A DNA stretch of 64,000 bases from Theocolax elegans (taxonomy: Eukaryota > Arthropoda > Insecta > Hymenoptera > Cerocephalidae). Shown piece by piece: positions 1-64,000 of the stretch. The position numbers and the translations under genes are program-made. Each line of letters opens with the position of its first letter. The stretch's first letter is position 1. Where the stretch lies: contig CM047429.1 in the NCBI GenBank assembly GCA_026168455.1, positions 34,207,577 to 34,271,576 of the forward strand, written 5' to 3'. The notes under the pieces are model-generated. The model saw only the letters and a program-made list of their open reading frames with translations. It did not search any database and was not told the origin of the DNA.

Positions 1-863
1 CATATAAATTATACAATTAAAAATGTTTTATTATCATAAATTAATGAATATTTTAAAACAATATAAATAAATAATATTATTATAAAAACATAAAATTGTA
101 CTTTTTGGCACTATAAATGTCTAACTTTCATTTCTCACTGACATTCTCATTTTAAATGTACTTAACAGCTTTGATTACACTTTCTTGTGTGTAGTTTTTT
201 TTAAATTTTTGACCTTTTTAATGTAAAAAAATATTTTATATTTAATTAAATATTTTCGATGTTTGAGTAAGGTTATAATAGGTTAAGTTTACTATTTACT
301 GCTAAAATACTTGTTTTTTTGACAAAAACATTATACTTGCAATTAATAATAAGCAACTAAATAGGGTTATAATTATTTAAAATATAAATATACTGACTGA
401 AATTCAGTTAGAAAAATAAAAATGCTGAATAATAACTTCGAATAACTCCGAAATGTTGTTTAGTCGACATACACAAGCGTCCAATGACTACACTACTGCC
501 AGTTATCTTGCATTAGTAATTGGACACGGTAATTTTTAAACTTTAAATTATATATTCAGTCAATCAAAATTTTTTATTGATTCTCAATATAATAAATAAT
601 CTTAATAAACTGTGTTTGATCAAAAACCATGATTTATATTTTAATTACAAGCTTAAGTAATACTGGTTCAACGCTAACAAAAACATTAAGATGGCGATTA
701 TAATGCATTGACTTGGTAACTATTCGTAATATTTACTTGTTTACGATAGCACCAAGTACACTTACGTATTTATTTTATTTGTAATTAGGATAATCCATAG
801 TTATAAAAAAATATCTATTTTTTTTAACCTAAAAATATTTAATTTGTATTTAATATTTATATA
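1..863. other. AT-rich intergenic or intronic sequence
   Basis: No reading frame, RNA gene or repeat with clear ends was recognised here. The stretch is strongly AT-rich with many A and T runs. It is most simply read as intronic or intergenic DNA. Confidence 0.5.
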
Positions 864-1452
864 CCCTAGCGGAAAAAATAAAAAAATAAGAAAACATAAA
901 AAGCAGCAATATAACATAACGATATGTCAGTAAACGTAGAGAAAGGTAACATTTCATCTGTTTTTGAACACTTCTACGTTCTTGTACTTTCTCTTACGTT
1001 TTTCATATACTATTTCTTACAGTTACATACGTTTTATTACGTTTTATTACTATTTTCTACATTTCTCAAAATTTTACTAATATAATAACTTTTTTTTATT
1101 AGTTTTTTAAGACTTTATTCATTTGTAATAAAAAACAATAAAACGTATTAAAAAGCAAAAAAAAGTAAGAAAAAGTAATTGAAAATATCTACAAGTTAGT
1201 AAACGCAAATTAACGTAGCGGTTTACTTTTTCTTATTTTTCTTTACATTCTAGTACGTTTTCTTAAAATTTTGTTTTTAAATGTAAGCTTTTGATTAAGA
1301 TGAATATTGTAAGAGCAAGTAAGAAAACGTAATAAAATTTAAATAAATGTCATAAAACGTAAAGAAGTCCAAAAACAGATGCAATAACCCACTTTACTGT
1401 CTATTTCAAACTAATTCCTACGTTTTCTTACGTTTTATTTTTTCCACTAGGG
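864..1452. mobile_element. 589-bp MITE with CCCTAG ends
   Basis: The ends are inverted repeats of about 30 bases: CCCTAGCGGAAAAAATAAAA on the left, and the complement of TTTTATTTTTTCCACTAGGG on the right. TA dinucleotides abut both ends (862-863 and 1453-1454), consistent with a TA target duplication. The interior has many short ACGTTTT/AAAACGT stretches on both strands and no open frame. A non-autonomous DNA transposon is the best reading; the superfamily is not determined. Confidence 0.72.
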
Positions 1453-1454
1453 TA

Positions 1455-2110
1455 AATATAACAAACTGTCCAATCACACCTACCTGTCCAACCACTGGGT
1501 CCTTTACCTTATTTACGTATGGAATATTCCATGTGAAGTGGTCCAGTCAAAAAATAAAATTCTTTTAAATTAATTTTTAAGATAAATATAAATTTTTAGA
1601 GCACTATTTCAATTCAGGCCAATAATATTGAGAAGCGGAAAATGAATAATTTGAGAAGCGAAAAACAATTTTGAACTACACTGAAAGTATACTATACAAA
1701 AAAACACTATTTTTTTGGAAATTCATATTTCAAAATTGGGCATGACTATATTTTGATTTTTAGTATTTTATATAAAAATTGTGCATATCTGAAAGTTAGA
1801 GGTTTATATTTACTTGCCTAAAAAAAAATAAGTTTTCGTAATTTAATAATTTAGCATAGTATAACAAGAAAACATACTTATAAATAATTCAATAAAATAA
1901 ATGTAATATAATGTTGTTAAATTAATTTAAAATATAGTAATTTGTAAATTAATTAATTTAATTGAAATTGATATGTAACACAGTTTTTTCTCTATGTAAC
2001 ATCCGATAATTTTATAATAAGTCTACACTCATTATAAGTGAGTAAAAATTTACATCAAAATGATGTTAATAGTATTAGTATAATAAAATTATAAAAAAAA
2101 TTTTCAGAAA
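1455..2110. other. AT-rich sequence, no gene seen
   Basis: No coding or RNA feature is recognised. A short palindromic stretch with TTCCATGTGAAGTGGT near 1527 has a near twin (TTCCACGTGAAGTGGT) near 51117, so both may be remnants of one repeat family. Confidence 0.4.
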
Positions 2111-2116
2111 TTAATC

Positions 2117-2796
2117 ATGAACATGGGACATCATTTTTACAATGTAATACAACAAGATGAAAATTCAGCGAATGGAATGTTAGATGATAGGCATATGTTT
2201 GAATTTATGAAATTAAATCCACATTTTAAAATGCAAAATACAATTTTTTATCCGCTTTGAACAATATTAAAGAGCGTTCTTATGATGAAGAATTTTTACA
2301 AATATTGTTTAGTGATCTAAGTGATATGGGACACTGGATTTGCATTTGGTATGATAAAAAATTTATTCATGTATTTGATAGTTTAAATTCAGGTCTTCGA
2401 AATGATCACTTGAAATACTTAAATCGATTATTTCCCAATAAAAAATCAATTACAATTGTACAGGAATACGTTCAAAATCAATCAAAAACTTACAATTGTG
2501 GTTTAGTTGCTATAGCTTTCGCAATATCAATTTCTAACGGTGTTTGTCCTTGTAATATAGTATTCGATGAATCAATGATGAGAAGCCATTTAGAAATGAT
2601 TTATAAAAATCAATCAGTTAAAATGTTTCCTATTTTGAGAAGTGGTATTCCAAATAATCAGAGTCATAAAAACAATATTGTAATTCATAATTTAAAACAA
2701 GTTTTTAAAAATTATAATATGTCAGAGTATTCGGCTACTTATCATAATTCATTGCTAAATGTTCCATTGATTAATGAGTCAATCGATTTAATTTAA
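2117..2796 (+). pseudogene. Ulp1/C48-like cysteine protease remnant
   Basis: The frame from 2257 to 2796 has the C48 (Ulp1/SENP) layout: a GHW segment supplying the catalytic histidine (GHWICIWYDKK), an aspartate in VFDSLN about 18 residues on, then a glutamine before an NCG motif carrying the catalytic cysteine (QSKTYNCGLVAIAF). An upstream stretch in another frame (about 2117-2260, with GMLDDRHM and NPHF) fits the family's N-terminal substrate-side region, so one frameshift near 2260 is likely. It lies just upstream of the Helitron Rep frames on the same strand, so I read it as part of that transposon. A host SUMO protease gene is unlikely, because no introns or other exons are seen. Confidence 0.65.
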
Positions 2797-2832
2797 CAAG
2801 ATAACCAATTTCATAAAGAATTAAAAGAAAAA

Positions 2833-3850
2833 ATGACGACTATTAATGATAGTAAAACAGAAATAGCAAAACAAAAATCAAAACTTACTTTTGCTGATAT
2901 ACTAAAACTACAAATTAAAGATGTAGATATGAAGAAATCACACGAAGAAGTATCTAAAAAAATATATGAAAATAAAGATTTAACAGTATCATTATCAAAA
3001 ATAAGTTTTAACCAACAGAATAAACAGCTAGACGTTATACAAAACAACCCCTTCGAAATAAAACAAAAAAGCAAAATTAATAAATCAGAATGTAAAAGAA
3101 AATTACGACCATCTCAATCTGAAGATGGAGAAACAGAATTAGCAACAATTAAAGACAAAAAAATAGAACAAATGATTCAAGAACAAAAAATAACTAAAGC
3201 AGAACGACAACGTAAGTTTAGAGCATCTCAATCTGCAGATAAAAAGAAAGAAATCTCAATAATAAAAACCAAGAAAAGAATACAAATGACTGAAGAACAA
3301 AAATTAGCCGAAGCAGAACGACAACGTAAATTTAGAGTATCACAATCTGCAGATAAAAAAAAAGAAATCTCTAGAATAAAGAGTGAGAAAAGAAAACAAA
3401 TGATTAAGGAACACAAATTAGCTGAACCAGAACAAACACACAAATTTCGGGCTTTACAATTTGAAGATAAAAAAATGAAACCATTAAAATACTAAACGAA
3501 AATTTAGTATATCTCAGTCTAGAAAAAATGAAGTAGTAATAACTAAAAGTAAAAAAAAGAAAACAAATGACCAAAGTATATAAGTTGGCAGAATTTGATG
3601 AATCTACAATTTAGTGCAATTACCTTGGAAAACTTATTTACGAATGTCAATTTTGCGAAGCAAAACATTTCAGAAACGGAATAAAAAAAAATAATAAATA
3701 TGCCGATTGTTGTCATAGAAACAAAGTATTATTACTTATTTATTAGAACAATCTAATAAAGATAAAAATTTTAAACAAAATATAAGAATTTACAACAATT
3801 TATTAGCATTTGCAAGTTTTGGTGCAAAATTAGCTCATTTTACTACTGCT
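2833..3850 (+). pseudogene. Helitron N-terminal basic repeat and Zn region
   Basis: The frame 2833-3495 encodes about 220 residues, very rich in K, E, Q and R. It contains four imperfect repeats of about 32 residues built on a core like ERQRKFRASQSADKKKEIS. Helitron proteins typically begin with such charged RQR repeats. Downstream (3500-3850), broken frames keep a C-x2-C...C-H pattern (ECQFCEAKHF, then DCCHRNKV) followed by YNNLLAFASFGAK, matching the Helitron zinc-finger segment that precedes the Rep domain. Several stops and shifts interrupt it. The repeats are long enough that unequal exchange may have changed their number. Confidence 0.6.
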
Positions 3851-3853
3851 TGA

Positions 3854-6029
3854 TTGCAAGTATTAAAAATTTGTGGTCAAATTTACCACAGTACGTATGC
3901 TTTACATTTAAATGAATTTGAAAGTCCAAAATTTAGCCAATTATATATACTAGACAATAAAATAGCAAATGAATATAGATTATCTCAATGTCATCAGAAC
4001 AATTTAGACAACGAATTAATACAAGAATTAGATAGTGCACTACGTGTAATAAATCCATTTGCAAATGCATATAAAATGATGTATGAAGTCGAAAAAGAAG
4101 AACATGCACGTTCAACTGAATTAAATCGTCCAGTTCAAGAATTCCAAATGTATTTAACAAGAGATAAAACATTAAAAAATAAATCACAAATAGCGGTTTG
4201 TAATAAAGTTGCTATCGTATATGTTGGAGAAAATGGAGAACCACCTTCCAATAGAGATATATGTATTTTTCAAAAAGGAAAAAAACCTCAAACAATTGCA
4301 ATTATTAACAAAGATATTGATCCAATGGTATATCCATTAATATTTCCATACAGTGATTCAGGTTGGGAACCATTTATGAAAAGTTCAGGTGAACGAAAAT
4401 ATGATAATATAACTGCTTTACAATATTATTCATACAGATTTAGTGTACGAAAAGAATTTAATCCATGTTAAATCTCAAAAGTTTATCCAACCAATTTATT
4501 CTCAATTCGTGGACGAAAGTTGAAAATAATCGTTTATATTTTATAAGAAAAGATCAACATAATATACGAACAGAACAATATAAAGGTTTAATTGATCAAC
4601 TTAACAATAGATGTGGTAATGAAAATATTTCTATTGGTAAAATGGTTATTCTTCCATCTAGTTTTATAGGCAGTCCAAGAGCAATGCAACCATAATGCAA
4701 AATAATGGAAAACCGGACATTTTTGTAACAATGACATGTGATCCCAAATGAAAATAAATTACAGAAAACTTATTAGAAAGAAATTCTTGGTAAAATTAAT
4801 TCATACATTTATGTAATCGAATTTCAAAAACGCGGATTACCTCATATTCATATGTTATTATGGTTAGATGAAAAAGATAAAATTCAAAACACAGATCAAA
4901 TTAATAATCTCATATGTGTTGAAATTCCTAATAGAAACAAATTTCCAAGATTATATGAGTTTGTAAAACAAAATATGATTCATGGCTCTTGTGGAGTTCA
5001 GAATAAAAATAGTGTCTCCATGCACGAAACTAAAACGTATTGCACAAAAAATTTTCCAAAATGTTTTACTTCACAAACAGAATTATCTCATAATGGTTAT
5101 CCTATTTATCGCAGACGGAATGATGGATCACTAATTATATACTCCAAAAACTAAACTGCGGATAATACTTTTGTTATTCCATATAATCCACATTTACTTC
5201 TAAAACTTGAATGTCATATAAATGTAGAAATATGTAGTACAATAAAATCTGTAAAATACTTATTTAAGTATCTTTACATAGGTCCAGACACAGCTTTAAT
5301 AAAATTTAGTAATATGGAAACTAACAATGTAGAAGTTGAAAAGGTGCAAAAACAAAATATAACAAATTATGATGAAATCTCAGAATATATTTCTACGAGG
5401 TACGTTTGTCCGCCCGAGGCTATTTATCGTTTGAAGAAATTCAAATTGCACTCTCAGTCACATGCAATATATAGATTGGCTGTACATCTTGAAGATCAAC
5501 AATAAGTTTATTTTCAAGAAGGATCTGAACATAAATTAATTATCAAAAATTATGAAACAACATTGACAAGTTGGTTTTTATTAAATAAATCTGATGCAAA
5601 AGCAAAGCAATTTTTGAATTCTGATATCTCCCAATATTATGTTTACGATAAAATGAAGAAAGTATGGAATTAGCGAAAAAAATTCAATAAACCTATATTA
5701 GTAAGAATGTTTCATGTAAATCCTAAAGATAGAGAACGATTTTCCCTTCAATATTGTTACTACATGAACGTGGTGCCGAATCATTTGAAGATTTACGATC
5801 ACTTAATGGCACTGTTTATGATACATTTTATGAAGCATGCATGAAGAGATATTTAATCATTACTGATAATGAATGGGATAAATGTTTACAAGAAAATTGT
5901 TGCTTTCAATTTCCACACGCACTATGTGAACTTTTCGCTTTCATTCTATCTATTGATTGCAACTGTGAAGGGTTACAACTTTGTAACAAATATAAAGAAC
6001 ATTTTCTTGACCCAAAATTACCTGAAAGT
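3854..6029 (+). pseudogene. Helitron Rep/helicase remnant (HUH endonuclease)
   Basis: This covers broken pieces of the rolling-circle transposase. The frame 3854-4471 matches the Helitron-like N-terminal domain (GQIYH, then FSQLYILD, VINPFANAYKMMYE, PLIFPYSDSGWEPF). 4465-4695 holds the RLYFIRKDQHNIRTEQYKG and IGKMVILPSSFIGSPRAMQ segments. Around 4820-4860 an H-I-H triplet in RGLPHIHMLLWL is the HUH metal-binding motif. 4852-5154 continues with EIPNRNKFP, MIHGSCG and GYPIYRRRNDGS. 5754-6029 carries the start of the helicase half (HERGAESFEDLRSLNG, EWDKCLQE). It is dead through many frameshifts and stops, and split by the Gypsy at 6029. Confidence 0.8.
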
Positions 6030-7014
6030 TGTGACGTGGTATTCGCGCACCCGATTGAATTTAATTAATTTTAATAATTAGAATTGACCGTTGGGCCGCG
6101 TTGCCCAATACCGCGCACACAATTAATTTATTTATACGAACTGCGGCTGTCGCCAGGAACGCGAGTTCGCTGGGACGTACGGTATGGAGGATTCGGGCGA
6201 TCCTCCTTGCCTCGACAGGATGTGTAAATTATTAAAATGTCGGGGGGACCGGGAGAATAAATGAAACACACAGTTAATTAAAATAAAAAGATTAAAACAT
6301 TTATTTTAATTTATTTAACATTTTGGCCATCCAGGCCTCGTGCCGCGACAATGTTACCTCGCGCGGGGGGAAGTATCGGGAGCCAGCCGGATCGAGATAC
6401 TCGCCTGCGGTTGACTCCTTCCTGATATCCGCTATTCGGGTACCGGCGTACCCGAACACACTCCCGATGTACTCACACACATACACTCGGGGTAAGGGGG
6501 GAACGCGCGGTAATATAAGCAGACTTACCGGGGTGCGCCCCGTGGATGGCCCAGCCGATCCGTGTCCCTTTTGTCCTCCTGGGCAACGGAGGACGACGTC
6601 GGCTGCGGTGGTGCTCACTTATGCACTTCCCGTCCTTGTTCACACACACCAAAAACACTCGCGGCTCACCTCGCGAGGACGTTCCGGATTACCGACGGCT
6701 TTGCGCCTCACGCGCCTTTTCTCAGCCGGAAAACGCTCGATCGGTCCGGATAAGTTTTGTCCGCCTCGAGTGGCGGATCGTGACGTACTGATTAGGCAAT
6801 TGCCTAATTTCGAAAAGGGGATGAGAGTGGGAAACACACACACACTCTCGCGCTCTCATCCCTACGTACTATTGCGCGCGTAATTGTACACTTGATCGAC
6901 GTAAACAAATGTCGTCGGTTGGCCTTGACATACCAAAGGCGCCGACGACTTACATTTAACGTGAGTTTAAATGCTTTGTTCGCCGCGAATAGTTGTGTGA
7001 CGATTTCCGTCACA
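6030..7014 (-). repeat. Gypsy 3-prime LTR
   Basis: Direct-repeat partner of about 19821-20804. In element orientation it begins TGTGACGG and ends CGTCACA. The long open frames within it on both strands are GC-rich shadows that are not conserved between the two LTR copies. Confidence 0.9.
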
Positions 7015-7030
7015 AAGCCCCCCCCTAGAC
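7015..7030 (-). promoter_or_regulatory. Gypsy polypurine tract
   Basis: On the minus strand the bases just before the LTR read AGGGGGGGGCTT. This G-rich purine run next to an LTR start is the expected plus-strand primer, and it fixes the element's orientation as minus. Confidence 0.7.
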
Positions 7031-7108
7031 TGTACTTACCTCGGGAAGACCGAGTCGAAAGAAGGCACAATCTATTCGCGACCGCGCGCTGTCCTTTTCT
7101 CTCTTCAA

Positions 7109-8937
7109 TCAGTGGCGGGAAGGGATGCGGTCCTTGAGGATACGGACCACCTCCTGTCCTACATCTCGTGCCACATCAGCTGGGAGATTGGCAGCAGCCT
7201 CCAGCAACATGCGACATTCCCTGAGAATGTCCTTCTCGTTGCTGGATTGTACTGTCGACCCAGCTGAAGAAGCCGATACCTCCGAAGATGTACGGGGTTT
7301 AGACCCATTTCCCGACCTTGGTGTCGGCTGACGAGATGGCCCAGCCATCCTCGTAGCGTCGACTTCCATCGGGGTGGGCCGTCGCAAGTCGCTAGGCCGA
7401 GCCTTCTGCGATTGCTCCCCACGAGGTTTCGGAACAGAGGTCTTGGTCTTACCCTTTCCACTGACTCGTTGGACAGGGACTGGCTGAGCCCCGCTCTCTT
7501 CGCGTCCCTGCCTTTCTGCTTCCGCTGCTTGGTCGCTGGTCGAGGGAGCGTTCAGGCTTTCTCTGTACTCCCTCGACTTCTAGTCCGCTTTGGCTTGGAC
7601 GACCGCACTTAGGGCTGCCTTCACTTGCTCGAAGGGCCCCGTGGAATCCAAGCCAAATGCAGCGGCCTGGCGGCGAGTCGCCTCTTCCACACGGCGACCC
7701 ACCACCACTTCCGCATAGGAAGGTTTGTTGCTGGAAGGCTTCACACACGAGCCCTTCCTAGCGCCCTCCTTGCGGGTGGGCGTCTCCACCCATCGCCTCT
7801 TCGACTCCTTCGGACCTGCCCGTGGCGTTGGTCGCTTCGGTGCCTGTGGCGAGACAGGGACCTTAGCGGCCGGTGCAACGGGGTTAGATGGCGCGAAGGG
7901 GGAGTAACCCCGTTTTCGGACCCACAAATCATGCGGCTCCGAACATCTGGGGCACTCCCTCACAGTCACCCCTCGGCGTCCGCAATTAAGACAGAATGTC
8001 TTTTGCGAAATCGCACACTCCCGGTGACTGTGGTCGTTCGCCCAGCAATTGTAGCAGGTGTTTTTAGGGAGATCTACCGACCGATCGAATGGTATTGCTA
8101 CCAATCGTCGGAGGACAATTCCCCTAGTAATGACCGGGCCGGATGTAGATGACCCAGTCTTCGCCTGCTTGGGCAGGGACTCGACCCCAACATCGAGTTT
8201 CCCTGCTCGTGATGGACCTACGACAGGTGTCCCTGCTTCCGAGAACGGCCGAATCGTTGCTCGGGGTGTGACGGGGACTCCTGATTCGTAGTCGTCCATC
8301 GTCAATTGCCTGTTGCCGCTAGATTTCTTCTTCTTGCGGCGTGGGCGATTTGCGGCGACGGACTTCTGCTGCTCCCGTTCTGCCTCACGCAGATCCTCAG
8401 CATACTCTGCGGGGTAGATGTTGGCGGATGGCCCCGGTACTAATACCGCAGGCACATCCACTTCCATCCGCTCCACTGGGGTTGACTCAACCGACGAAGT
8501 GAGGTCCACCGTTGAGGCACGGGGTGTCCCTTCCAACTCCACTAGCACCTGGTCGATGTCCCGCACCGACTGGGCACATCCAGCGAGCGGGTCATCTGCA
8601 GGTACCTCGAAGCATTCGGGAGACACCGGAGTTACCTCGTCAGTGGTCTCCAAAGTCGGTGGCTTTCCCCCAGCAGTATGAGCTGAGGTGGAGATGGAGT
8701 GACGCCGTCTCCTGCCTCGAGGTCTCGGGCGTCCGGCGATGCTGCGCGATGATTTCTGGCCGCCTCCTTCTCAAACCGGCGATGGCCTTCTTCATCGCGC
8801 TCGATCGCTCTTTGTTGGAGCATCTGCTCTGTCAGGGCGATCAACTCGCCGTTTGGGTCCATCTGGGAGCTGAAATAAAACAGAAGCTTATTAGTCATAA
8901 TTAAAATATAAATTACGAATAAGGGAGAATTGCCCAT
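7109..8937 (-). pseudogene. Gypsy third ORF with zinc knuckle (env position)
   Basis: Downstream of pol, a third coding region starts at about 8860 with MDPNGELIALTEQMLQQ. It changes frame near 8650-8690, where a five-G run is a likely indel site. It continues through a 357-residue frame (8653-7580) and, past an in-frame stop, to 7109. Near its middle is a CCHC knuckle of the form C-x2-C-x4-H-x4-C (CYNCWANDHSHREC), then CLNCGRRGVTVRECPRC. The rest is rich in P, S, T and basic runs (RPRRKKKK). Directly upstream of the start codon, TTTTATTTCAG is a good splice acceptor, so expression from a spliced subgenomic RNA, as for env in errantiviruses, is plausible. No signal peptide or membrane segment is seen, so it is not an envelope gene. 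It looks like a second Gag-like RNA-binding protein. Confidence 0.6.
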
Positions 8938-9050
8938 TCACTCACACACAAGTATTCTCAAACATCACACTCTCAATGCATGGCATACAGTTACCAGGCC
9001 CAACCTTCGATAACTGTTCTAATGCGAACCGATACGCAACCCTTACTGCT

Positions 9051-12000
9051 TTACTTGACAACCCGAGGTGGTACATATCTTTTTACATCAGATATATGTA
9101 CCTCGGTCCGTTTCCGACCATGCTCTTCTAGTCTCAGAATTACTGGAGATAGTACTTCTTTAACTTCGAAGGGTCCGTCATACTTTGGTGCCAGTTTAGC
9201 AGATATGCCCTTCGCACCTTGGGAAAGCGTTCGGCACTTCCTCATGACTAGATCTCCGACCTGAAACGAGGCAATACGTCTGTTTCTGTTGTAGGTCTTT
9301 TCTTGACGTCTTTGCTCCTCGTCAATGTATTTCTTGACCAAGTCGCGTAGAGCATCAAGTCTTTTAAGACGATCTAGCCATACTTCGGGATTGTCCAGGA
9401 TCTTAAATTCCTGTTTTTCCACTTCCCTGCGGAGACTCTTCACAGGTTGTGGATGACGCTCGAAGTTTAAGAACGCGGGTGAGACTTTGGTACTTGACTG
9501 CATTGCCGTTTTTATTGCATGGCGAAATTCGTGCAAGTGTGTGTCCCACCCACGATGATCCGAATCCACAAACGTCGCAATCATCGTTTTTAACGTTCTA
9601 TTTGTTCTCTCCACCGGGTTGGCTTGTGGTCGGTAAGGAGGGGTTCTGACATGTTTTATGCCATACTCCTTCAGCATTCGCCACATGATGCCGTTGATGA
9701 ACTCAGTCCCATTATCCATTATTAAGAAATCTGGCGTTTCCCAACGGAAGACTACGAGTTCCTCGAATGCTTTCGACACCGACTTACCGGTCGCCGTACG
9801 TAATGGTTTGAGCTCTATCCACCTTGTAAACAAGTCTTAAAATACTATGATGTATTTGTATTGACTTTTACTACGTGGAAGCTCCATTACGTCTGCTGCC
9901 ACAACAGCCCAGGGTCTCTCAATGTTACGTTTACCCACCAAGCCTTGAGGACCTGCTTGAGACGTCTTATAGCTCTGACAGATCAGACACTGTAAAACAA
10001 ATTGGCGGGTATCGTGGTAGATACCTGGCCAATAATAGTCTCTTGCAACACGTTCGTAACTCTTTTCGACTCCCATATGACCCATGGATGGGTGGAAATG
10101 AGAATCTACTAAGACTCGGTTCCTCTGCTCTAAGGGTAGAACAAGGCGCCAGTCTTCTTCTCGTTCTGTTACAGAGTCCAAGAGTTTATCACTTGTAAAA
10201 CGATATAGCATATCATCCTCAATTTTCCACTCCGGAAATTTCTGAGGGCATGAGTGTACATCGTTTAATCTAGCAATATACTATGGGTCTGTAATTACTT
10301 CGAACGAGGCAATCTCTTCTTCGTCGGGGTCTGGGTTGACGGCACGAGAAAGCGCGTCCGGGACATAGTGCAAGGCTCCTTTCTTATGCACTATTTCAAA
10401 GTCCCATTGCTGCAATTGAAGTATCCATCGTGCCAACCTACCCGACGGTTCTCTGAGATTTTTGAGCCATTTGAGAGCACTATGGTTGGTCACAGCCGTA
10501 AATCGATAGGCCTCAATGTATGGTCTCAATCTCTTAATAGCCCATATGAGAGCCAAGCATTCTTTTTCCGTTGTCATGTAATTACGTTCAGCGCGATTTA
10601 ATAATCGGCTGACGTAGACAATCGGATGCTTGAAACCCTCGTCGTCCAGTTGCGTCAACACCGCACCTATTGCTAAGTCACTAGCGTCACTTTGGACGGT
10701 AAATGGCTTAGAAAAGTCTGGACGGGCTAATACAGGCGCTTCAGCTAACGCAACTCTAAGCTGACGAAACGCCTTCTCCTGCTCCTCGCCCCAATCCCAA
10801 GCCTGGTCTTTACGCAGCAACTTGGTAAGGGGAGCTTTAATGTCAGCTTCTCGATTAATGAATTGAGAGTACCAGGCTACCATCCCGAGAAAGGATCTCA
10901 GCTGTTTGACATTACGAGGAGTAGGGTAATTAAGGACTGGAGCGACTCGTTCCTCGTCAGGACTCAAGCCGTCTGCGTCCAATTTGTACCCAAGGAACGT
11001 TACGCTGGAACAACAAAACTCACACTTCTCTCGATTCACTTCGAGTCCAGCGTCATTCAACGTCCTTAGTACGTATTCGAGCCATTTTAGATGGTCCTCA
11101 AAAGTTTCGGTGATGACGATCAAGTCGTCTAGATAACCAAACACATGAGGTTCCACCTTAGGCCCGAAAATTGCATCTATAAGCCGTGCAAAGGTCATAG
11201 GAGCATTCATGAGGCCAAAGGGCATTCTCGTGAACTGCCACAGCCCCGACCCTGGTACAGCAAATGCAGTATAATGCCGGCTCGCCTCGGCCATTAATAT
11301 TTGGAAGTAAGCTTTCTTAAGATCGATTTTTGATATATACTTTGCATTATGCAGCTTATCCAATATGGTATCCATATTAGAAATTGGATAAGAATCACGT
11401 TTTGTGACTGCATTAAGGTCTCGAAAATCGATACAGAAGCGATAACTTCCTTCGTCCTTGCGGACGATGACCGGAGCAGCTGACCAATCACTCGCACTCG
11501 GTTCAATAATGCCCTTGTCAAACATCTTTTTGACCTCATTCTGGGCAAATTCGAGTACCTTGGGAGACATACGTCTTGGCTTATGACGAACCGGTCTTGC
11601 ACCAGGTTCAACCTCTATATGGTGCTCCGTTAACGTCGTAAAGCCGTGGACGTCTCCCGAGGGCAAGAGTAGGCTTTCAACTAACTCTTTGACTAGTTTC
11701 CGCTGGTCGTCTTGTATCTCAATTATACCAGCACATTCAGCGGAAATCCTCGAATCGATGTCATGAGTTGTATCTCTGACGAAGTGTCTCCAATCACTCT
11801 CGCCAATACGCCAGATAGCTTCGCCTAATTTGACTTCCATATTCCAATGTTGTAGAAAATCCATACCGAGAATGATGGAATGCTCAATATTCTCTACAAT
11901 TCTCAGTTGGATATTGCCATCAAGGCCTTCTACACAGAATAGAATGTCGATAAGGCCAAGGACTTTAAGTGCTGGTCCAGCCACGCTTTTCACGATAACC

Positions 12001-12416
12001 TTGACAGGTCTCCATTTAAACTTGTACTGTTCGACAACATCTGATCGTACAAAAGAGACCATGGCGCCAGGATCGAAAAGTGCTTTGAAGTCCTTTCCAC
12101 CGAGTCGTACCAAAAAGAATAGCCGGTTATCCGATTGGATTCCAGCAATTATCTGATCGGTTTGACTATCGTCGTTAGGAGTCGATGCCGTGTGCGTCAT
12201 TTTAGACGTACTTGGTACGGCATCTGCCCCCCCCCCCTGAACTGTACTTCTCGGCAACGAGTTTGTACGGTTCATGTTATGCACACCATCGACAACTACC
12301 TTCTCCACCAAGGGCTCGTTGTTAAGGACAATTTCCTTCTCCACCAAGGGTTTCTTGTCCTCTTTACTAGGTGTGTCACAACGGGGTGACGATGAGCAAC
12401 AACCACGGTCGTTCAC
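9051..12416 (-). pseudogene. pol: Gypsy pol: protease, RT, RNase H, integrase
   Basis: One minus-strand frame of about 1,120 codons is interrupted only by in-frame stops at 10281 and 9837. The order is: retropepsin (FKALFDPGAMVSFV, a DPGA in place of the usual DSGA/DTGA, with ILGMDFL behind it); reverse transcriptase (RFCIDFRDLNAVT, MPFGLMNAPMTFARL, catalytic GYLDDLIV, FLGYKL); RNase H (VQSDASDLAIGAVL, TEKECLALIWAI, a TNHSALKWL where TDH is usual, VPDALSR); integrase zinc-binding (HPSMGHMG, then CLICQ); and the DDE core (ADVMEL, LIMDNGTEF, NPVERTNRTLK). The domain order and motifs are those of Ty3/Gypsy. Two nonsense codons make it inactive as it stands. It is otherwise well preserved, so related active copies may exist. 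Confidence 0.92.
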
Positions 12417-12811
12417 TCCGATGGTGCTAAGCGGCTGAGATAACGATCTCTTTACGCTTTCTTCACAAATAATATCTCTGCTATCAGAGTATATTTGCCT
12501 TTGGAGTTCCTTAGACCAATCTTTAGCCTCACGCTTTTGTTGGTCTAATAAGGTTCCTTATTCTGTTTTACCTTGCAAAGCTCGGGTGGGATTGACAGGT
12601 TGTGTTCTAAGAACTTTTCCATCTGTCAAATTCCCAGAACGTTTAGGATCCTTACACTCAGACTTACTTTCAACACCAACTTTGGTCTGAGAGGGAATTT
12701 GATCTCTGTTAAGGCCTTTAGAGAAGTCAGCAAATGATTTGCTAGACTTCTTAAAGAGTTTAGAGGGTTCTCCAACCTTAAACTCTTGCCCTTGTAAGCC
12801 ATGCGGTTTAC

Positions 12812-15800
12812 TTACTGCAGTGCAGGGCGCCCGGGGCAGCTCGGGTGTCCTGCGTTCAGGTTTCCCACGTTTTGGAGGAATCTGACGCAGTTAGGACATG
12901 TTTGGAGTGTAACGCCACTAGTTCCACACAGGTGGCACTCCTTTGCTGCCAATTCGGTAGAGCACTGCTCAGCGGAGTGCCCAATGTTTCCGCATCGGTA
13001 GCATGTTCGGCTCGGGCAATCCGACGACCTATGACCGACTTTTTGGCATGTGAAACACACGCCGACAAAATTGGTGCTCAGGTTCGTTGGATTTACTGGC
13101 GTCGCCTGTGGTTGCACATACCTTACCAGGTTTTGTGCCTTTTGTGGGACAAAAACATTTTGCTGGGGCAGTTGAGAATTCGTCAAAACACGTCTTTCTC
13201 TTTTGCCCGAGCTCTGTTTTTGTTGCCCAGGTGACTGTTGAGAAACAGGCACGTACGATACGGATTTCGAATTGTGAGCACTCACTCCATTGTTCGATTT
13301 GCCGTATCGTTTCTGAAAACTATTAGCGACGTTGGAGGTACCGTACACAGCGGCTGCTTCGTATTCGCTTGAAGAAGAGTTTGGTGAGTTTTTCGCACTT
13401 TTCTTGCTCTTCTTCTTAATAGTTTTCTTCGCCGACTGTTATCCGAATGAGAAGACTCATCCTTACTCTTTTCGGTAACAGTCGCCACTTTACCCGAAAC
13501 TCGTGCTGCACCACTCTGTTTCGGAAAAGCTTCTGGTACGAGCTTCTCGCGCTTAACGTTGGAACTGGAGAATTTCGTGTCCCATGTTAAATGCTGCTCG
13601 TACTCTTTACCGTAGCTTGTCAAATCAGAGAAATTCCTGATTTGTCTTACTGGTATGTACCTACGTAATCTGGCCTCATCTGCGAGTAGGCCATCTTTAC
13701 TTGTTGTTCTAATGAGGGAGGGCATTTAAACTTATTACGATCGCTCTGAAACAGTCAAGAACGTCGTAGCCTTTTCTCCTCATTTTGTGTTCTTGATCGA
13801 AGTTCCATGAGTAAATCTTCGTCATTTGTTATACGGCCATACTCATTTAGGAACTCGATCTCAAAATGCACGCCAATCTCGAAGAGTGGCTGAACTGTAT
13901 TATCCGTACGGGAACTCCTACGCCTGCTGGCCTTCAGCCGCCCTACGAGAATCGGATCTCCTACGAGCAGGTTCGCGATCAGACTGATACCCATCGGACG
14001 AATCCGTCTGAGTGCACTGATCGCAAGAGGCCACCGCATGTTTCTCTCGAGGCGCTTCTCTACGTCTGTCCGACCTCTTTTTGTGACTGCTCCGGAATTT
14101 CCGTCTGTGCTCGGTCGTCGAGTTTATGTGTCGTCGAGGTAATGTGCGGGTGCATAAAAACCTCCGAGTTGAGCAGTCGTCAAAACACGTCTTTCTCTTT
14201 TGCCCGAGCTCTGTTTTTGTTGCCCAGGTGACTGTTGAGAAACAGGCACGTACGATACGGATTTCGAATTGGGCACTCACTCCATTATTCGATTTGCCGT
14301 ATCGTTTCTGAAAACTATTAGCGACGTTGGAAGTACCGTACACACGGCTGCTTCGTATTCGCTTGAAGAAGAGTTTGGCGAGTTTTTCGCACTTTTCTGC
14401 TCGTACTCTTTACCGTAGCTTGTCAAATCAGAGAAATTCCTGATTTGTCTTACTGGTATGTACCTACGGTAATCTGGCCTCATCTGCGAGTAGGCCATCT
14501 TTACTTGTTGTTCTAATGAGGGAGGGCATTTAAACTTATTTACGATCGCTCTGAAACAGTTCAAGAACGTCGTAGCCTTTTCTCCCTCATTTTGTGTTCT
14601 TGATCGAAGTTCCATGAGTAAATCTTCGTCATTTGTTATACGGCCATACTCATTTAGGAACTCGATCTCAAAATCACGCCAATCTCGAAGAGATGGCTGA
14701 ACTGTTCTATACCAAAACAGTGCTGATTTTGAGAACACATTGGGCAGGGCACTGAACATCCTGCGATCTGAGAACTCGTTGTCATTTCTGAAATCGTGCA
14801 AACGGTTCAGAAACTCTTCCGCGTTCTTTTTGGTCTCACCATCAAAGGACATGTTCCATATACGCAGCTCTCGTGCGCACCCTGTCCGATCGTGCGTTCG
14901 GTTATCGTCTTCACGATACCTTGGCCTGGCCTCGTAGGACTCTCTTTCCCGACGGTCATCTCTATTATCCGTACGGGAACTCCTACGCCTGCTGGCCTTC
15001 AGCCGCCCTACGAGAATCGGATCTCCTACGAGCAGGTTCGCGATCAGACTGATACCCATCGGACGAATCCGTCTGAGTGCACTGATCGCAAGAGGCCACC
15101 GCATGTTTCTCTCGAGGCGCTTCTCTACGTCTGTCCGACCTCTTTTTGTGACTGCTCCGGAATTTCCGTCTGTGCTCGGTCGTCGAGTTTATGTGTCGTC
15201 GAGGTAATGTGCGGGTGCATAAAAACCTCCGAGTTGAGCAGTCGTCACGGTCGTAACCGTCGACGTAGTGGTTGTGCATGATGTTGCAGCCACCGAAACA
15301 GGAACATAAGGGATTGCAGTCGTGGTCATGTTTGCTCCCAGTACCTCACCAAACCGTTTAGGTATAGCACCTGTTGATGCCAACCTCGGGCTTTGTGCAG
15401 TACGCAATGGCGAGTTTTCATACTGACCACTTGGTGACAGAGTTCCATCTTCTTCAGGAATGGGTGCTCTGTCACTAGCAACTTTTTCGCGATCCGACAT
15501 TTCGAACTCGTAGGAAACTTCCGTTCCTGATGGGACCACACTCCCTTTCCTGGAACGAGGTTTCCTAATTTCCCATAGTTCCTGACATCCTAGAGGTTTA
15601 TGTGCAGGCTCTGCCCTTACATTCTCATCGTATTCAGGGAACCATGGTATTTCCAGATTAATGTCAACACATCTTATCCGGTGACGCAAAAAGCGTTCGC
15701 GGCACTCTGCCTCTTCGCCATTTGCGTTTAAACTTAGATGCTCCAATTGGGCATACACTGCCTCAATCGGAAGCTTTTTCATTTCCCGACGAATATCCCT

Positions 15801-15857
15801 AGCTATGCGTGATTCACGCATAAGCTGGGCCATTCGGGCTTCATAGCTGCTGGCCAT
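12812..15857 (-). pseudogene. gag: Gypsy gag, tandemly duplicated and frameshifted
   Basis: The N-terminal part (15857-15189) starts MASSYEARMAQLMRESRIARD. The capsid-like middle (15104-14277) has FSKSALFWYRTVQPS, DFEIEFLNEYG, LLMELRSRTQ and the downstream RQIRNFSDLTSYGKEYEQ. The C-terminal part (13348-12812) has three cysteine clusters: CFTCQKVGHRSSDC, CYRCGNIGHSAEQC and CHLCGTSGVTLQTCPNC. The first two are CCHC knuckles of nucleocapsid type. The central region is present twice in tandem, and frames change at the joins, so no full-length Gag can be read. The arrangement upstream of pol on the same strand fits a Gypsy element. Confidence 0.82.
13181..15246 (-). repeat. Tandem duplication inside gag
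   Basis: Two adjacent copies, 13181-14177 and 14178-15246, share almost identical sequence. 13181-13402 matches 14178-14398. 13594 to about 13898 matches 14397 to about 14707. About 13899-14177 matches 14964-15246. The first copy keeps about 190 bases (13403-13593) missing from the second. The second keeps about 257 bases (14708-14963) missing from the first. Each copy therefore suffered a different internal deletion after, or during, the duplication. Confidence 0.88.
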
Positions 15858-15859
15858 TA

Positions 15860-17524
15860 TTTTTTGGCCAGCAGCAGCCGACGTGTTACGTCGGGAGAAG
15901 TACTCTCAACCGGGATTTCAGATGAAATCCCTAGTGTTTCAAATACTTCGGAAGTATCCAATTTTCAATTGGAAATTATTTTATTGGACTCACCGCATTA
16001 AAATAATTATTACTCCCAACGAGTAAAAAAAATTGGTGTCGGCTCAATTACAATAAATTGTAGAAATGCACCGACTCGTGTACCAACAAAATTAATTCAC
16101 TTAATTAAAATCCAAAAGATTTTCCTTAAACGAAATTTATTTCGTCCTTGAAAGAACAAAATAATTAAATTTTGTTGGTTAAAGTTGTGGCAAATCACAC
16201 ACTTAACACTTGTATCAAATTAAAATTAATTATTTAACTTGCTCACAAGTCTAAATAATCAATGTTTATAATAGTGTCTTGTGACTAACACACACCAAGA
16301 CTCTATACAATTGCTTCTGCAAGCAAAAATAATTATTAACAAAAAAAAAATCTTTAAATTATTTCAATATCGTCGGTAATTTACCAGTAATGGTAAATTT
16401 AACGATTTCCCAAAATATCTCTCTCGCAAGTTATAATCCAGAAGATTCCTCACTGGCGAAAAGAATTTATTTTGTTATGGAAATTGAAATAATTAAAGCT
16501 TCAATCTATTAATAAATACAGAGCAACAAATTATAAACGAAAAAAAGACAAAAAAAATTAAATTATTTATCTCACTAACGAGCCTAAATAATTAATTTTA
16601 AAATAAATATAAAATAAATACAGTGTCTTGTGATTCACACACACTAAGACACTATTTATTATTTTGCTTTTCCAAGCCCAAAACAACAAAAAAAAAATTT
16701 CCTTTATAATTTACACTACTCTACAAGCACAAATTTAATTAAATTATTTCAACAGTAGGGGTATTTACGAAATGTTGCAAATCCCGTATGGTTTGCAACA
16801 AAATAATTATTTCAATAATTGTCGTCCCAAACGACAATTTTTTTCAGCGAAATATATTTATTTTATCCTAAAAAGGACTAAATAAATAATTTATGTTGCT
16901 ACCAAGTTGAAATAATTTATATTTCCTTTTTTAAATAAATTGAACGAAAAGGAAATGAAAATTTAATTATTAAACTTGCTAACAAGTCTAAACAATTAAA
17001 TTTATACACCGAATTATTTTACTCAAACACACCAAAAAAAAAAAATTATAACCAATTATTTAACTAACAAACAAGTCTAAAGAATTGGTAAAAATGTGTG
17101 GAGATATAATTTAAACACACAAAAAAAGAAAAAGAAAGTTTTTTACATATATTAAAATTTCACGGCAAATAACGAATACAAAATATTAGGTTAAATGCCG
17201 ATCATTAAAATACATGCAAAAAAGAAATTTTTTAATTTAATTATTTAACTCACTCTCGAGTCTAAATAATTATATATTATAACTCTCGTATCTTTGCGGA
17301 AAAATCACACAAAGATACTTAACATTAATTGTTTAACTTGCAAAAAGTCTAAACAATTAACACGAGTTATAAAAAAAATTTTCTCACACTCAAAAATTTA
17401 CAAAAATATATTACAAGTATCGTAAACAGTAATACTCAATAAATACAAAATATTAAATTAAGTAATCATTGTTAGATAATTGTAATAAAAATAATTTTAA
17501 TTATTTTACTCACACACGAGTTTG
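15860..17524 (-). repeat. AT-rich Gypsy leader with repeated hairpins
   Basis: No open frame is present between gag and the upstream LTR. Instead a palindromic motif of about 37 bases recurs, reading like TTAATTATTTAACTTG, a few bases, then CAAGTCTAAATAATTAA. Copies lie near 16224, 16558, 16961, 17051, 17232 and 17324, with a half copy at 17489 and another copy beyond the inserts at 19506. A second hairpin, like GTATCTTTGCGG then CACACAAAGATAC or a diverged form, alternates with it (about 16272, 16621, 17288, 19470). The array would form many stem-loops in the transcript leader. Confidence 0.75.
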
Positions 17525-19229
17525 CACTCTAAACTCCAAAGTAGAAAATTTGACGTAAAATTGTAGATATTGAACAATTTTATCTTTTCATAAGTAAAAA
17601 GTATGTAATATATTCTTTCAAAAAGTAAAAAATATCATTTACTGCTTTGGGAAGTTGAAATAATTAAATTATTACTTTTGAAAGGTAAAAACAATCAAAT
17701 GTTTACTTTTTAAAAGTAGAAAACAATGTCGTATAATTTTAAATTAAAAAAAAATCAATTTTATTCCTTTAAATAGGATAAATTTTTTATACTTCACTTT
17801 TTGAAAGTAAGAAAAAATTACCGTATGAACAAAAAAGTCAAAAAATAAAATTTATATTTTAGAAAAGGAGATACGATTCAATTTTTACTTTTGAAAAGTA
17901 GAAATAGTAAAACATTTACTTTCTAAAAGTATAAAATATCTGTACAAAATTTTAAAGTCGAAATAGTTAAATTTTGACTTTCTTTCGATTTATATCTTGG
18001 GTTTATGTTTTTTAAGGGCATGGATTAAATAATAAACGGTATATTACTGCGGCGTCCGGGCCCAACGGGCAAAACGCGTGATTCGGGCGCTCCGCGCAGT
18101 CCCGCGCCGTCTCTCATATTTAATTGTTTTCGTGCTTTTCATTTCTCCAATTTGAATTTTTCAGGGTTTGAAGCTTAAAACTTCCTCTTTCGATTGGTAT
18201 AATTTATTTTAAAAAATAGCGTATCCCACATTGAGTAAAATCGATTTTAATTTTCAATTCAGTTTTTCTATCTTCGAAATAGGCTTTAGGGCAAAAATGA
18301 CCATACCGTTCGAAAGCTGAGAAAAATAGCTGTCGATTTATGTCTTGAGTTTATTTTTTAAGGATTACTGGTCAATTCTTAAGCGTGTTGAACACAGCGC
18401 CTTTTGAGCGAAAAAGGCTCCGCGCGCGCCGGGCACATAATAATATACATTGCATATAAATTAATTTTCTTTAATTCTGAACTATAAAATTTATCAATTT
18501 TTCTTTTATATAAATATAAAGTATTGTGTCTACTTTTTGAAAGTTGTATTTTCTCTTGTTAAATTTTCAAAAGTAAAAACAAGACATTTTCTTCTTTCGA
18601 ATTCTATTGCAACATTTTTTACTTTTTAAAAATAGAAATTTAGCTGCTGCAACTTTTCGAAAGTAAAAATTAATATTTTTTAATTTTTATGAACAAGAGT
18701 GATATTTTCAACTTTCTAAAAAGATAATTTGAACCATTCTTATTTTCGAAAGTTAACATTTAATTGTACATTACAAAAGTCAAAATTTAACTATTTCGAT
18801 TTTAAAATTTTGTACAGATATTTTATACTTTTAGAAAGTAAATGTTTTACTATTTCTACTTTTCAAAAGTAAAAATTGAATCGCATCTCCTCTAAAATAT
18901 AAATTTTATTTTTTGACTTTTTTGATCATACGGTATTTTTTTCTTACTTTCAAAAAGTGAAATATAAAAAATGTATCCTATTTAAAGGAATAAAATTGAT
19001 TTTTTTTTAATTTAAAATTATACGACATTGTTTTCTACTTTTAAAAAGTAAACATTTGATTGTTTTTACCTTTCAAAAGTAATAATTTAATTATTTTAAC
19101 TTCCCAAAGCAGTAAATGATATTTTTTACTTTTTGAAAGAATATATTACATACTTTTTACTTATGAAAAGAAAAAATTGTTCAATATCTACAATTTTACG
19201 TCAAATTTTCTACTTTGGAGTTTAGAGTG
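17525..19229. mobile_element. 1.7-kb foldback element in the Gypsy leader
   Basis: Two inverted arms of about 460 bases (17525-17985 and about 18770-19229) start with CACTCTAAACTCCAAAG and its complement. They match closely along their length. The centre holds a GC-rich island (about 18050-18130 and 18390-18440). The arms carry repeated small palindromes of the type TACTTTTNAAAAGTA. The insertion splits one of the leader's hairpin repeats. No transposase frame is present. No clear target duplication was found. Confidence 0.8.
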
Positions 19230-19441
19230 TATAACGGATACGGATTTTCGAGTGTCGGCGCAGGTTAGGTCTCTGAATTATCGGCGACGTTCATCGATAG
19301 GACCAAGTCGACTAGCCGGGATAATTGCGAATGGTAGCGCAGTGATGAGGCTTCTGCCTCGCGCTCCCGGGATCGTGGGTTCGCGCCCCGATACCTTCGT
19401 TGATTTTTTTATTCCTTATATTCAATCTGTACCCCGTTACA
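19230..19441 (+). mobile_element. Solo LTR carrying a tRNA-like pol III module
   Basis: The 212-base unit is flanked by a perfect 4-base duplication, AGTG (19226-19229 and 19442-19445). Its ends are TATAACGG and CCGTTACA; the first is one change from the TGTAACGG expected of an LTR. Inside, TAGCGCAGTGA (19335) and GGTTCGCGCCC (19378) match pol III A and B boxes with one mismatch each. A T7 run follows at 19404-19410. The spacing from B box to T-run to LTR end is nearly the same as in the TRIM LTRs at 56832-57518. It sits exactly at the right end of the foldback, whose last four bases form the duplication. Confidence 0.7.
19322..19410 (+). ncRNA. tRNA-like sequence in solo LTR
   Basis: The sequence holds an A box with one mismatch, a hairpin GAGGC-TTCT-GCCTC where an anticodon arm would be, a T-arm-like TGGG-TTCGCGC-CCCG and a T7 terminator. 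No clean seven-base acceptor stem closes it, so it is tRNA-derived rather than a working tRNA gene. Confidence 0.5.
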
Positions 19442-19445
19442 AGTG

Positions 19446-19820
19446 TAAATAATTAATCTTACAACTATTGTATCTTTGCGGCTGATTCACACAAAGTTAC
19501 TTAATGTTAATTATTTAACTTGCAAACAAGTCTAAATAATTAACAAAAGTTGCAAAATATATTTTATATACACAAAAATTTATACATATATTATAAAAAT
19601 AAATAGTAATAAATAATATATACAATTACTAAATTATAATTACATATAATGTATGTCAGAGAGGGGAGAAAGCAACAACAATTTCGCTCTCGAACTCAAA
19701 AAAAAAACCAATTAAAATTTCGCCGCGTCCCGTATACAAAGAAAACAAAATTATTTAAATTTTCTTTAAAAGGGAGGGGGTGGGGCAACTACCTCTCCCG
19801 AAAGGATCTAATTATAAAAC
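19446..19820 (-). other. Proximal part of the Gypsy leader
   Basis: This carries one more copy of each leader hairpin (about 19470 and 19506), then AT-rich sequence and a purine-rich stretch near 19770-19800. In the element's orientation a primer-binding site should lie directly left of 19821. The bases there, read on the minus strand as TTTTATAATTAGATCC, match no tRNA end I recognise. Confidence 0.5.
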
Positions 19821-20804
19821 GTGACGTGGTATTCGCGCACCCGATCGAATTTAATTAATTTTAATAATTAGAATTGACCGTTGGGCTGCGTTGCCCAATA
19901 CCGCGCACACAATTAATTTATTTATTTATCCGAACTGCGGGCTGTCGCCAGGAACGCAAGTTCGCTGGGACGAACGGTGTAGAGGATTCGGGCGATCCTC
20001 CTTGCCTCGACACGATTTATAAGAATTAAATAAACGTCGGCGGGAGCGGGGAGAATAATAAATAAACTCACTCAATTAAAATGTTACTTGACAATGTTAC
20101 TTCGCGCGGGCGGAAGTATCGGGAGCCAACCGGATCGAGATCCTCGCCTGCGGTTGACTTTGCCCCGACTCCGCTATTCGGGTACCGGCGTACCCGAATA
20201 CACTCCCGAGGTCTCACACACACATACACTCGGGGTAATGGGGGGAACGCGCGGTAGTGTAAAATACACTTACCGGGATACGCCCCGTGGATGGCCCAGC
20301 CGATCCGTGTCCCTTTTGTCCTCCTGGGCAACGGAGGACCGACGTCGGCTGCGGTGTCCAAAAGGCGGCCCTGTGCCGCGGCGAGTGTCTCGCGAACCGC
20401 GTTAACACTCACACTCTCACTCCCATCCTTTTGGGTATCACCAATTCACTCGCGGCTCACCTCGCGAGGATGTTCCGGGTTCCGACGGCTTTTGCGACTC
20501 ACGCACCTTGGCTCAGCCGTAAACACTATAACGATTACCCCGGATGGTTTGTCCGTCTCGAGCGGCAGATCGGGACATACTGATTAGGCAATTGCCCAAT
20601 TTCGAAAAAGGGATGAGAGTGGGAAACACACACACTCTCGCGCTCTCATCCCTACGTACTATTGCGCGCGTAATTGTACACTTGATCGACGTAAACAAAT
20701 GTTGTCGGTTGGCCTTGACATACCAAAGGCTCCGACGACTTACATTTAACATGAGTTTAAATGCTTTGTTCGCCGCGAATAGTTGTGTGACGATTTCCGT
20801 CACA
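19821..20804 (-). repeat. Gypsy 5-prime LTR
   Basis: Direct-repeat partner of 6030-7014, sharing GTGACGTGGTATTCGCGCAC at one end and GATTTCCGTCACA at the other. It differs by scattered substitutions and indels, including a larger difference in its middle. AAGT follows at 20805-20808. Confidence 0.9.
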
Positions 20805-20980
20805 AAGTTTAGGAGAACAAAAAGCTCTAAGAATTATAGACAACATTTTATCAATGCACCATTCAACATTGGAACAATTTAAACTACCAAAAATTGATAA
20901 TGAAATTTACTTAAATTCGAATGTTATTGATGATATCAATAATGCAATTGATGAAATAAAAATATTACTAAAATCTTTAA
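20805..20980 (+). pseudogene. Helitron helicase remnant resumed after the Gypsy
   Basis: After the second AAGT, the frame reads SLGEQKALRIIDNILSMHHS, then LEQFKLPKIDNE. This matches the Helitron segment just before the helicase motifs (an Ie-iL....l..f.LP pattern). It continues in the same frame as the part ending at 6029. It stops at TTAA (20977-20980), where a new element begins with GGGGGTATCC, so the helicase motifs themselves are not seen. Confidence 0.7.
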
Positions 20981-21665
20981 GGGGGTATCCTGCTTTGGAA
21001 GGCCTAAAAACCCGTTTTTTAGGGAATTTTTTTAAGATAGAAAAAAATGACCAACTCCAGAGAACTTTCAGGAAATTTTATTATATAATTGAACATTATA
21101 AAAAAATTTTTTTAAAGAAAATTATCAAAATGCAGCCGATTATTAGGCACATTTGTTGGTCAATCCGTAATCCGAGTCTTCTATTGGCGGGAGTGATAGA
21201 GCTCTTAATCTTGATCTGAAACAGAAAGCCAAAAAAAAATTTCATTTTCATACATGTATTTTCTATTTGAACCAAGAAAAATCCGAAGAAATTGTGAAAT
21301 TTGAAATTTTTTCCGAATTTGAAGCAAAAAGTGCTTTTTACGAGAAAAAAAAAATGTCTTCAATGTGCTGAAAAAGTCTTTTAGAAATTTATTTCCATAA
21401 ACCTTTTTGGTTCATATTGAAGAGTAGATAAAATTGAAGCTAAAAAACTTTGGATCGTTACGATAGCTTATTTATTTTTTTTGCAAACACGCCTGCCAGT
21501 TTAGAAAAAGTGGAAAAACGAAAACTCGAGAAAAAGCGCTTTAAAGTTTATGAACTGGAAAAATGTTAATTTTCGACTACTTACGGCAATAATTCGCTAA
21601 TCAGTTATTCCTGCACCATACAATAGACCTTCAGCTTCCTTATGGAACTCATTTTGTTGAAGTTG
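20981..21665. mobile_element. Left end of a TTAA-flanked DNA transposon
   Basis: The Helitron sequence breaks at TTAA (20977-20980) directly before GGGGGTATCCTGCTTTGGAA. No partner end was found in the window. The next 680 bases are AT-rich and non-coding and lead to the C-terminal end of the Mutator-like transposase gene on the minus strand. This may be that element's terminal region, or a separate MITE. Confidence 0.45.
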
Positions 21666-22600
21666 TTAAACCCTACGGGGCGTACGAGCTTCCTTACTGG
21701 AAAGAGACGAACGTCGTCTTTCTCGTTCAATCCGTTGTATGTCGACTTTATCCGCAAACATTATACATTGCTGACCAACTTTAAAATTGAGTAATTGCAT
21801 GGTATGCAGAACTGCTGGATATCCTTCATTGAACATTCCTGCAGCCATATACGCAGCAATTTCTACGATTTTTTTACCAGAATTGAGATATTTCGGAGTT
21901 ATGCGCCAGACAGTGGAGTTGAACGATTCGTTCGAATTTTGCGAGTGTCCACCTAAGCATCGCGTCATGAGATCGTCATTCGAAAGTTCTTCGTAGATTG
22001 GATGAATATGTTCCTCCTTTTTTTCGTCAATCAATTGAGCAGAATGTTTGAAGGATGCAAGACGATTCGTAACTTCGGCTTTGCGCCATTCACACCAGCT
22101 GTCAGTGCCTGTCGGACAATTCTCGTGACGAGGAGATTCATCATTTAAACAATAATGATCCAACGTTGCCATCACAGTTTTTTTCATATCTTGGACAGAA
22201 TGAATATTCCTTCGAATTGCTAAACCATAATATATTGTCAACTTTTTGATGAGACTCTCTGTTAGACGCTTTTTTCCTCCAAGCTTCTCTTCCTTCCTTT
22301 TATTTTGGAGTCGAGTACCCATGCGCTTTTGTACGTGTTCCACGCACTCATTTTTTGTCGCAGGGTAATCATCAACATATGGATTCATTTTTACAATACC
22401 ATTGAAAGTTTTCGAATCACCGTCGCGGATGTAGTTCGTATACTTTACTCCAAAATTTTCAACAGATCTCAAAAACATCTCCACGATTGAATCTACCTCC
22501 ATCTTCCCTGCTGAACCATTGTGATTTGAAGAGCATGATTCTTTATGATCATTATACCTTTCTTCAAATTCTTCTTCGTCTAATATATTCTTTTGTAAAG

Positions 22601-23046
22601 AACCGACGCGGTGGCGGAGTGGCGGAGACGCACCTCGGCCGATCACGAAAGTTAAGCAGCACTGAGTGCGGTTCGTACTTGGATGGGTCACACCATTCTT
22701 GTGCGGCTTTCGGGATCGGTTAGGTGTTTTTCCACACTTCACAACGTGAGCGGGAGGTGTGAAACATTCGGTTTCGGTGTCAAGGCCTACGCAATGTGAC
22801 TTTGACACCCAAAAATAATGTTTCGAATACACCGGCCATCTCGGGTGAGGTTTTCCCTGCTTCACAGGTTTCCCTCATCCACGGGCATAACCCCGGGCGA
22901 ATGCGAGATGGTGGGGTTTTTAAGGGAGGGATAAAAGCACCCACACATAGGTGGTAGGTGGACACCGTTAAAGTCCCCAGGGGGATAAACGGTAGGAAGT
23001 GCCAGGAAAAAGAGTGCACAAAATCAAGAATAAAAAAAAAAAAAAA
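22601..23046 (+). mobile_element. 5S rRNA-derived SINE, copy 1
   Basis: Its 5-prime part resembles the internal promoter half of 5S rRNA: GATCACGAAAGTTAAGCAGC, then GTACTTGGATGGGTCAC. A family-specific body follows, ending in GAATA plus a poly(A) run. A perfect 19-base target duplication, AATATATTCTTTTGTAAAG, flanks it (22582-22600 and 23047-23065). It disrupts the Mutator-like transposase. It matches the copy at 52960-53370. A genuine 5S gene is excluded by the missing first part and by the target duplications. Confidence 0.9.
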
Positions 23047-23756
23047 AATATATTCTTTTGTAAAGCACATGAATGACAATATGCACTTTTTAGAATAAGG
23101 TCGACTACTTTGCCAGAGTAATATGCAATGAGCGTTGTAACACCAAACAATGAAGTAAAACCTCGTTTTTTTCAAGATCCATCGCCAGAAACTTTCAAAC
23201 AGTCAGCAGATCTATCATGTTTTATATTTTTTTCTTTGTCTTCTTTGACAGCTTTTTCACAAACGCTTTTGAACATTGATTTTGACGCTGTAAATAAATG
23301 CTGTACAATTTGATCATACGTTGATTTTGCTAAATTTTGACATATATCTATAAGTCCACAAAACACATTGATACTTTCTTGTCCAATACCGAAAAGCCTC
23401 ATAACAAAAACAATTCGTCTATTTATTTCGAATCCAGTGTTTATAAACGGTCCTGAATTTATTTCTCAATGACCACACATACACGATAATACAATTTTGA
23501 AACCTAAGCCTCGATGTCCGCTTTCTGAAAATTGTATATTTTGTTTGCAAGATCTGCAAATTACGATATCAGTAATTGCAAAAAATACTGTGACAAACTC
23601 GATTATTCGATAGCAGTGAGTTGGATGCACAATGATATTCTCGGTGCTAGCGGTGGCTAATTTTCTCTCAGTACTACTTGTGTTGCACTCTGTATCGTCT
23701 GATTCTGTTGTGAATTGATTACCATGGAATTTTCGTTTCCGTCGTTTTGCAGCACG

Positions 23757-24275
23757 ATTACTACTCGATTTGCCTTACATCCTCCCATCGATCTCTTGGC
23801 GATAGAGAGAGCTGATACGTACAGAAAGCAGTCAAACAGGACCATCGAACTGCGGCAGCAGAGATGGGATTCGGCAAGCGAAGGTCGCTGGACCCACTGC
23901 GTCATCCCAGATATCGCCAAGTGGATGAGAAGAAAACACGGATTCGTCACCTTCCACCTGACCCAGGTGCTTACCGGGCATGGGTGTTTTCGCAGTTACC
24001 TACACCGCATCCGTATATACGAGGCTGCGGAGTGCCCGACCTGCCCTGTTGTCGACGAAGACGTAGAACAGGTCATGTCCTGGTGTCCTCGATTCGCGGA
24101 AGAAAGGGGCGTTTTCCGAACCTTTTGGAAGGGGCTTTTAACATCAGAGAGCATCGGGATGTGCCTTCTTGGTTTGCAAAAAGGATGGGATGCCGTAGTG
24201 ACCTTCGCAGCATCCATTGTGAGGCGGCTGAACCATACCAGAAAAGAAGTAGTGGAGACTGTTTATTGACTTTTC
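23757..24275 (+). mobile_element. R1-like LINE 3-prime fragment
   Basis: A plus-strand frame (23715-24269) from about residue 15 on matches the C-terminus of an R1-clade ORF2: PPIDLLAIERADTYRK, RWDSASEGRWTHCVIPDI, FHLTQVLTGHGCFRSYLHR, and a zinc-finger-like C-x2-C...CP (CPTCPVVDEDVEQVMSWCP). It shares most residues with the R1 element at 61819-64000, so the two are one family. No poly(A) tail is evident. It lies inside the N-terminal region of the minus-strand Mutator-like gene. Confidence 0.78.
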
Positions 24276-24329
24276 CAAACGTAGCTTAAAAGCTGTTCTT
24301 CTCCCTAATGGCAATACGTTTTCACCCAT

Positions 24330-25053
24330 TCGAAGAATTTCAAATTTTAAGAAAAAAAATACAGTAATTCTCTTACGTCAGTTTCTTTTTTTTAGAGTAA
24401 AAAAGAGAATTCACTGGTGATATTTTTCGGTCAGATTAAACATATCGAAATACACAAAAAACATGAATCATGAAATCACAAAAAATGTATTTCAAGCTCT
24501 TACAGACAAATTTTAGGATTTTTTTGAGATTTCTCAAAAATGTTTTGTAAAAATGGTTTTTTAGAATTGTTTTAAATTTTTAAGGACCTACAAGTAAAAT
24601 AGACCCTAAATTTGGTTTCAGCGCGTTAAAATATATAAAAATCATGCATGATATAAGTTAAAAAAATTTATTGCTTAATAAATGCGGACTCTTTAATGCA
24701 AATTTTCACAATTTTCAGCAATTTTCACAGTTTCCTAGCATATTTTCCAAATTCAAAGAACTTACGCGTAAAATAAACTCCAGATTCAGTTTCAGCGTGA
24801 CAAAATACATGAGAAATGATATTTTAGTATGTTTCAAATTTCCTAATCTATTACACTGAACACTCAGCCACTTTTTCCTTTCTAAAAATTAGATTTTCCG
24901 ATTTTCCAGATGGTTTTTCTTCATTTAAAAAAAAATGAAGGGTTCTAGAGCAATTCTGCGTCCGGATTCGGTTTCAGCGCGTCAAAATACATAAGAAATA
25001 ATACCTTTACTCTCTGGATTTTGTCACTTTTTTTGTGTGCCTGTGTTATTTTT
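24330..25053. other. AT-rich sequence, no gene seen
   Basis: No coding frame was recognised. A phrase like TTCAGCGCGTCAAAATACAT recurs near 24620, 24790 and 24973, each about 170-180 bases apart, suggesting a degenerate tandem repeat. It may be the terminal region of the Mutator-like element. Confidence 0.45.
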
Positions 25054-25703
25054 ACTAACAAGGAGAGGTCACACACTCTGGAAAACGGATCCTTACCAAA
25101 CTCTAGGATATAATTTCTACTATAAAATCATGCAGAAAGCCGGAGTTTTAGTGTCCAATGGCCATTTTTACGATAGATATAAGCAAATAATGAAAAATCT
25201 CGCCAAAAAAACCGTTGTACGTATAAACTAACTTTTGAAAGAAAGCTGAGATCGAGTAGATACGTTTTGAAAAAAAGGAAGCTAAAATATTTTAATGTGG
25301 TCAAAAGTTATGGGAGAAATAAAAATTAGACGAAATTTTGGGCTAAAAAAATCATTAAATTATAACTTTAAATTTTGGATAAAATTTTGGCTAATTCTTA
25401 TTTCTCCCATAACTTTTGACCATATTACAATATTTGAGCTTTCTTTTTTTCAAAACGTATCTACTCGACCTCAGCTTTCTTTTATAATGTAGTTTATACG
25501 TACATCTTTAATTGTTTCTGAGTTATAAGCGTTCAAACTCTATGGTTTTTTCGGCGAGATTTTTCATTATTTGCTTATATCTATCGTAAAAATGGGCATT
25601 GGACACTAAAACTCCGGCTTTCTGAATGATTTTATAGTAGAAATTACATCCTAGAGTTTGGTAAAGATCCGTTTTCCAGAGGGTGTGACCTCTCTTTGTA
25701 AGT
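25054..25703. mobile_element. 650-bp palindromic MITE, copy A
   Basis: The left end ACTAACAAGGAGAGGTCACA and the complement of the right end (ACTTACAAAGAGAGGTCACA) start arms of about 290-320 bases that mirror each other to a centre near 25378. Shared phrases include CTGGAAAACGGATC, CGATAGATATAAGCAAATAA and CATAACTTTTGACCA. The end sequence and core resemble the element at 27379-28054. It lies at the 3-prime end of the LINE next door. Confidence 0.8.
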
Positions 25704-25710
25704 AATATAG

Positions 25711-28700
25711 TTACATGGTCTTACTAACTAAGTAGTTATATAACCTATTCTTGAAAAAATTTATTGTAGTTCTTAAGCGTAATTCAGTGGGTAGTGAATC
25801 CCAAAGGTCCATGGTCTGAATTGTGAAAGAGTTTTGGTAAATGGCAGTTGTAGCTAGGGGGCATTCAAAACAAGAATATTTAACACGCTCAGAACGATGC
25901 ACCTCACTGTTAGGAGGTGGTAATAACGCTATTAAATAATCAGGTTTATTTATAGTTAAGATTTGATATGTTCATAACCTAAGAAAATATAATCTCCTAT
26001 CTTTCACAGACAACCATGATCATTTTTATAATATGGCTGGAGTCTGGTATCCTTTAGTCTAAAAATATATCGTGCACGAGTTTTAAGCAGACGTTGAAGT
26101 TTCATATTTAAATATTCGGGCAGGTCACTATATGCGATACAGACGTAGTCCAGGTGGGGAAGAATAGGTAAAGATACTAGTTTCTTTCTAATGGTGAATG
26201 AAAGAAAGTTACCTTTATTATGCAATTTATGTAAGACTCCATGAACTCGGGATACGATGTTAGAAACATGGGAGTTTCGTTGTAATTTTTCGTTGATAAT
26301 AAGACCTAACATAAGACGAATTATTATTATTCTGACCTTTAATAGCTTGTGAGTGACCTATGAGATAAGAAAAGAACTATACAATTACATCATCAGTGAA
26401 ATTTAGATGTTTCATAATTTTAAAAGCTCCAAATAGTTAATAATATCAAATGCTTTACTGAAATCAAATAAAATCAAAAATGTGATCTGACCTCTCTTAA
26501 TAGTTAACCGTATATCTTCCGTAACTTTTAGTAATGCAGTTTGAATGCTATAAGAGTTACGAAATCCAGATTGAATAGGCGACAGCATATTATTATTCTC
26601 AAGATGAGAACTTATCTGACGAGAGATCAACCGGTCAAAAACATTCACAATGTGGGGGAGGTTAGAAATAGGGCGGGTACCAGAAGTAGTTAATGGCTTA
26701 GAAACCTTACTGACTGGAACAATTAACGCACGTTTCCATAATGTAGGATATTGTTTGGTTGTTAAAGACAGGTTAAATAAGGTAGTTAGGTAAGAGATAA
26801 TTGAAGAATATACATCTTTAAAGTACCCTAGGAAAAGACCATCTGAACTATAGCTCTTTGCCTTAGGAAGGGATGAGAATATAGCAAATTTAACCTGCTG
26901 TGGATCAATCAATGAAAAATTAAAACATGGATACTTTTGGTCAGAGGACAATCTAAGGATCTCCGATAATTGCTCAACTGTACAACTAGGGTGATGTCGA
27001 CTAACTGAAGTATAGTGGAGAATAAAATCTTCAGCTGAGAAAAATTTGGCAGGGGAGTTATTCACATCCCTTACAATACCCAATCTATCTAGGATTTTCC
27101 AAGATTGCGACTAGTCAGGGCTTTCACGCAGCGATTTTTCAAAAAAAAAGAATTACGCGTCACCTGGAGGTCAGACTTTAACTCTTTATGCATAGACTTG
27201 TAAAGCCAGCAAATCTGGGTCACGACGCCGCTTTATACAACCTGTTTTATACAATTTTATACAACCTGTCACGACTCTTACATCGATTCTTAAGCTCAGA
27301 TGTTAACCAAGGTGCCGGACATCGACGAACATATTTTGTTACAGTCGGAGCAAATTTATCAATTAATAGAGATCTCACAAGGAGGGGTTCCACCTTCCGG
27401 GAAACAGATTATGTTGCAACTTTGAGAGCTGTTTTCTGGTACCCAAATATGAAAGAATTCATATGAAATTCAATCTCATAGGCTGTTTGACGAAAGTTAT
27501 ACGCGGTTAACGAAAAATTGTGAAAAAAATATGTTTAAACTTAATCGCCAATAACTCGGAAAGAAATATACGCAGATACTCAAACTTAAATCCATTAAAT
27601 AGTTGAGATCAAGTAGATATAGTTTAAAAAAAAAAGCTCAAATATCTCAATTTGGACAAAAGTTATGGAAAAAATAAGAATTAGACGAAATATTTGCTTA
27701 AAAAGTCTATCAAATTTTAATACTAAATTTTCGTTAAAATTTTATCTAATTCTTATTTTTTCCATAACTTTTGTCCAAATTGAGATATTTGAGCTTCTTT
27801 TTTTTTTAAACTATATCTACTTGATCTCAACTATTTAATGGAATTAAGTTTGAGTATCTGCGTATATTTCTTTCCGAGTTATTGGCGATTAAGTTTAAAC
27901 ATATTTTTTTCACAATTTTTCGTTAACTGCGTATAACTTTCGTCAAACAGCCTATGAGATTGAAATTCATATGAATTCTTTCATATTTGGGTACCAGAAA
28001 ACAGCTCTCAAAGTTGCAACAAAATCTGTTTCCCGGAAGGTGGAACCCCTCCTGGTCAGTAATATTAACAAAATCACGGATAACCGAGGTCACAAAGTGA
28101 GACAGGGAAAAATCCTTAAAATCACGAAAAGTAACCTCGTTCTACTTTAGAACACATGAAGACAATTTGCAATCGATATAGATATAGTTATGGCCGTTAA
28201 TAAAAGGGCACTGTGATTGGATAGTAGCAACTACCTCATCACTTGAATCAACCAGGATGACGTCCAGCCAAGTATTAGCTTCCCCTTTGTGTCGAGTTGC
28301 ATTGAAGGGTACAAGATTGTAAGAATTTTCATTAATTAAGTCCATCAAGTGTTTGCTACAATAGTTGTTAATAAGTAGATTAGAATTTAAATCACCAGCA
28401 ACAATAATATTGTCATATAAATGGGAACGACTTTAAAGCACATTGAAGAAATTAGTCAAAACATGGCCTTTCGGTCTTCTATAAGACGAAGCAAATAGGA
28501 CTTTTGTATTACTTAAAGCTAACTCTAATAGTAAAAACTCAGTTTCATTGAGATTTTTAATATGTGGTGGATCAAGCACTTTAAAAGTTAAATTATTACG
28601 TATATATTGTGCGACTCCATCGCCCTGCATGTAATCTCGTTTTCCAGTAATAGATATAAGACCTCTATCATTACGTACTAAAAAGCAATTTGGTATATTA

Positions 28701-28880
28701 TAGATAGAATCTAGCCGATTTGGAGTTAACCAGGACTTTGAGATTGAAAGAACTTAAATATTTTCCAAGTGGAGAAAAGATTTAATTTTAGCCAAGTGAT
28801 CCATAATAGAATTAGCAATAATTTGGGCTACACGTAGTTTTGACTTATAGTTAAATACTGATTAGGCGTCAATACTATCA
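25711..28880 (-). pseudogene. LINE 1 ORF2: endonuclease and reverse transcriptase
   Basis: Endonuclease pieces include GDGVAQYIRNNL (28630), TEFLLLELALSNTKVL, THHs-like TRHKGEANTWLDVILV and PFINGHNYI. After the MITE (27379-28054) the linker PAPWLTSELKNRCKSRDRLYK leads into the RT frame 27083-26412. This has FCIS-type blocks: KAKSYSSDGLFLGYFK, YPTLWKRALIVPVSK, RPISNLPHIVNVFDRLI, QSGFRNSYSIQTALL and FLILFDFSKAFD. After FTDDVIV and SYLIGHSQAI (near 26340-26400) it jumps to GLIINEKLQRNSHVSN, so the YADD box is deleted. The C-terminal part ends at 25711 (DLWDSLPTELR). The group is CR1/Jockey-like. It is inactive. Confidence 0.78.
27379..28054. mobile_element. 676-bp palindromic MITE, copy B
   Basis: Inverted arms of about 330 bases start AAGGAGGGGTTCCACCTTCC and mirror to a centre near 27715. 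The arms are nearly identical, including ATATACGCAGATACTCAAAC and its complement. The core, TCTAATTCTTATTTTTTCCA followed by TAACTTTTGTCCA, matches the core of copy A. It is inserted between endonuclease and RT of the LINE. Confidence 0.83.
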
Positions 28881-28888
28881 GTATGCAG

Positions 28889-29757
28889 TCACAATAATTT
28901 ATCTGGGTCGGACGCAGTTATAATCTGTACACGGTCAGCATTGTCATTTTTACGGACAAAGATTTTGCCATCACGCACCCAAATATACTTATAATTAAGA
29001 GGTTCAAGCTTACTTTTTGTCAACAAACGTAATTCATGAATAGGAGCAAGTAACATCTCGAATAAACCTGCTTGCTTAGAACTAAAATCTCCCAAATTGT
29101 CAACAATCTGGCCATATTTAATTATTCCAAATTTACGCTTAGCTTCTAAAATATAACTACGCACTTCAATCGATTTAAACCTAATAATAAATGATTTGGT
29201 GACTGGGTTTGAGAATCTGAATCTGGTACCGAAGTAGAAGTACTGGTGTTTGGCGAGAAAGGACGTACATCAAGTATATCACTATATAAATTATCACGTT
29301 TAAGAGTTAGAATTCTCAGTGTCAACTGTTTAATCGGGATTTGACAGGCCGAAGGAACACCCGTAACTCCAAGCTGGGTATTAGAAGATGCATTGGTATA
29401 CAATTCTTTAAGTGGCTGGATCTCGGCACTTAAAGCTGAATTCTCAATCTCAAGATCAAACATGTGTTTATTAAATATTTCAAAATTATTATCAAGTTTT
29501 TCAAGTTTTTCCTTAATAAAAGTTGATTCAGCTTTCGCACTATTAAAAAGAAAAACAGTCTGTTGAAATTGAGTTAGGGTGTCCCAATTACTCGACAAAT
29601 CCATATTGGTACCAGTATAATTAATTTTAGGCAAATTATCTAGTTGACTATTACAAGATGAATTAAGAGTACAGTCAAGAATTCGCGGCGCGTCGAATGT
29701 AGAATAGAGAGCAGATACTGACGATATGGATGATGTTATACTATTAATATTTATCAA
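28889..29757 (-). pseudogene. LINE 1 ORF1 with baculovirus FP-like C-terminus
   Basis: The frame 29757-29146 has a coiled-coil-prone middle (AESTFIKEKLEKLDNNFEIF, DLEIENSALSAEIQPLKEL). A frame change near 29150 leads to RSYILEAKRKFGIIKYGQIV and, at the end, YKYIWVRDGKIFVRKNDNAD followed by ITASD. The YkyiWvrdGkIfvRK block is the signature of the FP-type C-terminal domain found in ORF1 of several insect LINE clades. It would bind RNA in the LINE particle. It is frameshifted once, so inactive as it stands. Confidence 0.68.
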
Positions 29758-29799
29758 ATATTGCCAAAATCACACACTCTAATATATGTAGAAATACTC

Positions 29800-29948
<149 letters not shown>

Positions 29949-30114
29949 GATATCAATGATGATCTGCTGAATGGTCGATCTTAATGAAATGTTTAGCAAG
30001 ATAATGAGGTGAATTTCGAGCAATAACATTACATGCCAGTGATCCAATAAAATACAAACGTCTAGACTTGACCGACAGCCATCGCAAATGTAATCTATAC
30101 GGTGTTATGTGATC

Positions 30115-31790
30115 TTATCTGCGCAGATTTCTCCATACAAATCGCACGCACGCGCTGAGGAGCCGCTGGAGTCTTAGGTTCCGCACCTGATCTAGATCAT
30201 TATATACAGCGCATGCATAATAAAAATAGGGCATTATTAGTGTCTTCACAAGATATTTCCTAGTGCTCTGAGAGAATGCTCTCCTATGAAACCGTAATGA
30301 ACGTAAGACCCCATGGACTCTCTGTGATATTAACAATACCTGCTACAACCATACAACTAACGACTTAACCTCATTCTCATAATCCAAATAGGAATTTAAC
30401 AACTTAACCCGAGGAGCAGCGACCAGATCCACTCGCGAAACGTATGCTTGACTGCCCAGGATCATTATCTTTGTCTTGTTAACATTCATTGCAAGACCAT
30501 ATGATATAGCCCAGATGCTACCGCATTCGCATCCAGGGTAATTCGATGTACACACGACTCCAAATTCGTTGGTAGAAAAAAATAATAAACCTGGGCATCA
30601 TCAGCATAGAGCATACATTTACTAAATTGAAGTACATCCGGCAATTCATTAATGAAAATCGAGAATAACAGTGGACCCAAGGCACTGCTCTACGGTACCT
30701 CCGAATTCACCCCATGCCAGTCCGAGCAGCTGTCTACCTCGTCCACAACCGCCTGTGTGCAACCCACTAAATAGTGATAAAATCATTTTATTACTGTGTC
30801 AGTACAACCCAACCTACGCAGTTTAAGCAGGAGCGGCCCATGCGACACTAAGTCAAACGCCTTAGAGAAATCGAACAGAGCTAAGACTGTTATCATACGA
30901 GAATCTATAGCCCTTCTAATATCATCCAGGACCCCTAAAAGTGCCGTCTGTGTGTTATGACCTCTGCAAAAACCCGCTTGTCTAAGATTCATCAAATGAT
31001 GGTTTTCCAAGTATGACGACAATTGAAAATGAACTAATTGTTTCAACAGTTTTGAGATTTCGCAGAGTTTGGCAATCGGTCTAATATCAGAGCATGGCTG
31101 AATCCTGTTCGACTTCACCAGCGGAAACAGTAAGGCCTGCTTCCAACATTCTGGAAAGAAACCGATCATCAATAGCTCATTGAAAACCTCAACTAAATGC
31201 GGAATTATCTGCGGCACCAAGAGCTTTAACATTTTCACCGATAACCCATCTGTCCCCACCGCCTTTGATTTTGCTCTGCTGAGAACGCGCTTAACTCCTC
31301 TATGATGGATGGTATCAAACTCGAATGTAGCAGGAGTGAGATAATCATTAACATTTATCAGGAACAATGAGTCAAGAAAAGTTTGTGGAAGTGGTGCCAG
31401 ACGATTTGAAACAGATGCATAGTAAACATTCAATCGCTGAGTTGTAAAAAATTCTAATGGTGATGAACTCAAATTTAGCCTTTCAGCTCTCTCCATTTAG
31501 CCCTAGGATCTGTAGCATTCATCAGTTTATTTGAGAGATACCTGTATTTATTGCTATCATGCATGTCAGATATTTTATTTCATAAAATTTTGTACCTCTC
31601 GTAATCTTCAATTTGTCGTGAGACTTGAAAAATTCTAAAAGCCGAGTTTCTAGATTTAATCAGACTCCTAATCTCAGTTGTAACCTACGGCTTATGTTTA
31701 TTCCCAATTGTTACCAGTTTACATGGTGCCAGTTCATCAGAGGTGGAGAGGGCTGACGCTGCAAGATGAGATATCAGCAAGGAGACAGAC
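30115..31790 (-). pseudogene. LINE 2 reverse transcriptase region
   Basis: From the N-terminal side come a linker near 31690-31500 (TTEIRSLIKSRNSAFRIF) and the frame 31496-30783 with KAVGTDGLSVKMLKLLVPQI, FPECWKQALLFPLVK, IRPIAKLCEISKLLKQL, QAGFCRGHNTQTALL and VLALFDFSKAFDLVSHG. A stop follows. Then MGPLLFSIFINELPDVLQFS and the catalytic MLYADDAQVYY appear at 30680-30590. The post-RT region (30336-30115) has LIMPYFYYACAVYNDL and LRLQRLLSACVRF. So the YADD box is present, unlike in LINE 1, but frameshifts and stops break the gene. Confidence 0.78.
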
Positions 31791-33469
31791 TGAGACCTAT
31801 CATCATAAACCGAATTACATGAATACGAAAATGATGAAAATTGTGAGAAGTATGCGAATTAGCTGAGATGGAAAATAAATTAGATGATGACATGATATAT
31901 GAATTTGTTGAGATGGCAAATAAGTTAGATGATGACATGCTATATGAAAATAATGAATTTGTTTCTATTAAAACAAAACTATACATTATACATAAATGTG
32001 AATATATATATGGAGGATTTAGTGAGGTATGGTGCTAGGCGTCGAAAATAATAAAATCTGCTATGTATGTTAAAAATAAAATCACGTTTATTATACCAAA
32101 AAAAGTGAAGAAACTAAATACCAGCGTTAAATAAAACCCTAGTCAGAAGTAGGGAAAAAGCTTAGTAAACAAATGAATTTAATTAATAAAGATGGGAAAG
32201 AATAATTTTAGATTTACAACGCTACATAATATTATAATATAAGTATAATGAAAAGGTAATATAGTTGTTCGCAAGTTTGCCAGTAGTCTGAAAGCCTACT
32301 ATTTACAGTTAATCCGCTAAATAATAATATTAACCTTAAAATCTAGATACTTAAGCTTATTTGCCCCTTTCGGTTATCGTCACTCAAGGCTCGATCCTGC
32401 AATCGACTTCCGGGGCGAGTACCGAATTCTGTGGTCGCGTGGTGATCCGTCGTCACAGGCTCGACACTGCGATCGGCTTCCGGGGCGAGTGCCAACTTTG
32501 GGTTTCCTTGAACGTCTCAAAGTCGGACACAAGTGATCAACTCTTTGATTCCGCGGATGACAATCGCACGGTTACTACATCATACACAATTTATAAGAAG
32601 CTTATGTTTGTTTCACAACACCGGATCGCCCACCGCGCCGAATTCTATACTATCTGCCTATCTGTAGATGCACAACTTCACAAGCAAGAGCCGCGCGAAA
32701 TCACATTGAAATTACGTAACACGTATAACAAATACGTAGGAAGCGCCAAGTCAGAAGACACGTACAGCATGGTTCGGCGGACGACAGGATGTTCTTATCA
32801 ACTATATCGACAAGTTAAGACTGATGCTAAAAGTATTTTTCCTCATCGACTGACCCAACATCGCAGTTAGGTAGAGGAGGGGATGGTTGCTCGGTACACC
32901 CTCTTCTCTCTCTTAACCTATCTGTTAAGTACCGAGCCTGCATATCGATGCAAGCCGAAATCCTGTCAGCGCATGTCGGACTCGCAGAACGAGCGAGAAC
33001 CGGCGCATTGTCTACTTTATTGCACATTCGTTCCGTGCGTTATTGCCCCTACGTTAGCTGTTACTCGGCACGTCGGGAGATTCCCTACGCGTGGGTCAAG
33101 ATTATTCCTTGCCCTATCTACGCGATCCTCAACCTTCCGTTTATTACACGCAGCTCTCTATAATCATGCTATATATGTTGCCCTTTCTTATACAGGTAAA
33201 CTCCTACGCTAATGACTCCGAGTTCCAACGCGAGCTAAAATTAGGGTTTTCCCAATTTTAAGAGGTTACCTGTTACTCTATTATATACATATATTGCAAG
33301 CGTATATGTACGCGAACAGAATTTTCATTGTGAGAAATGATATTATGAGAAATAGTTTTGATCAGACAATTGCACGCATGGTACTTGATTTACACTTATA
33401 TCTAAAGACAACGAAGGACAAAACAAATTTGGTTGTTGATCAGGCGAAACATTTTGACTAGAGGTTAGA
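31791..33469. other. Unclassified insert within LINE 2
   Basis: The first part (31850-31970) has a short tandem repeat, two copies of about 48-57 bases around TTAGATGATGACATG. The second part (32340-33290) is GC-richer. It starts with two imperfect 63-base units around CGACTTCCGGGGCGAGTACC and CGGCTTCCGGGGCGAGTGCC (about 32375 and 32445). No transposase or RT motif is present. A solo LTR or other non-coding repeat is likely, but I could not fix the ends. Confidence 0.4.
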
Positions 33470-33970
33470 AACCCACTTTATGGATAAGGAAGAGACAAGC
33501 CAGCGTTCAAAATGTTAATGAAAACGGGATCCAAATCACGACGGTTGACCCCCCAGTTCTGCGTCCAATACCTCCTTACCGCAGTTGGCTGCTTATCAAT
33601 TTGAATATAAATTGTGATAGAGTCATGGCCCGCTGCGAAGGGAACCGAAGACTTCACAAATTTGTAATGAGGCGCAGGCTCACGAAAAAGAAAAGATCAA
33701 GCCATGTGTGAGATGCACCCACTGATATGATTGCATGATGAGTCGGTTCCGAGGCTATAAGGGTAAGATGAAGAACAGATATATTTGCCCTCATCATGTC
33801 CGCCGCACCGCCCGCTGATTTTATGCCTATGTTAAAATCACCCGTAATAACAGCATGGCCATGAGTAAAGCGGAAGTAAATCCGACAATACATTAATTAA
33901 TTTTGAAGGATAAACTGCCGTTGGCCTTCTATAGACAACTCCTAGAACTAACGACGAAAATTTACCTATA
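33470..33970 (-). pseudogene. LINE 2 endonuclease fragment
   Basis: The frame 33893-33654 carries HAVITGDFNIGI, then EPTHHAIISVGASHTWLDLF. This is the APE-type endonuclease pattern GDFN followed by TH and WLDL. Past a frameshift, AAGHDSITIYIQI continues the end of the domain down to about 33540. It is the natural N-terminal neighbour of the RT region at 30115-31790. Confidence 0.7.
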
Positions 33971-34339
33971 ATATGTAACAAAAGATATTACCACAAGAAT
34001 CTTACCACATATGAGTAGGTTTATTTATAGGTTTACTTATATTTTAGGTTAATTTATACCTTGTACTAGTGAGTATCCCAGAGCGATTAATTTTGCCTTG
34101 TATGCTGTAGAGTTGTCCGAAGATACCCTCTTTTTTAATATCTATTTACAGCCAATTGGAGTTTCACTAGCAGATAAGTAGCATAATTGCCAAGTCTTGT
34201 TATTAATTATTGAATTTTATTCTGAATTCATCGCTTTAGATCATTGTTCGGCATCAGAGCTTGACATAGTTTGTTGGTAGGTTTTAGGTTCATCTGACTC
34301 AAAGATCGTTGAATACATTAGGTAATCATCTAAGTTTTT

Positions 34340-34990
34340 GGTTCAAATTTTTTACGCCGAGATCTTTTTGTCGCACTATTATTTATTTCATCATCGGATT
34401 CCTTATCTGATTTAATTTGTTGATTTACCTGCATTTTTGAAATTTTTACAATTAAAGCATCCAACCTTATTTCGGTTTTTCTTTTCACCTTCTAGATTGG
34501 TCGTTGCAAGGGAAACTTGTTTGTTGTTGCGCGTATAAGTCGCGAGGTTCGAAATGTTCGCTTCTACTCCCCGCTTCCATCTCTTCTAAAAGCTTTACTT
34601 TTACTAGACTTATCGTAATGTCCTTGCCAGAGTTGTTTAGGACCATGATCATTGGTTTGTATTCGGTAGGAGTAAACCTGCAAGTTGAAATGCTCCTACA
34701 AGGTCATCGGGTAAATTAATTCCAATGTTAGACAATTTTTGCAATGCTGAAATCCGTGTTTGATATTCGTCGATGGACTTACGATTTTCTAGCTTTGTCG
34801 TTACCTTTCGTTCTAATAAACTTACATTACTGGTAAGTTCTTTGTCATCGTATGTTTTATTTAGGTACTCCCATGCTTCTTTATGGCGAAACGGCACTTT
34901 CAATATATGGTTAAGCGGATGGTTCCATAGCCAAAATTATTTTTGCTGTCGCATTCATAATTTCCGTTGCATCCGTGCTTAGTTAACAGC
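34340..34990 (-). pseudogene. Copia-type gag remnant
   Basis: The frame 34903-34649 reads HKEAWEYLNKTYDDKELTSN, then LLERKVTTKLENRKSIDEY, ISALQKLSNIGINLPDDLVG and AGLLLPNTN. This is the Copia Gag (UBN2-type) pattern of EAW..L...F.....LL..L...KL......Y......L...L...G...........LL..LP. Weak matches extend to 34990 upstream and to about 34510 downstream (LVKVKLLEEMEAGSRSE). No protease, integrase, RT or LTR is seen nearby, so only a fragment remains. Confidence 0.7.
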
Positions 34991-35060
34991 AGGTTTAATT
35001 GCGTTCCACAAACCTTCGATTTGGAAATACGCCTTCATCTATATATTTCACTCTATATTT

Positions 35061-36294
35061 ACGGTGACCCATTTTAATCGCCCCACCCAAATTTCTCGGA
35101 ATCTACGCTAGCTATGAAAAAATGGTTCAAGGAAAAGTTGTAGAGGACGATGGAGGACATCTTTTGACAAGATTGGTTTTGACCTTAAACTTTATTTTCA
35201 AGGTTATTTAAAGGTCAGAGTGTTTTTTTTTTGTTTTTTTAAATGAGGACCCCTATTTTTGACACCGGATTTGGAACGATAGGAAAATTTTACGTCCGAA
35301 ACGGTATTTTGAAATTTTTTTCCGTGACCTTCCGAAGGTCATTTCAAGGTCAAATGCCATGTAACTTAAAATTTCATGGTTATTTAATGGTTTAACTGCT
35401 TTTTTATTTGTGTCATTTATTAAATTTTTTCAAGCTTAAATAAAGGTTAAAACCCATTTTAATATCCCCACCTAAATTTCTTAGAATCTACGCTAGTTAT
35501 GAAAAAATAATTCAGCGAAAAGTTTCAAAGAACGATGGGGAACATCTTTTGACAGAATTGGTTTCAACCTTAAACTTCATTTTCAAGGTTCTTTGAAGGT
35601 TAGAGTTATTTTATGTAATTTAAAATCTCTGCTTTGAGTTTTGGAATGGGTTAGAGCGGGTAAAACTTACTCCCAAAATGGTACTGGAAGCTGGCTTTTG
35701 CGACTTTGACAAAATCAATTGATAGTTAACAGTTAAACATTCATCCAAGAGCTTTTCTTTGAATGTTTTATTATTTACTAGGCTCAGGGGCGCCAATGAC
35801 TGATCATTGTCACCATACGGGGATACCATATTCCCTAAACGAATTTCTTTAATGTTACAAAAGAAACTATTTAAAAAGCAGTTTTGTTAAGTTAAAAATC
35901 ATACTTTTAGCGAAAAGTTTTAGAAAAAGTTTAATAAATGAAACAAATAAAAAAGCAGTTTAATCATTAAATAACCATGAAATTACAGGTTCCATGGCAT
36001 TTGACCTTGAAATGACCTTCTGAAGGTTACAGAAAAAAATTTCAAAATACCGTTTTGGACGTCAAATTTTCCGATCCTTCCAAATCCGGTGTCAAAAAAT
36101 GGGGGTCCTCATTTAAAAAAACAAGAAAAAACCACTCTGACCTTCAAATTACCTTGAAAATAAAGTTCAAGGTCAAAACAAATCTTGCCAAAAGATGTCC
36201 CATATCGTCCTCTACAACTTTTCCCTGAACCATTTTTTCATAGCTAGCGTAGATTCCGAGAATTTTGGGTGGGGCGATTACAATAGGTCACCGT
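35061..36294. mobile_element. 1.2-kb foldback with 370-bp inverted arms
   Basis: Ends ACGGTGACC and GGTCACCGT open arms of about 370 bases (35061-35430 and about 35925-36294) that match along their length, including ATCGCCCCACCC and CATAGCTAGCGTAGATTCC. A direct partial copy of the left arm lies inside (about 35455-35605), so the element contains a nested or duplicated arm. The arms carry repeated AAGGTCA and TGACCTT words. No transposase is encoded. Confidence 0.8.
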
Positions 36295-36296
36295 GT

Positions 36297-36378
<82 letters not shown>
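36297..36378. repeat. (TA)n microsatellite
   Basis: About 80 bases of near-pure TA repeats lie between the foldback at 35061 and the GGGTGGTTCTCTG element. The latter's relative at 43859 also abuts TA-rich DNA. Confidence 0.97.
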
Positions 36379-36380
<2 letters not shown>

Positions 36381-37328
36381 GTGGTTCTCTGTGAAATCGT
36401 AGATGAAAAAAATTAATATTGCTATAACTGGGAATATGTTTTAGAGGTATCCAGTAGTTATCTCGAATTTTTTCAGATTTTTTCGGGGCCATTGTTTTAA
36501 GTTACAGAGAGTCAAAATTGACATTTTAGCACTTTTTTGTATTCTATACCCATTTTCAAAATTTGTAGCTCTCAGGGGATGCATTTTTCACTAAAAACAT
36601 AAATATGACTTTTTTTGTAAAATTTTCTGAATTTTTCATTAAAAATACTTTTAAAGTTATAAATGTATGATGTCACACTCTTGTAAGACATTTAACCCAT
36701 TAACGACGAGGTGATCAGAATTTTTACTACCTTTTCAACGTGTTTATTTATTATGCTACCGGACCAAAAAAAATTTGCAATACCACTTTTCCTACGTAAA
36801 ATTTAATGCTCTTTCAGAATCTAAACTCAAAAGTTGGATTAAACACGGAGAAAAAAAAATATGGCCGATTTAAACGTAAAATACGTAAAAATTTTGTAAA
36901 AAAAATTTTTTTTGCATTTTTTTTCACAATGATACCGCAAAAGTATCAACTTTATACTATGATCAGAGGTGATCATGGCACGTAAATATTAAGTGGAATT
37001 TTTTCCAGAAAAATTCATCGACGCGTTTTTCCAAAATGGCGGCAAGAATGAAAAAAATTTATGGAAATTTTAATCTAACGTTTTCTTCAAAACTACAAAC
37101 TTTAGGAAAAAAAATTCTAAGAACAAAAATGTCTTAAAATTAATCAAAGAACGTACATAGAATTGTACATAAAGTTTGGTTTATATCTACCACTACAAAA
37201 TTCACGAACAAACTTGTACATCTTTTCATTGGTGCATGGACACATATGTTCTATACAATTTGTACATGAATTATAAGTAAAGCATATAATAAAAATATTG
37301 GTTTTCACTTTTTCAATATACATTTGTT

Positions 37329-38972
37329 ATGTCACGAAAACGTTCAAAATCTTCTGCTTCACCGCATCCAGAGTATGTATCAGATTATTTGGATAGTGCT
37401 TCCGACGAAAGCATATTGATTCCGAATGCAGACAATTCAGATCCCGATGATTGTGATTCTGAGTGTGATTCGATACCTGATTCAGATTCTGAATATGAAT
37501 TCGCACTACCGAATATTACTTATAAAAAAGCTTGTGTTAGTTATTCTGAAAACTTAGATAAACTTGAAAAACTTCACGAATTCATTTGGATCGATGGCGA
37601 GAAGTTATATTCAAATACTTGTGAAGAAACAATATTATTATCTGAAGCTGCAAAAAAGAATATAAAGGCGTGCGAGCCTTTCCAATTGTTTGAAACCTTT
37701 TTTTCCACCGAAATGAAACAATATATAATTGATGCGTCTAAAGAGAATAATTATGATTTAAAATTACAAGATCTTGACACTTTTATAGGTATTGTTATTT
37801 TCAGTTCATTCAATAAAAGAAACTCTGAGAGATTATTGGTCATCTGGTTCATTATTATCTAATGACATTGTTTCTTCTGTAATGACTCGCGATAAGTTTG
37901 AAGAAATTAAATCTAAAATAAAATATTCAAAAGCTAAAGACAAGGATCCAAACGATAGAGGGTGGCGGGTTCGTTTGATGTTGAAACTTTTTCAAAACAA
38001 CCTACTAAAGTTTGGAATATGGAAAACTTCTATATGTATTGATGAAATGATGGCCAAGGCTTATGCAAAAACTGTATTGAAACAATTTATTCGAGGCAAA
38101 CCAATTAGGTTTGGTTTAAAATTTTGGGGTTTATGCACTTCAGACGGCTACCTACTGAATTTAGATATATATTGCGGTAAAAATTCCCAAACCGGCAATA
38201 AATTAGCAAAGTGTGTTTTAGGTACACGTGTAGTATTGCATTTATTAGAACCTTTTTTCGGATAATAAATTATAATAAAATCCCTGCATTTCATTTATAC
38301 TTCGATAATTTTTTTACAAATATGGATTTGATTTTACACTTGCAAAAATTACGTTTGAAATGCACTGGCACTATCAGAGACAATCGAGTCAAAGAAAAGA
38401 ATATACTTGAAAAGAAAGCTCCACGAAGTACTTACTTTGTAAAACATGATCAAAATAGTGGCATAAATTTCATCACTATTATGGATTCGAAGCCCGTTTC
38501 AATAGCTTCAACTGCTGCAGGTGTAACTCCACTATCAACTTCGAGAAGATATAGTTCAGAGGCTCGATCCAAAACTGATATACCTTTTCCGCAAGCTTTT
38601 TATTTGTACAACAAATTTATGGGCGGTGTTGACGTGCATGATGGGCACTGCAATAATGTACTTCCTAGTATATGTTCCAAAAAATGGACATGCGTCGTTT
38701 TTATAAGATCTATACAGGCATCCATTACAAAGCCCACGTAATTTTCAATGCTACACGTGATGGAAAGAAAAAAGCTGGAATAAAAGAGTTAACTATATTC
38801 GATTGCTTAATATTATATTCTAAAAGGTGAAACAAGTAAAACATTTCATACACGATCTAATAGAGACAAATTAAAAAATTGTTCAAATAAAGAATGTCTA
38901 ATAAGAACAAGGATCAATTGTGAAAAATGCTATCTATATACATGCAATAATTATTGGGCAAAAAAGCACTGA
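37329..38972 (+). pseudogene. piggyBac transposase, two frameshifts
   Basis: The product would run from MSRKRSKSSASPHPEYVSDY through an acidic N-terminus (DNSDPDDCDSECDSIPDSDS) to the transposase core. The three catalytic aspartates are recognisable in SICIDEMM (near 38040), YFDNFFTN (near 38300) and GGVDVHDGH (near 38630). The C-terminal cysteine-rich domain lies at about 38880-38972 (CSNKECLIRTRINCEKCYLY, then CNNYWAKKH). Frames change near 37810 and again near 38260, and once more after 38700 before the cysteine domain. Length and order fit the family. The frameshifts mean no active enzyme from this copy. It lies wholly inside intact piggyBac ends. Confidence 0.9.
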
Positions 38973-38986
38973 TAAATGATAATGTC

Positions 38987-39188
38987 AAAGTGAGAGGCAA
39001 GGGTACTTACGATAAAAAGCACCCCGAAACGTGAGTCAAGGGGACTCACGATAAAAAGCACCCGGAAATGTGAGAGGTAAGGGGAGTAACGATAAAAAGA
39101 ACCCCGAAACGTGAGAGGCAAGGGGGCTCACGATAAAAAGCACTCCGAATGTGAGAGGCAAGGGGACTCACGATAAAAAGCACCCCAA
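38987..39188. repeat. Five-copy 41-base minisatellite in piggyBac
   Basis: Five units of about 41 bases are built on GTGAGAGGCAAGGGGACTCA followed by CGATAAAAAGCACCCCG, with a few changes in each. They lie just after the transposase C-terminus and before the right terminal repeat. Confidence 0.9.
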
Positions 39189-40105
39189 AGGAGACAAAGT
39201 TCTACCACGTTCACGCCGTTGTCTCTGGGTAATGCTAAAAGTAGAAAAGAACCATGTATATGCATAAATCAGTAAAGTTGTCAAGGAACACTCACAAATT
39301 TTTTCAAATTTTTTTTTGGTATTTTTAAAAAATTGAATTTTTAAAAATTTTTGAAAATCAAAAAAAGGTTTGAAAAATTTTTAAAAAATTTGAGTTGAAA
39401 ATTTTATTCTTTGATTAATTCTAAGACATTTTTGTTCTTAGAATTTTTTTCCCTAAAGTTTGTAGTTTTTAAGAAAACGATAGATTAAGATTTTCATAAA
39501 ATATTTTCATTCTCGCCGCCATTTTGAAAAAACGTATAAAGTTGATACTTTTGCGGTAGCATTGTAAAAAAAATGCAAAAAAAATTTTTTTTACATAATT
39601 TTCACGTTTTTTACGTTTAAATCGTCTATATTTTTTTTCTCGGTGTTTAATCGAAATTTTGAGTTTAGATTCTAAACGAGCATTAAATTTTACATAGGAA
39701 AAGTGATATTGCAAATTTCTTTTTTAATGGGTTAAACCTTAAATAGTGAAAATCAGCAATTCTGCTCCGGACTCTGGAAACCTAATGCTGTCTAAAAGAT
39801 GTCTTTTTATTGTCAGAAACTGCATATAAATTTCCAGAGTAGGTTTAAATTATTAAGATCACTTATGGTCAAAGTATCTGGGAAAAGTGCCCAAAATATT
39901 AATAGAAATGTATATTTGTTGCCTTATAACGATGAATCTATTAGCATGATCATTGCAAAAAAATTTATGCACTTACCCTGGAGTAGTAGAAAAGTATTTC
40001 CACTTGTTTCAGTATCCATCTAATCCCCTGTAAGCTGCTAATAATACAAATATTATTATTCAGTTATAAAAAATTAATTTTTAAATATATATAATGCTAG
40101 ATTTT

Positions 40106-40364
40106 ATACATATATATATTTCTATTCATTGGGGCTAACCATGCAACTATAAAGAGAGATTATATGTATATGTTATTTTAAACTCGTTTTAAAGTGCCCT
40201 CTGTATAAACTAAATTCGTTTATAGCGCAAAAATTAAATAATACTTAAATTTTAATTATAGCAGAAAATCTTGGCGTAAAAGTTACATAGAATTAATAAT
40301 ATTACAAAAATATATATTATCAAGATTAGGACATCTATTAAATTTACCATTTTTATTTTTGCAG
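40106..40364 (+). other. Intron tail with splice acceptor
   Basis: AT-rich sequence ends in a pyrimidine-rich tract and acceptor (TTTTTATTTTTGCAG, ending at 40364). The coding similarity begins directly after it. Confidence 0.7.
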
Positions 40365-43232
40365 GTGTATTAGTCGTAAATATTACCTGGCGTGGTAAAA
40401 CATATGTTGGAACTTTGTTAGATTGTACTCGTCACGATTGGGCTCCACCTAGATTTTGTGATTCACCAACAAGTGATCTTGATTCTCGAATGCCGAAAGG
40501 TCGTACCAAAAGGGGTCGAGCTGCGGCACATATTATAACCAATAATGATTTTAGTAATTTTACGGAAACAAGAAGCTCAGTACATAGCAAACTCAGGAAT
40601 ACTGCCACAAAAAGTCGAAGAGCCACACATGGTTCTCCAGCAAATAGTCCTAGCTCTTGCGCATTTGTTTCCCCACGTATAGATGTAACAACTAAAAGGA
40701 AAACTAAATTCCTAGAAGAAGATGACAAATGTAAACGAAGACTTCCGTCACAAATACCTTCTTACATTTCCCCTTCTTCAAGCCCAGTACTACTAGAATG
40801 TCCTGATCCGAATTGTAGCAAAAAATATAAACATATTAATGGATTAAAATATCATCAAAGTCACGCTCATGGTTCGACAGATGATGATGATACGAAAGAG
40901 TTGATAATTAGTATGTCTGAAAATGATGAAAGTAATACTGATGCACCTAGCCCCATTACTCTAGTAAAATCTCCTTCGGAGAAATTAGAAGATACTTCTA
41001 CAAGATTAACTAGTCCAACCACGAATATTTCAGAAACTTTATTAACAGAAAGGGCAATAACTATTCATGTTGAATTACCAGAAGTAATAAATAAATCGCC
41101 AGTAGCATCCGAACATACTGTTATAAAACCAGCACTTCTCAGATTTGATAATGAGAATTCTAAAATATTAGTCGAGTCGGTAACGTCTTTAATATCGCCG
41201 ACAAATTCGCCATCAGAGAATAAATGTTCAATCCTACAGGAAAATTCACCATTACAATATGATAGATCTCACTTGATGGTTTCTCCTACATTACAACATC
41301 AGGAAGAAAATCCCCCTTTTCAGTCAGAACAGAATAAGTGCATTAAGCAATCAAATTCCCCAATCGTATCAGTATTTTCAATAGCTACACAATCTATTGA
41401 TCATTCAACACAAGGTTTGAATACCCAGACCTTACAGGACTTTCAACAAAACGTATTACATACTTCTCACAGCAGTCAGCACTTAAACAATCCTAGTGTC
41501 GGTAGCAAAATAATAGATCAAAATATCATAAATAATTTTCCCGATTTAAAAGTGTCTAATACATCTATCGATCATACAAGTTCATCTAAAATTATTTCGG
41601 ATAATCCTACACACTTACAATCCTTTTCAGATATTAACCCATCTACTAAAATCCCTCAATTTAAAGTAAAACCAACAGCAGCATTAATGCCTGAACATGA
41701 TCGAAACAAAGAATTAAAAATGTGCAAGACCTCATCTTTGAAAAAAAAGTATCGAAAATCTCCACGAAGTAGTCCACAGCAATCATTATTGGAAGCTACA
41801 AGCATAGATAACGAAAGAGATGAAGTTCAGAGTCCAGCTTATTCCGATATATCTGATGATGCAACTCCTATTGATGAATCTAACTTTTGCGATAAACATT
41901 TAAAATCAAACCATGAAAAAGAACTTAAATCGAATTCAGAAAATCATTTAACAACTCATTTTAGTATGTATCCATATTTCAGCCAATCTAGTTACTTATT
42001 AGAAAATATTCAAGAAAAATCCTCCCATGAATGTAGAATCAATGAACTTTCATCAAAAAATGATTTAAAATCATTAAATATTGTATCAATACCTGCATTG
42101 AGTAATTATCAAAATTTAAATTCTGATAAAGATAAGAAAGATTCAATAACAACACAAATAAATCCACAGCAACAAGGTCACTATTACACTAATTATAATC
42201 CTTACATGTCAGGATTTTCATTTCAATCGCAAACTGGAAATTCACAAACCATGAATCAGTTGTCAGAAACAGAATTTATTAATCAAAAAAATAAAAAGGA
42301 TGAACAATTGATATCAAATTCTAAAGATAAGCATTTTGACAACCATCAAGTACTTAAGGAAAGTGTTGAAATGAAAAGTCAAATTAATCCATATCAGATA
42401 TATCACCATTCGCAACGGCCTTCTCAGATAAGTACTATTCTTCCCGATGATCGAAGATTTTATATATATACCGGAGAACAAAGACGTAAAGAAGAAATAC
42501 ATAAACAGAATGTTGTTCAAAAATCACCAACGCAGAGTTTAAAACAACAAATAAAGCCGGACAAATTACAAGATAGTAATAAAAACGATGAAGCTAAAAT
42601 AAAACAGGAAGGCGTTAAGCCAACTATGGAAACACAGGGCCCTCCACCCCCTCCAACATCTCAATATACATACATACATCCTGGATATATACCTCCACAT
42701 CACTATGGTAGTATATCTTACGATACTGGTCATCCTGGAATTTATAGGAATTTGACACCTATGATTGTCCCTAGCGCATATGCCAATAACCCATATTTAC
42801 ATCAATTACCTAGATATCATACTCCAGAGGATCTTAGTAGGCCGCCAAGTGGGAAAGCCCTTGATATTTTGCAACACCACGCAAATCAATATTATTCAGC
42901 TCACAAAATTCATGAATTGCAAGAAAGAGCATTAAAATCGCCTACTCCGAAAACTGCAGTTTCTTCCAGTCCGAGTGTGCCACCTATATCAATCAGATCA
43001 CCAAATAGTTCATCCAATAGTACTCCAGGAACTTCATCATCTCAGACCCAAACTATTAGACAACAGAGTCAAAACTCAAATCAACAACATGCTACTTGTG
43101 GAGACTCCACTACTAGTTTAAATAAAGATAACAGATCACCTCCACCACAAAGACATGTTCATACACATCATCACACGCATGTTGGTTTAGGATATCCAAT
43201 ACTACCTGGTCAGTATCCTGCACCATATGGAG
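40365..43232 (+). CDS. sbb: Large coding exon of scribbler/brakeless (ZNF608/609 family)
   Basis: The exon encodes about 955 residues without a stop. It opens, in frame from the acceptor, with VLVVNITWRGKTYVGTLLDC, then TRHDWAPPRFCDSPTSDLDS, a block I recognise as diagnostic for the ZNF608/ZNF609/scribbler family of nuclear transcriptional regulators. About 145 residues in is a single C2H2 finger, C-x4-C-x12-H-x4-H (CPDPNCSKKYKHINGLKYH). The long middle is low-complexity and rich in S, N, Q and P. The end has a proline run, a DLSRPPSGKALDILQHHANQ block with KIHELQERALKSP, and a His-rich stretch (HVHTHHHTHVGLGYP). Both flanking introns interrupt after the first codon base, so the exon is symmetric (2868 bases). 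Start and end come from the splice sites; the ATG at 40451 or earlier is not a true start. In Drosophila the gene acts as a corepressor in eye and behaviour development. Confidence 0.85.
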
Positions 43233-43247
43233 GTAAGGCATAATAAA
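43233..43247 (+). promoter_or_regulatory. Splice donor with stop and AATAAA just behind it
   Basis: The exon ends at GGAG with donor GTAAGG (43233). If the donor is not used, translation adds GKA and stops at TAA (43241-43243). AATAAA (43242-43247) overlaps this stop, and a T/G-rich stretch follows at 43255-43280. This layout could give a short isoform by intronic polyadenylation. Confidence 0.5.
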
Positions 43248-43783
43248 TATATTCATTGTACCGTCTGATTTTTTATCCAAATAATATTTATAGATTTTTT
43301 AAAATAATTGATCATTCTTAAATTAATTTTCTAATACATTTGGCAACATTTAAGACTCAGCGATATGCAAATAAGTTGCTAAAAAGAGGGTTTTATGCAA
43401 TATTTGAAAGAAATATTGAGTAACCCAATTTAGCTCGGACATACCGATTAACATATACTTTGTAATAAATATTTATAGATGTAGTAAAAATAAGTAACTT
43501 CAATTATAGCAACATATAATTCATTGCAACATTTCGCTGAATTAATTTGTCAGACTAACATTATTTGACTCCCAATACCTGAAAAGGCTACAAACCCAAA
43601 TCAGCGATACGATGCGATAAATGATATATTGATAGATATAAAGTTTCTTATTTCCTAATTAATAATAACTAATAATTTGTTATACGCAAGCATATTACGA
43701 CCCGTGAACCGCATGGTTCCGATTAAATATTATAGTTGCGATAACGAGAACGCTTATCAGTCGCCACCTGCTATCAAAGCGAC
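43248..43783 (+). other. Intron of the scribbler gene, no feature seen
   Basis: AT-rich sequence without a recognised gene. It is followed by TA-repeat DNA. Confidence 0.5.
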
Positions 43784-43858
43784 CAACTATATATATATAT
43801 ATATATATATAGATATATATATATATAACTATATATAGATTACTAGAAATATATATAT
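43784..43858. repeat. TA-rich simple repeat
   Basis: Interrupted TA repeats directly before the GGGTGGTTCTCTG foldback copy 2. Confidence 0.9.
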
Positions 43859-45444
43859 GGGTGGTTCTCTGTGACATCGAAGATGAAAAAAATAAATATT
43901 GCTATAACTGTGGGAATATGTTTTAGAGGTATCCAGTAGTTCTCCTGAATTTTTGCAGATTTTTTCTGGGCCATTATTTTAAGTTACAGAGAGTCAAAGT
44001 TGACATTTTAGCACTTTTTTGCATTATATGCCCATTTTCACTAACTTTTCATTAAAAATACTTTTAAAGACATAAATGTATGCTGTCACACTCTTGTAAG
44101 CCATTTAAACCTTAAATAGTGAAAATCAGCAATTCTGCTCCGGACTCTGGTAACCTAATACTGTCTAAAAGATGTCTTTTTGTAGTCAGAAACTGCCTAA
44201 AAATTTCCAGAGTGGGTCTAAATCATTAAGATCACTTATGGTCAAAATATCCGGGAAAAGTGCCCGAAATATTAATAGAAATGTATATTTCTTGCCTTAT
44301 AACGATGAATCTAGTAGCATCATCATTGCAAAAAAATTTATGCACTTACCTTGGAATGGTAGAAAAGTATCTCCACTTGTTTCAGTATCCATCTAATCCC
44401 CTGTAAGCTGCTAAAAATACAAATATTATTATAAAATTATAAAAAATTATTTTTTAAACATTTATAATGCTGGATTTTTAGTTTTACATCCCTTACAAGA
44501 ATTATAATACTAATCTGAAGGATTACTATAAAAGTATCAACATTATTATTATTATTATTCAGCAATACATAGTTTAGATTTCACAAACTTGTCACTGTCA
44601 CGTTATCATATTATTCATTATAATTATATATCCGATTTATTTATATATCTTTTGTATTAAATACGTATATTCAGTTATTGTAGTAATAATGTTGATACTT
44701 TTATAGTAATCCTTCAGATTAGTATTATAATTCTTGTAAGGGATGTAAAACTAAAAATCCAGCATTATAAATGTTTAAAAAATAATTTTTTATAATTTTA
44801 TAATAATATTTGTATTTTTAGCAGCTTACAGGGGATTAGATGGATACTGAAACAAGTGGAGATACTTTTCTACCATTCCAAGGTAAGTGCATAAATTTTT
44901 TTGCAATGATGATGCTACTAGATTCATCGTTATAAGGCAAGAAATATACATTTCTATTAATATTTCGGGCACTTTTCCCGGATATTTTGACCATAAGTGA
45001 TCTTAATGATTTAGACCCACTCTGGAAATTTTTAGGCAGTTTCTGACTACAAAAAGACATCTTTTAGACAGTATTAGGTTACCAGAGTCCGAAGCAGAAT
45101 TGCTGATTTTCACTATTTAAGGTTTAAATGGCTTACAAGAGTGTGACAGCATACATTTATGTCTTTAAAAGTATTTTTAATGAAAAGTTCGGAAAATTTA
45201 ACAAAAAAAAGTCATATTTATGTTTTTAGTGAAAAATGCATCCCCTGGGAGCTAAAAATTCATGAAAATGGGCATATAATGCAAAAAAGTGCTAAAATGT
45301 CAACTTTGACTCTCTGTAACTTAAAATAATGGCCCAGAAAAAATCTGAAAAAATTCAGGAGAACTACTGGATACCTCTAAAACATATTCCCACAGTTATA
45401 GCAATATTTATTTTTTTCATCTTCGATGTCACAGAGAACCACCC
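43859..45444. mobile_element. GGGTGGTTCTCTG foldback, copy 2 (empty piggyBac site)
   Basis: Ends GGGTGGTTCTCTG and CAGAGAACCACCC open arms of about 700 bases around a spacer near 44570-44690. A 225-base stretch of one arm (44172-44396) is an exact inverted copy of 44836-45060. The left arm has lost about 90 bases near 44037 that the right arm keeps (about 45203-45290). At 44103-44110 the sequence CATTTAAACC is the intact version of the site that holds piggyBac in copy 1. Confidence 0.9.
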
Positions 45445-45449
45445 ATATA

Positions 45450-46073
45450 TATATAGATTACCGGGTAGCGATCGACGGCTTCGTTTTCTATCAACCTTGG
45501 TGAGAATTCTGTACCATCTTATCAGAACGAATAAAGGTTCATTTTTTAAACTAAGATCATTTTTTAGTCATGTGTCCTACCTTAGCTCCCTAGGCCTTAT
45601 CAATTAATCGAGACCGATTACATTGCGCTCTCCCTCGCACTGAATTTTGCAGCCCTAGCTCCGTTGGAGTTTGGAAGCAGCATGCTTGGACTACAGGTCC
45701 CCATGCTGGACCTCCAGCCAAGCAGGATGCCTCCACCCAAACACCAGGACCATCACCGAGTAACGGCAGCCGGTCCATTCATGGTAGGTCGCTAATCACT
45801 CTTCGGTTCCTCGTGGGAAAGCTCGCCGTTAACTCCGTCGGCCAACGGGTTCGCATACACCAACGCCCATCTAGATCATCGAACGTGAGCGGGGTTCACG
45901 ACCGGTCAACCTACCGTCCAATTCTGGTCTTGGGTAAGCAAGAATAGGGACAGGCTCGTAGAGAGCTAGTTGAGGTGTCAGTGTTGTATCCTCCCTCAGC
46001 CCACGAAGCAGCCACAGCGTCACCGGCGAATAGATCTTGTCAGCGTCATCTGACGACTTCGGTTTACAATAAT
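45450..46073 (+). repeat. 5-prime LTR region of Gypsy 2
   Basis: The sequence directly upstream of the primer-binding site should be an LTR. It contains AATAAA near 45530 and ends near TTTACA before a few bases and TGGCGCC. Its left edge is unclear because the foldback ends at 45444. No second LTR copy was found in the window. Confidence 0.5.
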
Positions 46074-46088
46074 TGGCGCCCAACGTGG
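46074..46088 (+). promoter_or_regulatory. Primer-binding site, tRNA-Lys type
   Basis: TGGCGCCCAACGTGG is complementary to the 3-prime end of insect tRNA-Lys (CCACGTTGGGCGCCA), the usual minus-strand primer for many Gypsy elements. Confidence 0.8.
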
Positions 46089-47765
46089 AACATAAATTCG
46101 GTTAACTTCGACAGGAGTCGAAAGGATCCACGCCGAGCAGACCATAACTGCTTATGCCCAAGCAAACCCCGACGTCACAACAACCTCGTATGCGTTTACA
46201 GGAGCCCGAACTGCTTCTGGAAGTAGAGAAACACCTAGTGGCACCCAATAACCAACTCATTGCAAACGTTATCAATCCAGCTCCACCGAGATAAACCAGA
46301 CCTAAAACTATCCGTATGAATCAGGCGATTCCTCGACTGCGGTCTCAACGGAGTAAAGCGTATCTAACCCCGTCGAAGTTCTTGACGACGAGATGGCAGA
46401 ACATTTGGGAAACGCAGCCGTACTTCCAGCGTTTGCAGAGTGGGGCACGGTCTTGCAACGTATCGAAAAGTATACAACGGCAAATCGGATCCTGGAAGAG
46501 CCATGTACGGAGCAATGTTACCAAAATCTCGCTTTCGAGTGGCCATAGTTTCCCAAACTCCTTCTCGCCTAGCGCGAAGTAATCTTATGGTTTCCCTGTA
46601 CTCTGAGCATCAGAGAGAAAAAGAGAAAGTCGTCCTGTTCCTTCGCGAGAAATACCTGCTGTTTTAGCGAGTTCAGTTCGATGTCGATAAAGCAGTACGC
46701 ATACAAACCATGCTCGAGCTCTTACGATTGGCGCTGAAAATGGGTCTCCGGCTGATCAACACCTTCACAGAGCTGCAGAGCAAGGCTATCGCTTCCGAGC
46801 AAAGCTGAGGATGAGGTCACCCGACGAAAGATGATCGTCTCCGACGAGAAAAAGACGCAAAAGGTGACTGCTCGATCCCTAGATCAACGGAGTTACCAAA
46901 GTGTTGATATTACCCCGAGCGACAGCTACATCGAGAATGTCTACTCTACAACCGTCCGTTAATCCTCGGGCTGCCCTGGCTGATCGCTGAGAAGGGTATG
47001 CTAGACTTCACCCAACAAGTGCTGTACCTAGGCAGCTACATACGGGTGACGATACCGTTGGTACATCGCCCATATATGAAGGAAAGAACCATTCCTCTTC
47101 CTTGGGAGTAGATCGATCATAGTGTAGAAAGTGAGGTCGCAGACACATTATGCCATACCTTACATAAATACAGCTGTGTATTTTCATAACCTGGCGGATG
47201 TCTCGCTCAAACGGACAAAGTCGTCCGTAAGATACGCGTTATGTCTCAATAAGCATTTCGTCTCCGACCGTACAGATGCTCAATGGAGCATGCGGAAATT
47301 ATCGAGCAGCAAACGCAGAAAATGCTGGCCGATGGAGTAATCAAACCAACCTGTTCGCCTTACTGCTCGCCGATCGTTCTTGTAAAGAAGAACTTACGAC
47401 TAACCCGGCCTTGACAGAATGTTACTATCTCCATAACAGCATCCTCTGGCACCGTAAAACTCCGGAATAGCCTAGGGGATTAGCAGTACCACAGAGCATC
47501 ATCGAACGAATCCGAACGAACATCATCGAATATTATGACTCAACATCTGCAGCGCATCCTGGCACCAAAGAGACACTCTATCGTATTCAAGCAACCTACA
47601 GCTGGTCCAAGATGCGACTATTCGTACGCGACTGTATACGCTATTACCGACTGTGCAATACATGTAAAAGTGCAAGACCAAAGACACCGAAGTCCCTTCG
47701 TCCGCATCAGCCATCCCAACTATGGGGACCCTACCCTTGTACCAGCAGGAGAAAACGCTTCATCC
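46089..47765 (+). pseudogene. Gypsy 2 coding remnant, RT core deleted
   Basis: Heavily broken plus-strand frames. A possible gag remnant spans about 46316-46670. Around 46960-47060 are protease-end phrases. At 47270-47390 the start of RT reads EIIEQQTQKMLADGVIKPTC followed by SPYCSPIVLVKKN. The sequence then jumps to the region before integrase (CYYLHNSILWHRKTPE, AVPQSIIERI, AAHPGTKETLYRI) and the integrase zinc site ending CNTCK (about 47600-47680). The whole RT catalytic and RNase H region is missing. The 3-prime side is cut by a MITE at 47769. Confidence 0.68.
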
Positions 47766-47768
47766 AAT

Positions 47769-48538
47769 CCGAATTTCAATTAGTATCAAAGCTGTAGCCA
47801 ATTAAAAAATTGAAATTTTTGAAAAAAATGACTTTGGCCATTTTTATCACATAAGCACTCAAAATCTAACAATTTTTTCTTATATACATTAAATTTGAAA
47901 AAGTTTATAAATTTCAAGAAGAATCTGTTGAAATATTTCATTTATATTAGTTTAAAACATTGATTATAGTTATAATTAATAAAAACCTTTATAGTCAAGA
48001 AAGGGTTGTACGATCAAAAATTTTTTATTTATTTAAAAATCTAATTCATCGATGATTAATTACCTTCAAAATGATGCAAAGTTTGAGTGCGGTAGAGAAT
48101 TCTAGATAAAATTATGGTGTATTTAGTCAAATGTCTTAAATATAGAGACGCGAATGCATTTTATGAAAAAAAACAGAATAACCAAATACTTGCATTCAAA
48201 TAATAGGGCATTGTTATTCCTCAATAACAATAAAACATACTGTTTACTGTTAGTCACTGACACTTATCAATCTTTAAGCTGCTTACAAACACAAAACAGT
48301 AGGTGTTACCACTTATACCTGTTATATAATTGAATAAATACCTGAAACATTTTATATATAACAAATATATTATTCGCTTCCCAGGATGAATAATAAAGTA
48401 ATGTGAACTTTTAGAAAACAATGGTGATTTCATAAGTACTTATATATAATATATACTATATACTTTATTATACAAATAATTTTTCAAATATTCAATTTTT
48501 TGATTGGCTACAACTTTGGTACTTATTGAAATTCGGGT
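47769..48538. mobile_element. 770-bp MITE with 55-bp inverted ends
   Basis: The left end CCGAATTTCAATTAGTATCA matches the complement of the right end, which ends TACTTATTGAAATTCGGG. The matching continues through AGCTGTAGCCAATTAAAAAA. The interior is AT-rich and non-coding. No clear target duplication was seen. Confidence 0.75.
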
Positions 48539-49490
48539 CTAAAAATTTAGCTACACTCTATTTAAGTAGTTTTTACTGATTCCATACATTAAAACAAAAT
48601 TATATTTTTAAATGTATCACCTCACATGGAATCTCGCATATATATTATCCCATATAGATTATACGTATTTTGTACTATATACCGGTTAACAATGTATACA
48701 TTTCGGTTATTCATATGATATAACTACCTATAGATTCCTTGGCTTTAGAAACGTTGATGATGTGTCCATGTATTGATGTTGTGTCCAAAATGCATGTATT
48801 ACTACAATGACTTGTACATACACATAAAGCGCTTTTGACTTATAAGTTGTTAGTAAATCATGCATATGTATGGTAATAAATAAAATGTAAATTTCCCTAT
48901 TTTACTAAAATGAAAGTAGTAGTATTCATGTTTCGACATATATGCAAGTTAAAAATATATATGTATTTGTCTATTTTCCCTATACGCAAAAGATTTTAGC
49001 ATATTTCTCGTATATGCAAAAATAAATATATGAATTTGCGTATTTTGCTTATACACATTTTGCATATTTTACTTATATCGAAATATATAAAGAATAACAT
49101 TTCGGAGAGAATGTATGTGTATCTACAGCAATAGCAATAGATCTTAGATATATATTTGCATATAGGGATGTAGCAGTGAATCCTGGACGTATTCTGCAGT
49201 TGAATATGTACGAACATCGACAGCATAAGTTGAAAGTAGAGTTGAAACAGCAGCAATACAAACTGGACGTATACCAACAGCAGAGCTTGTACAAGCAGAG
49301 CAGCCGCAGGAGAAGATAAAAAAAACATCGCCATCTGCAGGCCTTGAATATACATCTATAATAGATCTCGTGCAAGCTGTATGAAGAAAATATGAAGATT
49401 TATAGCAGGAGTAACATCCGTACATCCTTGTGATACGTAGTAACAAGATCAGTTAAAGATGTATTAGTACCAGCAACCGTATACTCTATG
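48539..49490. other. AT-rich intron-like sequence
   Basis: No gene recognised. A phrase like TATTTTGCTTATACACATTT recurs loosely at 48970-49080, as a degenerate short tandem repeat. Confidence 0.45.
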
Positions 49491-49496
49491 ACCATA

Positions 49497-49800
49497 ACCT
49501 GATTGGGGTGTAATCACCTCGGATTTGGATGTAGTGACCCAAAAAAACCCAAAATAGGTACAATGATTGTAGCCTTTTTGAATGAATTTCGATGATTTGA
49601 CCTTCAAATGACCTTGATGTAGAGGTTATTGGATTAAAGTAACGTTGGGTTTGGAATCAGCGACCCCAAAAACCCCTAGATACGATGGTTTTAGCCTATT
49701 TTTATTGAATTTTGATATTTTTACCTTCAATTAACCTTGAACACGACCTGATGGGGGCAAACTGACCCCGGATTCGGAATCAGCGACCCACATTACGTAT
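49497..49800. repeat. Three-unit degenerate tandem repeat (about 125 bp)
   Basis: Units near 49500, 49620 and 49740 share TGGGGTGTAATCACC or a like opening, GGATTTGGATGTAGTGACCC or GGTTTGGAATCAGCGACCCC, AAAAACCC, GATGGTTTTAGCC and a TTGACCTTCAA/AACCTTGA end. They look like decayed satellite units. Confidence 0.7.
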
Positions 49801-49839
49801 AAGTACCATGGTCCGGTGGTTGGGACTTTGACTTTTTTT

Positions 49840-50290
49840 TGTGGGGCTGTGTAATTAGCGCTAGGTCCATATGTCATATGTTTCGTAGCAATGTCATGCA
49901 GTCGTGGACTAGTTACTTTTTCTAGAATTTCAGCTGATATATGTTTGTCAACACTTTTAAGATTAGTCAATTTGTAACCATACTTTAGAGTCACTACTAA
50001 ATGCATATGATGTAAACTTCGTTTATGAAACTCTATTATGTATACGTATAATGCTGATATGTCAAAAAAACTTCGTTTAGTTATTAGATCAAGTAATCGT
50101 TCTTTTTTTAATAAAATACGCATGTTACTATATCAGGTCGTATTGCAAGCTTGTTGAACAGAATTACATATCATTCTTAAAAATATGCCAGGTTTTCCTT
50201 TGAAATTAACGATCGCTGTAAAATCCTGTTAGCACTGTTGCATATGACGAGGAGATCCAATCAATGTTGAAATAATTACTGTTTTACTTA
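49840..50290 (-). pseudogene. Second Helitron Rep fragment
   Basis: The minus-strand frame 50123-49731 reads ALYVYIIEFHKRSLHHMHLV, with H-M-H as the HUH site, then DKHISAEILEKVTSPRLHDI and ATKHMTYGPSANY. This matches the Helitron Rep segment (YVIEFQKRGLPHAHLLV ... AEIP ... HMIHGPCG). Upstream in broken frames, IGSPRHMQQ and KGKPGIFLRMICN extend the match to about 50290. It differs from the 2.1-kb copy, so it is another family member or an old fragment. Confidence 0.75.
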
Positions 50291-51163
50291 CATGACTACT
50301 AATGTCATTTCATCGAACCTTTACATGATTCTATTTTTAATTCTTTTTCAAATAAGTTTACCTTTTTCAATTGTTGGTTTAATAGCTCATACCATTGTTA
50401 TTTCGCAACACGTATTGATGCCATTTTTGTATTCCACAAGGATAGAATAAGGGATAAGTCCTGGGTTCAATATTAGGATCTATTGTACTAACAAATAACT
50501 TTTAATAATAGATAGTAAAGGTTTTAAATAGTTTTTAATTTTAAAATTACTGCATATTACAGGAAAAATTATTATACTGTTCACAAAGGAGGGACAAACT
50601 GGCATTGCATTAAATTTTACAATACAGTATATCAATTATTATGGAAATTCCGTGTAAGGAAAAATTTATTTTGTAACTGCTTGCGCGCCAGCATTTTTCT
50701 ATTTTTTTTCTGATTGATTTAGTATTTCAAATATTTTAATTTATTAAGTATATTTTCCGAAATCAAGTAGAATACATTAAAAAATCTGCACTGTCGAACA
50801 TCAAGATTCGAACTTGGGATACCCTACATCGAAGTCGAGCACCTATTACCGCCTGCACCATTAACACTTTTCTCTTGAATTACTTTAAATATCTTTCATA
50901 TGCTACACGCCGCTCGAATAATATCGGAACTTTATTAATATTATTGCATTATTCCATTATTAAGATTAATAAACGTATATTATCAGTTATTAACTTCTTT
51001 TCATAAAAATTCTCTTTCTAGTGGCTACTAAAAATATTATAAAAGTTTATAAATATTGTTATTTTTTATAACAATTTTAATTTTTTTAAAAATCTTAATA
51101 TATTTATATTTAACATTCCACGTGAAGTGGTTTGATTTACTATAATTTATAATAAGTTAGACT
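50291..51163. other. AT-rich sequence with one tRNA-like island
   Basis: No coding gene recognised. It contains the tRNA-like segment listed separately, and a TTCCACGTGAAGTGGT palindrome near 51117. Confidence 0.4.
50779..50862 (-). ncRNA. tRNA-like (SINE or tRNA pseudogene)
   Basis: On the minus strand TGGTGCAGGCG (50850-50860) fits the pol III A box. AGTTCGAATCT (50804-50814) fits the B-box core. A T6 run lies at 50779-50784. A clean acceptor stem is lacking. A tRNA-derived SINE remnant is most likely. Confidence 0.5.
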
Positions 51164-51167
51164 TTAA

Positions 51168-51865
51168 GGGTAGAGTATGGTCTAAAATTTTAAAAAAATC
51201 AATTTTTTTTTATTTTATAAACAAGTTCTAAATATTACGTAGAATATGCGTAAATAACGTTTAATATTATAAAACTTATGTGCTTACATAATTTCAGCAT
51301 TAAATAATCTTCAGTTAATGCAGTAAGTCATGTATTTTTATCTTTAAAGCTATATAATTCAAAAACTATTTTTTATACCTTTAAAACATTCTTTGCAGGA
51401 CAATTTTTGTCGTAGCCATCTGAAATTTTGCACACATCTTGAGGTATGTATGAATTACAAAGTTATACAGCCTTTTTTGTTTAAAATTATATGTGACATT
51501 TTTATTACTACTTTTTAATGAAAAATCTGATATTTTTAAGGCAATTATATAAACAAATTAGGTTTATCGAGCCCGAAATTGCATTTTTATAGATAAACCT
51601 TATTCGCTGTGTGAAGTTGTAGCTCTTATATGTATAAGTTTGAAATTTTTTTACCGGAGTCCTTTGATAACTTTTACCCTGCAAGGAGTTTTTTCAATTT
51701 GTAACTGTTTTAGACCTAGTTTGTTAAATATTTTAATATTTTACGTGATTTGGATGTTAGTAATTATCAATAAAGAATATTTTTTATAATATATTTGATA
51801 AAGATGACATTTCACATAATATTTTATAAAAATTAAAAAAATATTTTTCTAACCATACTCTATCC
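51168..51865. mobile_element. 698-bp MITE in a TTAA site
   Basis: Ends GGGTAGAGTATGGTCTAAAA and the complement of TTCTAACCATACTCTATCC are inverted repeats of about 27 bases. TTAA flanks both sides (51164-51167, 51866-51869). No coding sequence is present. TTAA targeting is a piggyBac-superfamily habit, though others share it. Confidence 0.8.
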
Positions 51866-52231
51866 TTAAGATACGGTTGTATGAAATAAAAAGATAGTTA
51901 AAATTTTATTTTTCGTACGTTATTTTGTTATAAAACACAACACAAATTCTGTATATCTATACACTCATCTGTAAATAAAAATTATCATAATGTTGTTGAT
52001 GATGTGAAACGTTGATTATGTTATCTTTATTTTATAACTACTTTAGATAATTGAACTTACTTTGAAAAAGCAGTACGTAGTGGAATAATTTCCACTTAGT
52101 AATAGTAGACCCTTTACACTGTGGTCTACGACCATGTCTTTCGACGACAAACACTTCACTGATGAACGTGTTTCGAAATACGTATAAAGGAATTTAGTTA
52201 TTGTCTACATAGAAGTATCTTATTCGTAATT

Positions 52232-52726
52232 TTACCCCAAAATATCGTGTTTTTAACGCAATCCATTAAAAAATGCATAATATAGTTTTTTAGCAAAAAA
52301 ATTTTTATTTCACTATTTGTTTCACGATTACACAACAAAATTTCAACTTGCTTTTGTACAGCCCAATAACCCAACCATCCATAAACCTCTTTATCGAGCT
52401 GAACTTGCTTTTGGGTTAAACGATTATTAAAAAAATTGACAACTTCAAATCATCATTCACAGCCGGAGTCCGTTATTATCGAAGGCCCGACCCTGAATAA
52501 CGATTTGAAGTTGTCAATTCTTTAATAATCCTCTAGCCCAAAAGGTTAGTTAAGGACCACTGTGTCTGCATATGTAGTTTTTTTAAATCGTGAAATAAAA
52601 ATAATTTTTTTTGTTCAAAAACGGTCGGTAACACATATCTCTACTAAAATTAAAAAAAAATAATTAAATACTTATTTGATGCATTTTTTAATCGATTGAG
52701 TTAAAAAAACATGTTTTTTTGGGGGG
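52232..52726. mobile_element. About 495-bp foldback MITE
   Basis: Outer inverted repeats (ACCCCAAAATATCGTGTTTT on the left; complement of AACATGTTTTTTTGGGG on the right) continue through CATTAAAAAATGCAT. They lead to a central hairpin whose stem is ATTGACAACTTCAAATC and its complement (about 52440-52530). Non-coding. Confidence 0.72.
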
Positions 52727-52959
52727 AGTCAAATTCCAAACGAATATCATAAGGGAAAATATTTGTGGAAATATAGTATTTATATTTATCATTGAATCCG
52801 GTAATACTATTTTAATATACATTGCTAATTGTAAGTTCATTGTACTACATATTAATTATAGTATTAATAAAAAATTTCAATTAAACATAATTTAAAACAG
52901 TATATTTAACAATACTGTATACTGGAATAATTATACTGCAATAATATATTGTAACAGTA

Positions 52960-53370
52960 CCGACACGGTGGCGGAGTGGCGGAGACGCACCTCGGCCGGT
53001 CACGAAAGTTAAGCAGCACTGAGTGCGGCTCGCACTTGGATGGGTGACACCATTGCTTGTGCGGCTTTCGGGATCGGTTAGGTGTTTTTCCACACTTCAC
53101 AACGTGAGCGGAAGGTGTGGAACATTCAGTTTCGGTGTTTGGGCCTACGCAAGGTGTCTAAACAGAATGTTTCAATACACCGGCCGTCTCGGGGAAGGTT
53201 TTTCTACAAGGTTTTCCTCACGGGCATAACCCCGGGCAAATGCGAGACGGTGGGGACCGGGATGGGAAAAATTGGAATGTTTTCACCCCCACACATAGGT
53301 GCTAGGGGTGTCCCTGTAAAACCCCGATTAATGGGTATACGGGGTGATGAGCCAAGAGAATAAAAAAAAG
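52960..53370 (+). mobile_element. 5S rRNA-derived SINE, copy 2
   Basis: The same family as 22601-23046: a 5S-like head with GGTCACGAAAGTTAAGCAGC and CACTTGGATGGGTGACACC, a shared body (CATAACCCCGGGCAAATGCG) and an A-rich tail. A perfect 17-base target duplication, AATATATTGTAACAGTA, flanks it (52943-52959, 53371-53387). It retains the GGGTGACACC that copy 1 has lost by one base. Confidence 0.9.
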
Positions 53371-53387
53371 AATATATTGTAACAGTA

Positions 53388-54270
53388 ACAACATTTTAAT
53401 TGTAAATATTTTAAAAAAAATTATGGTGTTATATTAAATATTTCTAGATAGTAAATTTGACTAAGTGAATTATAGTAAAAAATACAGTCAAATATGAATA
53501 AGTATACTGGACTCATTGTACTAAAAAAGTTGGTTGATTTAAGTATGCATTTTTAAGTAATTTAGCCATAGTATAGTGAAATCAATAAAATAATCAGGTT
53601 GTTTTAGTTATATTCTAGTTTACTATATTTTTTTGTAAATATTGCTATACAGCTTTATGTAGCGTTACGTATAGCATTACGGCTGATATAGACTCAATGA
53701 ATTACACATTTCGTAAAAAAATTAACCTTTGCTGCCAAGAGTAATATAACAATTACCTTAATTTTAGTTATAGCTATGGGGGAAAGTATCTTTCAACATC
53801 TCTACGTAGCTGTAAAGTTTATGTTTGCAGTATGTTTATCGTAGAAATCGACACCTGACTACAGCGGCATTCAAAGCCTCGAGATCAAGCGGTTATCGAC
53901 GGAGGCTATAGCTTCGACATCCCCTTAAACTAAATTTTTAATTGATGTTTATATTAATACATTTTATTTTTAGTTGCGAATTTAAAAAATCTTACGTTTA
54001 CGAATACATTTATCATAGCTTTGGCTATATTGAAATCTTGAGTTTTAGCTTACATTGCCTTTATGGCTTTTTAGCCTGATCATCATATAGTTTTCAATAT
54101 TAAAATTGCCAGCTCTAGTGTTATTTGGCTTACTTAGCCTAGATTACTACTATGACCTTAATTCAGCAAATTTTAGCAAGCTCCAAATACAAACTTTTTA
54201 CAATAAATAAATACGTACTATTCGCATCAATTTTAAATTCTAATTAATTTTTGTTTCTAACATACATTTT
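53388..54270. other. AT-rich sequence, no gene seen
   Basis: No coding frame or RNA recognised. A GC-richer stretch at 53840-53920 ends CATCCCC next to TTAA and could be the edge of an old TTAA-targeted element. Confidence 0.4.
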
Positions 54271-54277
54271 TTTTACC

Positions 54278-54620
54278 CCGTTGAAAAAGTTACTATTGAT
54301 TCAGTATTGATTCTGTGATGAAATCATTATGGAATTAATAAATAATAGCTACTGATATTGATCAAAATCAAGACTGACTCAGTAGTAAGTTCTCACCAAA
54401 ACGCAAAACTGATTTCTTACTGAATTAGTACAAAATCAGTAATGAATTAATGTTGTATCATTACGGAATCAGTACTGTATTAATTTTGAAATTATTCAAA
54501 TGAAGAAGGGCAATGTGCCCTTAAAAATTCAGTATTCAATCAATTCAGAATCAGTGTCAAATCAATACCCTGTTAAAAAAATTTACGCTAATTCAGTACT
54601 GATTTCTCTAAAAAATGAAA
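54278..54620. repeat. Degenerate repeat around AATCAGTACTGA
   Basis: Short words such as AATCAGTA, ATTCAGTA and TACTGATT recur over ten times on both strands. A longer phrase, ACCCCGTTGAAAAAGTTAC then ATTCAGTA, returns as ACCCTGTTAAAAAAATTTAC about 290 bases later. Confidence 0.55.
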
Positions 54621-54779
54621 AAATAAAATTTTTTAGATAATTCTCTAAAAAAAATTAGGTAAAAACAAATAAAATTGTCAAAAAAACATAAATTAATAAA
54701 AAAAAGTATTACACATTTTTCTGTTTATGTTAATTATTGACCCATCCACTTATTAACCGCGGTAAATGCTGCTTAACTA

Positions 54780-55140
54780 TCATGATCAATCATTTCTCAG
54801 TCTATTCTGAATACTACATTCACAAACAGTTACAAAGATAATAAAAACATATTTGTAGACATTTCAAAAAGCCCAGTTAGAATTTATTTTAATGGTATTA
54901 ATTTTAATGGAATAAACATATTTTTAAAAATATGGATAATTTCATGCAAGTTAAAATTTTGATGTACATATCGATACCATATTAGAAGAACAATATATAT
55001 TTAGTAATATATTGCAGCAATTTCATATTAATTGTAACTAGGCTTTTTGAAACGTCTACAAATATGTGTTGATTATCTTATTGTAACTGTGAATGTAGCA
55101 GATAGAAGATAGTAAATCATGCAATAGTATCACTTTCAAT
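54780..55140. mobile_element. MITE with 75-bp inverted repeats
   Basis: The arms at about 54820-54896 and 55031-55105 mirror each other: ACATTCACAAACAGTTACAA with ACATATTTGTAGAC and TTTCAAAAAGCC on the left, their complements on the right. The outer edges diverge, so the exact ends are not fixed. Non-coding. Confidence 0.65.
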
Positions 55141-56827
55141 TGAATTTATTGAGTTTATTTAAGACAATCTTAGTCAGAATTTCAAAGCATTTTAAAAACA
55201 TACTCTTTATTGCTACTTTAGAATCAATCAATGCTGCCGTGATTGCATATATATTTGTCTAGAATGTAAATAAAAAATATAAGATGTTTAGAAAAATAAG
55301 CTTTTTATTGACAAATATTAAGAAACTTTTTATTAACATAAATTCTAATTCTTAATAATAAGTAATACTTTTATGGTTTACTTACTTATAAAGTAATATC
55401 GTAATCTTAAATACAAAATAAACTTTTATTTCTTTAGTAACCACAATATAAATAAATCATCTTCAAAATTTAATCTTACATTAATATGATAAATTTAAAA
55501 GTTGCATTATTTTGATCGAAGTGAAATGAAAAACGTAAAGAATTGAAAAATAAAATACATTTGAACTAATGATGAAAATTACTCTTTAAATGTTAATCAA
55601 GCTCCAGGAAGTCCAGATAACACTATGCTGACAAAATGCGGGCAAATTGTGACCACGCGTGCTGAACGTATGCTGTCACGTTGGCATCCAGGTACCTCCG
55701 CTTTTGAATAGCATGTTGACGGTATGTCGTACCGCACGCATGCCGCACATATGCTCTTAAATATTTTAAATAAGTTTTTTTTGCAAATTTAATAAATAAT
55801 TAATTAAATATAATTTTACTAAATAATTATAATAAAAATTTAAAAAATCATCTTACTTGAGCATATATACATTTGCTTTTCTACGCGCAAACATCGTTAT
55901 CGTGTCGTTTTCCCGATCCATAAAATAATAATAAAAAATACTTTATTTTTCGAGAAAAGTTATTAACAATACCGAGCGGCTAATATTATTAACTGGTGGG
56001 TATTTGTCTTCGATGAACCCGTTAAAACAGACCCTCTTATATTTAACCAAATCTTTAATTTTATAATGTCATATTATACCTATATATATTGTAACAGTTT
56101 GGTTGCCGCACGGATGTTTATTTCAATATCGCGGCTGCTCAGCGGTACGGTTAAATTTACCGTATTTAAATAAACGTATTTTTCCCGCGTTGCGGCGGCG
56201 GTTACCTGTCCGCTCTACCAAATCTGTTAAGTGTTAGTCTAAAACCGAGGTACTGTTTCAGATAACAACCAGGTAAAAAAATCAAATCTGAAATTGACAG
56301 CGAAACAGGGATATCGCTTCACCGTTCTAAAGCGAGCTGGGGAAATATTTGTCAAGTTTATAAATAAATTATATTATAAACAGTAGTTCAGAAACGTTTG
56401 TAAAAATAATTTATTATTTTGCTTAGCGAAAAATTAAAGACTGGTAAGGAAATTAATAGATTGATGGAACCTACGGGCCACGACAACCAGTTATAAAGAC
56501 ATAATTTTAATAATAAATATCTTATAATTATATCTAAACTAAAAATATAAAGTAATCAAATACGCAGTACTATAGCATATAATAGGATATTGGAGAAAAA
56601 GAGAAAAATATAAAAAAAAATGTAAAAGCGAATGAAAAGAGTTGCCAGGATAGGCATAAAAGGAAGAATTAGTGTATAAATCTAATACTGCTAGATTATG
56701 CACTAAGGAGAAGGAAAAGGGGAGGAAGAGAAGATACTTAAAAGATCGTCCCTCGCTAAGGCGAAGTCACGCAAAGAAGAGCGAGAGTGAAATAAAAGAC
56801 AAACTTGCGATTTGAACGAATTGTTAT
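55141..56827. other. AT-rich sequence with two GC-richer islands
   Basis: No coding gene recognised. GC-richer islands at 55610-55770 and 56095-56350 probably represent decayed repeats. The second begins TGTAACAGTTTGGTTGCCGC, which could be an LTR start, but no matching end was found. Confidence 0.4.
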
Positions 56828-56831
56828 ATAC

Positions 56832-57089
56832 TGTGACGTGGTGGATCTGTATGAGTACAGATCCCCGTCACTTAGGGCTCTGTAGTACCGACGCGGCCAG
56901 CGCAAGAATCGGCACTTGGCATATGGCGCGCGTATCGGTAGGCAGAAGACATGGAAAAGTACAGCTACGACCAATTGCGGGCGTAGCGCAGTGGTAGCGT
57001 GAACGCCTTCGGATCCGAAGGGGCTCGGGTTCAAGACCTGACGCCCGTTCCTTTTTTTTAATTTGTAGCAAATGAGTCTCATTGTTACA
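56832..57089 (+). repeat. TRIM 5-prime LTR
   Basis: 258 bases from TGTGACG to GTTACA. Its start folds as GTGACG, GGATCTGTA, loop TGAG, TACAGATCC, CGTCAC (56833-56871). The tRNA-like module occupies 56977-57048. A T8 run is at 57052-57059, 30 bases before the LTR end. Confidence 0.92.
56977..57059 (+). ncRNA. tRNA-like pol III unit in 5-prime LTR
   Basis: GCGGGCG (56977-56983) pairs with CGCCCGT (57042-57048) as an acceptor-like stem. A D-arm GCGC-AGTGGTA-GCGT follows. The T-arm is TCGGG-TTCAAGA-CCTGA. TAGCGCAGTGG (56984-56994) and GGTTCAAGACC (57028-57038) fit the A- and B-box consensus fully, 33 bases apart, and T8 follows. The anticodon region is a perfect palindrome (CCTTCGGATCCGAAGG) and not a normal 5+7 arm. 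It loosely resembles tRNA-Arg with TCG anticodon. Promoter function is inferred from the boxes. Confidence 0.75.
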
Positions 57090-57100
57090 TGGCGCCCAAC
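57090..57100 (+). promoter_or_regulatory. TRIM primer-binding site
   Basis: TGGCGCCCAAC directly abuts the 5-prime LTR and complements the 3-prime end of tRNA-Lys. The same primer type is used by Gypsy 2 at 46074. Confidence 0.85.
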
Positions 57101-57247
57101 ATAAAAGTACCCATATCCTTCCAGCACCCTAGTTTCCTAGTTTCTAAGTTTTAATGATTCCATGCATAGGCTTCTGCTTTACCTACGACCCGGCTCCCTA
57201 CCCTTTCGTCCTAATATTACGATGAATCCGGGGATATTCATCGTTTA

Positions 57248-57260
57248 GGCGGGGGGGAGT
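57248..57260 (+). promoter_or_regulatory. TRIM polypurine tract
   Basis: GGCGGGGGGGAGT lies immediately before the 3-prime LTR start, where second-strand priming is expected. Confidence 0.8.
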
Positions 57261-57518
57261 TGTGACGTGGTGGATCTGTATGAGTACAGATCCCCGTCAC
57301 TTAGGGCTCTGTAGTACCGACGCGGCCAGCGCAAGAATCGGCACTTGGCATATGGCGCGCGTATCGGTAGGCAGAAGACATGGAAAAGTACAGCTACGAC
57401 TAATTGCGGGCGTAGCGCAGTGGTAGCGTGAACGCCTTCGGATCCGATGGGGCTCGGGTTCAAGACCTGACGCCCGTTCCTTTTTTTTAATTTGTAGCAA
57501 ATGAGTCTCATTGTTACA
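57261..57518 (+). repeat. TRIM 3-prime LTR
   Basis: Same length as the 5-prime LTR. The two differences are C to T before AATTGCGGG and A to T in GATCCGATGGGG. The tRNA-like module is at 57406-57477. Confidence 0.92.
57406..57488 (+). ncRNA. tRNA-like pol III unit in 3-prime LTR
   Basis: Same boxes, stems and T-run as the copy at 56977. One substitution breaks a pair in the anticodon-region palindrome. A and B boxes are unchanged. Confidence 0.72.
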
Positions 57519-57522
57519 ATAC

Positions 57523-58221
57523 GTTTTCGTTTTTTGTAAAGAAGCAGCTCAACAGCTTCTTTATCTAATTATATTTGTTAGTATGCATATAAGTATACAT
57601 AAAAATTATAGATATCTTTTGCAGTTCTAAAGCAATAGATAATTAGAAATATAAAGATAGATCGCAGTTCAAAAGCGGTCTTTCTTTTGAAAAAAAATAA
57701 GGGATAGTTTTATTCAAATTAATTAATATGTTATGAATTTAATTGAATAAAATTTTATTTACCTTATTTTTTGAGTCAGTGTCAGCGCGCCAGGGTGTCA
57801 TTGTGCCAGGCACCCTATAACGGTCGGTTCACAAATTTGGAAGGGGGGGGGGGGCTGCCGCGACATGAAGGCTTACCACTTAACAAAAATTGCGCGCTAA
57901 ATTCAAATATTAACGATGCATTAGTTATGCAAAATAAATTATATATATATTTAAATAATTTTTACTAAATCTATCAATTGTGTGTTCTTGGAATTTTTTT
58001 TTCTCAAGAATACAATTGCTATCTTTAATTAGCAAATATATTAATTTTGTATCTGTTTTAAAAATTTCCTTCCCTACATTTTTATTGTAATTATCATTTT
58101 TTTATTAATAAACTATCAATTTTATGCATTTAACTAAAATTTATTATATTTTATCGACAGTATCGATATAGTATCAAAAGTATATTTATATAGTAGTATA
58201 AATTATTTCTACTTAATAACC
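57523..58221. other. AT-rich sequence, no gene seen
   Basis: No coding gene recognised. A G12 run lies at about 57843-57854. Confidence 0.45.
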
Positions 58222-58225
58222 TTAA

Positions 58226-58730
58226 GGGCAGTCCGTACTCATAGCTTCACAAATCCACCACCCGAATTTTGCGAGCGAAAGTGGCGCTGCCGTCAGATAA
58301 GCTGAGTTCATATTCGACAATAATTATGAACATTTAAAGGAAATAGAGTTTTTACCACACAAAATCAGAGGTGAACGCCATAGCTATTGATGTAATATAC
58401 AATTACTTATTACTTAGCTGATCGAAAAATCAGTATTTTCGACGAAAAGTGATAAGTATGAATCAATTCTCAAAACGCATACCAAAGTCACTTCGTAATT
58501 ATCACTATTCGTCGAAAATACTGACTTTTCAATCAGTTAAGTAATATGTTATTAATCATTACATCAATAGCTATGGCGCTCAACTCTGATTTTGTGTGGT
58601 AAAAACTCTATTTTTTTTTAATTGTCCAAAATTGTTGTCGAATATGAACTCAGCCTATCTGACGGCAGCGCCACTTCTGCACGCAAATTTTCGGGTGGTG
58701 ATATATTCAACTATATTCTACGGACTCCCC
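58226..58730. mobile_element. 505-bp foldback MITE in a TTAA site
   Basis: Ends GGGCAGTCCGTA and TACGGACTCCCC are flanked by TTAA (58222-58225, 58731-58734). The arms mirror each other over about 240 bases to a centre near 58480, sharing GGCGCTGCCGTCAGATA, TGAGTTCATATTCGACAA and ATTTTCGACGAA. No frame is encoded. Confidence 0.85.
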
Positions 58731-58734
58731 TTAA

Positions 58735-59473
58735 TCAAGAATTAATAAACTTGGAATTAAAATAAATAGTAAATTCTTTTACTAAATTTTTGTTTATAAT
58801 ATATAATTCGACAATTAATATTCTTAATGTAATTAATAAAAATGCACGTCCAAAGAAATGAAAAATACCATGGAGTTTAAATAATAATAAATCAAAAAAA
58901 TTATTTAAAATAAGAAAAGTATAAATATTAGACATACATAAATATCTCTATATTATAAATACATTTTGCCGTCGCTATGTATAAAAATTTTGATATTTGT
59001 ATGACGGGGTGACAGTAGGTTAAATTTACCTATAAGAAAGTGTTTTTAGTATTTTGGAACAACTACAAATGAATGCATTTTTGTTTCTAATTAACTTAAT
59101 TCAACAAACAAAAGACGAGAAAAAAGGAACATGGAAAAAATTTTAAGAAAGAATGTACTCAATTGAGAACATTTTTAATTAAAGGTTCTATATAAATATA
59201 AAGATAAAGCTTTTGAACTTAAATTAGTTATATTAATATTTTATTTATTCCTAGAAAATACGTATTTTAAATCCGAAATATGCCTCATAGTGTAGGATTC
59301 TACTGTCTCTGCAGTTGATTGGTCCGCCTCATCTGTATGTACGTAAATACATTATAAATATGAAATTTCTTTGTATTTAAAAGTATTATGTTTAATGCAT
59401 ACGCAAGAAGAATAATTAAACAGGTAAGAACGAATTAAAGTAATTGTATGAATTTTAAAAATAAAAAACTATA
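58735..59473. other. AT-rich sequence, no gene seen
   Basis: No coding frame or RNA gene recognised. Confidence 0.45.
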
Positions 59474-60493
59474 TTATAGGATAAATGAATTTATTGATCT
59501 CTACAAGCCAAAGACTATTCCTCACGACTCAGTAAGGCGGACTGTATTTATACCAGCCACTTTAAATACCTCACAGGATGAGTGTTTGAAAGAAGACCAA
59601 GACAAGTTAAGTCAATATAAAAATTTTAATTGATTGTAGTATAAAATTAAAAGAAATAAAAGAAAAAAAATTTATTATATTTCGCCCTGAGTATGCCTGG
59701 TGGGCTCATCAGTAGAGTCCAGGCATCTCGTCTCTAGATACAGATGAATGATAGAATTTAAAAATTTTTGAAAAACAGCTCTATTCCGACGAGGAAGACA
59801 TGGGGTATATATGCCCTACCGATAGCAAACATTAGTAAGTGCCACATATTAAACAGGTAGCCCCCTAACGCACTTACATAGAACTAATGTCTTAAACGTC
59901 AGAATATTGCTATATAAAGCATTTTGTAATCCAATGCCATATAATTTTAAAATATAAATTTTTCCTACTAATGGAAAAATTTATGACTCTATTGCTTGTT
60001 TACACTTCAAGTTATAGGATAAATGAATTTATTGATCTCTACAAGCCAAAGACTATTCCTCACGACTCAGTAAGGCGGACTGTATTTATACCAGCCACTT
60101 TAAATACCTCACAGGATGAGTGTTTGAAAGAAGACCAAGACAAGTTAAGTCAATATAAAAATTTTAATTGATTGTAGTATAAAATTAAAAGAAATAAAAG
60201 AAAAAAAATTTATTATATTTCGCCCTGAGTATGCCTGGTGGGCTCATCAGTAGAGTCCAGGCATCTCGTCTCTAGATACAGATGAATGATAGAATTTAAA
60301 AATTTTTGAAAAACAGCTCTATTCCGACGAGGAAGACATGGGGTATATATGCCCTACCGATAGCAAACATTAGTAAGTGCCACATATTAAACAGGTAGCC
60401 CCCTAACGCACTTACATAGAACTAATGTCTTAAACGTCAGAATATTGCTATATAAAGCATTTTGTAATCCAATGCCATATAATTTTAAAATAT
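59474..60493. repeat. Direct duplication, two 482-bp copies
   Basis: 59474-59955 and 60012-60493 are near-identical direct repeats, 538 bases apart, with a unique 56-base spacer. Each copy opens with TTATAGGATAAATGAA and contains the same 50-codon frame (INEFIDLYKPKTIPHDSVRR onward) and the same hairpin, GCCTGG to CCAGGC. I do not recognise the encoded peptide. The TATAG before the frame could be a splice acceptor, so an exon or a gene-derived repeat is possible. Confidence 0.85.
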
Positions 60494-61117
60494 TTAAAAA
60501 TTTTTCCAATAGTAGGAAAAATTTATATTTTATCATGCTTCTAAAGAAAAAACTATTTTCCATGCAATAATGACAAATTATACCTTGTAGAAATTGCCCA
60601 TTATGAAACAATTTTTCTCACATTTCTTAACCAATTTCTAACGATTTGATCAAAATGTTAATGAACGGTCTAAAAAGTGGGTAAACATTGGGCGATTTCT
60701 ACTTGGATTGCATTTTGTACATAAAACAAGAATTAATCTTTATTTTTTTCCAGTAAAAGAATTTTAAAAGCATGCAGCATTTTTAAGTAACTGTTAAACA
60801 CACACACACACACATGTGTATATACATACAGGATATATATATATATATGCATGCTTACAAGCAATTTTTCGGTACTTAAAAGTCAAGGAATACTCGTTTA
60901 ATATTACCTTTACTTACGTATATTTTTTATAATTATCTACTGGAAATTCTTTTTGAAAATAATTACTACATTTTTTTTGTAAAGGTATTAAAATCTTAAT
61001 GTTTAAAGCTAATGCTAATTTATTTCTATAACATTTAACTACAAAATTGCGCCTATTCATTCAAAATATTTGGCACTTTCAATTTTTATACTCTATAATA
61101 GTTAAAAATAAGTTGGA

Positions 61118-61162
<45 letters not shown>

Positions 61163-61800
61163 GTTATTAGTGACATCTACAGAGATTTATATAACGTTCC
61201 CTAATAGAAAATGAAACAATTGTTAGAATCGAGTCAGAACATTTTTTTAAATTTAATTAATGGATATCACAAGGCAAGAATGTACTATTGGTTGAATGTT
61301 CTATTAGAGATATTGTTGCTATTTATATTAACTAGCTTAGAAAAATCACGTTGGATTTTTCTTACAAAAATTTAATCACAAATTATTAAAAAGAGACATT
61401 CTCCGTTTTTTTGTTAAAAGTATGATTGTGTAAAGTTGCCGTAAATAAAAGAAATTTCACACAATTGTAGAAGAAATCTCTCTTTGTAAATAAGTAAATA
61501 ACATTCACTTCCACACATATAATTAATTTTCATTTTCAATGTTTTATTAACATTTGTATACTATTCAAAAAAGTGACTTTTAATAAGCTTGGTTTACATA
61601 CATGTAAAAAAAGTTAAGAGATTAAAACAGACATTTATTCCCTTGGGTGACGTTTAATTCAGCCAAGGGACTTAAAATATATGTACAAACCAATTTCATG
61701 TGGAAGGCTATCAATGACATCTGATCGTTTATCTCCATGTCTCTTAGTAATTGCTTTCTCTTTTTTCTACAAGCTAAATCGTCGTGTGTGTGTGTGTTTA
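60494..61800. other. AT-rich sequence with simple repeats
   Basis: A (CA)n run at about 60801-60814, TA runs at about 60835-60848 and 61121-61160. No gene is recognised. Confidence 0.5.
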
Positions 61801-62076
61801 TTTTTTTTTTTTTTTTTAGGAGGCGGTAAAAATGCTTTTTACGCACGGAGTGTGGGACTCGGTCAGCCTGACCCATACCCACTAAAAACCACCCTGCCTT
61901 TGGTCTTGGCAGGGCTCCTCCTCTCGACTAATCTTTCCCCCCTCGGAAACCGCCGTGAGGCATTACTTCGAGAGGGGCAGTCATGCCACTTTTGGCCCTT
62001 CGTGATCGGTAATAATATCACTGCCTCGTGCATGTGGGGTGGCTACTAAGGTCGCCCCTTGTACGCTCTTCTTCTT

Positions 62077-63253
62077 TTATAAAATGGTTAAGCCGGCCCA
62101 CAGTGGTTCTTGCGAACTAAGAAGGCACATCCCAATACCCTCTGGTGTCAGAAGCCCCTTCCAAAAGGTTTGGAAAACACCCCTTTCTTCCGCGAATCGA
62201 GGACACCAGGACAAGACGTGCTTCACGTCTTCGTCGACACCAGGGCAGTCTTCACTCCCGTATATACGGAAGCGGTGCAGGTACCTGCGAAAACACCCAT
62301 GCCCGGTAAGCACCTGGGTCAGGTGGAAGGTGACGAATCCATGTTTCCTACTCGTCCACTTGGCGACATCTGGGATGACGCGGTGGGTCCAGCGACCTTC
62401 GCTTGCCGAATCCCATCTTTGCTGCCACAGTTCGATAGTCCTGTTTGACCACCGACTGCTACTACCACGTGCTGCTTCGCTGCTTTTTTCTAAGGTACGC
62501 CGACCTTATCTGTACGTATCAGCCCTCTCTATCGCCAAAAGATCGATGGGAGGAATTCCCGCGATCACCGAGAGGGCTATATCTGACACGGTTTTATAAG
62601 CATGAGCCACCCTTAGTGCGGCCCAAATCGGGGCTTCATATAAAATTACCAAGCTTACCACTGTCGCTAAGAGGGCTCGACGTGGCTGCTTTGACCCTCC
62701 GATATTGGGCATTATGCCTGACAAAGCTCTAGCCACTCCTGCGGCTTTCGACCCTGCCCTCAGTAAGTGTTCCTTGAATGTTAGCCGCGCATCCAAGATG
62801 ACTCCTAGATATTTCACCGTGTCCGCCGATCTTATACGTTTACCATTTACAGTAAAGTTGGCGTACCTCCTTTGCTACGTTCGAGATATAAGCACCGTCT
62901 CTGTTTTTTCAGCCGCCAGACGCAGCCCATGGTTGCTCAACCATCCCGCTACTACCTCAATAGAGATATCTCCAAGATATTGCACCTCTTCGATACTCTT
63001 ACTGACGACGACTAACGCCATCAAGCAACTGCGGCTTATTCCGAGCTCTCTGATGCAGTCTCCGAGCCAGCAGACACTCACTTCGTTTTTCTGCGATACT
63101 CTCGTTCCACCAATAAACTGGTGGACGGACAAGAGGGTTTATTTTTCTGGCCATTGAGACATCGCAAGCCATTGTTATGGCACGCATGAGTTCCTGGGCT
63201 TGTTCTTCCGGTGTTCCTTCCACTGTTACCTCTTCAAGAGCGCAGAGAAACAT
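62077..63253 (-). pseudogene. R1 ORF2 linker and C-terminal parts, RT core deleted
   Basis: The linker has EEQAQELMRAITMACDVSMA, VYWWNESIAEKRSECLLARR and LHQRARNK. Directly after it, in another frame, come the last RT blocks: ISIEVVAGWLSNHGLRLAAE, KTETVLISRT, then KYLGVILDARLTFKEHLLRA and PIWAAL. The FADD/YADD region between them is absent, so several hundred codons are deleted near 63010-63060. The C-terminal part has PPIDLLAIERADTYR, LTGHGCFRRYLHR and a damaged zinc-finger region (EDCPGVDEDVKHVLSWCPRF, one CxxC cysteine pair lost compared with the 23.7-kb copy). Confidence 0.78.
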
Positions 63254-63389
63254 CTCCCGGTCGAACGTAGACGGTGCCCACCTCCTGTATGTTGGCTTGT
63301 TGTCCCGACCTGCTACTCTGTTGATCAGCTAGAGCTGGTACACGAGTGCTTTATGGTCGCTTCTCCAGTAACAATCACTAACTTTCCAT

Positions 63390-63940
63390 TCAGACCCTCC
63401 CCAGATCGATGAAGGTCAGATCTATTATGGAAGACTTACCCGCTCTAGAAAAAATGGGAACCGTCCTGGTGTTAGCAATCTCCAACCCCAGTATCGCAAA
63501 GGCCTCGAGGAGTGCCCGATCTCTGGCGTTAGTTCTTGAACTGCCCCATTCCGTCGCCCAAGCGTTGAGGTCCCCTCCAATGACTACTGGCAGTCGAGAG
63601 GACCGCGCATTGGAGACGATGGCATCAAGGGATCCCAGGAACTCCTCGATGTTGCCACTGAGTGGGAGGTAGCAACTGTATAGTCGTACACCTGCCACCT
63701 CCACCCAGGTGAAATTGGGGGAGTGAAGTGGCCATTTTTCCGGATACATGGAGGTTTCCACATACCCAGATGGCCGCTCTACCAAGGGCATAACTCACCC
63801 AATTCGGCACACTGAGATCCCTATACTCCTCGCTGACGATGACAATGTTGGCCTTTTCTTCCCTGACCAACTGTGGCAGCAGGTCCTGAGACACTGCACA
63901 GTGGTTTAGATTGACTTATAGCACCCTAGCCATTTTTGAC
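63390..63940 (-). pseudogene. R1 endonuclease domain
   Basis: The frames 63894-63700 and 63791-63390 together give an APE-type endonuclease: LNHCAVSQDLL, IVIVSEEYRDLSVPNWV, VRLYSCYLPLSG, VVIGGDLNAWATEWGSS and SSIIDLTFIDLGRV. The frames change near 63700-63790, so at least one frameshift exists. This domain would nick target DNA. R1 elements normally target 28S rDNA, which is not present here, so this copy is either an R1-clade family without that specificity or a displaced copy. Confidence 0.76.
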
Positions 63941-64000
63941 AGGTGCTTCAACGCCGCGCGTGGCTATGGCCTTACTTGCCACACAATCCACTGCTTTGTG

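Follow-up and report, generated by a model that had tools for sequence, protein, structure and literature searches.

The 64,000-nucleotide stretch of Theocolax elegans DNA that we analyzed (the window) contains at positions 56832–57518 a complete miniature LTR element (TRIM) of 687 bp, which carries a tRNA-like module in each of its LTRs. Judged from its sequence, the TRIM is of the Helenus kind, the group of TRIMs with tRNA-derived LTR sequence named by Kojima 2024 (PMC10886601); it agrees with that kind in the structural features tested and was set beside the named families by description. It is probably a Helenus-group TRIM (TRIMp3 type) that is transcribed by RNA polymerase III (pol III) with read-through, mobilized in Gypsy-type particles, and primed by tRNA-Lys. 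The structure of the element, its copies, their duplications, a trace of the primer, and the T-run in nearly all LTRs read were observed directly in the DNA.

All parts of a small LTR element listed in the preliminary description (258-bp LTRs, an ATAC duplication, a tRNA-Lys primer site, a purine tract, and no evident coding) could be re-read on the forward strand. As judged from the sequence and by repeat comparison, the LTRs are direct repeats of 258 nt each (5′ LTR, 56832–57089; 3′ LTR, 57261–57518) that differ at two sites, and both open with TG and close with CA. They are flanked by the target site duplication ATAC, which is found at 56828–56831 on the left and at 57519–57522 on the right (no strand assigned). 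The 5′ LTR is organized into U3 (56832–56976, 145 bp, with a boundary that we infer under the pol III model and a stable predicted fold, z −3.2), the tRNA-like module (56977–57049), a T8 run resembling a pol III terminator (57052–57059), and a putative U5 (57060–57089), which separates the T8 run from the primer binding site (PBS). The module and the T8 run recur in the 3′ LTR at 57406–57478 and 57481–57488, respectively. The internal region (57090–57260, 171 bp) starts with the PBS TGGCGCCCAAC (57090–57100), which is complementary to tRNA-Lys1,2 over 11 nt, and ends with the polypurine tract (PPT) GGCGGGGGGGAGT (57248–57260), of which variants exist among the copies. No coding sequence is evident in this region; the ATG-started open reading frames of at least 40 amino acids that overlap the TRIM measure 48 amino acids (twice, forward strand) as well as 108 and 88 amino acids (reverse strand), with 108 as the largest. 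A search of the TRIM LTR for TATA, AATAAA, and ATTAAA found none of these motifs.

For each LTR, a tRNA-like module whose A and B boxes follow the consensus had been described, together with a T8 run; this is corroborated by Rfam matches and by direct reading of the boxes. The Rfam tRNA model (RF00005, cut-off 29) scores 35.5 bits for the 5′ module and 36.6 bits for the 3′ module. With E-values of 0.001 and 0.00048, respectively, for the whole 64 kb on both strands, these matches are unlikely to have arisen by chance, and they are the only two gathering-level Rfam matches in the 64-kb window. No match to the 5S model was found by Rfam in the TRIM LTRs, which match the tRNA model instead. Box A (TAGCGCAGTGG, 56984–56994) and box B (GGTTCAAGACC, 57028–57038) are spaced 33 nt apart. 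All stem pairs of the acceptor (7/7), D (4/4), and T (5/5) arms are present, and the anticodon arm is replaced by a 6-bp hairpin with the 4-nt loop GAUC (one pair of which is broken in the 3′ LTR module), leaving no 7-nt anticodon loop. ARAGORN called the 3′ LTR module (57406–57480) as tRNA-??? with an odd four-base anticodon and missed the module of the 5′ LTR. The minimum-energy folds of both modules differ from the cloverleaf, which is 7 to 8 kcal/mol less stable (5′ module, −36.0 for the best fold versus −29.0 kcal/mol; 3′ module, −33.0 versus −25.2 kcal/mol). Because of the replaced anticodon arm and the lower stability of the cloverleaf, the module looks like a promoter, not like a decoding tRNA. 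The tRNA-like parts of Helenus are likewise described as mostly not functional tRNA (PMC10886601).

We queried the genome (658 Mb in 1277 contigs, of which C1–C7 span 66–111 Mb) with the LTR and 11 nt of the adjoining PBS. The best 40 of 1081 first-look candidates were scored; each of them is 99 or 100% identical, and the window copy is among them. This choice of query, together with the scoring of the best candidates only, favors young copies and disfavors solo LTRs in the set. The 40 matches were read as 33 loci plus the window, corresponding to 34 element groups plus the window copy (35). Among these best 40 of 1081 matches, 26 of the 35 groups show matching flanks (24 of the 34 fetched groups by script, L040 by eye, and the window copy), and nine have none. 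Sixteen of the 26 matching flanks are exactly 4 bp long, and the other ten lie within AT repeats, where their length is unreadable. The commonest duplication in the same set is ATAT, with 12 of 24 tallied (23 fetched groups and the window; L015 with TAAT and L040 with CAAG were left out). Tandem LTR-internal arrays were found at three loci, with four LTRs at L009, three at L015, and five, one of them partial, at L016.

Within 26 elements that have two LTRs, the paired repeats show 55 differences over 6706 sites (0.82%, median of one per pair), leaving out the three arrays, the truncated 3′ LTRs of L026, L028, L029, and L039, and the single LTRs L035 and L040. The mean divergence between copies, calculated for the first LTRs of 34 elements (561 pairs), is also 0.82% and thus equals the divergence within elements, as a recent burst would give. 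The young age that had been read from the two LTR differences of the window copy is upheld in the form of recent activity. The truncated 3′ LTR of L028 lacks LTR positions 126–225 and hence the entire tRNA-like module.

An alignment of 69 LTRs (67 near-full-length LTRs from the 33 loci and the two of the window, with shorter pieces excluded) contains 71 substitution alleles over 258 sites, corresponding to 0.275 per site for the whole LTR. The values are 0.297 for U3, 0.301 for the tRNA-like part, and 0.133 for U5, as well as 0.364 for box A (four alleles), 0.182 for box B (two alleles), and 0.125 for the T-run. Conservation of both boxes beyond the LTR average, which the preliminary description had proposed as a check, is not found inside the family; this result weighs little for so young a family and with only four and two alleles in the boxes. 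Box A is exact in 64 and box B in 66 of the 69 LTRs, and an unbroken run of 7 to 9 T is found in 68 of them (best 40 of 1081 matches). Given these T-runs, pol III would have to read through in order to make a full-length RNA.

Two copies of the family retain a trace of the primer. The PBS of the TRIM matches tRNA-Lys1,2 over 11 nt only, whereas the site of this tRNA comprises 18 nt, TGGCGCCCAACGTGGGGC (PMC8775094). Among 36 LTR-PBS junctions caught by pattern (which missed those of L018, L035, and some of the array units), 34 show the short site, one of them with a substitution, and two are tRNA-extended. In these two copies, L041 and L040, the LTR is followed by TGGCGCCCAACGTGGGG(C)TCGA and then by the 16 terminal nt of U5 once more. 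The 5′ LTR of L041 leads into TGGCGCCCAACGTGGGGCTCGA, this repeated 16-nt end of U5, and then the primer site, and its 3′ LTR is without the extension. L040, a single LTR, carries the same extension minus one base before its right-hand CAAG duplication. The 21–22 nt in L041 and L040 were most likely copied from the tRNA-Lys primer, since the element's own PBS matches only 11 nt of the 18-nt tRNA site. The extra letters presumably run past position 58 of tRNA-Lys, and we take their last four letters to fit the universal T loop. In our interpretation, plus-strand synthesis extended ∼22 nt into the attached tRNA and, missing the primer site, subsequently landed on U5. Because the extension is one-sided in L041 and at the outer end in L040, the arrangement suggests renewed transposition of a copy bearing the extension. 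At L035, an LTR of the family and a piece of other DNA, which has a full Lys site at its end, abut head to head at a primer-site palindrome; we tentatively interpret this as a joint with another Lys-primed element. The tRNA-Lys sequence in two copies constitutes physical evidence of the primer, whereas the published evidence, in the accessible part of the report on Helenus, is complementarity (PMC10886601).

According to the accessible part of the same report, Helenus elements are 311–1263 bp long, occur in wasps, fish, bivalves, fungi, and a plant, and include 40 families from 14 genomes of wasps; A and B boxes are conserved across families, and tandem arrays were noted for LTR-11_DR (PMC10886601). 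Animal Helenus elements show 4-bp duplications and Gypsy-like primer regions, and the primer sites of the hymenopteran families match Lys, Leu, Trp, or Arg (PMC10886601). The TRIM resembles Helenus in being short and without evident coding and in its tRNA-like LTR sequence with A and B boxes, its PBS, and its PPT. It further shares 4-bp duplications with animal Helenus (exactly 4 bp in 16 of 35 groups from the best 40 of 1081 matches) and the tRNA-Lys primer site with hymenopteran Helenus. The preliminary description had presented the tRNA-based LTR as a novelty, a parallel invention to the plant element Cassandra. This claim falls, as Helenus already is of this kind and includes Lys-primed families from Hymenoptera (PMC10886601). 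The accessible part of that report describes neither a terminator in the LTRs of Helenus nor traces of the tRNA primer (PMC10886601); the TRIM family shows a terminator-like T-run and an apparent primer trace. A search of the literature since 2023 on Helenus returned no report beyond Kojima 2024 (PMC10886601), and a search on pol III or tRNA-like LTR retrotransposons in Hymenoptera returned only the same paper besides a frameshifting review.

Other miniature elements share single features with the TRIM. Cassandra likewise has a pol III promoter and terminator in its LTRs and forms tandem LTR-internal arrays (PMC7215508), but it is a plant element, and its module derives from 5S rRNA rather than tRNA. 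The LTR module of Ajax from nemerteans also derives from a small RNA, in this case 5S, and its duplications measure 5 bp, unlike those of the TRIM (PMC10886601). PbTRIM of ants is hymenopteran as well and generates 4-bp duplications with ATAT as the commonest; in contrast to the TRIM, it possesses a tRNA-Leu PBS and a TATA box in U3, and a tRNA module is not described in the accessible part of the source (PMC3532108). SINEs, which are non-LTR elements, differ from the TRIM by their 3′ tail, their long duplications, and the lack of LTRs.

Two Gypsy-like elements of the window were considered as partners. A broken Gypsy-like remnant at 46074–47797 features a tRNA-Lys PBS and an integrase zinc-binding domain and shares only the primer site with the TRIM; it represents a candidate type of helper. 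The large Gypsy-type element at 6031–20807 (reverse strand) contains reverse transcriptase, RNase H, and integrase domains (Pfam scan), and its LTRs start with TGTGACG, as does the TRIM LTR. It was rejected as a partner, as no Lys primer site within one mismatch is found at its LTR. When the LTR and internal region of the TRIM were compared with the rest of the window, the remnant at 46074 included, and with 200 kb of sampled genome (E 1e-3), no other match was obtained. A strict box pattern combined with close repeat pairs, applied to the same 200 kb and the window, yielded the TRIM at 56832–57518 as the only box-bearing pair; one further box match, in L055, is a SINE. Ten viral contigs were covered by a box-pattern scan.

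The window also contains two copies of a SINE (22602–23040 and 52958–53375) whose tail is A-rich and whose target duplications are long; Rfam reports nothing for it at the gathering score. The head of this SINE appears to be a tRNA-like A box joined to a segment that, by eye, we take to be 5S rRNA-like. The U3 of the TRIM resembles the SINE near 52958 over ∼13 nt, which we assume to be coincidental. A tandem duplication with 538-nt spacing at 59474–60526 is 98.5% identical over 516 nt and fully identical over 300 nt.

In the model that we favor, boxes A and B would recruit pol III to the 5′ LTR, with initiation near 56977. The majority of transcripts would end already at the T8 run of that LTR, as tRNA-like RNAs of ∼83 nt; a minority would read through and extend to 57488, at the T8 run of the 3′ LTR, yielding genomic RNA of ∼512 nt. 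The terminal repeat (R) of this RNA would be the tRNA-like module itself. The genomic RNA would then be taken up by particles of a Gypsy-type element, where tRNA-Lys would prime at the PBS and reverse transcription would involve an R-to-R jump. Integration would produce 4-bp duplications, often at ATAT-like sites. The use of pol III, the read-through, the limits of R, and the Gypsy partner are thus proposed here as parts of one model. The geometry of the TRIM fits the transcription model of Cassandra, in which the transcript starts in the 5′ LTR module and ends at the 3′ LTR terminator, and the module sets R (PMC10886601); for Cassandra arrays, read-through of intervening LTRs is presumed (PMC7215508). 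Of the earlier proposal that a pol III transcript from the 5′ LTR would end in that LTR, the terminator-like T-run is supported (at least 7 T in 68 of the 69 aligned LTRs), and the transcription by pol III is a prediction. An extension of the model, which we regard as unlikely, is that the module serves both as R region and as a switch. The terminator within the LTR would keep nearly all pol III output short, rare read-through alone would give genomic RNA, and the efficiency of termination would set transposition. The short tRNA-like RNA would have a role of its own, for example in competing for host or Gypsy factors.

The T8 run of the 5′ LTR should stop pol III and counts against a full-length pol III RNA. 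Further points against the favored model are the variation of the boxes within the family, which is about that of the rest of the LTR, the minimum-energy folds that differ from a cloverleaf, the 5′ module missed by ARAGORN, and the negative search of the window and 200 kb of sampled genome for an autonomous partner with shared sequence. The main rival to the pol III model is transcription by pol II from U3: in a Helenus-type TRIM, the genomic RNA would stem from a TATA-less U3 promoter, and the pol III module would give a short side product or be silent. This reading, which we judge somewhat unlikely, gains from the T-runs (7 T or longer in all but one of 69 LTRs), which should stop pol III before the PBS, and from a U3 of 145 bp that folds stably, but the LTR contains no TATA, AATAAA, or ATTAAA, and in the published model of Cassandra pol III runs from the 5′ to the 3′ LTR despite the terminators in the LTRs (PMC10886601, PMC7215508).

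Alternatively, the tRNA-like part could be the fossil of a SINE or tRNA that was inserted into the LTR and now has no role. The boxes lack extra conservation within the family, the anticodon arm is broken, and the Rfam score is modest, all of which would suit a fossil. We nevertheless consider it quite improbable: in a family that has been spreading recently, nearly all LTRs have A and B boxes of consensus sequence, acceptor, D, and T arms that are intact, and a T-run, and Kojima 2024 reports box conservation across families (PMC10886601). That the module is a true host tRNA gene or an ordinary SINE, with the repeat pair as a chance duplication, agrees with the label that Rfam gives to the module and is hardly credible otherwise: there is no 7-nt anticodon loop, the dispersed copies possess TG...CA LTRs, a PBS, a PPT, and short duplications, and they lack the poly(A) tail or long duplication found with the SINE in L055.

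New here are the trace of the tRNA-Lys primer in two copies and the T-run of 7 or more in 68 of 69 LTRs. The TRIM belongs to a Helenus-type family that is young and of high identity, in an assembly whose contigs are very long. In this family, it can be tested directly whether the genomic RNA is a pol III product even though every LTR contains a terminator-like run.
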